Made by a program: the position numbers and the translations under genes. Shown one piece after another: positions 1-43,098 of a stretch of 43,098 nucleotides of DNA. The notes under the pieces were generated by a model. The model was not told the DNA's origin and ran no database searches. It saw nothing but the letters and a program-made list of their open reading frames with translations. Source of the DNA: Nioella sp. MMSF_3534 (GTDB lineage: Bacteria; Pseudomonadota; Alphaproteobacteria; Rhodobacterales; Rhodobacteraceae). The stretch lies in assembly GCF_030732985.1 (NCBI RefSeq), contig NZ_JASHJX010000042.1, positions 1-43,098 of the forward strand, in the 5' to 3' direction. The number at the start of each line of letters is the position of its first letter. Positions within the stretch are counted from its first letter, which is position 1.

Positions 1-21
1 GGTGGGCAGCATGTGATTCAT
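1..21 (-). CDS. Start of a divergent gene, cut by the window edge (possibly hemC)
   Basis: Only the first seven codons of a minus-strand reading frame are visible (MNHMLPT). The ATG at 19-21 is preceded by a good ribosome-binding site, read on the minus strand as AGGAAGG about 5 nt upstream, so a real start is likely; a second in-frame ATG lies at 10-12. The gene is divergent from hemE. In many Rhodobacterales hemC (hydroxymethylbilane synthase) is divergent from hemE, which makes hemC the best guess, but seven residues cannot prove it. Confidence 0.4.
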
Positions 22-121
22 GCCCGCCTTCCTAGCCGCAGTTTGCCCCCGTGACAACGCGACCTGCTTGACACCGGGGGCCGCGCGTAAAAGGGTGCGC
101 CGACTGTGACGGAGGCCCAAG

Positions 122-1159
122 ATGACCAAGACCCTGCTGCGCGCCCTTGCCGGAGAAACGCTGCCCACACCGCCGATCTGGATGATGCGGCAGGCGGGCC
201 GTTACCTGCCGGAATACCGCGCGACGCGGGCCGAGGCGGGGGATTTCCTGTCGCTGTGCTACAATTCCGATCTCGCCGCCGAAGTCACGCTGCAGCCGAT
301 CCGGCGCTATGGGTTCGATGCCGCCATCCTGTTTGCGGATATTCTGCTGCTGCCGCAGGCGCTTGGGGCCGATCTGTGGTTCGTCACCGGCGAGGGTCCA
401 CGCCTGTCGACCATCACCGGCCCCGAAGGGCTGCGCGGCCTGAAAGGCAAGGACGACATCCACGATCACCTCGCGCCGGTCTATGAAACTGTCCGCATCC
501 TGTCGCGGGAACTGCCGTCGGAGACGACGCTGATCGGCTTCGCCGGGGCGCCCTGGACGGTGGCGACCTACATGATCGCGGGGCGCGGTACGCCGGATCA
601 GGGTCCGGCCCATGCGCTGCGCGAAAGCGATAACGCGACGTTTGAGGCGCTCATCGACCTGCTGACGGAGTCGACCATCGAATACCTGTCCATGCAGGTC
701 GAGGCCGGGGCAGAGGTGATCAAGCTCTTCGATTCCTGGGCCGGGTCATTGAAGGGCGATGCCTTTGCCAAATACGCGCTCGCCCCCGCGAAGCGCATCA
801 TCTCGGAACTCAAGGCCCGCCATCCGGGCCTGCCCGTCATCGCCTTTCCGCGAGAGGCAGGTGACAACTATATCGGCTTCGCAAAGGCGGTCGGGGCCGA
901 TTGCCTGGCCATTGACAACTCGGTCTCGGCTGAATGGGCCGCAGAGCATCTGCAGCCCGACAGCTGCATCCAGGGCAACCTCGCACCGGGCCACATGGTG
1001 ACGGGCGGTCAGGCGCTGGTCGATGAAACCCGCCATATCGTAGAGGCCTTCCGGGGTGGTCCCCATATCTTCAACCTCGGCCATGGGATCACGCCGGATG
1101 CAGATCCCGAGAATGTGCAACTGATGATCGATACGGTGCGCGATACGCCCAAGCGCTAA
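122..1159 (+). CDS. hemE: Uroporphyrinogen decarboxylase
   Basis: HemE removes four carboxyl groups from uroporphyrinogen III to give coproporphyrinogen III, a cytosolic step of haem synthesis. The 345-residue product has the family's usual length. The UroD signature [14 protein letters not shown] is at residues 20-33, the catalytic aspartate is expected at D73 in [12 protein letters not shown], and [13 protein letters not shown] follows in mid-protein. The ATG at 122 has GGAGG at 111-115. A TTGACA at 68-73 could be a -35 box, but no convincing -10 lies at normal spacing. The stop codon overlaps the 3' end of the convergent membrane-protein gene by four bases. hemF and hemN, which act on its product, are also in this window but in separate transcription units. 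Confidence 0.97.
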
Positions 1160-2292
1160 CTCATTTCTGACGTTGAACCATTGTCGCCGCGGCGGTTTCC
1201 CCGCCATATCCCTTGCAACCTGTCGGACAGGAGTCTTTCCGAGAAACCTGCAAGGGTGGCCCAGATCAACAGCTTTGCGAAAGCGGAAGAGAAGAGGTTG
1301 ATCTTGGTGTTACGTTCAGTGGTACCGGCGTCGCCGCTCGTGTCTGGCGCCGGTTCAGGCAGAGTTGGAGATGAGGCCTCGGCAATGGCATCGCCGGTCT
1401 GTTCGGAGAGCAATTGATCCTCGGATTCGGATGCGCCTTCGATCTTAGGCTGGCCAGCGCCCTCATCATCGAGCAGCACTTGATCGGCGCCATCCGGGCC
1501 CCGCGGTTCCCGGAAAATATCTCGATCTACGAGAAACGGTTCCTCCGCCAATTCCGGAAAGAATTCTCCACCCACGAGGTCGCCCAGAATAAGCAGATAA
1601 AAGATAAGTGCGGCCAACGCCCCCACGATCAGGCGGACCCCGAGTGACATGAGAGAAAAATCTATTCTCAAGCTTGAATGGTCGAGTTGGCGAAATGCCC
1701 CCTGAAAAGCAATCATTCGCGACAGGTAGGCCCCAAGCATCCCAAACCACATGACCAGCAGGAAGCTATGATGCGCGAAGATATCCAGTTTGTTGGCAAG
1801 TGTCAGAACAAGAAACGCCAGCGCAGTCACCAAGACGACAATGACCCCGAACCAATTAAGCGCAAAAGCCGTATTCGTTCTGGTTTCATCCTGCAGCATG
1901 CGTTGGTAGTGGCGATAGTGCAGGCTGTCCAAAAGCTGATCATAATAGGCCCGCTGCGCCTTTGGATCTTCCTTTGAGTTTTCGAGCTCGACCGCCAGAT
2001 CTTCAACTTCCGGAACCCCGCAAAGCCGAGCCTGTGCAAGGCTGCTTACGATCTCGGCCTGTATTTGCTCAGGCTCCATATGCTGTACAAGCAAGCGCTT
2101 TGCTTTGAATAGATTCTTCCAGCTTCTGACACCGTCCTCGGGATCGGACAAAAGCTTGTTGATTTCTTCGTTCTTAAACGAGCCATCTTCAAGCTTATTG
2201 AGCCGCTGATTGAGAACGTCGAGTCCGATCTTGTATGATGACCACATACGAGAGGACGAATTCTGCAAATTTCCGTTGCGATGAAAAAGCAT
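1156..2292 (-). CDS. Unrecognised membrane protein, low GC
   Basis: I do not recognise this 378-residue protein. The N-terminal ~135 residues are charged and look helical and soluble. Hydrophobic segments follow at about 145-166, 172-192 and 210-236. Next is an acidic, Pro/Ser/Glu-rich stretch (about 240-330), and a last amphipathic or membrane-associated segment near 335-355. A GGGAG ribosome-binding site sits about 7 nt before the ATG at 2292. The G+C is visibly lower than in flanking genes, with many AAG, GAA and TTG codons, which suggests transfer or weak codon selection. It is convergent with hemE and overlaps its stop codon by four bases. The 145 bp upstream (2293-2437) are AT-rich and probably hold its promoter. 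The layout would suit a sensor or envelope protein, but nothing identifies a function. Confidence 0.8.
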
Positions 2293-2437
2293 GGATGCTC
2301 TCCCGTCAATTCATGAAAATTATCATCTCCGATAACTGACCAGAAAACACATAAATTTGCCCTTCGTCACGTTTTTTCATAGATCGGCACTTCCTTCCAG
2401 ATAGTACCGATACAATTGGGCAGGCAATTTCCGCGTG

Positions 2438-3190
2438 TCACACCCGGAGCGACGGCAGCCCGATCCCGGTCGACTGGAACCCGCCATCGACGGCAATGAC
2501 CTGACCGGTCACGTAGCTTGCTTTGTGGGAGCACAGGAACACGATGACATTGCCAATCTCCTCCTCGCTGCCATAGCGGTTCAAGGGGATCGCGTCGTGA
2601 TAGGCGTCGATGATGTCCTGCGTATGCACCGCCATGGCCAGCTTTGTCGCCACCGGGCCGGGGCAGATGCAGTTCGCGCGCAGGCCGAACTCACCCCATT
2701 CCGCCGCCTGCTGCTGCGTCAGGTGCATGACGCCCGCTTTCGACGTTCCGTAGGCCACGCGCAGGGTCGAGGCCCTGAGCCCCGAGATCGAGGCGATGTT
2801 GACGATGGTCCCCTTGGCCGCCTTCAGCGCCGGGGCGCAGGCCTGAGAACACAGGAAAACCCCGTCGAGATTGGTTTCCATCACCCGGCGCCAGCGCTCG
2901 AAATCGGTCTCGTCGATGGGGCCGAAATCGGCCACGCCCGCATTGTTGACCAGTGCATCGATCCGGCCGAACTGCGTCTGCACCTCGGCCACCATGGCGG
3001 TGACCTGATCGGGCTGCGACACGTCGCAGACAACCGGCAGGACGTTGTCCAACCCAGACGCGGCCTCCATCAGCGCAGGCACGTCCCGGTCAATCATCGC
3101 GACGCGGCGACCTTCCTCCAGAAAAAGCTTCGTGGTGGCGAGGCCGATGCCGCGCGCAGCCCCGGTGACGATAGCGGTTTTTCCGGTCAT
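2438..3190 (-). CDS. Short-chain dehydrogenase/reductase (SDR)
   Basis: A classical SDR of 250 residues using NAD(P)H. The cofactor motif TGAARGIG is at residues 9-16 and NNAG at 82-85. The catalytic set is N107, S134, Y147 and K151 (YGTSK). The acidic D35 after the second strand (MIDRD) suggests a preference for NAD over NADP. The C-terminal pattern VTGQVIAVDGGF is typical of the FabG-like group. The start codon overlaps the stop of the upstream 114-residue gene in an ATGA arrangement, so the two are probably translationally coupled. It is the last gene of the hemF operon. The substrate cannot be read from sequence; no role in haem synthesis is implied. Confidence 0.9.
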   Translation of the reverse strand: MTGKTAIVTGAARGIGLATTKLFLEEGRRVAMIDRDVPALMEAASGLDNVLPVVCDVSQPDQVTAMVAEVQTQFGRIDALVNNAGVADFGPIDETDFERWRRVMETNLDGVFLCSQACAPALKAAKGTIVNIASISGLRASTLRVAYGTSKAGVMHLTQQQAAEWGEFGLRANCICPGPVATKLAMAVHTQDIIDAYHDAIPLNRYGSEEEIGNVIVFLCSHKASYVTGQVIAVDGGFQSTGIGLPSLRV

Positions 3191-3531
3191 TCCGGCTCTC
3201 CTTCCCGTGCAAGGTCCAGCGTCACGCTCTCCACCCCGACAACGGTGGGTGCGATCACCGCGATGGTCAGCGCTTCGGATGCCCTTCCATTCACGCGGAT
3301 ATCCCGCCCGAACCGACCGGCGAGCGTCAAGGCTATAAGCACATCCTCGGCCCAGCTTTCCCCGGAAATCGCAGAGGTAAACCGCGCGATGTGACCACCT
3401 TCGGGATGTGGGGCTGTGTGCACCTGGGCAAGAGCCAGATCTTCGGAAAGGCGTTCGGCAATCCGTGCGGCCGTCAGGGCTTTCTCCGTCGGCAGGAACG
3501 CCTCGATCTGGATGCAGCGTGCTATACCCAT
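3187..3531 (-). CDS. Conserved-looking 114-aa protein of unknown function
   Basis: A small soluble protein with no motif I recognise. It has no signal peptide or membrane segment, and its codon use matches neighbouring genes. The start overlaps the last 10 bases of hemF and the stop overlaps the start of the SDR gene, so it lies in the middle of a tightly packed minus-strand operon. That packing is the main support for it being a real gene. The ATG has no strong ribosome-binding site of its own, consistent with coupling to hemF translation. Function unknown. Confidence 0.7.
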   Translation of the reverse strand: MGIARCIQIEAFLPTEKALTAARIAERLSEDLALAQVHTAPHPEGGHIARFTSAISGESWAEDVLIALTLAGRFGRDIRVNGRASEALTIAVIAPTVVGVESVTLDLAREGEPE

Positions 3532-4412
3532 TTGGCCAGCGGCGGCAGGCTCATCAGCACCGCGTTCGCGTCATGCCCGGTGGCCAGCCCGAACTTGGTG
3601 CCCCGGTCATACACAAGGTTGTATTCGGCATAGAGCCCCCGGTGCACCAGCTGCGTGTCCTTGTCGGCCTCCGTCCAGGGCGTGTTGCGGCGCTTTTCCG
3701 TCACCGGCAGGAAGGCGGGCAGGAAGGCGCGACCAATGTCCTGCGTCAGGGCGAAATCCGCTTCCCAGTCGCCACTGTTACGGTCGTCCATGAAGATGCC
3801 GCCCACGCCCCGCGCGCGGCCCCGGTGCGGGATGAAGAAATACTCGTCCGCCCAGGCCTTGAGTTCGGGGTAGAGCGTGTCCCCATGGGGATCGAGATGC
3901 GCTTTCTGCACGGCGTGAAAATGCGCGGTATCCTCGTCATATTCGACGCAGGGGTTCAGGTCGGACCCGCCTCCGAACCACCAGGCGTGCGGCGTCCAGA
4001 ACATGCGTGTGTTCATGTGCACGGCGGGGGTGTGCGGGTTTTGCATATGCGCCACCAGAGAAATGCCCGAGGCCCAGAAGCGCGGATCGTCCTCCATCCC
4101 CGGCACACCGCGCGCGGCCATGGCCTTTTGCGCTTGCGCGCCGAGCTGGCCGAAGACCGTCGAGACATTGACGCCCACCTTCTCGAACACGCGCCCGCCG
4201 CGCATGACGCTCATCAACCCGCCACCCGCATCCGATCCATCCTCCGAGGCACGCTTGGTGTCTGTCACCTCGAACCGGCCCGCGGGCTGGCCTGCGAAGG
4301 GTCCCTCGGACTGGCTGTCCTCCAGCGCTTCGAAGGCGGCGACGATCTGGTCGCGCAGCTCTCGGAACCAGGCCGAGGCGCGGGCTTTTCTGGGATCAAA
4401 CGGGTCGCTCAT
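3522..4412 (-). CDS. hemF: Oxygen-dependent coproporphyrinogen III oxidase
   Basis: HemF oxidatively decarboxylates coproporphyrinogen III to protoporphyrinogen IX using O2 and no metal-SAM chemistry. The product is 296 residues, close to the E. coli enzyme (299). Family blocks are easy to see: the FGGGSDLNP region, HNPH-type AHMQNPHTPAVHMNTR, and GGIFMDDR. The frame is open back to 4550, but the ATG at 4412 is chosen because AAAGGAG lies just upstream and the protein then begins MSDPFDPRKARAS like its relatives. It heads an operon with the 114-aa gene and the SDR. The anaerobic counterpart hemN is at 16784, so the organism can make haem with or without oxygen. Confidence 0.96.
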   Translation of the reverse strand: MSDPFDPRKARASAWFRELRDQIVAAFEALEDSQSEGPFAGQPAGRFEVTDTKRASEDGSDAGGGLMSVMRGGRVFEKVGVNVSTVFGQLGAQAQKAMAARGVPGMEDDPRFWASGISLVAHMQNPHTPAVHMNTRMFWTPHAWWFGGGSDLNPCVEYDEDTAHFHAVQKAHLDPHGDTLYPELKAWADEYFFIPHRGRARGVGGIFMDDRNSGDWEADFALTQDIGRAFLPAFLPVTEKRRNTPWTEADKDTQLVHRGLYAEYNLVYDRGTKFGLATGHDANAVLMSLPPLAKWV

Positions 4413-4541
4413 CGGGGTCTCCTTTCGCGGTCGGCGGGACTGTGCCCAATCGGCCAGCGCAGGTCCAGAGGCGCAGGTGCAGATATTGCGGCCAGATCGT
4501 CGCGCGCCCCGACATGTCGATTGCCTCAAAATGACCACAAA

Positions 4542-4570
4542 TTGAATCACGGTTAATGATGGATTCTTAT
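4542..4570 (+). promoter_or_regulatory. Candidate sigma-70 promoter for the D,D-carboxypeptidase gene
   Basis: TTGAAT (4542-4547) and TCTTAT (4565-4570) are separated by 17 bp, a 4/6 match at each box, within an AT-rich patch of the 224-bp gap between divergent hemF and the carboxypeptidase gene. Transcription would begin near 4577, about 60 nt before the GTG. The call rests on pattern only. Confidence 0.35.
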
Positions 4571-4636
4571 GAAATTATCCCCTAGTCTCGTCTCAAAGCC
4601 GCAACAGACGGCAACAGAGGCAGACAGAGCAGTTTC

Positions 4637-6169
4637 GTGATCCGAAGAACGCTCCTTTCGACCCTGACGGGTCTTGTTGTGCTATTGGGCACACTCCTGG
4701 CCGTGGTTTCCCCGGCACAGGCGGCCCCCTATGCGGCCATGGTCATCGACGCGCGCACTGGTGAAGTCCTTCATTCGAGGAACGCCGACACGCGGCTGCA
4801 CCCGGCCTCGCTGACCAAGATGATGACGCTCTACATCGCGTTCGAGGCGGTCCGTCTTGGCGAGATCACCCTGGATACGCAGGTGCGGATTTCCCGCAAC
4901 GCGGCGGCAGAGCCACCCTCCCGGCTCGGATTGCAGGCAGGCAGCACGATCCGCCTGCGCTACCTGATCCGGGCCGCTGCGGTGCGATCCGCCAATGATG
5001 CGGCCACCGCGATCGGTGAGGCGATTTCCGGCTCGGAAGCGGCCTTTGCCCGGCGAATGAACCGGACCGCCGAAGCGCTCGGCATGACACGCACGACCTT
5101 CCGCAATGCGCATGGCCTGACTGAAGACGGCCACCTGTCCACGGCCCGCGACATGACCACGATGGGGCGGCGGCTGTTTTTCGATTATCCGCAGTATTAC
5201 AACCTGTTCTCGCGCCGCACGGCGGATGCCGGGATTGCCACCGTGCGCAACACCAATCGCCGCTTTCTGGACGCCTATCGCGGGGCGGACGGGATCAAGA
5301 CGGGTTACACGCGCGCGGCGGGCTACAATCTCGTGGCATCGGCAGAGCGGGGCAATGTCCGCATCATCGCGACGGTGTTCGGCGGCAGGTCCACAGCCAG
5401 CCGGAATGAACGGATCATGGAACTGCTGGACATGGGATTTGCCCGCGCTCCGGCGAATGCCACGATCCGACGACCGGAACTCCCCTCTTATGGTCCGGGG
5501 GATGGCCGGGCCGGGCATACGATCCGGCCGAATGGCCTGGTGACAAGCAGCCTGAGGCCGCTTCCCCGTCCGCTGCCGGTGGCGGAGCCCGAAGAGATTC
5601 CCGAGGTTTCGCCAGACCTGATCGCTGCTGTCGAAGACGCGGTAGAAGACGCATTGGCCGAGCCACCGCAACAAGACCTGAGCGAGATCCCCATACCCGA
5701 ACCACGCCCGGAAGAGATTGATGACGCGGGCACCGAAGCCATGGCCGAGGCCGAGGTGCTGGAGACGGAGACAGAGATCGAACAAGGGAGCGATGACTCG
5801 CTTCTGGCAAGCGTGACGCCTGTCCAGCGCCCGGAAATCGTAGCCTACGACTCGACCGAAATCGAACTTGCAGTCATCGACCCCGACCCGGAACCGCCCG
5901 TGCAGGAGATCGTCACGCGGGCCTCGTCGAGCGGAAGCAGACTTTACGGTGTGTCACTCGGGCGCTACCCGTCGCGCTTTGCCGCCGAACAGCTGCTGCT
6001 GCGGACCGCGCTGGCGGAACTGGGCACCTTTGACGAGGCATTGCGCAACGTCGTGCAACGCACCGGCGGCTTCGAAGCGCAATTCGCGGGCATGGGGCAA
6101 GAGCAGGCGGAGCGGGCCTGCGCACGGCTGATGTCGCGGAACATCACCTGCACGACTTACGGACCCTGA
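4637..6169 (+). CDS. D-alanyl-D-alanine carboxypeptidase (S11) with C-terminal SPOR domain
   Basis: A penicillin-binding-protein type D,D-carboxypeptidase that trims the terminal D-Ala of peptidoglycan stem peptides in the periplasm. The start is GTG at 4637. A signal peptide runs to about residue 29 (PAQA-APYA). Active-site motifs are S58-LT-K61, S118-A-N120 and K221-T-G223. After residue ~290 there is a long acidic, proline-rich linker of about 150 residues. A SPOR-like domain (about 440-510, beginning SRLYGVSLGRYPS) follows; it should bind denuded glycan and target the enzyme to the division site. This S11-SPOR fusion is known in alphaproteobacteria. It lacks the C-terminal amphipathic anchor of E. 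coli DacA-type enzymes. It is divergent from hemF and monocistronic. Confidence 0.95.
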   Translation: MIRRTLLSTLTGLVVLLGTLLAVVSPAQAAPYAAMVIDARTGEVLHSRNADTRLHPASLTKMMTLYIAFEAVRLGEITLDTQVRISRNAAAEPPSRLGLQAGSTIRLRYLIRAAAVRSANDAATAIGEAISGSEAAFARRMNRTAEALGMTRTTFRNAHGLTEDGHLSTARDMTTMGRRLFFDYPQYYNLFSRRTADAGIATVRNTNRRFLDAYRGADGIKTGYTRAAGYNLVASAERGNVRIIATVFGGRSTASRNERIMELLDMGFARAPANATIRRPELPSYGPGDGRAGHTIRPNGLVTSSLRPLPRPLPVAEPEEIPEVSPDLIAAVEDAVEDALAEPPQQDLSEIPIPEPRPEEIDDAGTEAMAEAEVLETETEIEQGSDDSLLASVTPVQRPEIVAYDSTEIELAVIDPDPEPPVQEIVTRASSSGSRLYGVSLGRYPSRFAAEQLLLRTALAELGTFDEALRNVVQRTGGFEAQFAGMGQEQAERACARLMSRNITCTTYGP

Positions 6170-6193
6170 GATTCCTTTGCCATGTGGCGCTGG

Positions 6194-6235
6194 AAGGATC
6201 TTGCAAGATCCTTTGAAGGTTTTTGCAAAAACCTT
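6194..6235. repeat. Two perfect 20-bp palindromes in tandem; probable bidirectional terminator
   Basis: AAGGATCTTGCAAGATCCTT (6194-6213) is followed after two bases by AAGGTTTTTGCAAAAACCTT (6216-6235). Each is a perfect 20-bp palindrome with the same AAGG...TTGCAA...CCTT frame. They lie between the convergent carboxypeptidase gene and ccoS. Each hairpin is flanked by T or A runs, so they could stop transcription from both sides. The shared frame also fits a dispersed extragenic palindrome family. Confidence 0.75.
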
Positions 6236-6243
6236 TCCCGCGC

Positions 6244-6402
6244 CTAGCGTTTCGGGTGGTCGTCGTAGTCGCCGCTGAGAATGCGGTTGGCGTCGCCCTC
6301 GGGGTCGTCGAACTGCCCCCGCTTCAGCAGCCAGAAAAACCCGACCAGCCCAAGCGCGCCCAGAAACAGGGACACGGGGATCAGTATGACGAGAACATCC
6401 AT
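6244..6402 (-). CDS. ccoS: Cytochrome oxidase maturation protein CcoS
   Basis: A 52-residue membrane protein, too short for most ORF callers. It reads MDVLVILIPVSLFLGALGLV, then a short FFWLLKRGQFDD motif and a polar tail ending DDHPKR. One N-terminal transmembrane helix followed by the GQFDDPEGDANRIL-type motif is diagnostic of CcoS, which is needed to assemble the haem and copper centres of the cbb3 oxidase. The start ATG at 6402 has GAAGG upstream. It follows ccoI by 18 bp and ends the ccoGHIS operon. The palindrome pair just downstream probably terminates the transcript. Confidence 0.93.
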   Translation of the reverse strand: MDVLVILIPVSLFLGALGLVGFFWLLKRGQFDDPEGDANRILSGDYDDHPKR

Positions 6403-6420
6403 CGGGGGCCTTCTTTCGGA

Positions 6421-8607
6421 TCAGCGCAGGCGCAGCGCATTGAGCGACACGGTAATCGAGCTTGTCGACATCGCCAAGGCCGCCATCAGGGGCGTCGCGA
6501 ACCCGGCAATGGCGAAGGGCACGGCGATGATGTTGTAGACCGTGGCGATCGAGAAGTTCTCGCGGATGCGCGCGCGGGCCTTGACCGAGGTTTCGAACGC
6601 ATCGGCAATCGGCGCCAGATCCTTGCCAAGCAGAACCATGTCAGAGGCAACGCGCGCTGCATCCAGAGCCGAGGCTGGAGAAATCGAGACATGCGCCGCG
6701 GTCAGGGCCGCCGTGTCGTTCAGCCCGTCCCCCACCATCAGCACCTTCGCTCCGCCGGAGGCCAGTTCCGCCACGCGGGCGGCTTTCTGATCGGGCAGCG
6801 CTTCGGCCATAATCTCGTCGATCCCGATGTCTGCTGCAAAGCGTTCCACCGCACCCCTGGCGTCGCCTGATATCAGGATCACGCGCAGACCGTTCGCCCG
6901 CAGCCCTTCAACGGCCTCTTTCGCACCGGGGCGCATGGAATCCGTGAAGGTGATGGGCAGAGGAGGCTCATCCTCGATCTGAAGGAACGTTGCCGTCATG
7001 TCGGGCGCTTCGGCCCCCACCCATGTGGCGCGGCCAAGGCGGACGGTCTTGCCATTCCAGCGGCCCTCGACGCCATAGCCCGGCACTTCACGCACGTCGC
7101 TCAGTGTCTCTGGCAAACGGCCCAGGTCACGCAGACCGCGGGCCAGCGCTTCGGCCAGCGGGTGTCCCGAAACCGTTGCAAGAGCCAGGGCCACGCCCTG
7201 CGCATTTGCGGGCAGATCGGACAGTCCCACGGGATGCGGCGCGCCCATGGTCAGGGTGCCGGTCTTGTCGAAGACGACCGTATCGACCTCGGCCAGCCGC
7301 TCCATGGCGGTGCCGTCCTTGATCAGCATCCCCTTGCGGAACAATCGGCCAGAGGCGGCGGTGGTCACCGCAGGCACGGCAAGGCCCAGCGCACAAGGAC
7401 AGGTGATGATCAGAACCGCCGCGGCGATGTTCAGCGACACGCGCAGGTCGAAAGTGTAGAGATACCAGCCCACGGCCGCGAGGGCCGAGAGGATATGGAC
7501 GCCGGGCGCGTAGAGCTTCGCCGCCTGATCGGCGAGCGAGGTGTAGTTGTTGCGCCCCGATTCCGCGATGGCGACGAGATCGGCGATACGGTGCAGCGCG
7601 GTGTCTTCGCCTGCCGCCGTCACTTCGACGGTAAGCGGCCCGGTCAGGTTGACCTCGCCTGCCGACACGGCCGTGCCGGGCCCCGCGAAGGCGGGCAGGC
7701 TTTCGCCGGTCATCAGGGCGCGGTCGATCTCTGACGTGCCGTCGCGCACCACGCCATCCACGGGCACACGGCCACCGGGCTTGACCAGAACGATGTCGCC
7801 CACAGCCAGTTCCGCAACACCCACGGTTTCGGTCTCTCCATCCCCTGACAGGCGCAATGCGCGCGGTACTTCCATTGCCGCCAGTTCCTGAGCGGCGGAG
7901 CGGGCCGAGGCGCGGGTGCGATAGTCGAGATAGCGGCCCGCGAGCAGGAAGAAGGTCAGCGAAATCGCCGCGTCGAAATAGGCATGTTCGCCGGAATGAA
8001 TGGTTTCATAGAGCGACGTGCCCACGGCCAGCAGGATCGCCAGCGTGATCGGCACATCCATGTTGAGCCGCCCGTTCTTCAGCGCGGACCACGCGTTTAC
8101 GTAGAAGGGCTTGCCGGTGAACACGATCGCGGGCAGCACGATGAAGGCCGAGATCCAGTGCATCATGTCGCGGGTCACGCCTTCGGCCCCCGACCAGACG
8201 GCAACCGACAGAAGCATCACGTTCATCATCGCAAAGCCCGCCACGGCCAGCCGCATCAGCAGGTCCTTGCTGGCCCTGTCGGCCTCGGTCGTGGCCAGCA
8301 CGCCGGGGTCGAGCTCGTGCGCCTCATACCCCACGTGATCCAGCACCTGCACGAGATCCTCTGCCGTCACGTCTGCATCGGCCTCGACCATCGCGCGTTT
8401 GAGCGTCAGGTTGACCCGAGCGGAATGCACGCCCGGTGCCTTGGCCAGTGCCTTCTCCACCGTCGAGATGCAGGCCGCGCAATGGATGCCCGGCAGCGAC
8501 AGCATCAGCCGCGCGTCCTGCGGCACCGCCGCCAGCGCCTCTGCCGCCGGGGTGACGGAACAGGCGGGGCAAACGGCGGGGCTTGGATGCTCGAACGTGG
8601 CAGTCAT
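6421..8607 (-). CDS. ccoI: Copper-translocating P1B-type ATPase CcoI
   Basis: CcoI (FixI) is an inner-membrane Cu(I) pump that supplies copper for assembly of the cbb3 oxidase. The 728-residue protein has an N-terminal CPAC pair (C13, C16) and a heavy-metal-associated domain with C43-AA-C46. Hydrophobic helices follow, with the ion-path motif CPC at 403-405 in TCPCALGLA. The phosphorylation site is D447 in DKTGT, SGHPLAEA lies at about 480-487, and GDGLND is at 626-631. The N-terminal cysteines before the metal-binding domain and the operon context separate it from general CopA exporters. It begins 7 bp after ccoH and is followed by ccoS. Confidence 0.96.
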   Translation of the reverse strand: MTATFEHPSPAVCPACSVTPAAEALAAVPQDARLMLSLPGIHCAACISTVEKALAKAPGVHSARVNLTLKRAMVEADADVTAEDLVQVLDHVGYEAHELDPGVLATTEADRASKDLLMRLAVAGFAMMNVMLLSVAVWSGAEGVTRDMMHWISAFIVLPAIVFTGKPFYVNAWSALKNGRLNMDVPITLAILLAVGTSLYETIHSGEHAYFDAAISLTFFLLAGRYLDYRTRASARSAAQELAAMEVPRALRLSGDGETETVGVAELAVGDIVLVKPGGRVPVDGVVRDGTSEIDRALMTGESLPAFAGPGTAVSAGEVNLTGPLTVEVTAAGEDTALHRIADLVAIAESGRNNYTSLADQAAKLYAPGVHILSALAAVGWYLYTFDLRVSLNIAAAVLIITCPCALGLAVPAVTTAASGRLFRKGMLIKDGTAMERLAEVDTVVFDKTGTLTMGAPHPVGLSDLPANAQGVALALATVSGHPLAEALARGLRDLGRLPETLSDVREVPGYGVEGRWNGKTVRLGRATWVGAEAPDMTATFLQIEDEPPLPITFTDSMRPGAKEAVEGLRANGLRVILISGDARGAVERFAADIGIDEIMAEALPDQKAARVAELASGGAKVLMVGDGLNDTAALTAAHVSISPASALDAARVASDMVLLGKDLAPIADAFETSVKARARIRENFSIATVYNIIAVPFAIAGFATPLMAALAMSTSSITVSLNALRLR

Positions 8608-8614
8608 GGCAGGC

Positions 8615-9100
8615 CTATCCCCGCACGGTGAAGGTGATGTTGTGGCGGTAATCGGTGCCGTCGCGGGCGGTGCCGGTCAGGCGCAGACGCCAGCGGCCCT
8701 CGGACACCTCAACCGGTGCGGTAAAGGCCCCGGCGTTGCGGGTCAGCTCCAGCAGTTGATCTTCCTCGCGGTTGGTGGGGCGGGTCAGAAGCGCCTCGAA
8801 TTCCGCAGGCGCGACAGGCTGGCCGCTGTCATCGACCAGATGCAGGGTCAGCACACCGGACTCGGCATCAACCTCGACCGAAGCATTCCAGCCAAGCGCC
8901 TCCTGCGCATCGCGCCTCAGATTGAAATCCTGACTGTCCGCGTAGGAAGACGACACCTCCAGCCCCGGAAATGTGCTGACTGCATTGAACGCCATGAACA
9001 GGTTCACACCGATGATGATGCCGAATCCGGCAATGAAGATCATCAGAACCTTGCGGCCGGTCAGTTCCCGCCCCCCCGATTGTTGGTCTGCATCGCTCAT
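8615..9100 (-). CDS. ccoH: Cbb3 oxidase assembly protein CcoH (FixH family)
   Basis: A 161-residue protein with a hydrophilic start, one transmembrane helix at about residues 17-40 (VLMIFIAGFGIIIGVNLFMAF) and a periplasmic beta-rich domain ending NITFTVRG. The segment from NAVSTFPGLEVSSSYADSQDFN is typical of FixH/CcoH, a membrane factor that associates with CcoN and is required for stable cbb3 oxidase. The frame is open further upstream, but the ATG at 9100 is chosen: it is one base from the ccoG stop and gives the usual protein length. It sits between ccoG and ccoI, the canonical order. Confidence 0.93.
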   Translation of the reverse strand: MSDADQQSGGRELTGRKVLMIFIAGFGIIIGVNLFMAFNAVSTFPGLEVSSSYADSQDFNLRRDAQEALGWNASVEVDAESGVLTLHLVDDSGQPVAPAEFEALLTRPTNREEDQLLELTRNAGAFTAPVEVSEGRWRLRLTGTARDGTDYRHNITFTVRG

Positions 9101-9101
9101 G

Positions 9102-10529
9102 TCAGTTCTCCCGTCCGTTGAACACGGTGTCCTCAAAGGTCCGTGTGCCGCTGCTCTGGTCTTCCACCCAAAGGCGGAAATCGGTGCGGTCCAGGCTTGC
9201 TGCCGGATCGCCCGGGCGTGCCAGGACATAGACCCGCTGCAACTGGGTGGTGTCGGCGGGCACAGTCACGGTCAGGAGGTCGGTGCCCTCCAGTTCCACC
9301 CGCAGGATCTCGTCCGAAGTCAGCGAGATGTGGAAGTCCGTTGCATCGTGCTGCATGTTTCTGATCCGCACATCATATGTGTTGCGGATGGTTCCGTCCG
9401 ACAGGGTCACGTAGGTCGGATTGCGCACCGGCGACACGGTGATGTCGATGTCGGAACGGATGAACAGCATCACGGTCAGGCCGATGCCGATTGCGGACCA
9501 CAGCACGGTGTAGATGATCGTGCGCAGGCGGAAGATATGTTGCCAGACCGGTTTCTTGGCATTCCCGGCTCGCTCATTCGCCTCGTCCGTAAGGGCCATG
9601 TAGTCGATCAGGCCGCGTGGCTTGCCGATCTTGGCCATGATGTCGTCGCAGGCGTCGATACACAGCGCGCAGGTGATGCATTCCAGTTGCTGACCATCGC
9701 GGATGTCGATGCCCACCGGGCAGACATTGACGCAGGCCATGCAGTCGATGCAGTCGCCAAGCTGGTCGGCATCCGCGCCCTTGCGGTGCTTGCCGCGCGG
9801 TTCGCCCCGCCAGTCACGATAGGCGACAGTCAGCGAGTCTTCATCCATCATCGCCGCCTGAATCCGCGGCCAGGGGCACATGTAGATGCAGACCTGTTCG
9901 CGCATGAAACCGCCGAACACGAAGGTGGTGAAGGTCAGGATGCCGATTGTGACATAGGCCACGTAGGGCGCCTGCAAGGTGACCAGATCAACCAGCAGGG
10001 TCGGCGCATCGGTGAAGTAGAACACCCAGGCCCCGCCGGTGGCGACCGCGATCAGGAACCAACTGATATACTTGAACACCCGAAGGCGGATCTTCCTGCC
10101 GTCCCACTTGGCTTTCCACAGGCGCAGGCGCGCGTTGCGGTCGCCTTCAATCCAGCGTTCCACCGTATAGAAAAGGTCCGTCCAGACGGTTTGCGGGCAG
10201 GCATAGCCACACCAGACCCGGCCAAGCGCCGACGTGAACAGGAACAGGCCAAGCCCGGCCATGATCAGAAGGCCCGCGACGAAGTAGAATTCATGCGGCC
10301 AGATCTCGATCCAGAAGAAGAAGAAGCGGCGGTTGGCAAGGTCCAGCAGCACCGCCTGATCGGGCAGCGAGGGGCCGCGATCCCACCGGATCCAGGGCGT
10401 CAGGTAATAGATGCCCAGGGTGACGATCATGATGATCCACTTGAGGTTCCGGAAATTGCCACTCACGCGCTTGGGAAAGACAGGTTCACGGGCGGCGTAG
10501 AGCTTTTTCGGTTGTTCTGTGGAACTCAT
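9102..10529 (-). CDS. ccoG: Cbb3 oxidase accessory protein CcoG, polyferredoxin
   Basis: CcoG (RdxA/FixG) is a membrane iron-sulfur protein that reduces Cu(II) to Cu(I) during copper delivery to the cbb3 oxidase. The 475-residue protein has several membrane helices, a CGYACPQTVW motif in the second third, and a bacterial-type double ferredoxin cluster (CIDCMACVNVCP ... CITCALCIDACD) near the middle. A periplasmic immunoglobulin-like C-terminal domain follows. The ATG is at 10529. An FNR box centred about 80 bp upstream suggests induction at low oxygen. It is the first gene of ccoGHIS, and the hairpin array separates it from ccoP. Confidence 0.96.
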   Translation of the reverse strand: MSSTEQPKKLYAAREPVFPKRVSGNFRNLKWIIMIVTLGIYYLTPWIRWDRGPSLPDQAVLLDLANRRFFFFWIEIWPHEFYFVAGLLIMAGLGLFLFTSALGRVWCGYACPQTVWTDLFYTVERWIEGDRNARLRLWKAKWDGRKIRLRVFKYISWFLIAVATGGAWVFYFTDAPTLLVDLVTLQAPYVAYVTIGILTFTTFVFGGFMREQVCIYMCPWPRIQAAMMDEDSLTVAYRDWRGEPRGKHRKGADADQLGDCIDCMACVNVCPVGIDIRDGQQLECITCALCIDACDDIMAKIGKPRGLIDYMALTDEANERAGNAKKPVWQHIFRLRTIIYTVLWSAIGIGLTVMLFIRSDIDITVSPVRNPTYVTLSDGTIRNTYDVRIRNMQHDATDFHISLTSDEILRVELEGTDLLTVTVPADTTQLQRVYVLARPGDPAASLDRTDFRLWVEDQSSGTRTFEDTVFNGREN

Positions 10530-10601
10530 GACGGGATCGTCCCTTTACGTGCGGATTGCCTTGGCTTGTCTGGTGTTTAGGCGCGGGGGCGGTTGTAAAC
10601 T

Positions 10602-10615
10602 TTGACGTGGATCAA
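10602..10615 (-). promoter_or_regulatory. FNR box upstream of ccoG
   Basis: TTGAC-GTGG-ATCAA matches the FNR consensus TTGAT-N4-ATCAA at 9 of 10 positions. Its centre (10608.5) is about 80 bp before the ccoG start. If FnrL activates from -41.5, transcription would begin near 10567, leaving a leader of about 40 nt. Confidence 0.8.
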
Positions 10616-10628
10616 GAATCGCCGCTGC

Positions 10629-10667
10629 ACTGCAAAAAAGATGAGTTGCCGGAATAGGTTTTGCAGT
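10629..10667. repeat. Inverted repeat ACTGCAAAA/TTTTGCAGT
   Basis: A perfect 9-bp inverted repeat has arms at 10629-10637 and 10659-10667 with a 21-bp centre. It sits just upstream of the FNR box for ccoG. It could be an operator for a second regulator or an RNA hairpin. I do not recognise the motif. Confidence 0.45.
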
Positions 10668-10833
10668 CTGATGCGACAATTCACCCGTAGAAACGCAACA
10701 ACCGGCCTCAGGGAAAGGTTGGCATTTGACAAGCGCAACGGGATCGGACCTGCGGGTGGATCAACCCACGCGAGATTGCTGCGTCCTGCACAAGGGATAA
10801 GGTGTCACGATAGGTGCCGCGCGGGACAAGGGA

Positions 10834-11092
10834 GGTGTCGGTTCTGCAGGAAACGCGCGAACAGGACCAGAACCGACACCCTTTCCATCGGCCGGGAGGG
10901 GCCTCCGGATCTCTTGTCTCTTGTGGTGTCGGCCCTGCAGGAAACGCGCGAACAGGACCAGGGCCGACACCAGTCCCGCCGGCCGGGAGGGGCCTTTGGG
11001 ATCTCTTGTCTGTTTTGGTGCCGGCCCTGTAGGAAACGCGCGAACAGGACCAAGGCCGGCACCGTGCACCGAAGACCGGGAGGGGTCTTCGG
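10834..11092. repeat. Three tandem ~92-bp stem-loop units with covarying stems (ccoP-ccoG gap)
   Basis: This fills much of the 578-bp gene-free gap between ccoP and ccoG. Units start at 10834, 10925 and 11017. Each begins with a 47-nt hairpin (10834-10880, 10925-10971, 11017-11063) with 13-bp arms, for example GGTGTCGGTTCTG and CAGAACCGACACC. The loop keeps AGGAAACGCGCGAACAGGAC in all three. Stem changes are compensated: two T-A pairs in unit 1 become C-G in unit 2, and one T-A in unit 2 becomes C-G in unit 3. Unit 3 also has one mismatch. A second hairpin follows in each unit with an invariant GGGAGG loop (10894-10899, 10985-10990, 11078-11083) and again different stems. On the plus strand units 1 and 2 then end in a T-rich tail (TCTCTTGTCT...). 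Candidates are tandem small RNAs, an mRNA 3' structure of ccoNOQP, or a palindromic repeat family. The rest of the gap (10668-10833) shows nothing recognisable. Confidence 0.85.
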
Positions 11093-11107
11093 ATCTTGTG
11101 TCGGGGA

Positions 11108-12010
11108 TTACTCCCCGCCGCCCAGAGAATGGACGTAGATGGACACCGAACGAATCTCGGCTTCGCTGAGACGACCGGCAGCGCTGGCTTCCGCCGACCA
11201 CGGCGGCATGACGCCGAACCGCGAGAAGCGAACGGTATGCTCCAGCGATGCCTCATCCCCGCCATAGAGCCAGATGGCATCGGTCAGGTTGGGGGCACCG
11301 AGGAACCGGTCGCCGGTGCCGTCATCCATGTGGCAGGATGCACAGTTGTTGAGGAACACCTCTTCGCCTGCGGCGGCAAGCGTCGCATCATGTTCCTGGT
11401 TCGACAGGTTGCGGACATACTGCACCACGCTCGTGATTTCCTCGTCCGACAGGATCTCGTCGAAGGCGGTCATCTCGGAGTAGCGGGCATCGAAGTCGTC
11501 CTCGTTCCGGATGCCGTGGCTGATGGTATAGTGGATCTCGTCGACCGATCCGCCCCACAACCAGTCATCGTCCAGCAGGTTGGGATAGCCGACCGCACCA
11601 GCCGCGCCAGAACCGTGGCACTGCGCACACCAGGTGCGGAAGATCGCGCCGCCGCCCTGGATTGCGTAGTTGTAGAGGTCGGGGTTCTCGTCGGCAGTGA
11701 TTGCCGCAAGCTCCACCTCTTCGATCTGCGCGCGGATCGGGGCGTTCATCTCTTCGAAGGTTGCGATATCGGCAGCCACTTCGCCCCGGGTCGAGTACCC
11801 CAGAACACCGGATGTCGCGGAACTGACCAAGGGCCAGGCCGGATAGAGCACGGTATAGACCACGCCCCATGCGATCGTGGCATAGAAGGTCCATAGCCAC
11901 CAACGCGGCATCGGGTTGTCGAACTCCTTGATCCCATCCCAGATGTGACCGGTGGTATTCGGATCACCCTCTTGCAGGATCTGTTCTTCGGGATGTTTTT
12001 CTTCGGTCAT
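11108..12010 (-). CDS. ccoP: Cbb3-type cytochrome c oxidase subunit III (dihaem)
   Basis: CcoP carries two c-type haems that pass electrons from soluble or anchored cytochrome c toward CcoO and CcoN. The 300-residue protein has an N-terminal FixP-type segment ([24 protein letters not shown]) with one transmembrane helix at about 37-60. Two periplasmic cytochrome domains follow, with C128-AQ-C131-H132 and C223-AS-C226-H227. Candidate methionine ligands are present in each domain (for example near FGVMPPW). The start overlaps the ccoQ stop by four bases. It is the last structural gene; the tandem hairpins begin about 15 bp after its stop. Confidence 0.97.
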
Positions 12011-12225
12011 TGCCGCGCCTCCGTAAGATGGGCGTCCTGGGCGCCGGGCAAAGGCGCCCGGGCCGGCTTGTCGTCGTGGCGGAAGGGGATGTTCGCGGTG
12101 TCCTGATGGACCTTGCGGCTACCCGGCCGCAAGGTGAACAGGATCACAACGACGAAGACGAGGAACATGAAAACCAGTCCCCAGCTTCCCGCGAAGACCC
12201 GCATGATGGTGTAGGTATCTTCCAT
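12007..12225 (-). CDS. ccoQ: Cbb3 oxidase subunit CcoQ
   Basis: A 72-residue protein with one transmembrane helix at about 14-32 ([19 protein letters not shown]), then [19 protein letters not shown] and a polar tail. The FRPG/RPGS plus DxANIPF pattern is typical of CcoQ/FixQ, a small subunit that stabilises the complex. It is 14 bp after ccoO and overlaps ccoP by four bases in the usual N-O-Q-P order. Confidence 0.95.
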
Positions 12226-12239
12226 CTGTCAGGCCCCCA

Positions 12240-12962
12240 TTACCGGCTTTCGTCGGGCGTGAAGGTCGAGAAGTCGACCAGCGTGCCCAACATCTGCATG
12301 TAGGCGATCAGAGCATCCATCTCGGTCACTGCCGGATTTCCGTCAAAATCGCGCACCTGCGCCCCGGGATAGCGTTCCGCCACCGCGTCATCACCGAAAT
12401 CGGTGGCCTGTTCGACAAAGTCGTAGGCCGCCTGTTCGATCATGTCGTCGGTATAGGGCACACCCACGATCCGGTGCGTCGCCATGAGATCGGCGATATA
12501 GCCGGGCTCGATCTCGGTCTCGGCGAGGTAGCCGTAGGACGGCATCACCGATTCCGGCACCACCGACTGCGGATCGGTGAAGTGATCCACATGCCATTCG
12601 TCCGAGTAGCGGCCACCGACGCGGGCAAGGTCGGGCCCCGTCCGCTTCGATCCCCACTGGAACGGGTGGTCATACATGGACTCTGCCGCGAGGCTGTAGT
12701 GCCCATAGCGTTCCACCTCGTCCCGCATCGGGCGGATCATCTGGCTGTGGCAGACATAGCACCCTTCGCGAATGTAGATTTCGCGCCCGGTCAGTTCGAG
12801 CGGGGAGTAGGGGCGCATGCCCTCCACTTCCTCGATCGTGTTGTCCAGGTAGAACAAGGGGGCGATTTCCACGATCCCGCCGACGGTGACCACCCCAAGG
12901 CTCAGCACCAGCAGGAGGGTCGCGTTGGTCTCGATCTTCTTGTGTCCGTCGAGAAAAGCCAT
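12240..12962 (-). CDS. ccoO: Cbb3-type cytochrome c oxidase subunit II (monohaem)
   Basis: CcoO is a membrane-anchored monohaem cytochrome c that passes electrons to the CcoN haem b. The 240-residue product has an N-terminal helix at about 14-36, then a periplasmic domain with C68-YV-C71-H72 in [18 protein letters not shown]. The methionine ligand is expected in VMPSYGYL or a nearby segment. The upstream open frame is longer, but the ATG at 12962 has AAGGAGG in front and gives the family N terminus. It follows ccoN by 13 bp. Confidence 0.96.
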
Positions 12963-12975
12963 CTTGGTTCCCTCC

Positions 12976-14580
12976 TTATTCTGCGGGTGCCGCAACGGTG
13001 GTGTCTGCCTTGGCAGCCCCTTTCCGCACGGTCATCCAGAGGTTGTAGGACATGATCAGCGCACCGCCGAGGAACATCGTCCCACCCAGGCCACGGACCA
13101 CATACATCGGGAACTTGGCGGCCACGGTGTCGGCGAAGCTGTTCACGAGGAACCCTTGCGCGTCCACTTCACGCCACATCAGGCCTTCCATGATACCGGT
13201 CACCCACATGGATGCCGCGTAGAGCACGATGCCGATGGTGGCGAGCCAGTAGTGCCAGCTGACCATCCGCAGGCTGTAGAGGCGCTCTTTGCCCCAGAGC
13301 TTGGGAACCAGGTAGTAGAGCATCCCGAAGGTGATCATCCCGTTCCAGCCGAGCGCACCGGAATGCACGTGACCGATGGTCCAGTCGGTGTAGTGCGACA
13401 GCGAGTTCACCGCGCGGATCGACATCATCGGGCCTTCGAACGTGGACATCCCGTAGAACGCGACCGAGGTCACCATCATCCGCAGGATCGGGTCCGTGCG
13501 CAGCTTGTCCCATGCGCCGGACAGCGTCATCAGACCGTTGATCATGCCACCCCAGGAGGGCATCCACAGCACGACCGAGAACACCATGCCAAGGGTCGAG
13601 GCCCAATCTGGCAGCGCGGTGTAGTGCAGGTGGTGCGGACCGGCCCAGATATACAGGAAGATCAGGGCCCAGAAGTGGATGATCGACAGCTTGTAGGAGT
13701 AAACCGGACGCTCAGCCTGCTTCGGAATGAAGTAGTACATCATGCCCAGGAAGCCCGCGGTCAGGAAGAAGCCCACGGCGTTGTGGCCGTACCACCACTG
13801 GGTCATGGCATCCTGAACGCCTGACATCAGCGAGACGGAGCGCGAGCCGAAGATCGACACCGGCACGGCCAGGTTGTTGACCACGTGCAGCATGGCAACG
13901 GTGACGATGAAGCTGAGGTAGAACCAGTTAGCCACGTAGATGTGGGGTTCCTTCCGCTTCAGCAGCGTACCGAGGAAGAGCAGCAGGTAAGCCACCCAGA
14001 CAATGGTCAGCCACAGGTCGATATACCACTCGGGCTCCGCATATTCGCGGCCCTGCGTCCCACCCAGCACATAGGCCGTTGCGGCCAGCAGGATGAAGAA
14101 CTGGTAGCCCCACAGCACGAACCAGGCCAGACCACCGCCCCACAGGCGCGCGGCAGAGGTCCGCTGCACGACATAGAAGGACGAGGCCAGAAGGCCGGTG
14201 CCACCGAATGCGAAAATCACCGCTGACGTATGCAGCGGGCGCAGACGACCGAAGTTGAGATACCCTTGCGCCCATTCGAAGTTGAGCTCGGGGAAGGCCA
14301 ACTGAAACGCGATGAAGACCCCCACAAGGAAGCCCACAACGCCCCAGAAGGCGGTCAGCGCAACACCGACCCGAACCGGGCCATCCATGTATTCCGCTTC
14401 CAGTACCGCAGCCGGAACCGGTTCATCTGTGCGGCGCAGCTGCCACAGGAAAAGCCCTGCCGCTGTCACCATGACCAGGATCATATGGATCATATAGATC
14501 ATGTCCCGGGCATAACTGGCCGCGATCGCGGCCAGCACCGCAACCAGGCCAAGGATCAGTAGCTTTACGTAATCAAGCAT
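12976..14580 (-). CDS. ccoN: Cbb3-type cytochrome c oxidase subunit I (catalytic)
   Basis: CcoN holds the haem b and the haem b3-CuB centre where O2 is reduced, a high-affinity oxidase for low oxygen. The 534-residue protein has about 12-14 hydrophobic helices. Typical blocks include [14 protein letters not shown] (a low-spin haem ligand), [23 protein letters not shown] (CuB histidine and crosslinked tyrosine region), [14 protein letters not shown] (paired histidines) and [17 protein letters not shown] (haem ligands). The ATG at 14580 is preferred over the longer frame because AAGGGA lies upstream and the longer version would extend into the FNR box. It is first in ccoNOQP, and an FNR box lies about 105 bp upstream. 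Confidence 0.97.
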
Positions 14581-14677
14581 CGATCGTCCCTTCGTCGTGC
14601 CCCGGTACCGACTCGACTCGAGCCATCCGGGACTGTTCCATCTGCTCCCCAAATCGCGCAGCTGCAGCATTGGGGCC

Positions 14678-14691
14678 TTGATCCATGTCAA
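14678..14691 (-). promoter_or_regulatory. FNR box, ccoN-proximal
   Basis: TTGAT-CCAT-GTCAA on the plus strand (TTGAC-ATGG-ATCAA toward ccoN) is a 9/10 consensus match. The centre is 104.5 bp before the ccoN start. Activation from -41.5 would put the ccoN start point near 14643. Confidence 0.85.
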
Positions 14692-14709
14692 GTTTGACGA
14701 AGGTTCCTG

Positions 14710-14749
14710 TTGATGCAGGTCAATGTGTGCCCGTGACGTGCACGATAAT
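14710..14749 (+). promoter_or_regulatory. FNR box (14710-14723) and -10 box (14744-14749) for the stress-protein gene
   Basis: TTGAT-GCAG-GTCAA matches the FNR consensus at 9/10. GATAAT at 14744-14749 is a strong -10. A start point near 14757 would put the box centre at about -41, the class II activator position, 22 nt before the ATG. The site lies 18 bp from the ccoN-proximal box, so the divergent promoters may share FnrL binding. Confidence 0.8.
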
Positions 14750-14778
14750 GATTAATCAGCAGCCACGGAGGACCAATC

Positions 14779-15618
14779 ATGGCCTATAAAACCGTTTTCA
14801 CCGTCATCACCGATCTTGCCGATGTGGGGCCGGTGCTGGAAGCCGCTCTGCCCTTCGTTCGGGCCGAGGGGGCGCATCTGAACGTGCTTTGCCTTGGCAT
14901 CGACCGGACTCAGACCGGGTATTATTTTGCAGGGGCCACTGCCTTGATGCATGAAGAGACCCTGATGCAGGCACAAAGCGAGGCCAAGGATATCGAAGCG
15001 GCCGTGCGCGAACGGCTTGGCCGCACCGAGGTCAGCTGGGGTGTCGATGCCGTGGTTGCCCAGACCGCCACGGTCGCGGGGCTTGTGGCACGGCGTGCAC
15101 GCTTTGCCGATCTGGTGATGCTACCCAAACCATATGGGCCGAACCGCACGATGGATGCGCCGGTGATCGTCGAATCCGCCATGTTCCAGGGGCAAGCGCC
15201 TGTGATGGTCCTGCCCGGCGACGCAGCGCCCGGCACCACGCCCTCCAAGGTCGTCATCGCCTGGAACGAAAGCGCCGAGGCGATGTCGGCGGTACGCCGT
15301 GCCCTGCCCCTGTTGGTTGCGGCGGGCGAGGTCAACATCCTGATCATCGACCCGCAGACCCATAGTACGGACAGTGCCGACCCCGGCAGCGAGCTGTCCG
15401 AGATGCTGAACCGCCATGGTGTGAAGGTCGAGGTTTCGATTGTCGCCAAGACCCTGCCGCGCGTGTCTGACATGATCCTGCGCCATGTGTCCGATCAGAA
15501 TGCAGAATTGCTGGTGATGGGGGCCTACGGGCATTCCCGCTTCCGCGAGGCGATTCTGGGCGGGGCAACCCGCAATCTTCTGGAGCAGGCCGAAGTTCCG
15601 GTGCTGATGGCTCACTAG
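14779..15618 (+). CDS. Tandem universal stress protein (UspA family)
   Basis: A 279-residue cytosolic protein made of two Usp folds (about 1-142 and 150-279). The second half has the nucleotide-binding signature GAYGHSRFREAILGGATRNLL (G-2x-G-9x-G-S/T type) near the C terminus and VVIAWNESAEAMSAVRRALP at its start. The first half lacks a clear glycine motif, so probably only the second binds ATP. A good GGAGG is upstream of the ATG. The gene is divergent from ccoN with its own FNR box and -10, so it is probably induced when oxygen falls. A usp gene beside ccoN is familiar in Rhodobacterales. Confidence 0.93.
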   Translation: MAYKTVFTVITDLADVGPVLEAALPFVRAEGAHLNVLCLGIDRTQTGYYFAGATALMHEETLMQAQSEAKDIEAAVRERLGRTEVSWGVDAVVAQTATVAGLVARRARFADLVMLPKPYGPNRTMDAPVIVESAMFQGQAPVMVLPGDAAPGTTPSKVVIAWNESAEAMSAVRRALPLLVAAGEVNILIIDPQTHSTDSADPGSELSEMLNRHGVKVEVSIVAKTLPRVSDMILRHVSDQNAELLVMGAYGHSRFREAILGGATRNLLEQAEVPVLMAH

Positions 15619-15646
15619 GCTGCGTCGATCCAACGGCATCGGTAGG

Positions 15647-15676
15647 AGGGGCATCCGCAGGGTGCCCCTTTCCTTT
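15647..15676 (+). terminator. Rho-independent terminator after usp
   Basis: GGGGCATCC (15648-15656) pairs with GGGTGCCCC (15660-15668) with one wobble and a GCA loop, followed by TTTCCTTT. It lies 29 bp after the usp stop codon. Confidence 0.8.
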
Positions 15677-15727
15677 GGGCAACAGGCTGAACTCAAACGA
15701 AAATTGAAGGAAGCTGAATTTCCTGTT

Positions 15728-15748
15728 GTGTAAGTGTTTATTTTACAC
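15728..15748. promoter_or_regulatory. Inverted repeat GTGTAA-N9-TTACAC, candidate operator
   Basis: GTGTAA (15728-15733) and TTACAC (15743-15748) form a perfect 6-bp inverted repeat in an AT-rich stretch otherwise surrounded by GC-rich DNA, with CTATAG just after. It lies 47 bp before a possible small ORF. The TGT...ACA ends recall a dimeric regulator site. The spacing (TGT-N13-ACA) is one base longer than the PpsR/CrtJ consensus, so I do not assign it. Confidence 0.45.
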
Positions 15749-15795
15749 TATAGTGAGTCGTACAGACCGACCACAAACCCATAGGACCCAAACCC

Positions 15796-15936
15796 ATGTT
15801 CTGCACCGCCCATCACCAGCCCCGCCCGCGCCCCGCCACTGCCGACATCGCCCGCACCTCCGACCGCCGCGTCCGCGTTGCCGCCGACAAGCCCCGCGCG
15901 CCCGGTCAGATCTTCACCGATTTCGCCAGCATATGA
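15796..15936 (+). CDS. Possible 46-aa arginine/proline-rich small protein
   Basis: An ATG at 15796 opens a 46-codon frame ending TGA at 15934-15936. The product is basic, beginning MFCTAHHQPRPRPATADIAR and ending IFTDFASI. Third positions are strongly C/G, as in real genes here. AGGA lies 9 bp before the ATG, and the upstream AT-rich inverted repeat gives it a plausible promoter region. It ends 15 bp from the convergent fnrL stop. I know no family for it, and it may be spurious. Confidence 0.4.
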   Translation: MFCTAHHQPRPRPATADIARTSDRRVRVAADKPRAPGQIFTDFASI

Positions 15937-15951
15937 GATTTCAGGATCCGG

Positions 15952-16698
15952 TCAGATATAGACGCCGCCATCCGCGTCATCGCCGGTTTCATCCATCAGC
16001 GCCTCGACATCCGGCACGATGATATGGCGCTTGCCCTTCAACTCGATCACGCCGTCGCGCTTCAGCGCAGACATCTGGCGGCTCACGGTTTCCAGCGTCA
16101 GGCCAAGATAGTCGGCCATTGCCTCACGGGTCAGGGGCAGATCGAACGCCAATTCCATAGCATTTTTCGAGTTCTTCAAACTCGCATCGCGCCGCGCGAT
16201 AATCGACAGGAAGCTCGCGATCTTTTCCCTTGCGGTCTTGCGCCCCAAAAGCAGCATCCATTCCCGCGCCGCGTCCAATTCATCGAGCGTCATTTCCAGA
16301 AGCCGCTGGCTGAGATGCGGAGTTTCTTCGATCAAACCCTGAAACGGGACGCGACGGAAACAGCACAACATGACATCGGTCGCAGCGGTCACATCGTAGG
16401 ACACTGATTCGCGGTTCGGACGACCCAGGAAATCGCTTGGCAAAAGCAGGCCAACCATCTGACGGCGCCCGTCTTCCATGGTCTGAGTGAGCGAGGCAAC
16501 GCCCTCGACCACAGAGGCCACGAAATCCATCTTGTCACCGGCCCAGGCAATGGTCTGCCCGGCCTCGAAACGCCTGTAATACTTGATCGCGTCAAGTTTT
16601 TCGAGTTCATCGCTTTCGCAACGGGCACAAACGGCGCGGTGCCGGATCGGGCAATCCGCACACGCCATTTCTGTAACGGCCAGCGATCGATTGGGCAT
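15952..16698 (-). CDS. fnrL: FNR/CRP-family oxygen-sensing regulator FnrL
   Basis: FnrL dimerises through a [4Fe-4S] cluster without oxygen and binds TTGAT-N4-ATCAA. From the ATG at 16698 the product is 248 residues. N-terminal cysteines are C13, C16, C24 and C27 (ACADCPIRHRAVCARC), with a further C112/C113 pair; these give the three-plus-one cluster ligands. A cyclic-nucleotide-like domain follows, then a helix-turn-helix with ETVSRQMSALKRDGV, where E, S and R are the FNR recognition residues. The frame is open to an ATG at 16734, but that would abut the FNR box, and the ATG at 16698 has AAGGAA upstream. It is divergent from hemN. It is the likely controller of the FNR boxes reported here. 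Confidence 0.95.
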   Translation of the reverse strand: MPNRSLAVTEMACADCPIRHRAVCARCESDELEKLDAIKYYRRFEAGQTIAWAGDKMDFVASVVEGVASLTQTMEDGRRQMVGLLLPSDFLGRPNRESVSYDVTAATDVMLCCFRRVPFQGLIEETPHLSQRLLEMTLDELDAAREWMLLLGRKTAREKIASFLSIIARRDASLKNSKNAMELAFDLPLTREAMADYLGLTLETVSRQMSALKRDGVIELKGKRHIIVPDVEALMDETGDDADGGVYI

Positions 16699-16734
16699 TT
16701 GCGTTTCCTTGAGCTCCGCTCGAAATTTCGACAT

Positions 16735-16748
16735 TTGATCTCGATCAA
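16735..16748. promoter_or_regulatory. Perfect FNR box between fnrL and hemN
   Basis: TTGAT-CTCG-ATCAA is a 10/10 match, extended to the 18-bp inverted repeat ATTTGATC-TC-GATCAAAT (16733-16750). Its centre is 42.5 bp before the hemN ATG and 43.5 bp before the chosen fnrL ATG. The site can serve hemN activation and fnrL autoregulation. Confidence 0.92.
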
Positions 16749-16783
16749 ATACAGTCTGTCCTGCGCCCCCTAAAGCTATCGCA

Positions 16784-18139
16784 ATGGAAAATCTTGCGCA
16801 ACTTCGTCGCCTCGGACTCTTCGAGGCAAAAGTCCCGCGTTACACGAGCTATCCGCCTGCCACGAAGTTCTCGAACGACGTGGATTCAGGCGTGTACGCG
16901 GACTGGATCAATACAATCCCCGCCGGAACGCGGGTTTCATTGTATCTGCACGTGCCCTTCTGTCGCAGGCTGTGCTGGTTCTGTGCCTGCCGCACCCAGG
17001 GTGTGCGCAGCGACGAACCTGTCCGCGCCTATCTGGAGACGTTGAAGCAGGAAATCCGCAAGATCGGCGCAATGCTGCCCGAAGGGGTCGAGGTCGCGCG
17101 CCTGCATTGGGGCGGGGGCACCCCGACGCTGCTGTCGGACGCCATGATCACCGATCTGGCCGAGGAACTGGCGCGCGCATTCCCCTATTCCGACGGCATG
17201 GAGTTTTCCGTCGAGATCGACCCGAACGAGATCGACGCCGCGCGGCTGGACGCGCTGGCCGGTGCCGGGCTGAACCGCGCCTCGATCGGGGTGCAGGATT
17301 TCGACCCCGGCATTCAGAAGATCATCGGCCGCATCCAAAGCTACGAGGTCACCCGCGATGCTGTGGAACAGCTGCGCGCACGTGGCATCGCCTCGCTGAA
17401 TGCCGATATCCTGTTTGGCTTGCCGGAACAGAACCAGAAGCGGATTTCCGATTCAGTCCAGATGCTTCTGTCGCTCTCGCCTGACCGGGTGGCGCTCTAC
17501 GGCTATGCGCATGTGCCGTGGATGGCGCGGCGGCAGGCGATGATCCCGACGGATTCCCTGCCCCGCCCGGAAGAACGGCTGGAACTCTTTGAAACCGCCC
17601 GCCGCCTGTTCAAATGGGATGGCTATCAGGACATCGGCATCGACCATTTCGCCAAACCCGATGACGGGCTGGCCGTTGCCGCGCGCACCGGGCATCTGAG
17701 GCGCAATTTCCAGGGCTATACCGACGACACATGTGACGTGCTGATCGGCCTTGGAGCCTCGGCGATTTCAAGGTTCCCGCAGGGCTTCGCGCAGAACGCC
17801 TCGGGCACTGCCGACTATCAGAAAGCCGTGCGCGCCGGGGAACTCGCCACCGGCCGGGGCCATTGTTTCAAGGGCGAAGACCGCCTGCGCGCAAGGCTAA
17901 TCGAGGCACTGATGTGCGATTTTCATATCGACACTGCCGAAATCCGCCGCGATTTCGGGATCGGAGATCAGCAGCTGGAGGCTCTGTATCGCACGGCAGA
18001 GCAGGCATTTCCCGCCATGGTGACATGGGATGCCAAAGGCTTTCACGTCCGGCAGGAAGGCCGTGCGCTGACCCGGCTGATCGCGCGCGCCTTCGATGAA
18101 TACGAGATGCGCGAAGAGGGCCACAGCTCGGCCATCTGA
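16784..18139 (+). CDS. hemN: Oxygen-independent coproporphyrinogen III oxidase (radical SAM)
   Basis: HemN converts coproporphyrinogen III to protoporphyrinogen IX without oxygen, using S-adenosylmethionine and a [4Fe-4S] cluster. The 451-residue length fits true HemN (E. coli 457) rather than shorter HemW proteins. Cluster cysteines are C60, C64 and C67 in PFCRRLCWFCACRT, with the additional conserved C69. The N-terminal PRYTSYPPATKF and HWGGGTPTLL motifs are typical. The ATG at 16784 has no clear ribosome-binding site and lies only 42.5 bp from the centre of a perfect FNR box, so the mRNA may be leaderless. It is divergent from fnrL and convergent with the yej operon (15-bp gap). Confidence 0.96.
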   Translation: MENLAQLRRLGLFEAKVPRYTSYPPATKFSNDVDSGVYADWINTIPAGTRVSLYLHVPFCRRLCWFCACRTQGVRSDEPVRAYLETLKQEIRKIGAMLPEGVEVARLHWGGGTPTLLSDAMITDLAEELARAFPYSDGMEFSVEIDPNEIDAARLDALAGAGLNRASIGVQDFDPGIQKIIGRIQSYEVTRDAVEQLRARGIASLNADILFGLPEQNQKRISDSVQMLLSLSPDRVALYGYAHVPWMARRQAMIPTDSLPRPEERLELFETARRLFKWDGYQDIGIDHFAKPDDGLAVAARTGHLRRNFQGYTDDTCDVLIGLGASAISRFPQGFAQNASGTADYQKAVRAGELATGRGHCFKGEDRLRARLIEALMCDFHIDTAEIRRDFGIGDQQLEALYRTAEQAFPAMVTWDAKGFHVRQEGRALTRLIARAFDEYEMREEGHSSAI

Positions 18140-18154
18140 ACCGGGCGGCCCATC

Positions 18155-19747
18155 TCAGACGCGGGTCTGCCCGAAGGCTGCTGCCATCAGTTCCCGCGTG
18201 TAGGCCGTTCGGGGGTTACGGAAGATCTCGGCATTCGTGCCTGCCTCGACGATATCGCCCTGCTTCATGACGATCACCTTGTGGCTCAGGGCGCGCACCA
18301 CCTTCAGGTCATGACTGATGAACAGATAGGCCAGGTTGTGCCGCTTCTGCAGCCGTCGCAGCAGGTCGACGATCTGCACCTGCACGGTCATGTCCAGCGC
18401 GCTGGTCGGTTCGTCCAGCACAACCAGTTTCGGGTTCAGGATCATCGCCCGCGCGATCGCAATGCGCTGCCGCTGGCCGCCCGAAAACTCGTGCGGGTAG
18501 CGGTGCATCATGTCGGGGTCCAGCCCCACTTCTGTCAGGATATCGGCCACAAGCTCATAACTATTGTGATTGCCCGCAACCTCATGAACGCTCAGCCCCT
18601 CGGCAACGATCTGTTCAATGGTCATTCGCGGCGACAGCGACCCGTAAGGGTCCTGAAACACCACCTGCATATCCTTTCGCAGCGGTCGGATGCGGGTGGA
18701 ATTCCAGCCAGCGATCTCATTTCCCACAAAGGAAATCCGCCCCTCGGAGGACAGCAGTCGCAGAATCGCCAGCGCCAGTGTGGTCTTGCCGGACCCGGAT
18801 TCACCGACGACCCCGAGCGTCTCGCCCTGACGCACGGAAATCGTGGCCTCATTCACCGCCTTCACATGGCCGACCGTCTTGCGCAGCAACCCGCGCTGAA
18901 TCGGGAACCAGACGCGCAGGTTTTCCGTGCTGACAATCTCCTCTGCGTTGTCCGGCACCGGGTCGGGTTCGCCCGAAGGCTCTGCCGCCAGCAGGGAGCG
19001 GGTATAGGGATGTCGCGGGTTGGCGAAGATGTCTTCGGTTGGGCCCGCCTCCACGATCTCGCCGCCCTTCATGACGCAAACCTTGTCGGCGATGCGCCGC
19101 ACGATGCCAAGATCATGGGTGATGAACAGCAGGCTCATACCTTCGGACCGTTTCAGATCGGCCAGCAATTCGAGGATCTGCGCCTGAATGGTCACGTCGA
19201 GCGCCGTTGTGGGTTCGTCCGCCACCAGCAGATCTGGCCCGTTGGCCAAGGCCATGGCGATCATCACCCGCTGCCTCTGCCCGCCCGACAATTGGTGCGG
19301 ATAGGCGCGCAGGCGGGTTTCGGGGTCGCGGATGCCAACCTTGCGCAGCAATTCCAGAATACGCGCTTCGGCCGCGGCGCCGGTCAGGTTCTGGTGCAGG
19401 GCCAGGCTTTCCCCCAACTGCTTCTCGATCGTGTGCAGCGGGTTGAGCGAGGTCATCGGCTCCTGAAAGATGAAGCTGATGTCGTTGCCCCGCACCCGGC
19501 GCAGATCGGCCTCCGGTGCGCCGATCATCTCGGTGCCTTCGTACCGAACCGATCCCGACACCTCGGCGCTTTCCGGCAGCAGCGACACGGTTGACAGCGC
19601 CGTGACCGATTTACCCGACCCGGATTCGCCCACCAAAGCCACGGTTTCGCCTTGGCCGACCTCGAAGCTGACATTCTTCACGGCGTCGGTCGTGGCACCG
19701 TCCTGGGTGAAGCTCACCGACAGGTTTCTGACCTGAAGCAACGTCAT
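18155..19747 (-). CDS. yejF: Peptide ABC transporter ATP-binding protein, fused double cassette (YejF type)
   Basis: One 530-residue chain holds two ABC ATPase domains that power the YejB/YejE channel. Domain 1 has Walker A GESGSGKS at 40-47, signature LSGGQRQR and Walker B LLVADEPT. Domain 2 has GESGSGKT in the second half, FSGGQRQR and LVVLDEPT. Both end with oligopeptide-transporter-type sequence (HPYTRSLL and RTAYTRELM). The frame is open further upstream, but the ATG at 19747 overlaps the permease stop in ATGA fashion and starts [13 protein letters not shown] as expected. It is last in the operon. Substrates of YejABEF include microcin C and other peptides; here the substrate is inferred. 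Confidence 0.93.
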
Positions 19748-20865
19748 TGGAAGGTCTTTCTGGGGTCGAACGCATCGCGCACGCCTTCGAAGATGAAGAC
19801 CAGCAGCGACAGCATGAAGGCGAAGGCTGTGAAGGCGGTAAAGCCGAGCCACGGGGCCTGAAGGTTGTTCTTGGCCTGAAGCGTCAGTTCCCCGAGCGAA
19901 GGGGCCGAGGATGGCAGGCCGAAGCCCAGGAAATCGAGCGCGGCCAGCGATCCGATGGTGCCCGTCACGATGAAGGGCAGCATGGTCAGCGTCGCTACCA
20001 TCGCATTGGGCAGCACATGGCGGAACATGATGACCTGATTGGACACGCCAAGCGCCCTAGCAGCGCGGACATATTCGAAATTCCGCGCCCTCAGGAATTC
20101 GGCCCTGACCACGCCCACTAGCGCTGTCCAGCCGAAGAGCGTCATGAGGAACACCAGCAGCCAGAAATCCATTCGGAAAATCGCCGCGACGATGATGATG
20201 ATGTATAGGCTTGGGGTCGCCCCCCACAGCTCGATCACCCTTTGGAACAGCAGGTCCACCAGCCCTCCAAAATAGCCCTGAACCGCGCCTGCCGCGATGC
20301 CGATGACCGACGTGAGGAAGGTCACGATCAAGGCGAAGGCCACGCTCAGCCGGAAGCCGTAGATCACGCGGGCCAGCACGTCGCGCGCGGTGTCATCGGT
20401 GCCAAGCCAATGGTCCGCATCGGGTGCGGACGGGGCCGCACCGCCGATATCGTTGACCGTGTTGTAGCTATAAGGCACCGGCGGCCAGATCAGCCAACCG
20501 CGATGGAAATCCTCGATGCTTTCGGCCAGTGCCCCGTTCCGGGCGGCTTCGATCACCGTATCGGGGTCATCCCAGCAATCCTCTATGCCGCCAGAGATGA
20601 TCAGGCATTGCACCTCGATATCGCGATAGACGGCCTCGGTTCGGAAGTCGCCGCCGAACTCCGTTTCCGGGTAGAAGGCGAAGATCGGGGTATAAAGCTC
20701 TCCCCGATAGCTGACCAGAAGCGGGCGGTCATTGGCCAGAAGCTCGGCAAAGAGCGACAGGACAAACAGGATGCCGAAGATCCACAGCGACCAAAACGCC
20801 CTGCGGTTGGCCTTGAAATTGCGCCAGCGGCGCCGGTTCAGGGGGGAGAGGCGGGGAAGACGCAT
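19744..20865 (-). CDS. yejE: Peptide ABC transporter permease (YejE type)
   Basis: A 373-residue inner-membrane permease. It starts with the motif SPLNRRRWRNFKANRRAFWSL, the typical N terminus of YejE, followed by a transmembrane helix and a long periplasmic loop (about 50-150). Five further helices and the BPD_transp_1 coupling loop (EFLRARNFEYVRAARALGVS) follow. It pairs with YejB. It starts 3 bp after the yejB stop and overlaps yejF by four bases. Confidence 0.92.
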   Translation of the reverse strand: MRLPRLSPLNRRRWRNFKANRRAFWSLWIFGILFVLSLFAELLANDRPLLVSYRGELYTPIFAFYPETEFGGDFRTEAVYRDIEVQCLIISGGIEDCWDDPDTVIEAARNGALAESIEDFHRGWLIWPPVPYSYNTVNDIGGAAPSAPDADHWLGTDDTARDVLARVIYGFRLSVAFALIVTFLTSVIGIAAGAVQGYFGGLVDLLFQRVIELWGATPSLYIIIIVAAIFRMDFWLLVFLMTLFGWTALVGVVRAEFLRARNFEYVRAARALGVSNQVIMFRHVLPNAMVATLTMLPFIVTGTIGSLAALDFLGFGLPSSAPSLGELTLQAKNNLQAPWLGFTAFTAFAFMLSLLVFIFEGVRDAFDPRKTFQ

Positions 20866-20868
20866 GGT

Positions 20869-22023
20869 TCAGGTCTCCCTCGATTCAAAGTCGATCCGGG
20901 GGTCGATCCAGATATACATGAGGTCGGAGAACAGCCCGACCACCAGCCCGATCAAGCCGAAGACGAAGAGTGTTCCGAAGATCACCGGGTAGTCCCGGCT
21001 GACCGCCGCCTCAAACCCAAGCCGCCCAAGGCCGTCGAGCGAGAAGATCGTCTCGATGATGAGCGACCCGCCGAAGAACACCGACACGAAGACCGCCGGA
21101 AAGCCCGCGATTACGATCAGCATGGCGTTGCGGAAGACATGGCCATAGAGCACTTTGCCCTCGCTCAGCCCCTTGGCCTTGGCGGTCATAACGTATTGCT
21201 TCTTGATCTCGTCCAAGAAGCTGTTCTTGGTCAGCAGCGTCAGCGTCGCAAAGGCCGAGATGGTCGAGGCCAGAACCGGCAACGTTATGTGCCAGAAATA
21301 GTCCAGCACCCTGCCGATCAGGCTCAACTCCTCCCAGTTGTCGGACGTAAGGCCCCTGAGCGGGAACCATTGCCAGTAAGATCCGCCTGCAAACAGGACC
21401 AGCAACAGGATTGCGAAGAGGAAGCCGGGGATCGCGTAGGCGACGATGATGACACCGCTGGTCACCGTGTCGAACCGGCTGCCGTCCTTTACCGCCTTGC
21501 GGATGCCAAGCGGGATCGAGACGATATAGGCAATCACCGTGGACCACAGGCCAAGCGTGATCGACACGGGCATCTTTTCCAGCACCAGATCAACGACGGA
21601 GATGGACCGGAAATAGCTTTCTCCGAAATCGAAGCGCAGGTAGTCCCACATCATCAGGAAGAAGCGTTCCAGTGCCGGGATATCCTCGGTCGTGCATTCT
21701 TCAACTTCGATATCGGGTTCACCGGCATAGCCGTCTTCACAGACGATCCGGGCGAAGTGGAACTCCACCTCCAGCTCGGCGATGAAATCGGGCGGCAGCC
21801 CGCGGGCGCCAAGGTAATTGTCTTCGCCCGCAAGCTCTGCGCCTCCAGCCTCGGCCCCACCGCCAGAGATACCGGCAAAGACGTCTCCTTCGCCCTCCAA
21901 CTCGGCCATGATCTGGTCAATCGGGCCACCGGGCACGAATTGTACGAGGGCGAAGTTGATCACCATGATCCCGATCAGCGTCGGAATCATCAGCAACAGC
22001 CGTCTGAGAATATAGGCGCCCAT
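20869..22023 (-). CDS. yejB: Peptide ABC transporter permease (YejB type)
   Basis: A 384-residue permease. It begins [20 protein letters not shown], the usual first helix of DppB-like permeases, then [14 protein letters not shown]. The C-terminal half has five helices and the coupling loop ([27 protein letters not shown]). Between them lies a periplasmic loop of about 100 residues with an acidic, glycine/alanine-rich start ([20 protein letters not shown]) and two cysteines (residues near 97 and 110) that could form a disulfide. It lies 6 bp after yejA and 3 bp before yejE. Confidence 0.93.
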
Positions 22024-22029
22024 CTTGGC

Positions 22030-23910
22030 TTAGAACGCTCCTGCGTCGCGCAGGGCGGCCTCGGCATCCGGGTCGATCCACCAGAAATCGAGGAAGCCGA
22101 GCGAATAGGGCGGCAGGTTCTCGGGGTAACGGTACATGTCGTAATAGGACACCCAGTGGTTGGGGTTGTACCACTGCGGGACGCGGAACCGTTCCCACCG
22201 GAGGACGCGGTCCAGCGCGCTGACCGCGACATTCAGCTCTTCTTGCGTTTCCGCATCGACAACGGCCTCGACCAGCGCATCCACGGCCGGATCGGCCACA
22301 CCTGCGGGGTTGAAGACGGAATCATTTGCCGTGGCAGACCCGAAATACTGGCGCAGGCCCGATCCGGGTTCATAGCTCATCGGGAAATGGTCGGTGATGA
22401 TGTCGAAATCATAGTCCCGTTCCCGCTGGCTGAACTGGGCATTGTCGACCCGGTTCAGGCGCGCATCAATACCGATGGCCTGAAGGTTTTCCACATAAGG
22501 GTTGATGATCCGGTCAAAGAGCGGGCTGGCATTGAGAAATTCGATCTCCAGGGTTTCACCCGCCGCGTTGCGCAGCATGCCGTCATCGCCGGGCGTCCAC
22601 CCGGCCTCTTCCAGCAGCGCCAGCGCCTGCCGCGCGCGGCGGCGGTCGAAGGACCGGTCCGGGTTCGCGGGCTCAATTGTATAGACCGGCTCGCTCAACA
22701 CCTCGGGGCGCAGCATGTCGGCCAGCGGTTCCAGCAAGGCAAGCTCCGCGTCAGAGGGCATGCCGGTCGCGGACAGATCGGTGTTTTCCCAGAACGACAC
22801 GTTCGGCGTGTAAAGACCGTAGAACAGGGTCTGGTTCGTCCATTCGAAGTTGAACATCAACGAAATGGCCTCGCGCACGCGCACGTCCTGAAACTGCGGG
22901 CGGCGCAAGTTCATCACGAAGCTCTGGCCCGAGGAAATGGTTCCGTCCGGGATTTCTTCACGCACGACCAGCCCCTGTTCCAGCTTGGGGAAGTCATAGG
23001 CCGTGGCCCATTGGGCGGAACTGCTTTCCTGACGGAAGGTATATTGGCCCGCCGTGAAGCCTTCGAATGCGGCAATGGCGTCGCCGTAATACTCGATTCG
23101 GATCGCATCGTAGTTATGGCGGCCCTGGTTGATCGGCAGATCATTTCCCCAGTAATCGGGATTGCGGCGGAACACGGTCCGCTCGCCCACTTCGATACGG
23201 CCCACAATGTAGGGGCCCGATCCGATCAGCGGCTCCAACCGGCTTTCATCGAAATCCAGCCCGGATGCTTCATGGCTGGCGCGGCTGAAAACCGGCAGGC
23301 CACCGGCATTGTCGATGCGGCCGCGCAGCGGGGCCTCGGGGTTGAAATCGAAACGAACGCGGCGATCATCCAGCACTTCCGCCCCGGCAATGGTCAGCCC
23401 GATCGAGGCGCGGAAGGATGGCAGCCCCTCGTCGCGCAGGATCTCATAGCTGAACACCACGTCATCGGCGGTAACTGGTGTGCCGTCGGAAAAGCGCGCT
23501 TCCTCGCGCAGGGTGAAAATCACGTAGGACCGGTCCTCGGGGTAAGCGATGCTTTCGCAAAGAAGGCAGTAGGAACTGCCGATCTCGTCCGACGTGCCCT
23601 CCAGCATCGACTCGAAGAAGATCGAGGCCAGAACCGCCGGGCGGCCCTGCCGGGTATAGGGATGCATCGAATCGAACGATCCTGACCACGCGAAGGAAAA
23701 CTCTCCGCCCTGCGGGGCATCAGGGTTCACGTAGTCCAGATGTTCGAAATCGGGGCCATAGCGCAGATCGCCGAAGGTCGAGACGCCGTGGGTGACGATC
23801 AGATCGTCCTCCTGCGAAAAACCGGGAGTGGCCAGAACGGACGCGGCCAGCAGGGGCAAAGCCATCCACCAGGAAACGGCGGGTCGGGTCGCTTGGCGGG
23901 TTCGGGTCAT
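22030..23910 (-). CDS. yejA: Periplasmic peptide-binding protein (YejA type, SBP family 5)
   Basis: The 626-residue solute receptor of the importer. The ATG at 23910 with GGAG upstream gives a signal peptide (basic start, hydrophobic WWMALPLLAASVLATP, cleavage near GFSQ-EDD). A GTG four codons upstream is an alternative start. Family 5 blocks are visible: WSGSFDSMHPYT, then AYPEDRSYVIFTLREEARFSDGTPVTADDVVFSYE, and near the end PPYSLGFLDFWWIDPDAE, which is typical of YejA rather than DppA/OppA. It heads yejABEF in its usual order. A cell-wall peptide role is possible but not shown. Confidence 0.93.
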   Translation of the reverse strand: MTRTRQATRPAVSWWMALPLLAASVLATPGFSQEDDLIVTHGVSTFGDLRYGPDFEHLDYVNPDAPQGGEFSFAWSGSFDSMHPYTRQGRPAVLASIFFESMLEGTSDEIGSSYCLLCESIAYPEDRSYVIFTLREEARFSDGTPVTADDVVFSYEILRDEGLPSFRASIGLTIAGAEVLDDRRVRFDFNPEAPLRGRIDNAGGLPVFSRASHEASGLDFDESRLEPLIGSGPYIVGRIEVGERTVFRRNPDYWGNDLPINQGRHNYDAIRIEYYGDAIAAFEGFTAGQYTFRQESSSAQWATAYDFPKLEQGLVVREEIPDGTISSGQSFVMNLRRPQFQDVRVREAISLMFNFEWTNQTLFYGLYTPNVSFWENTDLSATGMPSDAELALLEPLADMLRPEVLSEPVYTIEPANPDRSFDRRRARQALALLEEAGWTPGDDGMLRNAAGETLEIEFLNASPLFDRIINPYVENLQAIGIDARLNRVDNAQFSQRERDYDFDIITDHFPMSYEPGSGLRQYFGSATANDSVFNPAGVADPAVDALVEAVVDAETQEELNVAVSALDRVLRWERFRVPQWYNPNHWVSYYDMYRYPENLPPYSLGFLDFWWIDPDAEAALRDAGAF

Positions 23911-24020
23911 GCTGCGCTCCACTGCGAAATATCCTGCTTTGTATAGTTATGGGTGCAGATACCCTAAGGACCAGCCCCACCTTCGTTCAAGGCGAATTAC
24001 AATTTCGTGACCCTGAAATG

Positions 24021-24044
24021 AAAAAGGCCGCCCGGAAGGCGGCC
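24021..24044 (-). terminator. Rho-independent terminator of the cytochrome c gene
   Basis: On the minus strand GGCCGCC-TTCCG-GGCGGCC is followed by TTTTT, a textbook terminator 24 bp after the cytochrome stop codon. It separates this gene from yejA downstream. Confidence 0.9.
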
Positions 24045-24067
24045 AAATCCTGCGCATCTGTCACGAA

Positions 24068-24595
24068 TCAGTCGTCAAGCGAGTCCAGGTAGGCCACCAT
24101 CGCCGCGCGATCTTCCACGTCGCGCATACCAGAATAGGACATGGCGGTACCGGGCGCATATCCGCGCGGGTTTTCTAGGAAACCATTGAGCGCTTCCGGG
24201 GTCCAGTTGCCTTCCAGCCCTTCCAGGGTGCCGGAATAGCCAAATCCTTCGACCGATGCGATATCGCTGTTGACCACGCCATAGAGCGACGGGCCGGTTC
24301 CGTTCTGGCCGGGTTCGACCGAATGGCAGCTACGGCAGGCCCGGAACGCGCCTTCGCCATCGGCGGGGTCAGCGGCGGCGAGGTATTCGGAGAAGGGCAC
24401 TGCCTCCACCTCTTCCTCTTCCGCGTGATCGCCGTCGCCGGTGTCGATCACATAGCCGGCGAGATGTTCGCCATGAGCATCGTGTCCGCCACCGACGCTA
24501 TAAAGGCCGTCAGCAGCCCAACCGCCAAGAAGCAGAACAAGCCAGGCTGCGCAGACGCCGCCAACGGCTTTGGTGAGGGTCATCGTGTCAAACAT
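24068..24595 (-). CDS. Membrane-anchored monohaem cytochrome c
   Basis: A 175-residue class I cytochrome c. An uncleaved N-terminal helix at about 9-28 (KAVGGVCAAWLVLLLGGWAA) acts as anchor. A glycine/histidine/acid-rich linker (about 35-66) follows. The haem domain has C87-RS-C90-H91 and an axial methionine expected in PGTAMSYSGM near residue 150. Anchored cytochromes of this design (cytochrome c552/CycM or cy type) carry electrons from the bc1 complex to terminal oxidases, so it could feed the cbb3 oxidase of this window. The frame extends upstream to 25495, but that part is antisense to prephenate dehydratase; the ATG at 24595 gives the proper anchor. It is divergent from the prephenate dehydratase gene with a 108-bp gap. 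Confidence 0.93.
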   Translation of the reverse strand: MFDTMTLTKAVGGVCAAWLVLLLGGWAADGLYSVGGGHDAHGEHLAGYVIDTGDGDHAEEEEVEAVPFSEYLAAADPADGEGAFRACRSCHSVEPGQNGTGPSLYGVVNSDIASVEGFGYSGTLEGLEGNWTPEALNGFLENPRGYAPGTAMSYSGMRDVEDRAAMVAYLDSLDD

Positions 24596-24703
24596 GGTTA
24601 TCCCATCCACATTTCGCGTTGGCGGGTATCTACCGGCTTTCCTGCCCGGCTTGCAAGGTGTAGTCAGCGCGACAGAACGCCCTTGTTGAAGAAAGTCAGT
24701 GAA

Positions 24704-25534
24704 ATGACCGCTCGTATCGCCTTTCAGGGAGAACCCGGAGCCTATTCGCATCAGGCCTGCCACCAGGCACGCCCGCATCTGGAGGCCCTGCCCTGCGCCA
24801 CGTTCGAGGACGTGATCGAGGCCGTGCGCAGCGGCGCGGCGGTCGAAGCGATGCTGCCGGTGGAAAACTCCACCTATGGGCGGGTCGCCGATATCCACCG
24901 CCTGTTGCCCGATAGTGGCTTGCATATCGTCGACGAGGCCTTCGTGCGGGTACATATCAACCTGCTCGGGGTTCCCGGCAGTTCCATAGCCGATATCACC
25001 GATGCCTGGAGCCATCTGGTGCTGCTGCCGCAATGCGCGGGCTTCCTGCGCAAGCATCAGATCAAGGGGCGCGTCAGCCCCGACAATGCCCGCGCGGCCC
25101 GCGATATCGCGGAAAAGGGCAATCCGGCCCATGCGGCCTTGGCCTCGGAACTGGCGGGCGAGATCTATGGGCTCGACGTTCTGGCGCGGCATATCGAGGA
25201 TCACGACCAGAACACCACGCGTTTCCTGATCATGTCGCAGCAGCCCGACATGACCCGCCGTGCCGATCACATGATGACGACCTTCGTCTTCCAGGTGCGC
25301 AACATTCCGGCAGCGCTTTACAAGGCCATGGGCGGGTTCGCCACCAACGGCGTGAACATGACCAAGCTGGAAAGCTACATGGTCGGCGGCAGCTTCACCG
25401 CGACGCAGTTTTATGCCGATATCGAAGGCCACCCGGATGACCACAATGTGCAACTTGCGATGGACGAGCTGAAATACTTCACCTCGCATCTGCACATTCT
25501 GGGCACCTACCCGGCGGACCGGCTGCGCGACTGA
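24704..25534 (+). CDS. pheA: Prephenate dehydratase
   Basis: Makes phenylpyruvate from prephenate, the committed step to phenylalanine. The 276-residue product is a stand-alone dehydratase with no chorismate mutase domain. The N-terminal IAFQGEPGAYSHQA, the central VLPVENSTYGRV-like block (LPVENSTYGR) and the catalytic NTTRFLIM motif near 170 are all present. A C-terminal ACT domain (about 190-270, with FATNGVNMTKLESYM) should bind phenylalanine for feedback control. The usual ESRP motif reads ESYM, as in other alphaproteobacterial enzymes. The ATG at 24704 starts the protein exactly at the family N terminus. It is convergent with the SRPBCC gene (3-bp gap). Confidence 0.95.
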   Translation: MTARIAFQGEPGAYSHQACHQARPHLEALPCATFEDVIEAVRSGAAVEAMLPVENSTYGRVADIHRLLPDSGLHIVDEAFVRVHINLLGVPGSSIADITDAWSHLVLLPQCAGFLRKHQIKGRVSPDNARAARDIAEKGNPAHAALASELAGEIYGLDVLARHIEDHDQNTTRFLIMSQQPDMTRRADHMMTTFVFQVRNIPAALYKAMGGFATNGVNMTKLESYMVGGSFTATQFYADIEGHPDDHNVQLAMDELKYFTSHLHILGTYPADRLRD

Positions 25535-25537
25535 CGC

Positions 25538-26014
25538 CTAGCCGCGCCCCTGCTGACGGCGGTATTCGTCTTCATACTGGTTGGCCAGCGCCACGATCCG
25601 CGAATCGATCTTGCCCTGGATCTGGCGCCGCGCCAGCTTGACCGTTTGCAGGATCAGCCGCGCCGCCAGCGTGGTCGCCTTCAGGTGAGCCGTCACCCGC
25701 ACCTGCGTTTTCTCTGGCCCCAGGTCATCGAAATACAGATCCACGTCGACGGTCATGCCGCCGACGGTGGTTCTCATCTGCGCATGTTCCGGGCGATTCA
25801 ACCGGGTGACCGTGGCCTCAACCCCGCGCGCCTTGCCGCGGATTACGGCGGAACCGCGCCACGAACACCCCTCGGCCACCTCGGTGAACCCGTTCACGCG
25901 GCGGATATCGGCCCCGTATTGGCGGGCCGATGCCTCGTAGCGGGTGAAATCCGCAAAGCGGCTGAACGCGAAATCGCGGGGGACATCAACGTCTTCTTTG
26001 GTCTCGAAAATCAT
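25538..26014 (-). CDS. SRPBCC/START-like domain protein
   Basis: A 158-residue soluble protein with the layout of the SRPBCC (Bet v1-like) fold. It starts with a beta strand and the short helix FAFSRFADFTRYE, then strands rich in WRGSAVIRGKARGVEATVTRL, and ends in a long C-terminal helix (about 120-155). Such proteins bind hydrophobic ligands or serve in lipid or polyketide chemistry; no ligand can be named. It lies 46 bp downstream of nudC on the same strand and is probably co-transcribed. Confidence 0.78.
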   Translation of the reverse strand: MIFETKEDVDVPRDFAFSRFADFTRYEASARQYGADIRRVNGFTEVAEGCSWRGSAVIRGKARGVEATVTRLNRPEHAQMRTTVGGMTVDVDLYFDDLGPEKTQVRVTAHLKATTLAARLILQTVKLARRQIQGKIDSRIVALANQYEDEYRRQQGRG

Positions 26015-26060
26015 ACTGGTCCGTCCCCGTTACAATCGTCAGTCTGTCAATGTTTGCCCG

Positions 26061-27032
26061 TCAGTCCAGCCTGTCCGCAAGCCAGTTTTCCATAAGAAAC
26101 TGCGCAATCGCCCCTTTTCGGGCCGGCAGCAGGGTCGGATGGCGGCCCGCAAGGGCCTCGGCCAGGTCTTCCCGGCTGATCCACATCGCGTCTTCCAGCT
26201 CTGCCGGATCAATGGTGATGTCCCGGCTCAACGCCTCACCCCAACATCCGAACATCAGCGACGAGGGATAGGGCCAGGGCTGGCTGGCAAGGTAGCCCAC
26301 GCGCCCCACCTTCACCGCCGTTTCCTCCGCCACTTCACGGCGCACGGCGGCCTCCATCGTCTCGCCCGGCTCGATGAAGCCCGCCAGCAGGGAATACATG
26401 CCCTCGGGCCAGCCCGGCGAGCGGCCGAGCAGCAGGTCGTTGCCATGGGTGATCAGCATGATCACCACCGGATCGGTGCGCGGAAAGTGATGTGCGCCGC
26501 AATCGGGGCAGGTCCGTTGCCAGCCCGCCTGGGTCATCCGGCTTTCGATCCCGCAGCGCGCACAGAACCGGTGCGACCGGTGCCAACTGAGCATCGCCTT
26601 GGCCGTCGCCGCCAATTCCGCATCGCGCGGGGTCAGCAGGGTCATGGCAAGGCGCAGTTCCCGGAAGAGCTGACCGTCTGAGGCGGCGGGATGGGCCTGC
26701 AGGCTCTGATCCGCGAAGGAATTCAGCTGGTCCGTATCCAGATCCTCCGGCTGCCAACGAGAGATATCGGCGGCAAAGCGCAACGCCCCGTCGTCATTTC
26801 CCAAAAACAGCCGTTCGGCAGACGCATCGGCCAGCATCGGGTGCTGCCCCGGCAGCCAGACCAGCCGCTGGCCTCCCGCATGCTCCTCCATCAACGGTTT
26901 GCCGCGCCAGATGGGCAGAACGCTGCCGCGCCCGTTTTCCAGCGCCGCAGCAAGCCCGGCCTCATCCGCGCGCATCAGCGCCGACCGATCGAGGCCCGAT
27001 CCCCCGAAGGTCACTGTCTCCGCAAGCTTCAT
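26061..27032 (-). CDS. nudC: NAD+ diphosphatase / NAD-cap RNA decapping Nudix hydrolase
   Basis: NudC cleaves NAD(H), and NAD-capped RNA, to NMN and AMP. The 323-residue protein is longer than E. coli NudC because of an N-terminal NUDIX-like domain. A zinc ribbon C157-AR-C160 ... C175-PD-C178 precedes the Nudix box GFIEPGETMEAAVRREVAEE (219-238). The SQPWPYPSSLM motif follows, which specifies the NAD-pyrophosphatase subgroup. It appears to be the first gene of a two-gene unit with the SRPBCC protein. Confidence 0.95.
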   Translation of the reverse strand: MKLAETVTFGGSGLDRSALMRADEAGLAAALENGRGSVLPIWRGKPLMEEHAGGQRLVWLPGQHPMLADASAERLFLGNDDGALRFAADISRWQPEDLDTDQLNSFADQSLQAHPAASDGQLFRELRLAMTLLTPRDAELAATAKAMLSWHRSHRFCARCGIESRMTQAGWQRTCPDCGAHHFPRTDPVVIMLITHGNDLLLGRSPGWPEGMYSLLAGFIEPGETMEAAVRREVAEETAVKVGRVGYLASQPWPYPSSLMFGCWGEALSRDITIDPAELEDAMWISREDLAEALAGRHPTLLPARKGAIAQFLMENWLADRLD

Positions 27033-27203
27033 ATCCCTGCTTCCCGCTTGAATCCGTTAACCTTTTTTAAGGTTGCTATGGCAGGAATGTCGCAGATGCA
27101 TGAAACAGGCGCAAACCGTAAATCCGTATCCGCGCGTCGCTGGTAATTTCCCGGCCAGTTGGTCTAATTGGTCCGAGGACAGGACGAGCAGAAAAGACAT
27201 CTC

Positions 27204-29042
27204 ATGCGGACTGAGGCAGACCGGCCAGCCATTCCGGCAGAGGGACGGCAGTTGCGGCTCGTGGTGCTGGCAACAACCGACCTGCACGCGAACCTGCGCC
27301 CTTATAACTACTATCTCGACGGCGAGGCGGACGACCCCTGCCTGGCCCGTATCGCAACGCTGGTCGACAGGCTGCGGGCGGCGGAACCGAACTGTCTGCT
27401 CTTCGACAATGGCGATACGCTTCAGGGCACCCCCCTGGGCGATGTGGCGCAGGAACGGGGCCTGACCGCCCCGCACCCGATGATCGCCGCGATGAACCAC
27501 ATGGGCTATGACGCCGCGACAGTGGGCAACCACGATTTCAACTACGGGCTGCCGTTTCTGGAGGCGTCCGTCAGAGGTGCGGATTTCCCTGTTGTGCTTG
27601 CGAATGTCGATCGGGCCGACGGCACATCCCTGATGCCCCGCTCTGTCATCCTGAACCCAGAATTGCACGCAACCGATGGCGGCACCGTAAACCTGCGCAT
27701 TGGCGTAGTCGGTCTGACACCGCCGCAGGTCACGAAATGGGACAGCACGCTATTGACCGGGAAGGTCAGGACATCCCCGATAGTCGAGACCGCGAGGGCA
27801 GAGGCAAAGACCCTGCGAAAAGCTGGGGCCGATCTGGTCGTCGCGCTGTGCCATTCCGGGCAGGGGCCGGACCAGGACGCGCCCGATCTGGAAAACGCCC
27901 TGCTGCCCCTGGCCGCCTCGGGCGCGGTGGATGCCATCGTCGCGGGGCACACACATCGGGTCTGGCCCGATGGCGCGGACAAGGGGCTGATCCACGGCGT
28001 GCCCGTCGTGCAGCCGGGGTTTTTCGGGTCGCACCTGGGGCAGATCACGCTCGATCTGATCTACCGGGACGGCTGGCAGATCAACGATGCCTGCTCCTGC
28101 GTTCATCCGGTTTTGCCAAAGGAGGGGCCGGTTCCGGCCTCGCCTGCCATCCTGTCTCTGTCAGAAGATCGCCACGAACTAACGCTTGCCCACACAAGAC
28201 GGCCAATCGGGGAAACCCGTGCACCGCTGGAAACCTATTTCGCGCTGGCCGGGGACAGCCCGACGCTCGCTTTCATGGCAGAGGCAACCCTGACCCATGC
28301 CAGCCGCGCGCTGGAAGGGCACAAGCTGGCCGGTCTTCCCCTTCTGTCCGCCGTGGCCCCGTTCAAGGGTGGAGGGCGAGGCGGGCCGGGATACTACACG
28401 GACATCCCCGAAGGCCCCCTGACCATCCGGAACGCAGCCGATCTCTACGCCTTTCCCAACACGTTGCAGGTGCTGCGCGTGACCGGCGCGGACCTGACCG
28501 ACTGGCTGGAACGCAGCGCCAGCGCCTTTCTGCAGATCACCCCCGGCGCGCAGGGTCAGGCGCTGCTCGACCCCGGCTTTTCCAGCTACAATTTCGACGT
28601 GCTGGTCGGGTTGCGCTATACCATCGACGTCTCACAACCCGCGCGCTATTCGGCAGACGGGGAGCAGGTCTTCCCCGGCCCCGGTCGCATCCGTGACCTG
28701 CGCTACAATGATCGGAACTTGGCACGTGGGGATGAGTTCCTTGTCGTCACAAACAGCTATCGCGCGGCGGGGGGTGGGCACCATCCCGCAGCGGCGCGGG
28801 GCGAGACTGTGCTGCAAAGCCCGCTTGCGGTGCGCAAATTGCTGGCTGACCATATCGGCGACACCTCTCCGATCCATCCGCACGCAAAACCGACATGGCG
28901 TTTCGCGCCCCTGGGCGGGACGGACGTCACTTACGACACCGGACCCGGCGCGGTGGCGCATTCCGACCGCGCGGCGGCTTTGGGCCTGCGCCCGCTCGGG
29001 CCCGCCCCGAACGGGTTCTACCGCTTTGGAATGACGCTCTGA
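27204..29042 (+). CDS. 2',3'-cyclic-nucleotide 2'-phosphodiesterase / 3'-nucleotidase (CpdB-like)
   Basis: A 612-residue enzyme of the 5'-nucleotidase family. An N-terminal metallophosphatase domain has D26-L-H28, then NGDTLQGTPLGD, NHDFNYG and GHTHRVW, giving the two-metal ligands. A C-terminal substrate-binding domain (about 320-580) has FKGGGRGGPGYYTDI, and FSSYNFDVLVGLRYTIDVS, with the usual stacking aromatics. The best start is the ATG at 27204; the frame can be extended only to a TTG at 27168. Neither start gives a signal peptide, whereas E. coli CpdB is periplasmic. The product may be cytosolic or exported by another route. It is convergent with the YpfJ-like gene. Confidence 0.9.
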   Translation: MRTEADRPAIPAEGRQLRLVVLATTDLHANLRPYNYYLDGEADDPCLARIATLVDRLRAAEPNCLLFDNGDTLQGTPLGDVAQERGLTAPHPMIAAMNHMGYDAATVGNHDFNYGLPFLEASVRGADFPVVLANVDRADGTSLMPRSVILNPELHATDGGTVNLRIGVVGLTPPQVTKWDSTLLTGKVRTSPIVETARAEAKTLRKAGADLVVALCHSGQGPDQDAPDLENALLPLAASGAVDAIVAGHTHRVWPDGADKGLIHGVPVVQPGFFGSHLGQITLDLIYRDGWQINDACSCVHPVLPKEGPVPASPAILSLSEDRHELTLAHTRRPIGETRAPLETYFALAGDSPTLAFMAEATLTHASRALEGHKLAGLPLLSAVAPFKGGGRGGPGYYTDIPEGPLTIRNAADLYAFPNTLQVLRVTGADLTDWLERSASAFLQITPGAQGQALLDPGFSSYNFDVLVGLRYTIDVSQPARYSADGEQVFPGPGRIRDLRYNDRNLARGDEFLVVTNSYRAAGGGHHPAAARGETVLQSPLAVRKLLADHIGDTSPIHPHAKPTWRFAPLGGTDVTYDTGPGAVAHSDRAAALGLRPLGPAPNGFYRFGMTL

Positions 29043-29047
29043 CGCGC

Positions 29048-29887
29048 CTATAGCTGCGCGGCGCTGAACGTGTCGCAATCCGCCACCGCGCCAGACGCAC
29101 GACCGTTCTGGAACCACCGCATCCGCTGCGCAGAGGTGCCGTGAGTGAACGTATGCGGGTTGGGCTGACGACCGGCGCGGGCCTGAAGGTAGTCATCCCC
29201 GATCCGTTCTGCGGCATTCAGCGCCTCCTCCAGATCGCCCGTCTCGAGCAGGTCCGAGACGTGATAGGCCCAGACCCCGGACAGGCAGTCGGCCTGAAGC
29301 TCTACCCGCACCTGCAGGGCATTCGCCTCGCGCTCGCTCATGCTGGCGCGCAGCTGGTGGACCTGCCCCAGAATGCCAAGCTCGTTCTGCACGTGATGGG
29401 CGACCTCATGGGCAATCACATAGGCGGCGGCAAAATCGCCCCCGGCCCCGAGCCGCTGAGACATGAAGCCGAAAAACGCGGTGTCGAGATAGGCACGCTG
29501 ATCGGCCGGGCAGTAGAACGGCCCCGATGATCCCGAGGCCCCGCCGCAGCCGCTTTGCGTGACCTCGCTGAACAGCACCAGCTGCGGCGCACGGTAGCTG
29601 CGGCCAAGCTGGTCGGGGAAAACATCGGTCCAGACCGTTTCCGTCGTGGTCAGCACCCGCGCAACGAAATCGCCCGCCTGCTCCTCTGCCTCGGTCAATT
29701 CACGCACTTCGGACGATTGCTGCGACGGGGCCGCCTGATCCAGCAGGCCCGTCACATCCACGCCGGTGAAATAGCCGATGGCCAGCACCACCAACAGCCC
29801 CACGCCACCGATGCCGCCCGCGGTCCGGCCACCCCGGCCACGCCTGTCGATCACGTTGCGGCTGCGGGTCACTCCTCGAAGGCGCAT
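29048..29887 (-). CDS. Neutral zinc metallopeptidase, YpfJ family
   Basis: A 279-residue protein with a basic, glycine/arginine-rich N terminus, one transmembrane segment at about 24-41, and an outer domain. The zinc motif is H160-E161-VA-H164 (AHEVAHHVQNELG). Conserved blocks FYCPADQRAYLDTAFF and QADCLSGVWAYH are typical of the YpfJ/zinicin-like family, and the two lone cysteines in SGCGG...FYCPAD may form a disulfide. Its substrate is not known. It is convergent with the nucleotidase gene (5-bp gap) and divergent from ffs. Confidence 0.92.
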   Translation of the reverse strand: MRLRGVTRSRNVIDRRGRGGRTAGGIGGVGLLVVLAIGYFTGVDVTGLLDQAAPSQQSSEVRELTEAEEQAGDFVARVLTTTETVWTDVFPDQLGRSYRAPQLVLFSEVTQSGCGGASGSSGPFYCPADQRAYLDTAFFGFMSQRLGAGGDFAAAYVIAHEVAHHVQNELGILGQVHQLRASMSEREANALQVRVELQADCLSGVWAYHVSDLLETGDLEEALNAAERIGDDYLQARAGRQPNPHTFTHGTSAQRMRWFQNGRASGAVADCDTFSAAQL

Positions 29888-29957
29888 GGGAAATCTCCTG
29901 TCTCAAATACCGTGCGGCAGTCTAGCGCCATGGTGCGCAATCGGGGAAGCCCTGCCC

Positions 29958-29986
29958 TTGCGAAACGATCTCAGATCGCCTACATC
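29958..29986 (+). promoter_or_regulatory. Promoter of the SRP RNA gene
   Basis: TTGCGA (29958-29963) and TACATC (29981-29986) are exactly 17 bp apart. The predicted RNA end at 29994 lies 8 nt after the -10, where a start site is expected. Confidence 0.65.
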
Positions 29987-29993
29987 CCGAGTC

Positions 29994-30087
29994 GAGAGGT
30001 TGGCGCGGGCAAGCGCCTCGCCAACCTGGTCAGGACCGGAAGGTAGCAGCCACAACGAGCCCCGCTTGGGTCGATGTCCAGCCTCTC
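29994..30087 (+). ncRNA. ffs: Signal recognition particle RNA (4.5S, small bacterial type)
   Basis: The SRP domain IV core is plain: GGTCAGGACCGGAAGGTAGC (30028-30047) followed by AGCCA, with the Ffh-binding internal loop and GGAA tetraloop. The flanks pair well: GAGAGGTTGG at 29994-30003 with CCAGCCTCTC at 30078-30087 (one G-U), then CAAGCG with CGCTTG, and CTCG with CGAG. This gives a single long hairpin of about 94 nt, normal for the short bacterial form. The RNA joins Ffh to target membrane proteins to the translocon. The exact ends are inferred from the closing stem and could extend a few bases. The rest of the gap (30088-30247) shows no gene. Confidence 0.93.
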
Positions 30088-30247
30088 ACCACCACACCAG
30101 CCGCCGGAGGATTCATGGATATTGTCACATCCCTCCGGGCCCGCGCTGCCTGATCCGTCAGACGATCTGACCTAGGCACCGTCCGCCCGGCCGTAAAGCG
30201 AACCGCCCCTTGGGGCTTGTCTTACGTGTGTTCCGGGAACCAGATCA

Positions 30248-31288
30248 TTGAAACACCTGACTCTTGCCGACCTCGGATGGTCGGCCCATTTCGCCGCGCA
30301 GATCGCCGATGATCCTGCGCAACCCGCCCTTGCCTGTCGCCTGTCCTCGGTCGCGCGTGACCGGCTGACCGGCCTATCCCCTGCGGGGGAGCACCTTCTG
30401 GTGCCACCCTCTGACATGACCACCGGCGCGTTCGCTGTTGGCGATTGGGTCCTGACAGACCCGACCGGCCAGAAGGTGACCCGCCGCCTCGATCCGCTGA
30501 CGGAACTGACCCGCCGTGCGGCAGGCACCGGGGCGGAAAGGCAGCTGATTGCCGCCAATGTCGATACGCTCGGCATCGTCACGTCCTGCAATGACGATTT
30601 CAACGAGGCGCGGCTGGAACGCTATCTCGCGCTTGCCGCCAGTGCCGGGTGCCTGCCGCTGGTGATCCTGACCAAGGCCGATCAGACGGACGACCCCCGC
30701 AGCTATGTCCGGCGGGCCGAACGCCTATCCCCGCTCGTCACGGCCGTGGCGCTGAATGCCACCGACGCAGAGGATGCGGCACTCTTGGCGCCATGGTGCA
30801 AAGGCGGGCAGACGCTGGCCCTTGTCGGGTCGTCCGGCGTTGGCAAATCGACCCTGTCCAATGCGCTGACCGATGATCTCGTCGCCACCGCAGGCATTCG
30901 GGAGGATGACGCCAAGGGCCGCCACACCACTACCGCGCGAGGCCTGCATCGGACTCTCGCAGGCGGATGGCTGATCGACACGCCCGGCATGCGCGCCTTG
31001 CGCCTGTCTGATGCGCGCGACGGCGTGGACGCGGTTTTTGCCGATCTGGATGATCTGGCACAGAGCTGCCGCTTCTCCGATTGCGCGCATGAGACCGAGC
31101 CGGGCTGCGCCATCAGGGCGGCCATCGAGGAGGGACAAGTGGATGCGGAGAGGTTGAATCGCTGGCGCAAGCTGCAAGCCGAGGACGCCCGCAATTCCCG
31201 AACGCTGGCTGAGGCTCGCGCACGGGATAAAAGCTTCGCCAAGCTCGTCAAGAGCGTGAAGCAGGAGAAAGACCGATACCGGCGCTGA
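30248..31288 (+). CDS. rsgA: Ribosome small-subunit-dependent GTPase A
   Basis: RsgA checks and releases late 30S ribosome assembly factors. The 346-residue protein has an N-terminal OB fold (about 30-95) and a circularly permuted GTPase domain: G4 TKAD at 142-145 comes before G1 GSSGVGKS at 194-201 and G3 DTPG at 244-247. A C-terminal zinc knuckle follows (C274, C279, H281, C287). The start is TTG at 30248, with no ATG or GTG in frame upstream; GGGAA precedes it by 9 nt, and the protein then begins as relatives do (LADLGWSAHFAAQ). It is convergent with the small membrane protein gene (6-bp gap). Confidence 0.95.
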   Translation: MKHLTLADLGWSAHFAAQIADDPAQPALACRLSSVARDRLTGLSPAGEHLLVPPSDMTTGAFAVGDWVLTDPTGQKVTRRLDPLTELTRRAAGTGAERQLIAANVDTLGIVTSCNDDFNEARLERYLALAASAGCLPLVILTKADQTDDPRSYVRRAERLSPLVTAVALNATDAEDAALLAPWCKGGQTLALVGSSGVGKSTLSNALTDDLVATAGIREDDAKGRHTTTARGLHRTLAGGWLIDTPGMRALRLSDARDGVDAVFADLDDLAQSCRFSDCAHETEPGCAIRAAIEEGQVDAERLNRWRKLQAEDARNSRTLAEARARDKSFAKLVKSVKQEKDRYRR

Positions 31289-31294
31289 CCTGGG

Positions 31295-31612
31295 TCAGAG
31301 CATATCGGCAGAGGCCGCAAGATACATGACCACGAAGGCCAAGACCTGAGCCCCCGCCACAAGGGCCGGCACCAGCGCGATCCAGCGCAGGGGCCGGCCC
31401 CATTCTACCCGTGCCCTCAAAAACAGGCAGATCAGCGCGATGATCAGCCCGGCGAATTGCCAGCCGACGAACGCCAGCACCCGGTTCAGGCCGCGTGTGA
31501 ACCCGTCGCCCGTTTCGGCTGTCAGCTGAAAGGCCAGGAACGATCCCGCCATGACCGCAAGCCAAAGCAGCAGCAGGAGTTTCAGGCCGGTATGTCGTCG
31601 CGTTCCCGTCAT
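31295..31612 (-). CDS. Small membrane protein of unknown function
   Basis: A 105-residue protein with three predicted transmembrane helices: about 10-30 (LKLLLLLWLAVMAGSFLAFQL), 44-65 (VLAFVGWQFAGLIIALICLFL) and 76-100 (WIALVPALVAGAQVLAFVVMYL). No family recognised. It starts 9 bp after the DUF1330-like gene and ends the ankyrin/phosphatase operon. An alternative overlapping frame (31248-31565) lacks the regular hydrophobic pattern and is rejected. Confidence 0.75.
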   Translation of the reverse strand: MTGTRRHTGLKLLLLLWLAVMAGSFLAFQLTAETGDGFTRGLNRVLAFVGWQFAGLIIALICLFLRARVEWGRPLRWIALVPALVAGAQVLAFVVMYLAASADML

Positions 31613-31621
31613 GGCGACAGC

Positions 31622-32047
31622 CTACCCCGCCAACCCGGTTTCCACCAGCGGCAGCAAGCGCGCGTCCTTTATGGCGGCTGTCCGGTGGCCGATCCCTGCC
31701 ATGATCGCCTCATCCTGAGCGAAGGCAAAGAATCGCTCGACCGAATGCTGACGGACGAGCATGGCAAGCTCCCATTTCTCCTCTGGCGGTCCGATCAGGA
31801 AGGCCCCACCATCCCCTAAAAACAAAAGCTCCCCGCCGCTGTCCCGAAGCAATGGCAGGGTATGAGCTATGTAGAGGTCGAACGCATCCCGGCCCGAGAT
31901 CGGTGTTTCCGGGGCAAGCTCAGGCGATGCTGAATAGTCCGCCACGTCCCGCAGACGCAGCAGGTTCAGCATGACGACCGGCCCCTCGATCCCGCGCCGG
32001 GCCAGCGCTGCGCCCGCTTCCATCGTCGGCATCATATAGGCCGTCAT
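31622..32047 (-). CDS. DUF1330-like protein (dimeric alpha/beta barrel)
   Basis: A 141-residue protein resembling the DUF1330 family. It shows GPVVMLNLLRLRDVADY near the start, then GRDAFDLYIAHTLPLLRDSGGELLFLGDGG and WELAMLVRQHSVERFFAFAQDE. These proteins adopt ferredoxin-like dimeric barrels, and their reactions are mostly unknown. The start overlaps the phosphatase stop by four bases, so translation is likely coupled. Confidence 0.75.
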   Translation of the reverse strand: MTAYMMPTMEAGAALARRGIEGPVVMLNLLRLRDVADYSASPELAPETPISGRDAFDLYIAHTLPLLRDSGGELLFLGDGGAFLIGPPEEKWELAMLVRQHSVERFFAFAQDEAIMAGIGHRTAAIKDARLLPLVETGLAG

Positions 32048-32523
32048 GCCGGGCCTCCCGCGAATGCCCAGACCCGCTGCGCCTCGGTTTCAACCGCGCA
32101 GGGCCGCGCAGCGCGCAGACGCAACAGCGCCTTCGACCCGGACTCGCCCGCCTCGACCATCAACCGCAGCAGCGCCATGCCGGACCGGCCACAGCCGCCG
32201 TAGCAATGGGCCAGCACCCGGCCGCCCCGCGCCAGAACCGGACCCAGATCCGGCCATATCGCCCCTACATCATCGGAGGGAATCCCGAAATCCTCCACTG
32301 GCAGGTGAACCCATCGAACACCGGCCTGCATCAGGTCCTGCCCCAGCCGGTCCGCCCCGTGCCGCGCCATTTCGGGCACGGTTGTCATGGTCAAGACGAC
32401 GTCTGGCCGCCAGTCCAGCATGTCCGCCAGATCGGTGCCATAGTCCCGGAACCGTCCGGGCAGCGGGCAGATGCCAAGCACCCCGCCCGCCGCCGTCAGC
32501 TCTGATATTGAGAATCCTGCCAT
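32044..32523 (-). CDS. Cysteine-based protein phosphatase (dual-specificity/tyrosine type)
   Basis: A 159-residue protein with the P-loop H106-C107-YGGCG-R113-S114 (HCxxGxxRS) of cysteine phosphatases. C107 is the nucleophile, R113 binds phosphate, and D78 in PVEDFGIPS is the likely general acid. An N-terminal segment (LGICPLPGRFRDYGTDLADMLDW) resembles small bacterial DUSP-like proteins. The substrate could be phosphoprotein, phosphoinositide or another phosphoester. It starts 3 bp after the ankyrin gene stop and overlaps the DUF1330-like gene by four bases. Confidence 0.85.
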   Translation of the reverse strand: MAGFSISELTAAGGVLGICPLPGRFRDYGTDLADMLDWRPDVVLTMTTVPEMARHGADRLGQDLMQAGVRWVHLPVEDFGIPSDDVGAIWPDLGPVLARGGRVLAHCYGGCGRSGMALLRLMVEAGESGSKALLRLRAARPCAVETEAQRVWAFAGGPA

Positions 32524-32526
32524 GGT

Positions 32527-34065
32527 TCAGAACGCTCCTTGATCCACGACCGCACCGGGATGAGCCTCGGCCCAATCCGCCAGGAATTCGGCGATCTCTT
32601 CCTCATTGGCAAACTCTATTGCGGCCTTGGGCAGGGCAACCCCGTGTTCCAGCGCCAGCCGCAGACAGGCGACATAGTCCCGCTCGGCCCGCGCAGGGCA
32701 ATTATCCGCCCCATGCAGGATGGTCGATAGCAGCGTCCCACCGTAGCCGTTCACATGCGCAAGATCAGGTCTGAGCGACATCAGGTAATCCATCACCTCG
32801 GGCAGCCCTTCCCAACCCGCAATCTGTACGGGAGTCAGTCCTTCGTTGTCCGGCCGGTCATATTCCATCCCCATGGCAACCAACCGCTTCACATGGTCGA
32901 GCTTGCCGGGCAGGTGCAGGATCATACGGATGATATTGCGATAAGCCTCGGGCAACTTCGCCGGGTCAATATAGACGCCCGCGGGCACCTCCCCATCTGC
33001 CGCCATCGCCAGTAGCCGTTCCTCTTCGGTCAGGTCCGGCACATCCCCGCGCGCTTCGATGGCGCGCGCCAGATCGGAATTGCCGAAGACCCGCGCATAG
33101 CCATAGGCGGTGCAGCCCTCGAACACCCGGCCCGGATCGGCCCCGGCCTCAAGCAGCAGGTCGATCATCTCGGCATCGCACATCCGCCGCGCCGCCTGAT
33201 GCAGGGCCGGCACCACCCAGGGCGCTTCGCCCCCCACATGGGTGCCATCGAAATCATCAGCCCGCGCACCATGATCGAGCAGCATCCGCACCGCCTGATG
33301 ATCATTGAAGTCCATCGCCCTCAGCAGCGCATTGGTGCCTTTGGGGTCGGCCCCGGCCTCCAGCAGCATCCGCAGCCCGTCGTGATGTCCAAGCTCGGTC
33401 GCATGATAGAGCGACTCGCCATCATTGGGATCGGCCCCGTGATCGAGCAGCCACTGGCCAAGAACCATGTTCCCGGCATGACCGATCGCCCCATAGAGCA
33501 CCGAGAGGCGATGGTCGCTGTCCGGGCTGACCGGGCGGCCGTCATTCACATCGGCGCCATGCGCCAGCAGCAGCTCTGCAATCGCGATCATATCGCCCTG
33601 CCGCTCGGGCTGTGCCTGAAAGCGCTTGGAAAAGGCCAGGAAACACAGGGGCGACTGATGCGCCACAACCCGCGTTGCGCTCTCCGGGTCTTCGGCCAGC
33701 ATGCGTTCCACGGTTTCGCGGTTCAGCAGGGCCACCTGCAGCCCAAAGACACCTTCCGCCAGATCCGGCACATCGGCCAGCAGCCGGTCCACCCGAGCGT
33801 TCTGACCATGGGCCAGCGCCATCTTCAGCTTCTGCAGCTTCGCCGCCCGGTCAAGCCCCTGAAGCTCCTGCGCCTCTTTCAGGGCGGGCCAGCTGGCAAA
33901 GCCGGATTCAAGGGCAATCACGTGCAGATAGTCGGCATGTTTGAGCGCCTCATCTCCGGTGCGGGGCGGATGGACTTTCAGCCGCTGCAGGGAAAGCGGA
34001 TCACCGGCCTCATGGGCCTTGCGCAACGCCTTGGCGTCACGGCGCAACTGGTCGAGGGATTTCAT
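32527..34065 (-). CDS. Ankyrin-repeat protein
   Basis: A 512-residue soluble protein. The N-terminal ~75 residues contain a short helical module (MKSLDQLRRDAKALRKAHEAGD ... HADYLHVIALESGFASWPALKEA) often seen before ankyrin repeats in bacteria. Ankyrin-type repeats then run through most of the chain, with visible units such as ELLLAHGADVNDG, WLLDHGADPNDGESLYHA, MLLEAGADPKGTNALLRAM, MLLDHGARADD and LLLEAGADPGRVFEG. The ATG at 34065 has GAGGAAA upstream; a GTG five codons earlier is less likely. It has no signal peptide, so it is probably a cytosolic protein-binding scaffold. It heads the four-gene operon with the phosphatase. Confidence 0.88.
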   Translation of the reverse strand: MKSLDQLRRDAKALRKAHEAGDPLSLQRLKVHPPRTGDEALKHADYLHVIALESGFASWPALKEAQELQGLDRAAKLQKLKMALAHGQNARVDRLLADVPDLAEGVFGLQVALLNRETVERMLAEDPESATRVVAHQSPLCFLAFSKRFQAQPERQGDMIAIAELLLAHGADVNDGRPVSPDSDHRLSVLYGAIGHAGNMVLGQWLLDHGADPNDGESLYHATELGHHDGLRMLLEAGADPKGTNALLRAMDFNDHQAVRMLLDHGARADDFDGTHVGGEAPWVVPALHQAARRMCDAEMIDLLLEAGADPGRVFEGCTAYGYARVFGNSDLARAIEARGDVPDLTEEERLLAMAADGEVPAGVYIDPAKLPEAYRNIIRMILHLPGKLDHVKRLVAMGMEYDRPDNEGLTPVQIAGWEGLPEVMDYLMSLRPDLAHVNGYGGTLLSTILHGADNCPARAERDYVACLRLALEHGVALPKAAIEFANEEEIAEFLADWAEAHPGAVVDQGAF

Positions 34066-34269
34066 CGTCGGTTTCCTCACGATAGCGCCCGCCGGTCCGC
34101 TGATCCGGGCATGAGAAAATCCGATAGGCTCGGTCTTCCGATCGTTCAGGGGCGCCGATGACGGCTTTCCGCGGACCTGGATGCCGCCCCTTGCGGCAGA
34201 TCAACCCTAGCTCATAGCATCCGCCGCGCCAAGCCCATCATGGTTACCAAATCACAACGCCCCACACGT

Positions 34270-34277
34270 TAACCTTA
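34270..34277. repeat. Left target-site duplication TAACCTTA
   Basis: TAACCTTA directly precedes the left inverted repeat and is repeated exactly after the right inverted repeat at 36596-36603. Eight bases is the duplication size known for IS1595-family elements. Confidence 0.93.
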
Positions 34278-34302
34278 GGCGATTGTATACTTGACAAACC
34301 CA
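34278..34302 (+). repeat. Left terminal inverted repeat
   Basis: A 25-bp repeat beginning GGCGATTGTATAC and ending ACAAACCCA; it differs from the right end at positions 4 and 13 only. It contains TTGACA (34291-34296), a consensus -35 box pointing into the element. Confidence 0.93.
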
Positions 34303-34319
34303 TAGCGGATTCCCATATC
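34291..34319 (+). promoter_or_regulatory. Candidate transposase promoter starting inside the left inverted repeat
   Basis: TTGACA (34291-34296), a perfect -35 box, lies 17 bp before CATATC (34314-34319), a weak -10. Transcription would start near 34326, about 20 nt before the transposase ATG at 34346, which has GAGGGAA upstream. Confidence 0.5.
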
Positions 34320-34345
34320 AACATCAAGAAGTTGAGGGAAACGCC

Positions 34346-35311
34346 ATGTCCGTTCTGTCCAAGCCTTACATGCACGACGAAGCCGCAGCCTTTGCGCACG
34401 TTGAAAGCATCATCTGGCCCGATGGCCCAGTCTGCCCTCACTGCGGTGTTGTAGACCGCGCCTATCGCCTTGAGGGCGTCCGCACCAAGCCCTCCAAGAA
34501 GAACCCGGAAGGCAAAGAGCGTCACGGCCTCTGGAAGTGCCGCGAGTGCCGTAAGCAGTTCACCGTCCGCAAGGGCACCATCTTCGAAGAAAGCCATATC
34601 CCGCTGTTCAAGTGGCTCCAGGCGATCCACCTGATGGTGTCCAGCAAGAAGGGCATCAGCAGCCACCAGCTTCACCGCGTTCTGGAAATCACCCATAAAT
34701 CCGCGTGGTTCATGTCTCACCGTATCCGCGAAGCGATGCGCACCGATGGCGACTTTGATTTCGGCGCTGGCGGCGGCATGGTCGAAGTTGACGAGACGTT
34801 CATCGGCAACGATCCCGAGCGCCGCAAGAAGAAGAACCAGCGCCACTATCACCACAAGATGAAGCTGGTCACGCTGGTGGACCGCAACACCGGTCAGGCC
34901 CGCAACTTCGTCGTGGACAACATCAACCAGAAGACCCTGCGCCCGATCCTTGAAGAAAACCTTGCCCGTGAAGCCCGTATCATGACCGACGAGGCCGGTT
35001 GGTATAAGGCCCTCGGCAAGGAGTTCGCAGATCACCAGACGGTGCAGCACCGCGCTAACGAATATGTCCGCAAGGGTGACGCCACGATCCACACCAACAC
35101 GATTGAGGGCTATTTCAGCATCTTCAAGCGCGGCATGAAGGGCGTCTACCAGCACTGCGCCAAGAAGCACCTGCACCGCTACGCGGCTGAGTTTGAGTTT
35201 CGCTACAACAACCGTTCGGCCAACGGCGTCGAGGATGCTGAGCGCAGTGTGATCGCGCTGTCAGGGGCAGCAGGGAAACGTCTGACCTATCACCGGGCTA
35301 ACGAGGCTTGA
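34346..35311 (+). CDS. IS1595-family (ISXO2-like) transposase
   Basis: A 321-residue DDE-type transposase. An N-terminal zinc ribbon has C30-PH-C33 and C65-RE-C68. A helical region with the HKSAWFMSHRIREAM block follows, then the catalytic core: D149 in VEVDETFIG, D215 in IMTDEAGWY, and a third position at N251/E254 in HTNTIEGYFSIFKRGMKG. These blocks are the hallmark of ISXO2-like transposases. The frame is full length and open, so the element may be active. Codon use is GC-rich like the host, in contrast to the AT-richer cargo genes downstream. Confidence 0.95.
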   Translation: MSVLSKPYMHDEAAAFAHVESIIWPDGPVCPHCGVVDRAYRLEGVRTKPSKKNPEGKERHGLWKCRECRKQFTVRKGTIFEESHIPLFKWLQAIHLMVSSKKGISSHQLHRVLEITHKSAWFMSHRIREAMRTDGDFDFGAGGGMVEVDETFIGNDPERRKKKNQRHYHHKMKLVTLVDRNTGQARNFVVDNINQKTLRPILEENLAREARIMTDEAGWYKALGKEFADHQTVQHRANEYVRKGDATIHTNTIEGYFSIFKRGMKGVYQHCAKKHLHRYAAEFEFRYNNRSANGVEDAERSVIALSGAAGKRLTYHRANEA

Positions 35312-35517
35312 CTAAGAAGATAAAGACTAGATGTCGCGCCTTCTGAGAATTTTCGTGACAGATTCCGCAATATATGCGAGGATTCAGTGCGTGGGATACG
35401 CCGGGAATAACCCATGTTGGAGCGCGATAGGCGGCTCTGGCGGCTTGGAGTACGGTTGTCCATATGGATGACAGCCTATTAGACTCCAAGCAACTTGGGT
35501 CCGGGGCCCACGCGCCC

Positions 35518-36369
35518 CTAGAACATATACCCGTAGTGCGAGAATATCGCCTTCTGATCGTTGGTGAGTGCAGCCTTCCAAGGTGGCGATGGTTGCAAAA
35601 CTAGGCCATAGTCAGCGACCACTCCAGATTCACGCGCCATGCGTGGCTCAAGGGCCTTGGCAGGCTCAATGGCCCATTTGGGGCCTAGGGCGTCTGCGGC
35701 TTGATAAAACGAACTGGCGACGACATCAGCCAATTGTAGACCAGCAAGGCTATAGTGTGGAACGTACTCTACCAAGCCAAAGCGAAGCACCTGATGGGCG
35801 ATTTCCCTTTTGTTGAGGTATGTCGTTTTGCCTATCGCCTGAGCCTTCAATAGTTCCCAGTATGCTTTCGTTTGGCCGTAAGAGTGCCCCCCTCGTAAGC
35901 TGAATATGACACGAACATTTCGCGGCCCCCCAAAGCGCTTAGAGCTATCGCGCAAGCAGAAATCTGTAACTCGTTCCATAAGTAAGCGAACACAGTAGTT
36001 GTAGTACCATTGCTTCCCGCCACGCCGCGCCGCGCGCGAGTTGTCGTGCCCCCTCATGTTTTTCTTGTTCGAAGCAACCGCAAATAGCCTACATGGGTGC
36101 TCTGCGAGGAGTTCGCAGGCTCGCTTCCTCTTTGTCGGAGATAGATCGCGATAATGAAGTGCCGGACCCTGAGTGGCGTTTATGTCGGTCCGGATACCTT
36201 TGACCCAATCCACTGCTTCAGTCTCAAATTGAGATCGAATAAGCAGGCCGCCAATGCAAAGCCATTCACTTCCCCCGTTTGGGTCTATAGGCTTAACTCG
36301 CCTAAGGCCATCGTCTCCGGCCTCGTCAATGTAAAGCACGTACTCATAAGGCTCTGAACAACTGGACAT
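35518..36369 (-). CDS. DUF3800 family protein, transposon cargo
   Basis: A 283-residue protein whose sequence fits DUF3800: an N-terminal YIDEAGDD (D15, E16), a central LHYRDLS (H72), and near the C terminus LQLADVVASSFYQA (D215). The acidic residues at both ends of the domain resemble an RNase H-like metal site, and the family is suspected to include nucleases; activity here is inference. The ATG at 36369 is chosen; a GTG at 36384 would add five residues and overlap the divergent small gene. Neither has a clear ribosome-binding site. G+C is lower than in the host genes. The 206 bp between it and the transposase end (35312-35517) hold no gene I can support. Confidence 0.85.
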   Translation of the reverse strand: MSSCSEPYEYVLYIDEAGDDGLRRVKPIDPNGGSEWLCIGGLLIRSQFETEAVDWVKGIRTDINATQGPALHYRDLSPTKRKRACELLAEHPCRLFAVASNKKNMRGHDNSRAARRGGKQWYYNYCVRLLMERVTDFCLRDSSKRFGGPRNVRVIFSLRGGHSYGQTKAYWELLKAQAIGKTTYLNKREIAHQVLRFGLVEYVPHYSLAGLQLADVVASSFYQAADALGPKWAIEPAKALEPRMARESGVVADYGLVLQPSPPWKAALTNDQKAIFSHYGYMF

Positions 36370-36374
36370 ATGAC

Positions 36375-36521
36375 ATGGGAACACCCGACACAGAAAAGAG
36401 TCAACTCGACAAGTTCAAGGAAGCTGCCCGCCAGCTAGAGACGAACGACGACGAAGAACGGTTTGACGAGAAGTTGAAGCGGCTGGCGAAGCAGAAGCCG
36501 GACGAGAAGCAAGACGACTGA
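36375..36521 (+). CDS. 48-aa charged small protein, transposon cargo
   Basis: The frame MGTPDTEKSQLDKFKEAARQ ... QKPDEKQDD encodes 48 residues, about half of them charged, predicted helical, with no hydrophobic core. Proteins of this type (KFKEAARxLETDDDEERF) are, as I recall, common next to IS1595-like cargo and are unnamed. The ATG lies 5 bp from the divergent DUF3800 ATG and has no clear ribosome-binding site. It ends 49 bp before the right inverted repeat. It could act as an inhibitor or partner of the DUF3800 protein; this is a guess from position. Confidence 0.75.
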   Translation: MGTPDTEKSQLDKFKEAARQLETNDDEERFDEKLKRLAKQKPDEKQDD

Positions 36522-36570
36522 GGGCGTCTGGTTCGTTCCGTTTGGGCACGATACATACCCGCTCAAGACG

Positions 36571-36595
36571 TGGGTTTGTCAAATATACAATTGCC
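36571..36595 (-). repeat. Right terminal inverted repeat
   Basis: A 25-bp repeat matching the left end at 23/25. On the minus strand it also carries TTGACA (36577-36582) pointing into the element toward the DUF3800 gene, with GTATGT or TATGTA (36552-36558) 18-19 bp further as a weak -10. Confidence 0.92.
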
Positions 36596-36603
36596 TAACC
36601 TTA
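36596..36603. repeat. Right target-site duplication TAACCTTA
   Basis: Exact copy of 34270-34277, directly outside the right inverted repeat. The remaining 147 bp to dnaX should contain the dnaX promoter. Confidence 0.93.
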
Positions 36604-36750
36604 ACGCGGCGCCCTGCCCCCTTCTTCTTGGTCCAAATACTCCCGCCGGAGGCGTCCAGCCCTCTCAGCCCGCGCAAGGCTCAACTCCCCTGTTCACCCC
36701 CCGGACAAAACGCTCTAACCTGACCCGAACGCATCCCGACGCGAGGCACC

Positions 36751-38493
36751 ATGTCCGAGACCAACGACACAGGCTATCAGGTTCTGGCCCGCAAATACCG
36801 GCCCGCCAGCTTTGCCGATCTGATCGGGCAAGAGGCCATGGTGCGCACGCTCAAGAACGCCTTCGCGGCGGACCGGATCGCGCAGGCCTTCATCCTGACG
36901 GGCATCCGCGGCACCGGGAAAACCACTACGGCGCGGATCGTGGCCAAGGGTTTGAACTGTACCGGCCCGGATGGCACCGGCACACCGACAACCGAACCCT
37001 GTGGCATCTGCGACCATTGCAAGGCCATTGCCGAAGGCCGCCATGTGGACGTGATCGAGATGGACGCCGCCAGCCATACGGGCGTGAATGATATCCGAGA
37101 GATCATCGAAAGCGTGCACTACCGGGCCGCCTCGGCGCGCTACAAGGTCTATATCATCGACGAGGTTCACATGCTCTCGAACAGCGCCTTCAACGCGCTC
37201 TTGAAGACGCTGGAAGAACCGCCAGCCCATGTGAAGTTCATCTTCGCCACCACCGAGATCCGCAAGGTGCCGGTCACGGTCCTGTCCCGCTGCCAGCGCT
37301 TCGACCTGCGCCGGATCGAGCCCGAGGTGATGATCGCCCATCTGCAGGGCGTGGCGCAGAAGGAAGGGGCCGAGATCAACGAGGATGCGCTGGCGCTGAT
37401 CACCCGCGCCGCCGAAGGCTCGGTCCGCGATGCGATGAGCCTGATGGACCAGGCGATTTCCCATGGCGCGGGCGAAACCACCGCCGACCAGGTCCGCGCG
37501 ATGTTGGGGCTGGCCGACCGGGGGCGCGTGATGGACCTGTTCGAGAAGGTCATGTCGGGCGACGCGGCGGGCGCGCTCGATGAACTGGGCGCGCAATATG
37601 CCGACGGGGCCGACCCGATGGCGGTTCTGCGCGACCTGGCGGAGCTGACCCATTGGCTCTCGGTCATCAACATCACGCCCGAGGCGGCGAACGACCCCAC
37701 GATCGGCCCCGATGAACGTACCCGTGGACAGGCATTGGCGCAGAAGCTGTCGATGCGGGTTCTCGCCCGGACATGGCAGATGTTGCTGAAGGCGCTGGAG
37801 GAAGTGGCGCTCGCCCCCAATGCGATGATGGCCGCCGAGATGGCGATCATCCGCCTGACCCATGTGGCCGACCTGCCCCCGCCGGAGGATCTGGTTCGCA
37901 AGCTCAAGGACATGACCCCGCCCCCCGCTGGTGGCGGCGGTGGTGGTCACGCGCCTGCCCCGCAAGGCGGCAGCGGCCCCGCCCCGCGTGCCTCCGCCCC
38001 GCGTGGCCCATCGGGTGGGGCAGCAACAGCACTGGCAGAGGCCCCCGAAACGGCGCTCGCACATTACCACAATTTCGATACGGTCGTGGCGCTGATCGAG
38101 TCGAACCGTGACATCAAGCTGCTGATCGAGGTGAAGACCTGCGTTCGCATCGTCTCCTACACGCCCGGTCGGATCACCTTCCAACCCACGGACCGCGCGC
38201 CCAGGGATCTCGCCCCCCGGCTGGCACAGAGCCTGAAGAACTGGACCGGCGTGCGCTGGACCGTGACGTTGGCCAATGAGGGCGGCGGTGAGACCATCGA
38301 AGAGGTGGAGAATGCCAAGGTGCGGGAACTGGAAGACGCCGCACGGCAACATCCGATGATGCAGGCGGTTCTGGCGGCCTTCCCGCAGGCAAAAATCACC
38401 GAAATCCGCAGCCGGGCGGAACTGGATGCACAGGCCGAACTGCAGGCCTTGCCAGAGGTCGAGGACGAATGGGACCCGTTCGAGGAGGACTGA
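36751..38493 (+). CDS. dnaX: DNA polymerase III subunits gamma/tau
   Basis: The clamp-loader motor of the replicase. The 580-residue protein has an AAA+ ATPase with Walker A GIRGTGKT at 51-58, zinc-binding C70, C84, C87 and C90 (EPCGICDHC), Walker B IIDEVHML and sensor LSRCQRFDLRRI. A lid and collar follow (to about 375), then a glycine/proline linker (about 392-430) and a tau-type C-terminal region (about 430-580) that contacts DnaE. The ATG at 36751 has CGAGGC upstream. I saw no A-AAA-AAG slippery site of the E. coli type, so separate gamma synthesis is not evident. It is followed by ybaB and recR, as usual, but with one gene between. Confidence 0.96.
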   Translation: MSETNDTGYQVLARKYRPASFADLIGQEAMVRTLKNAFAADRIAQAFILTGIRGTGKTTTARIVAKGLNCTGPDGTGTPTTEPCGICDHCKAIAEGRHVDVIEMDAASHTGVNDIREIIESVHYRAASARYKVYIIDEVHMLSNSAFNALLKTLEEPPAHVKFIFATTEIRKVPVTVLSRCQRFDLRRIEPEVMIAHLQGVAQKEGAEINEDALALITRAAEGSVRDAMSLMDQAISHGAGETTADQVRAMLGLADRGRVMDLFEKVMSGDAAGALDELGAQYADGADPMAVLRDLAELTHWLSVINITPEAANDPTIGPDERTRGQALAQKLSMRVLARTWQMLLKALEEVALAPNAMMAAEMAIIRLTHVADLPPPEDLVRKLKDMTPPPAGGGGGGHAPAPQGGSGPAPRASAPRGPSGGAATALAEAPETALAHYHNFDTVVALIESNRDIKLLIEVKTCVRIVSYTPGRITFQPTDRAPRDLAPRLAQSLKNWTGVRWTVTLANEGGGETIEEVENAKVRELEDAARQHPMMQAVLAAFPQAKITEIRSRAELDAQAELQALPEVEDEWDPFEED

Positions 38494-38499
38494 AAACCG

Positions 38500-38523
38500 C
38501 GCCCCGGCAAGACATCCGGGGCG
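38500..38523. terminator. Hairpin between convergent dnaX and phosphatase genes
   Basis: CGCCCCGG (38500-38507) pairs with CCGGGGCG (38516-38523) around an 8-nt loop, between two convergent genes. The downstream tract (GGGCCGTTTCC) is only weakly T-rich, and on the other strand TTTTCAG follows GCGCGG. It probably terminates dnaX, perhaps both genes. Confidence 0.6.
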
Positions 38524-38543
38524 GGGCCGTTTCCTGACCGGGG

Positions 38544-39149
38544 CTACATGCCCGGCCACGCATCCGGCGCAATCGCGCCAAGCACCTCGATTGCCCCGTC
38601 ACGGACCTGCAACACATAAGCCACCCCCTGCGGTTCGGGATAGATATCTGTCAGCGCTTCGAACGGGTCATCATGGCCGACAATGACCCGATTGCTGCCG
38701 CCTTGCATCTCGGCCAATACCAACGGGGCCACCCGGTCCCGCATCGCCGCGATCTGTACATCGGTGTAGTCCTCCGCCGGTTCAAAGTTCAGCGCTGCTG
38801 TTTCCTCATGATATCCAAAGGCCAGATCCGCGGTTTGCCATGCCCGGCAATACTGGCTCGACAAGACCTCGGCCACCGGAATACCGGCCGCGTCTATCGC
38901 TGCGCCGATGGCCCGGGCCTGCGCCCATCCGGTGCGGCTCAGCACCCTCTGCGAGGCGCAGTTTTCAGGGTCGGCGGTCACCTGATCGGCATAATCGCTC
39001 TCTGTCTGCGCATGGCGGATATAGAGCACATATCCCCCTTCCGTCAGACGTTCGACAAGCGTTTCGGGCGGCAGGGGATCGGCATGAGCGGGCAGCGACT
39101 GGGCCAGCATCATCAGGGCAGTCAAAAGGACTGGTTTACGTGGGCACAT
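38544..39149 (-). CDS. Secreted histidine phosphatase superfamily protein
   Basis: A 201-residue protein. The ATG at 39149 (GGAG 7 nt upstream) gives a signal peptide, PVLLTALMMLAQSLPAHA, cleaved near residue 22. The branch-1 phosphatase motif YIRHAQTESD follows, with H as nucleophile (RHG changed to RHA). SQYCRAWQTADLAFG is the second substrate-binding block, and VGHDDPFEALT holds the second histidine. It appears to act on a periplasmic phosphoester, unknown. It lies on the opposite strand between dnaX and ybaB, which are contiguous in most bacteria. Confidence 0.88.
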   Translation of the reverse strand: MCPRKPVLLTALMMLAQSLPAHADPLPPETLVERLTEGGYVLYIRHAQTESDYADQVTADPENCASQRVLSRTGWAQARAIGAAIDAAGIPVAEVLSSQYCRAWQTADLAFGYHEETAALNFEPAEDYTDVQIAAMRDRVAPLVLAEMQGGSNRVIVGHDDPFEALTDIYPEPQGVAYVLQVRDGAIEVLGAIAPDAWPGM

Positions 39150-39312
39150 GGAATATCTCCGTGTCTGTGGGTTCATCCGACTGGGTGCCTCACACGGTGC
39201 CTGCAAGGGGTGTTGCAATTCCGACTGTTTTTGTCAAGTCAATCCAAACTTGCCTGAGCGAACCGCGCGGCTTATGTCGCAGGGCAACGGAAGCCAAACA
39301 GGAGGCGACGAC

Positions 39313-39657
39313 ATGCTCAAAGGACTGGGCCAGCTTGGCGACATGGCCAAGATCATGAAACAGGCGCAGGAAATGCAGGGCAAGATGGCCGAGATGCAGG
39401 AGCAGCTGGCCACCATGACCGTCGAAGGCGAATCCGGCGCGGGTCTGGTGCGCGCCACCGCGACCGCCAAGGGCGAACTGACCGCGCTGAATATCGACCC
39501 CACCATTTTCGACCCAAACGAAAAGGAAGTCGTCGAGGACCTGATCCTCGCCGCGATCAAGGACGCGCAGGCCAAGGCGGCAGACCGCAGCCAGCAGGAA
39601 ATGGCGCGTCTGACCGAGGGGCTGAACCTGCCCGAAGGCATGAAGCTGCCCTTCTGA
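39313..39657 (+). CDS. ybaB: Nucleoid-associated protein YbaB/EbfC
   Basis: A 114-residue DNA-binding protein that coats the nucleoid as a dimer. It starts [21 protein letters not shown] and has the two helices and central sheet typical of YbaB ([23 protein letters not shown]...[18 protein letters not shown]). The ATG at 39313 has GGAGG upstream; the longer open frame begins antisense to the phosphatase gene and is rejected. It is followed by recR after 16 bp. Confidence 0.95.
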
Positions 39658-39673
39658 GGGTGGCACCCCGCGC

Positions 39674-40273
39674 ATGGCTGGCGGCACCGAAGACATAGAG
39701 GCCCTGATCGACATCATGGCCAAGCTGCCGGGGCTCGGCCCCCGGTCGGCCCGCCGCGCCGTGCTGCACCTGATCAAGAAACGCGCCCTTCTGATGCAGC
39801 CGCTGGCCGATGCGATGACACAGGTCGCCGCCACCGCCCGCGAATGCCTGACCTGTGGCAATATCGGCACCTCCGACACTTGCTCGATCTGCTCCGACAG
39901 CGAGCGTGCAAATGGGCAGATTTGCGTGGTCGAGGATGTGGCGGATCTTTGGGCCATGGAACGCGGCCATGCGTTCAAGGGCCGCTATCACGTGCTTGGC
40001 GGCACCCTGTCGGCGCTGGATGACGTGGGCCCCGAAGAGTTGCGCATCCCCAAACTGCTCGACCGGATCCGGTCAGATGGCATCAGCGAGATCATCCTCG
40101 CACTCAACGCAACAGTGGATGGTCAGACCACGGCCCACTATATCGCCGGAGAACTGGAGGGCAGCGGTGTTACCGTCTCCTCTCTGGCGCAGGGCGTGCC
40201 CGTGGGCGGAGAACTGGACTATCTCGACGACGGAACAATCTCGGCCGCGCTGCGCGCCCGCAAGGCGTTTTGA
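39674..40273 (+). CDS. recR: Recombination mediator RecR
   Basis: RecR acts with RecO and RecF to load RecA at gaps. The 199-residue protein has the helix-hairpin-helix [18 protein letters not shown] (about 17-34), the zinc finger C58-LT-C61 ... C70-SI-C73, and a Toprim domain with [13 protein letters not shown] and [19 protein letters not shown]. The C-terminal [19 protein letters not shown] motif contains the Walker-B-like element. It is probably co-transcribed with ybaB and ends at the terminator at 40317. Confidence 0.96.
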
Positions 40274-40316
40274 ACCTCGCCAATGGCAGGGCCTGTTGCA
40301 GGACGCCAGAAACAAG

Positions 40317-40348
40317 AAAAGGCTCAGCGATCGGTCGCTGAGCCTTTT
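40317..40348. terminator. Bidirectional rho-independent terminator
   Basis: AAAA, GGCTCAGCGA (40321-40330), loop TCGG, TCGCTGAGCC (40335-40344), TTTT. The perfect 10-bp stem with A and T runs on both sides can end recR transcripts on the plus strand and tRNA-Arg transcripts on the minus strand. Confidence 0.92.
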
Positions 40349-40351
40349 CAA

Positions 40352-40428
40352 TGGCGCGCTGGGGAGGATTCGAACCCCCGACCCCTTGATTCGTAGTCAA
40401 GTACTCTATCCAACTGAGCTACCAGCGC
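40352..40428 (-). tRNA. tRNA-Arg (anticodon ACG)
   Basis: Read on the minus strand, a 77-nt cloverleaf is closed by GCGCTGG and CCAGCGC, with D-loop AGCTCAGTTGGATAGAGT, anticodon stem CTTGA / TCAAG around loop CTACGAA, T-loop GGTTCGAATCC, and an encoded CCA end after discriminator G. The anticodon ACG (A34 presumably becomes inosine) decodes CGU, CGC and CGA. Confidence 0.97.
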
Positions 40429-40475
40429 GTGAGGGCGGTGTTTAGACCTGTCCTCGGACCGGCGCAAGGGTGAAA

Positions 40476-41864
40476 TCAGACTTTTTGACCGGCAGGCAGA
40501 TGGATTTCGAAGACGGTTCCCTGCGGACCGGTCTGTTTCAAATCCAGCCGTCCACCATGGCCCCGGATCAGCTCGGCCGCGATGGCCAGACCCAACCCGC
40601 TGCCGCCCTTGCGCGCGCCCCCCTGGAACGGCTGGAACAGATGATCGAGCGCCCGCTTTGGCAGGCCCGGTCCGGTATCTGTGATCCGGATCACCCAGCC
40701 TTCCGCGTCCTCGCACCCCTCCAGCGAGATCCGGCCCGGCTTGCCACTGGCCGCAATGGCCTGTCGCGCGTTGCGCAAGAGATTGCCAAGCACACGATAC
40801 AGCTGTTCGGAATCGGCACGCACGATCATCCCATGTGCGCAGGTGGCTTCAATCTGAACCGCGTCGCCGGAAACGGCCAGTTGTTCCTGCTCGACAACAT
40901 CGTCCAGCAGCGGGCCAAGCTCGAATCGGGACAAGGCCGGTGGCGGCTCTTCTGCACGGCCGAAGGCCAGGGTGCCTTCGCACAGGTTCACCGCACGCGC
41001 CAGCGACGACAGCAGCTTGGGCGCGGTGCGCTGAACGGTCGGGTCGTCAGACCCCTCCAGCCGGTCCGCCATCAGCGTGGCCACCGTCAGGATATTGCGC
41101 AGATCGTGGCTGATCTTGGCCACGGCCTCGCCCAGTTGTGCAAGACGTTCGCGTTGCTTCAGGGATGCGGTCAACTGGGTTTGCAGCGTTTGCAGCGTTT
41201 CCTCGGCGGTATGCAGTTCGGTCACCCCGGCTGACGGCTGGATGATACGGGTCGCGTCTTCCGGCCGTTCCGAATAGGCGCGCATGGAATCGATCACCCG
41301 CTGAATGGGCATCACGATGGCACGGCGGGCGGCAAAGAACAGCAAGGCCGCCGTGATGACCGAGATCACCGCCGACAGCAGAAGGATGCGCAGGCCATAC
41401 TCAATCATCGCGTCGCGCATGGGCTGGGTGTAGAGCGTCACGTCAATCAACATGCCCGCATCCTGCACCGGGTTGCCATAGACCCGGATCACCTGGTTCT
41501 CGGGTTCGGCCAGCCGCAGCATGGCATCGCGGATCAAGGTCCAGGCAGACACGTCGCGCAGGTCATATTGCCCGGAGATCGGGGGTATTCGGTCGACGGA
41601 CAGGATCAGCTGGCTGACCGCATCGCGGCGCAGCACCACGTTCAGCACGCCCGCATTGTCCAGCAGCTCCTGTTCCAGCGCCTCGTCGATCATCATCGCA
41701 TCATCGGCCAGGAGCGCCAGCGAGGCGATCTGAGCCCGCTCGATCCGTGCGAGCAGATAATCCTCCCGGAACCGCGCGATGGAGGGCACGAAGATCATGA
41801 TCTCTGCCAGCATCACGAAGATGACGGTCAGGGTCAGCAATCGGCCTGAGAGCGAGTTGAGCAC
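40476..41864 (-). CDS. Membrane sensor histidine kinase
   Basis: A 462-residue two-component sensor. Transmembrane helices lie at about 8-28 and 158-178, enclosing a periplasmic sensing domain of about 130 residues with no recognised ligand motif. A HAMP linker (about 180-235), then dimerisation helix with phospho-acceptor H253 (KISHDLRNIL), and a HATPase domain with NLLRNARQAI, DTGPGL and GSGLGLAIA follow. No partner response regulator is in the window. It lies 31 bp after the oxidoreductase gene on the same strand, so they may share a transcript. The signal is unknown. Confidence 0.92.
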   Translation of the reverse strand: MLNSLSGRLLTLTVIFVMLAEIMIFVPSIARFREDYLLARIERAQIASLALLADDAMMIDEALEQELLDNAGVLNVVLRRDAVSQLILSVDRIPPISGQYDLRDVSAWTLIRDAMLRLAEPENQVIRVYGNPVQDAGMLIDVTLYTQPMRDAMIEYGLRILLLSAVISVITAALLFFAARRAIVMPIQRVIDSMRAYSERPEDATRIIQPSAGVTELHTAEETLQTLQTQLTASLKQRERLAQLGEAVAKISHDLRNILTVATLMADRLEGSDDPTVQRTAPKLLSSLARAVNLCEGTLAFGRAEEPPPALSRFELGPLLDDVVEQEQLAVSGDAVQIEATCAHGMIVRADSEQLYRVLGNLLRNARQAIAASGKPGRISLEGCEDAEGWVIRITDTGPGLPKRALDHLFQPFQGGARKGGSGLGLAIAAELIRGHGGRLDLKQTGPQGTVFEIHLPAGQKV

Positions 41865-41895
41865 GCGGTTTGTTTACCTTCCCTCGTCGTCGGGC

Positions 41896-43098
41896 TCAGA
41901 ACCGCTGCACAAGGCGCACGATCCGCTTGACCCACGGGCTATCGAACAGTTTGGGGCTAAAATAGGCGCCCGCGGCCCGTTTGTTAATCTCCCCCAATGT
42001 CGGATAGGGGGCAACCATCGCGGCAATAGCGCCCATTTTCAGCTTGTTGGCAATGGCGAGCGCCCATGTCTGGATCAACTCACCGGCCTGCGCGCCGACG
42101 ATAGAGGCCCCGACAGGCCGCCCCTTGACCACCATCACCTTGATTAGTCCGGTGGTCTGGCCGGTGGCAATCGCGCGGTCATTGCCGGAATAGGGGAAGC
42201 GCACCACGGTCAGCTTGTCGCCATGAGCCTCGCGGGCCTCGGCCTCGGTCAGCCCGACCTGAGCGATTTCAGGGTCCGTATAGGTGGCCCATGGAATGTG
42301 ATCGGTTCGCGCCTTTGACGGCAGGCCCATCAGCATTTGCCGGATGATCACCCCCGCATGATAGCCCGCCACATGGGTGAATTGCAGGCCACCGGCGGCG
42401 TCGCCGATGGCATAGACCTTGCGGTTGGTGGGCGAGCGGAGGGAGGCATCGACCTTCACGCCGCCGCCTGCGCGTTCCACCCCGGCCTTGTGCAGATCGA
42501 GCTTGTCTATATTCACGGTCCGCCCGACGGCCACCAGCAGGTGACTGCCGTTGTGAACGGTCCCGTCTTCGGTGGTGACGGTTATGTCACCGTCGCCACC
42601 GGACACGCTGGACACCATCGCGCCCTCGATGATCCGAATGCCTTCCGCGCGCAGGTTCTCCAGTGCGATGGCGGCAATCTCCGGGTCGTCCTTGCCGAGC
42701 GCTTTGGCCCCCTCCAGTACCGTCACCGCGCACCCGAGCCGCCGATGCGCCTGCGCCATTTCCATACCGATGGGACCACCGCCAATGACGACCAGATGCT
42801 CGGGCCGCTCGCGCAGATCGAAGATGGTTTCATTGGTCAGGTAGGGAACATCCGAAAGCCCCGGAATCGGTGGCACAAGGGGGCGCGAGCCCGTGGCAAT
42901 GACAAAACGGCGCGCGGTGATCTCAGTCTCACCTGCCTGAACGGTGTCATGTCCGGTGAAGCGCCCGAATTCGCGGATGACCTTGACGCCAAGCCCTTCG
43001 AATCGTTCCTCGCTGTCATGGGGTTCGATGGCCGCGATCGTGGCGGCAACATGGTCCTTGGCTGCGGCGTAATCTGACACGACAGCCCCCCCCATCAC
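41896..43098 (-). CDS. FAD-dependent pyridine nucleotide-disulfide oxidoreductase (partial, 5' end outside window)
   Basis: The visible 400 residues are the C-terminal bulk of an enzyme related to mercuric reductase and dihydrolipoamide dehydrogenase. Motifs include FVIATGSRPLVPPIPG, the NAD(P)-binding VVIGGGPIGMEMA, the FAD-contact VYAIGDAAGG, and the dimerisation domain. The N-terminal FAD motif and redox-active CxxxxC lie beyond the window edge. In the dimerisation domain the usual HxHPTxxE is replaced by APYPTLGEINKRAA, so the catalytic histidine is absent. This variant is, as I recall, found in proteins linked to SNARE-like/TVP38 (DedA-like) membrane proteins. The substrate is unknown. 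Confidence 0.88.
   Translation of the reverse strand: MMGGAVVSDYAAAKDHVAATIAAIEPHDSEERFEGLGVKVIREFGRFTGHDTVQAGETEITARRFVIATGSRPLVPPIPGLSDVPYLTNETIFDLRERPEHLVVIGGGPIGMEMAQAHRRLGCAVTVLEGAKALGKDDPEIAAIALENLRAEGIRIIEGAMVSSVSGGDGDITVTTEDGTVHNGSHLLVAVGRTVNIDKLDLHKAGVERAGGGVKVDASLRSPTNRKVYAIGDAAGGLQFTHVAGYHAGVIIRQMLMGLPSKARTDHIPWATYTDPEIAQVGLTEAEAREAHGDKLTVVRFPYSGNDRAIATGQTTGLIKVMVVKGRPVGASIVGAQAGELIQTWALAIANKLKMGAIAAMVAPYPTLGEINKRAAGAYFSPKLFDSPWVKRIVRLVQRF

Follow-up and report, generated by a model that had tools for sequence, protein, structure and literature searches.

The closest described system to the element studied here is HRC-8-4, a structured RNA motif that ranked high in a 2021 study and had no function assigned (Brewer et al. 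2021, PMC8632094). As described there, its 160 representatives are found only in Rhodobacterales, mainly in the gap between ccoNOQP and ccoGHIS and often before hvrB, and they form a terminator-like hairpin with a conserved tip for which a terminator-embedded aptamer or an HvrB site was suggested (PMC8632094). The main text of that paper contains no occurrence of FNR, its two uses of 'tandem' are unrelated to the motif, and the role it suggests is that of a cis switch. In the literature searched, HRC-8-4 was named only in PMC8632094, and no other treatment of this RNA was recognised. In ChIP studies of R. sphaeroides, ccoNOQP/uspA is listed among the targets of FnrL (PMC2908626; PMC4263372). 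Two FNR-controlled small RNAs are described from other bacteria, namely FnrS of E. coli, which is FNR-driven and made at low oxygen (PMC8139620, PMC4263372), and NarS, which derives from the narK 3' end, is controlled by FNR/NarL and has nirC as its reported target (PMC8139620).

The stretch of DNA analysed here (the window) is a 43,098-nt sequence from a contig of Nioella sp. MMSF_3534, whose minus strand carries genes read from their translations as ccoN, ccoO and ccoP as well as ccoG, ccoH and ccoI. An array of three ~92-nt units lies in the gap between ccoP (11108–12010, minus; an ORF named from its translation, with relatives found by tblastn) and the next downstream gene, ccoG (9102–10529, minus; an ORF named by reading its translation), so that the ccoP stop side lies at 11108, the ccoG start side at 10529 and the array in the 3'UTR of ccoP. 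Tandem Repeats Finder reported a period of 92, 2.9 copies and a score of 341 at 10834–11096. Two further features of the window are a 22-bp unit repeated twice with 81% matches at 6193–6236, just past the end of ccoI, and a bacterial small SRP RNA gene at 29993–30091 (Rfam RF00169, 55.9 bits).

Within 10834–11092, each unit consists of a 13-bp hairpin with a 20-nt loop (hairpin A) and a shorter hairpin with the loop CCUCCC (hairpin B); on the minus strand hairpin B comes before hairpin A. The three hairpin A stems have 13 pairs apiece and are located, in minus-strand order, at 11017–11063 (unit 3, the first copy after ccoP, with the loop core CUGUUCGCGCGUUUCC), 10925–10971 (the middle copy) and 10834–10880 (the last, terminal copy on the RNA, with the tail ACACCUCCCUUGU). 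The latter two scored 64.4 and 63.2 bits with covariance model CM R1, and the copy at 11017–11063 scored 62.2 bits, a value that is not independent, since its own sequence was included when the model was built. The loop reads GUCCUGUUCGCGCGUUUCCU on the minus strand and AGGAAACGCGCGAACAGGAC on the plus strand, with no difference among the three copies. Folding placed hairpin B, also on the minus strand, at 11069–11092 in the first unit, where a 9-bp stem carries the CCUCCC loop, with GGCC-CCUCCC-GGCC cores at 10981–10994 in the middle unit and 10890–10903 in the last.

The first-pass annotation had described three tandem hairpin units with constant loops and compensatory stem changes, and both Tandem Repeats Finder and a comparison of the stems bear this out. 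Two T-A to C-G pair changes separate the hairpin A stems of units 1 and 2 and one separates units 2 and 3, as had been counted; overlooked was an additional change in the copy nearest ccoP, which forms a U-G wobble when read on the minus strand and sets C against A, a mismatch, on the plus strand. Hairpin B was also as claimed, its plus-strand loop GGGAGG being kept while the stem is GGCC in units 1 and 2 and CCGAAGACC in unit 3. The restriction of the array to one locus was upheld by a DNA search of the strain's own genome, which matched it at one place, and by a search of the same genome with the 19-nt loop pattern (at most 1 mismatch), which returned the three array copies only.

Folding of 10800–11110 gave z = −5.2 for the minus strand, with none of 100 shuffles equally stable, and z = −2.6 for the plus strand, with one of 100 shuffles equally stable; the three units folded singly gave z = −5.5, −2.9 and −2.2. 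No Rfam family matched the array at gathering cutoffs, and FnrS gave no match at E ≤ 5 within 10790–11110. A DNA search of plasmids returned only weak matches (22–58 nt, E 0.08–0.9), and a single 18-mer match in viral contigs, where the stem is absent, was put down to chance. A reading of the loop as a peptide (VLFARFL) was rejected because all three codon positions were nearly invariant, in a set for which the loop itself had been one of the selection criteria.

Beyond the window, the 19-nt loop pattern (at most 1 mismatch) occurred in 87 of the 295 genomes sampled from the family, whereas a reversed control pattern occurred in one genome only (G017) of the same 295. The loop was present as a single copy in 84 of these 87 genomes, which excludes a generic palindromic repeat family. 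Among 40 pattern-negative genomes, 30 of 35 places supplied a ccoP 3' region, and 11 of these 30 keep the 16-nt core with 0–4 mismatches (6 exactly), while 19 do not. A second loop class starts with AUCUG instead of UCCUG and has an unchanged 16-nt core (L204, L205, L206, L208, L210 and L214). An 18-mer scan of the collection, which selects for the exact loop, yielded at least 118 stretches. Among the carriers with names are Paracoccus denitrificans, where the hairpin follows ccoP (L123), and members of Roseovarius, Shimia, Thalassovita, Rhodovulum and Gemmobacter. Admitting only hairpins whose stem scored 6 or more gave 206 instances, 164 of them distinct; six loop matches lacking cco context (L093, L099, L127, L149, L183 and L189) were dropped as chance or coding matches, leaving 158 distinct hairpins, among which some from near-identical species remain in the counts. 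ORF names in relatives (hvrB, DUF2270, rpoD and dnaG) are readings of translations.

In 76 aligned hairpins, the lower stem was paired in 96.9% of cells, compared with at most 51.9% in slid versions. Cells changed on both sides numbered 128 against 38 ± 8 in shuffled alignments (0/500 reaching this value), and all 9 of 9 pairs had been changed on both sides, against 6.9 ± 0.8 (4/500). The loop core was almost invariant across 153 hairpins, a set chosen partly by this loop. The proposed selection on RNA structure is borne out; the cruciform offered alongside it was not supported. A covariance-model search of 289 genomes of the class, run with stricter filters, gave strong matches confined to three genomes of the family and nothing convincing outside the family; three outside matches, with E of 4e-4 to 9e-4 per genome, were taken as chance.

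On the ccoP strand, the pair table of the 76 hairpins contains 46 G-U cells and 21 unpaired cells. Because of this excess, and because the extra stem change in the array is U-G rather than C-A on that strand, the RNA is most likely the minus-strand one, in the sense of ccoP. Of the two strands that the first-pass annotation had considered, the minus strand is thus the better choice, as the position after ccoP and the T-rich tails also indicate. On average, 3.1 T were found in the 8 nt after the stem, compared with 1.3 upstream (n = 153), suggesting that the hairpin probably terminates the RNA. Of 142 single-copy hairpins, 118 had at least 3 T in some 6-nt stretch 3' of the stem. The plus-strand terminator with a T-rich tail that had been envisaged fared poorly (2 sites against 1.1 ± 1.0 in shuffles); in relatives the T-rich tail sits on the opposite strand, and nothing in the analysis favours the plus strand on which its CsrA-type reading depended.

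Hairpin A is almost certainly the HRC-8-4 motif, judging by order, genomic place and architecture. Both occur in Rhodobacterales (the order being inferred here from the named relatives) between ccoNOQP and ccoGHIS, both are terminator-like hairpins with a strong stem and well-conserved tip nucleotides, and both have hvrB neighbours in the published description (PMC8632094) and in our set. The element is a real, conserved RNA already named as a motif, and the window holds an unusual, triplicated form of it. The tandem triplication, the covariation on 76 hairpins and the genomic FNR rule set out below are new, and these, together with the stand-alone genes, go beyond the published description; a literature search carried out mostly at listing level brought up no mention of the FNR rule.

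Classified by upstream context, the 158 distinct hairpins comprised 99 within 110 nt of ccoP, 9 later tandem copies, 3 at contig ends that were set aside (L022, L134 and L163), and 47 others. The 47 comprised 26 with ccoP 111–700 nt away, 10 following hvrB and 11 without ccoP within 700 nt. Exact matches to the FNR box TTGAYNNNNRTCAA were present in all 47 of these non-tandem hairpins unattached to ccoP, in the region from −260 to −50 relative to the loop core, a range picked once the first cases had been seen; the boxes lie 63–204 nt upstream and are followed by a −10 element at class II spacing. The same box was found in 0/42, 0/44, 0/47 and 0/47 cases in four equal-size windows further upstream, four control palindromes at −260 to −50 gave 0/47 each, and the background frequency over the loci analysed was 0.24 per kb. 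Downstream of the hairpin, boxes occurred in 17/47 (−30 to 180), 5/46 (160 to 370) and 0/45 (370 to 580) cases and mostly belonged to ccoG. The six dropped loop matches had no FNR box within 300 nt; counted as stand-alone hairpins, they would make the tally 47/53.

The hairpins attached to ccoP followed the complementary pattern: none of the 99 had an FNR box at −260 to −50, and all 37 for which the ccoN start was covered had one within 300 nt before ccoN. In the stand-alone promoters, A was found at −11 in 82% of 46 cases, in the class II register; this position follows the box's first base by 37 nt and is numbered on the assumption of a box centre at −41.5. An FNR-type promoter at class II spacing is thus present in relatives, and in the window it is available only via ccoNOQP. 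The predicted stand-alone RNAs measure 66–188 nt to the end of the stem, with 5' ends expected ~48 nt past the start of the FNR box; Gemmobacter megaterium (L095) and Sagittula marina (L061) provide stand-alone cases. In the window, two FNR boxes lie between uspA and ccoN. The one at 14678–14691 (TTGACATGGATCAA on the minus strand), upstream of ccoN, presumably drives the transcript that has the array at its end, and the same letters are tabulated at the uspA/ccoNOQP ChIP site of R. sphaeroides (PMC2908626); the other is at 14710–14723. A further box at 10602–10615, past the array and before ccoG, gives ccoG a candidate promoter of its own. Another exact FNR box is present at 16735–16748, outside the cco genes. 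Other proteins of the CRP/FNR family could also use such boxes.

One hairpin is particularly simple in its setting. At L171 (5900–6240, minus), in a Rhodobacteraceae MAG, it stands alone among other-strand genes read as rpoD and dnaG, cco genes are absent from the 8 kb covered, and FNR boxes are located at −163 and −63. To judge by this layout, the locus would be a minimal gene for the hairpin A RNA.

Tandem copies were also found elsewhere. Within the window's genus, further arrays occur at L002, L004 and L005. Arrays of two copies (L058, L074) were present in Pseudoruegeria aquimaris, with a spacing of 91 nt, and in Rhodobacteraceae bacterium 63075, with one of 286 nt. In Shimia thalassica (L073 and L087), two copies are ~2 kb apart, one after ccoP and the other with its own FNR box before ccoG. 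Across tandem arrays, internal copies were followed by 0–3 T in 6 nt and terminal copies by 3–6, leaving aside L003, which is cut by a contig end so that its last copy is not a true terminal one; in the window, the corresponding counts were 0 after the internal copies and 3 after the last hairpin A. The scarcity of T after internal copies suggests that transcription of an array may yield a single RNA bearing several loops, and the poor U tail of the window's last copy suggests that termination here may be weak. The triplicated form would be a natural variant of dosage or valency.

On this evidence, we consider it probable that Rhodobacterales make an FNR-activated small RNA that acts through its loop, and that hairpin A is the terminator at its 3' end. 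The structure, the FNR-box association and the promoter spacing are features of the sequences themselves, as is the strand assignment; expression, processing, action in trans and the partner are what we infer. Where ccoP is directly upstream, the FNR-driven ccoNOQP mRNA would supply the RNA as its 3' end, presumably released by processing; where it is not, a dedicated class II FNR promoter would give an RNA of ~66–188 nt ending in the hairpin. At low oxygen, the RNA would accumulate and offer its almost invariant ~16-nt loop to a partner in trans, most likely mRNAs bound through short seeds in the manner of FnrS, or alternatively a loop-binding protein. Since the element is tandemly multiplied in the window's genus, a single ccoNOQP transcript there would bear three loops. 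The first-pass annotation had linked the array to assembly of the cbb3 oxidase, and what stands of that link is shared FNR control. The best reading is that the constant is an FNR-driven transcript ending in the hairpin rather than any neighbouring gene, which would explain why the hairpin is found beside ccoP, hvrB or ccoG and fits a small RNA that is either transcribed by itself or derived from the ccoNOQP mRNA's 3' end.

By this reading, the RNA would be analogous, not homologous, to FnrS: it would likewise be FNR-driven, it shares no sequence kinship with FnrS, and it is often embedded in the ccoNOQP 3'UTR. As described in PMC8139620, NarS likewise derives from the 3' end of a respiratory mRNA under FNR control; it differs in gene and lineage and has a reported target, and the two were compared by description only. 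Searches for antisense sites gave no clear excess. Near-complementary sites (19-mer, at most 3 mismatches) numbered 90 outside the motif against 107 for the reversed control, summed over 23 genomes of the family, and a G-U tolerant antisense pattern gave 244 against 212, summed over 6 genomes, a slight excess that is not clear. Pairing of the loop with the starts of neighbouring genes was inconsistent, with mean z between −0.74 and +0.91 for eight genes; z fell below −2 at 20/135 ccoG, 7/58 ccoP and 7/53 uspA starts, counts that include repeated loci and refer to single-letter shuffles.

The switch raised by Brewer et al. (PMC8632094) would be a terminator-embedded aptamer or HvrB-binding attenuator controlling the downstream ccoG or hvrB. 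The hairpin has the terminator architecture and conserved loop on which that paper drew its comparison with terminator-embedded riboswitches, it often lies upstream of ccoG or hvrB, and in 12 of 89 instances the DNA from the hairpin to ccoG lacks an FNR box. In the other 77 of 89, ccoG has its own FNR box behind the hairpin. In 9 instances, a gene of one family on the opposite strand lies within 1,100 nt downstream, indicating that the motif does not have to serve as a gene leader, and the long ORFs nearest to the L171 hairpin on both sides read in the other direction. Furthermore, hvrB precedes the motif in 10 instances, and of 20 genomes with the motif, 11 (including that of the window) gave no HvrB-like match at E ≤ 1e-60 in a search where the candidates scored were part of the first-look set. 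Because of these ccoG boxes, opposite-strand genes, hvrB order and HvrB absences, the genomic context misfits cis control of a co-transcribed downstream gene as a general rule, and we regard this switch as quite unlikely. It is also unlikely that the hairpin serves merely as a 3' stability and termination element of the ccoNOQP mRNA, a role that suits the 99 of 158 instances within 110 nt of ccoP; it does not account for the 47 hairpins with FNR boxes of their own, of which several are elsewhere or have genes intervening between them and ccoP (with an opposite-strand case at L140), and an invariant loop would be superfluous for a plain terminator.

CsrB-type sponges are not known to share the single-copy hairpin pattern seen here. 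A protein-binding decoy, in which an FNR-driven RNA titrates or recruits a loop-binding protein and tandem copies raise valency, would be a variant of the small RNA reading, so that its likelihood overlaps with the one given above; taken separately, it is possible yet doubtful. It would suit the near-total invariance of the loop in sets partly chosen by that loop, the lack of a clear antisense-site excess and the arrays with few T after internal copies, whereas no candidate protein emerged and the loop is single-copy in 84 of 87 genomes. Members of the CcsR/cuckoo family occur in 3'UTR settings, and the first-pass annotation had proposed kinship with these anti-Shine-Dalgarno small RNAs. The likeness lies in the C-rich CCUCCC loop of the window's hairpin B, and CcsR1 (RF02791) was the best Rfam match (E = 0.0016). 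Its score of 22.9 bits is far below the gathering cutoff of 65.3, and the loop of hairpin A differs. CCUCCC just upstream of hairpin A was found in 20 of 156 sequences, 7 of these 20 being from the window's genus, against 2.8 expected from single-letter shuffles, and may thus mean something in some lineages; absent in 136 of 156, it is not a general feature, and membership in this family is very improbable.

Returning to the FNR-activated small RNA, what had been a riboswitch guess becomes, through the FNR rule, a concrete and testable candidate for an oxygen-response small RNA in the order to which Paracoccus denitrificans belongs, and the likely function of the motif shifts from riboswitch to oxygen-responsive small RNA. 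More tentatively, the RNA may be a lineage-wide FNR-activated element of Rhodobacterales, mobile between the ccoNOQP 3'UTR and a stand-alone promoter, whose loop is read by a dedicated RNA-binding protein and for which the array would be a multivalent form. If such a protein exists, the oxygen response of these bacteria would gain an RNA arm undescribed for the order in the literature searched.
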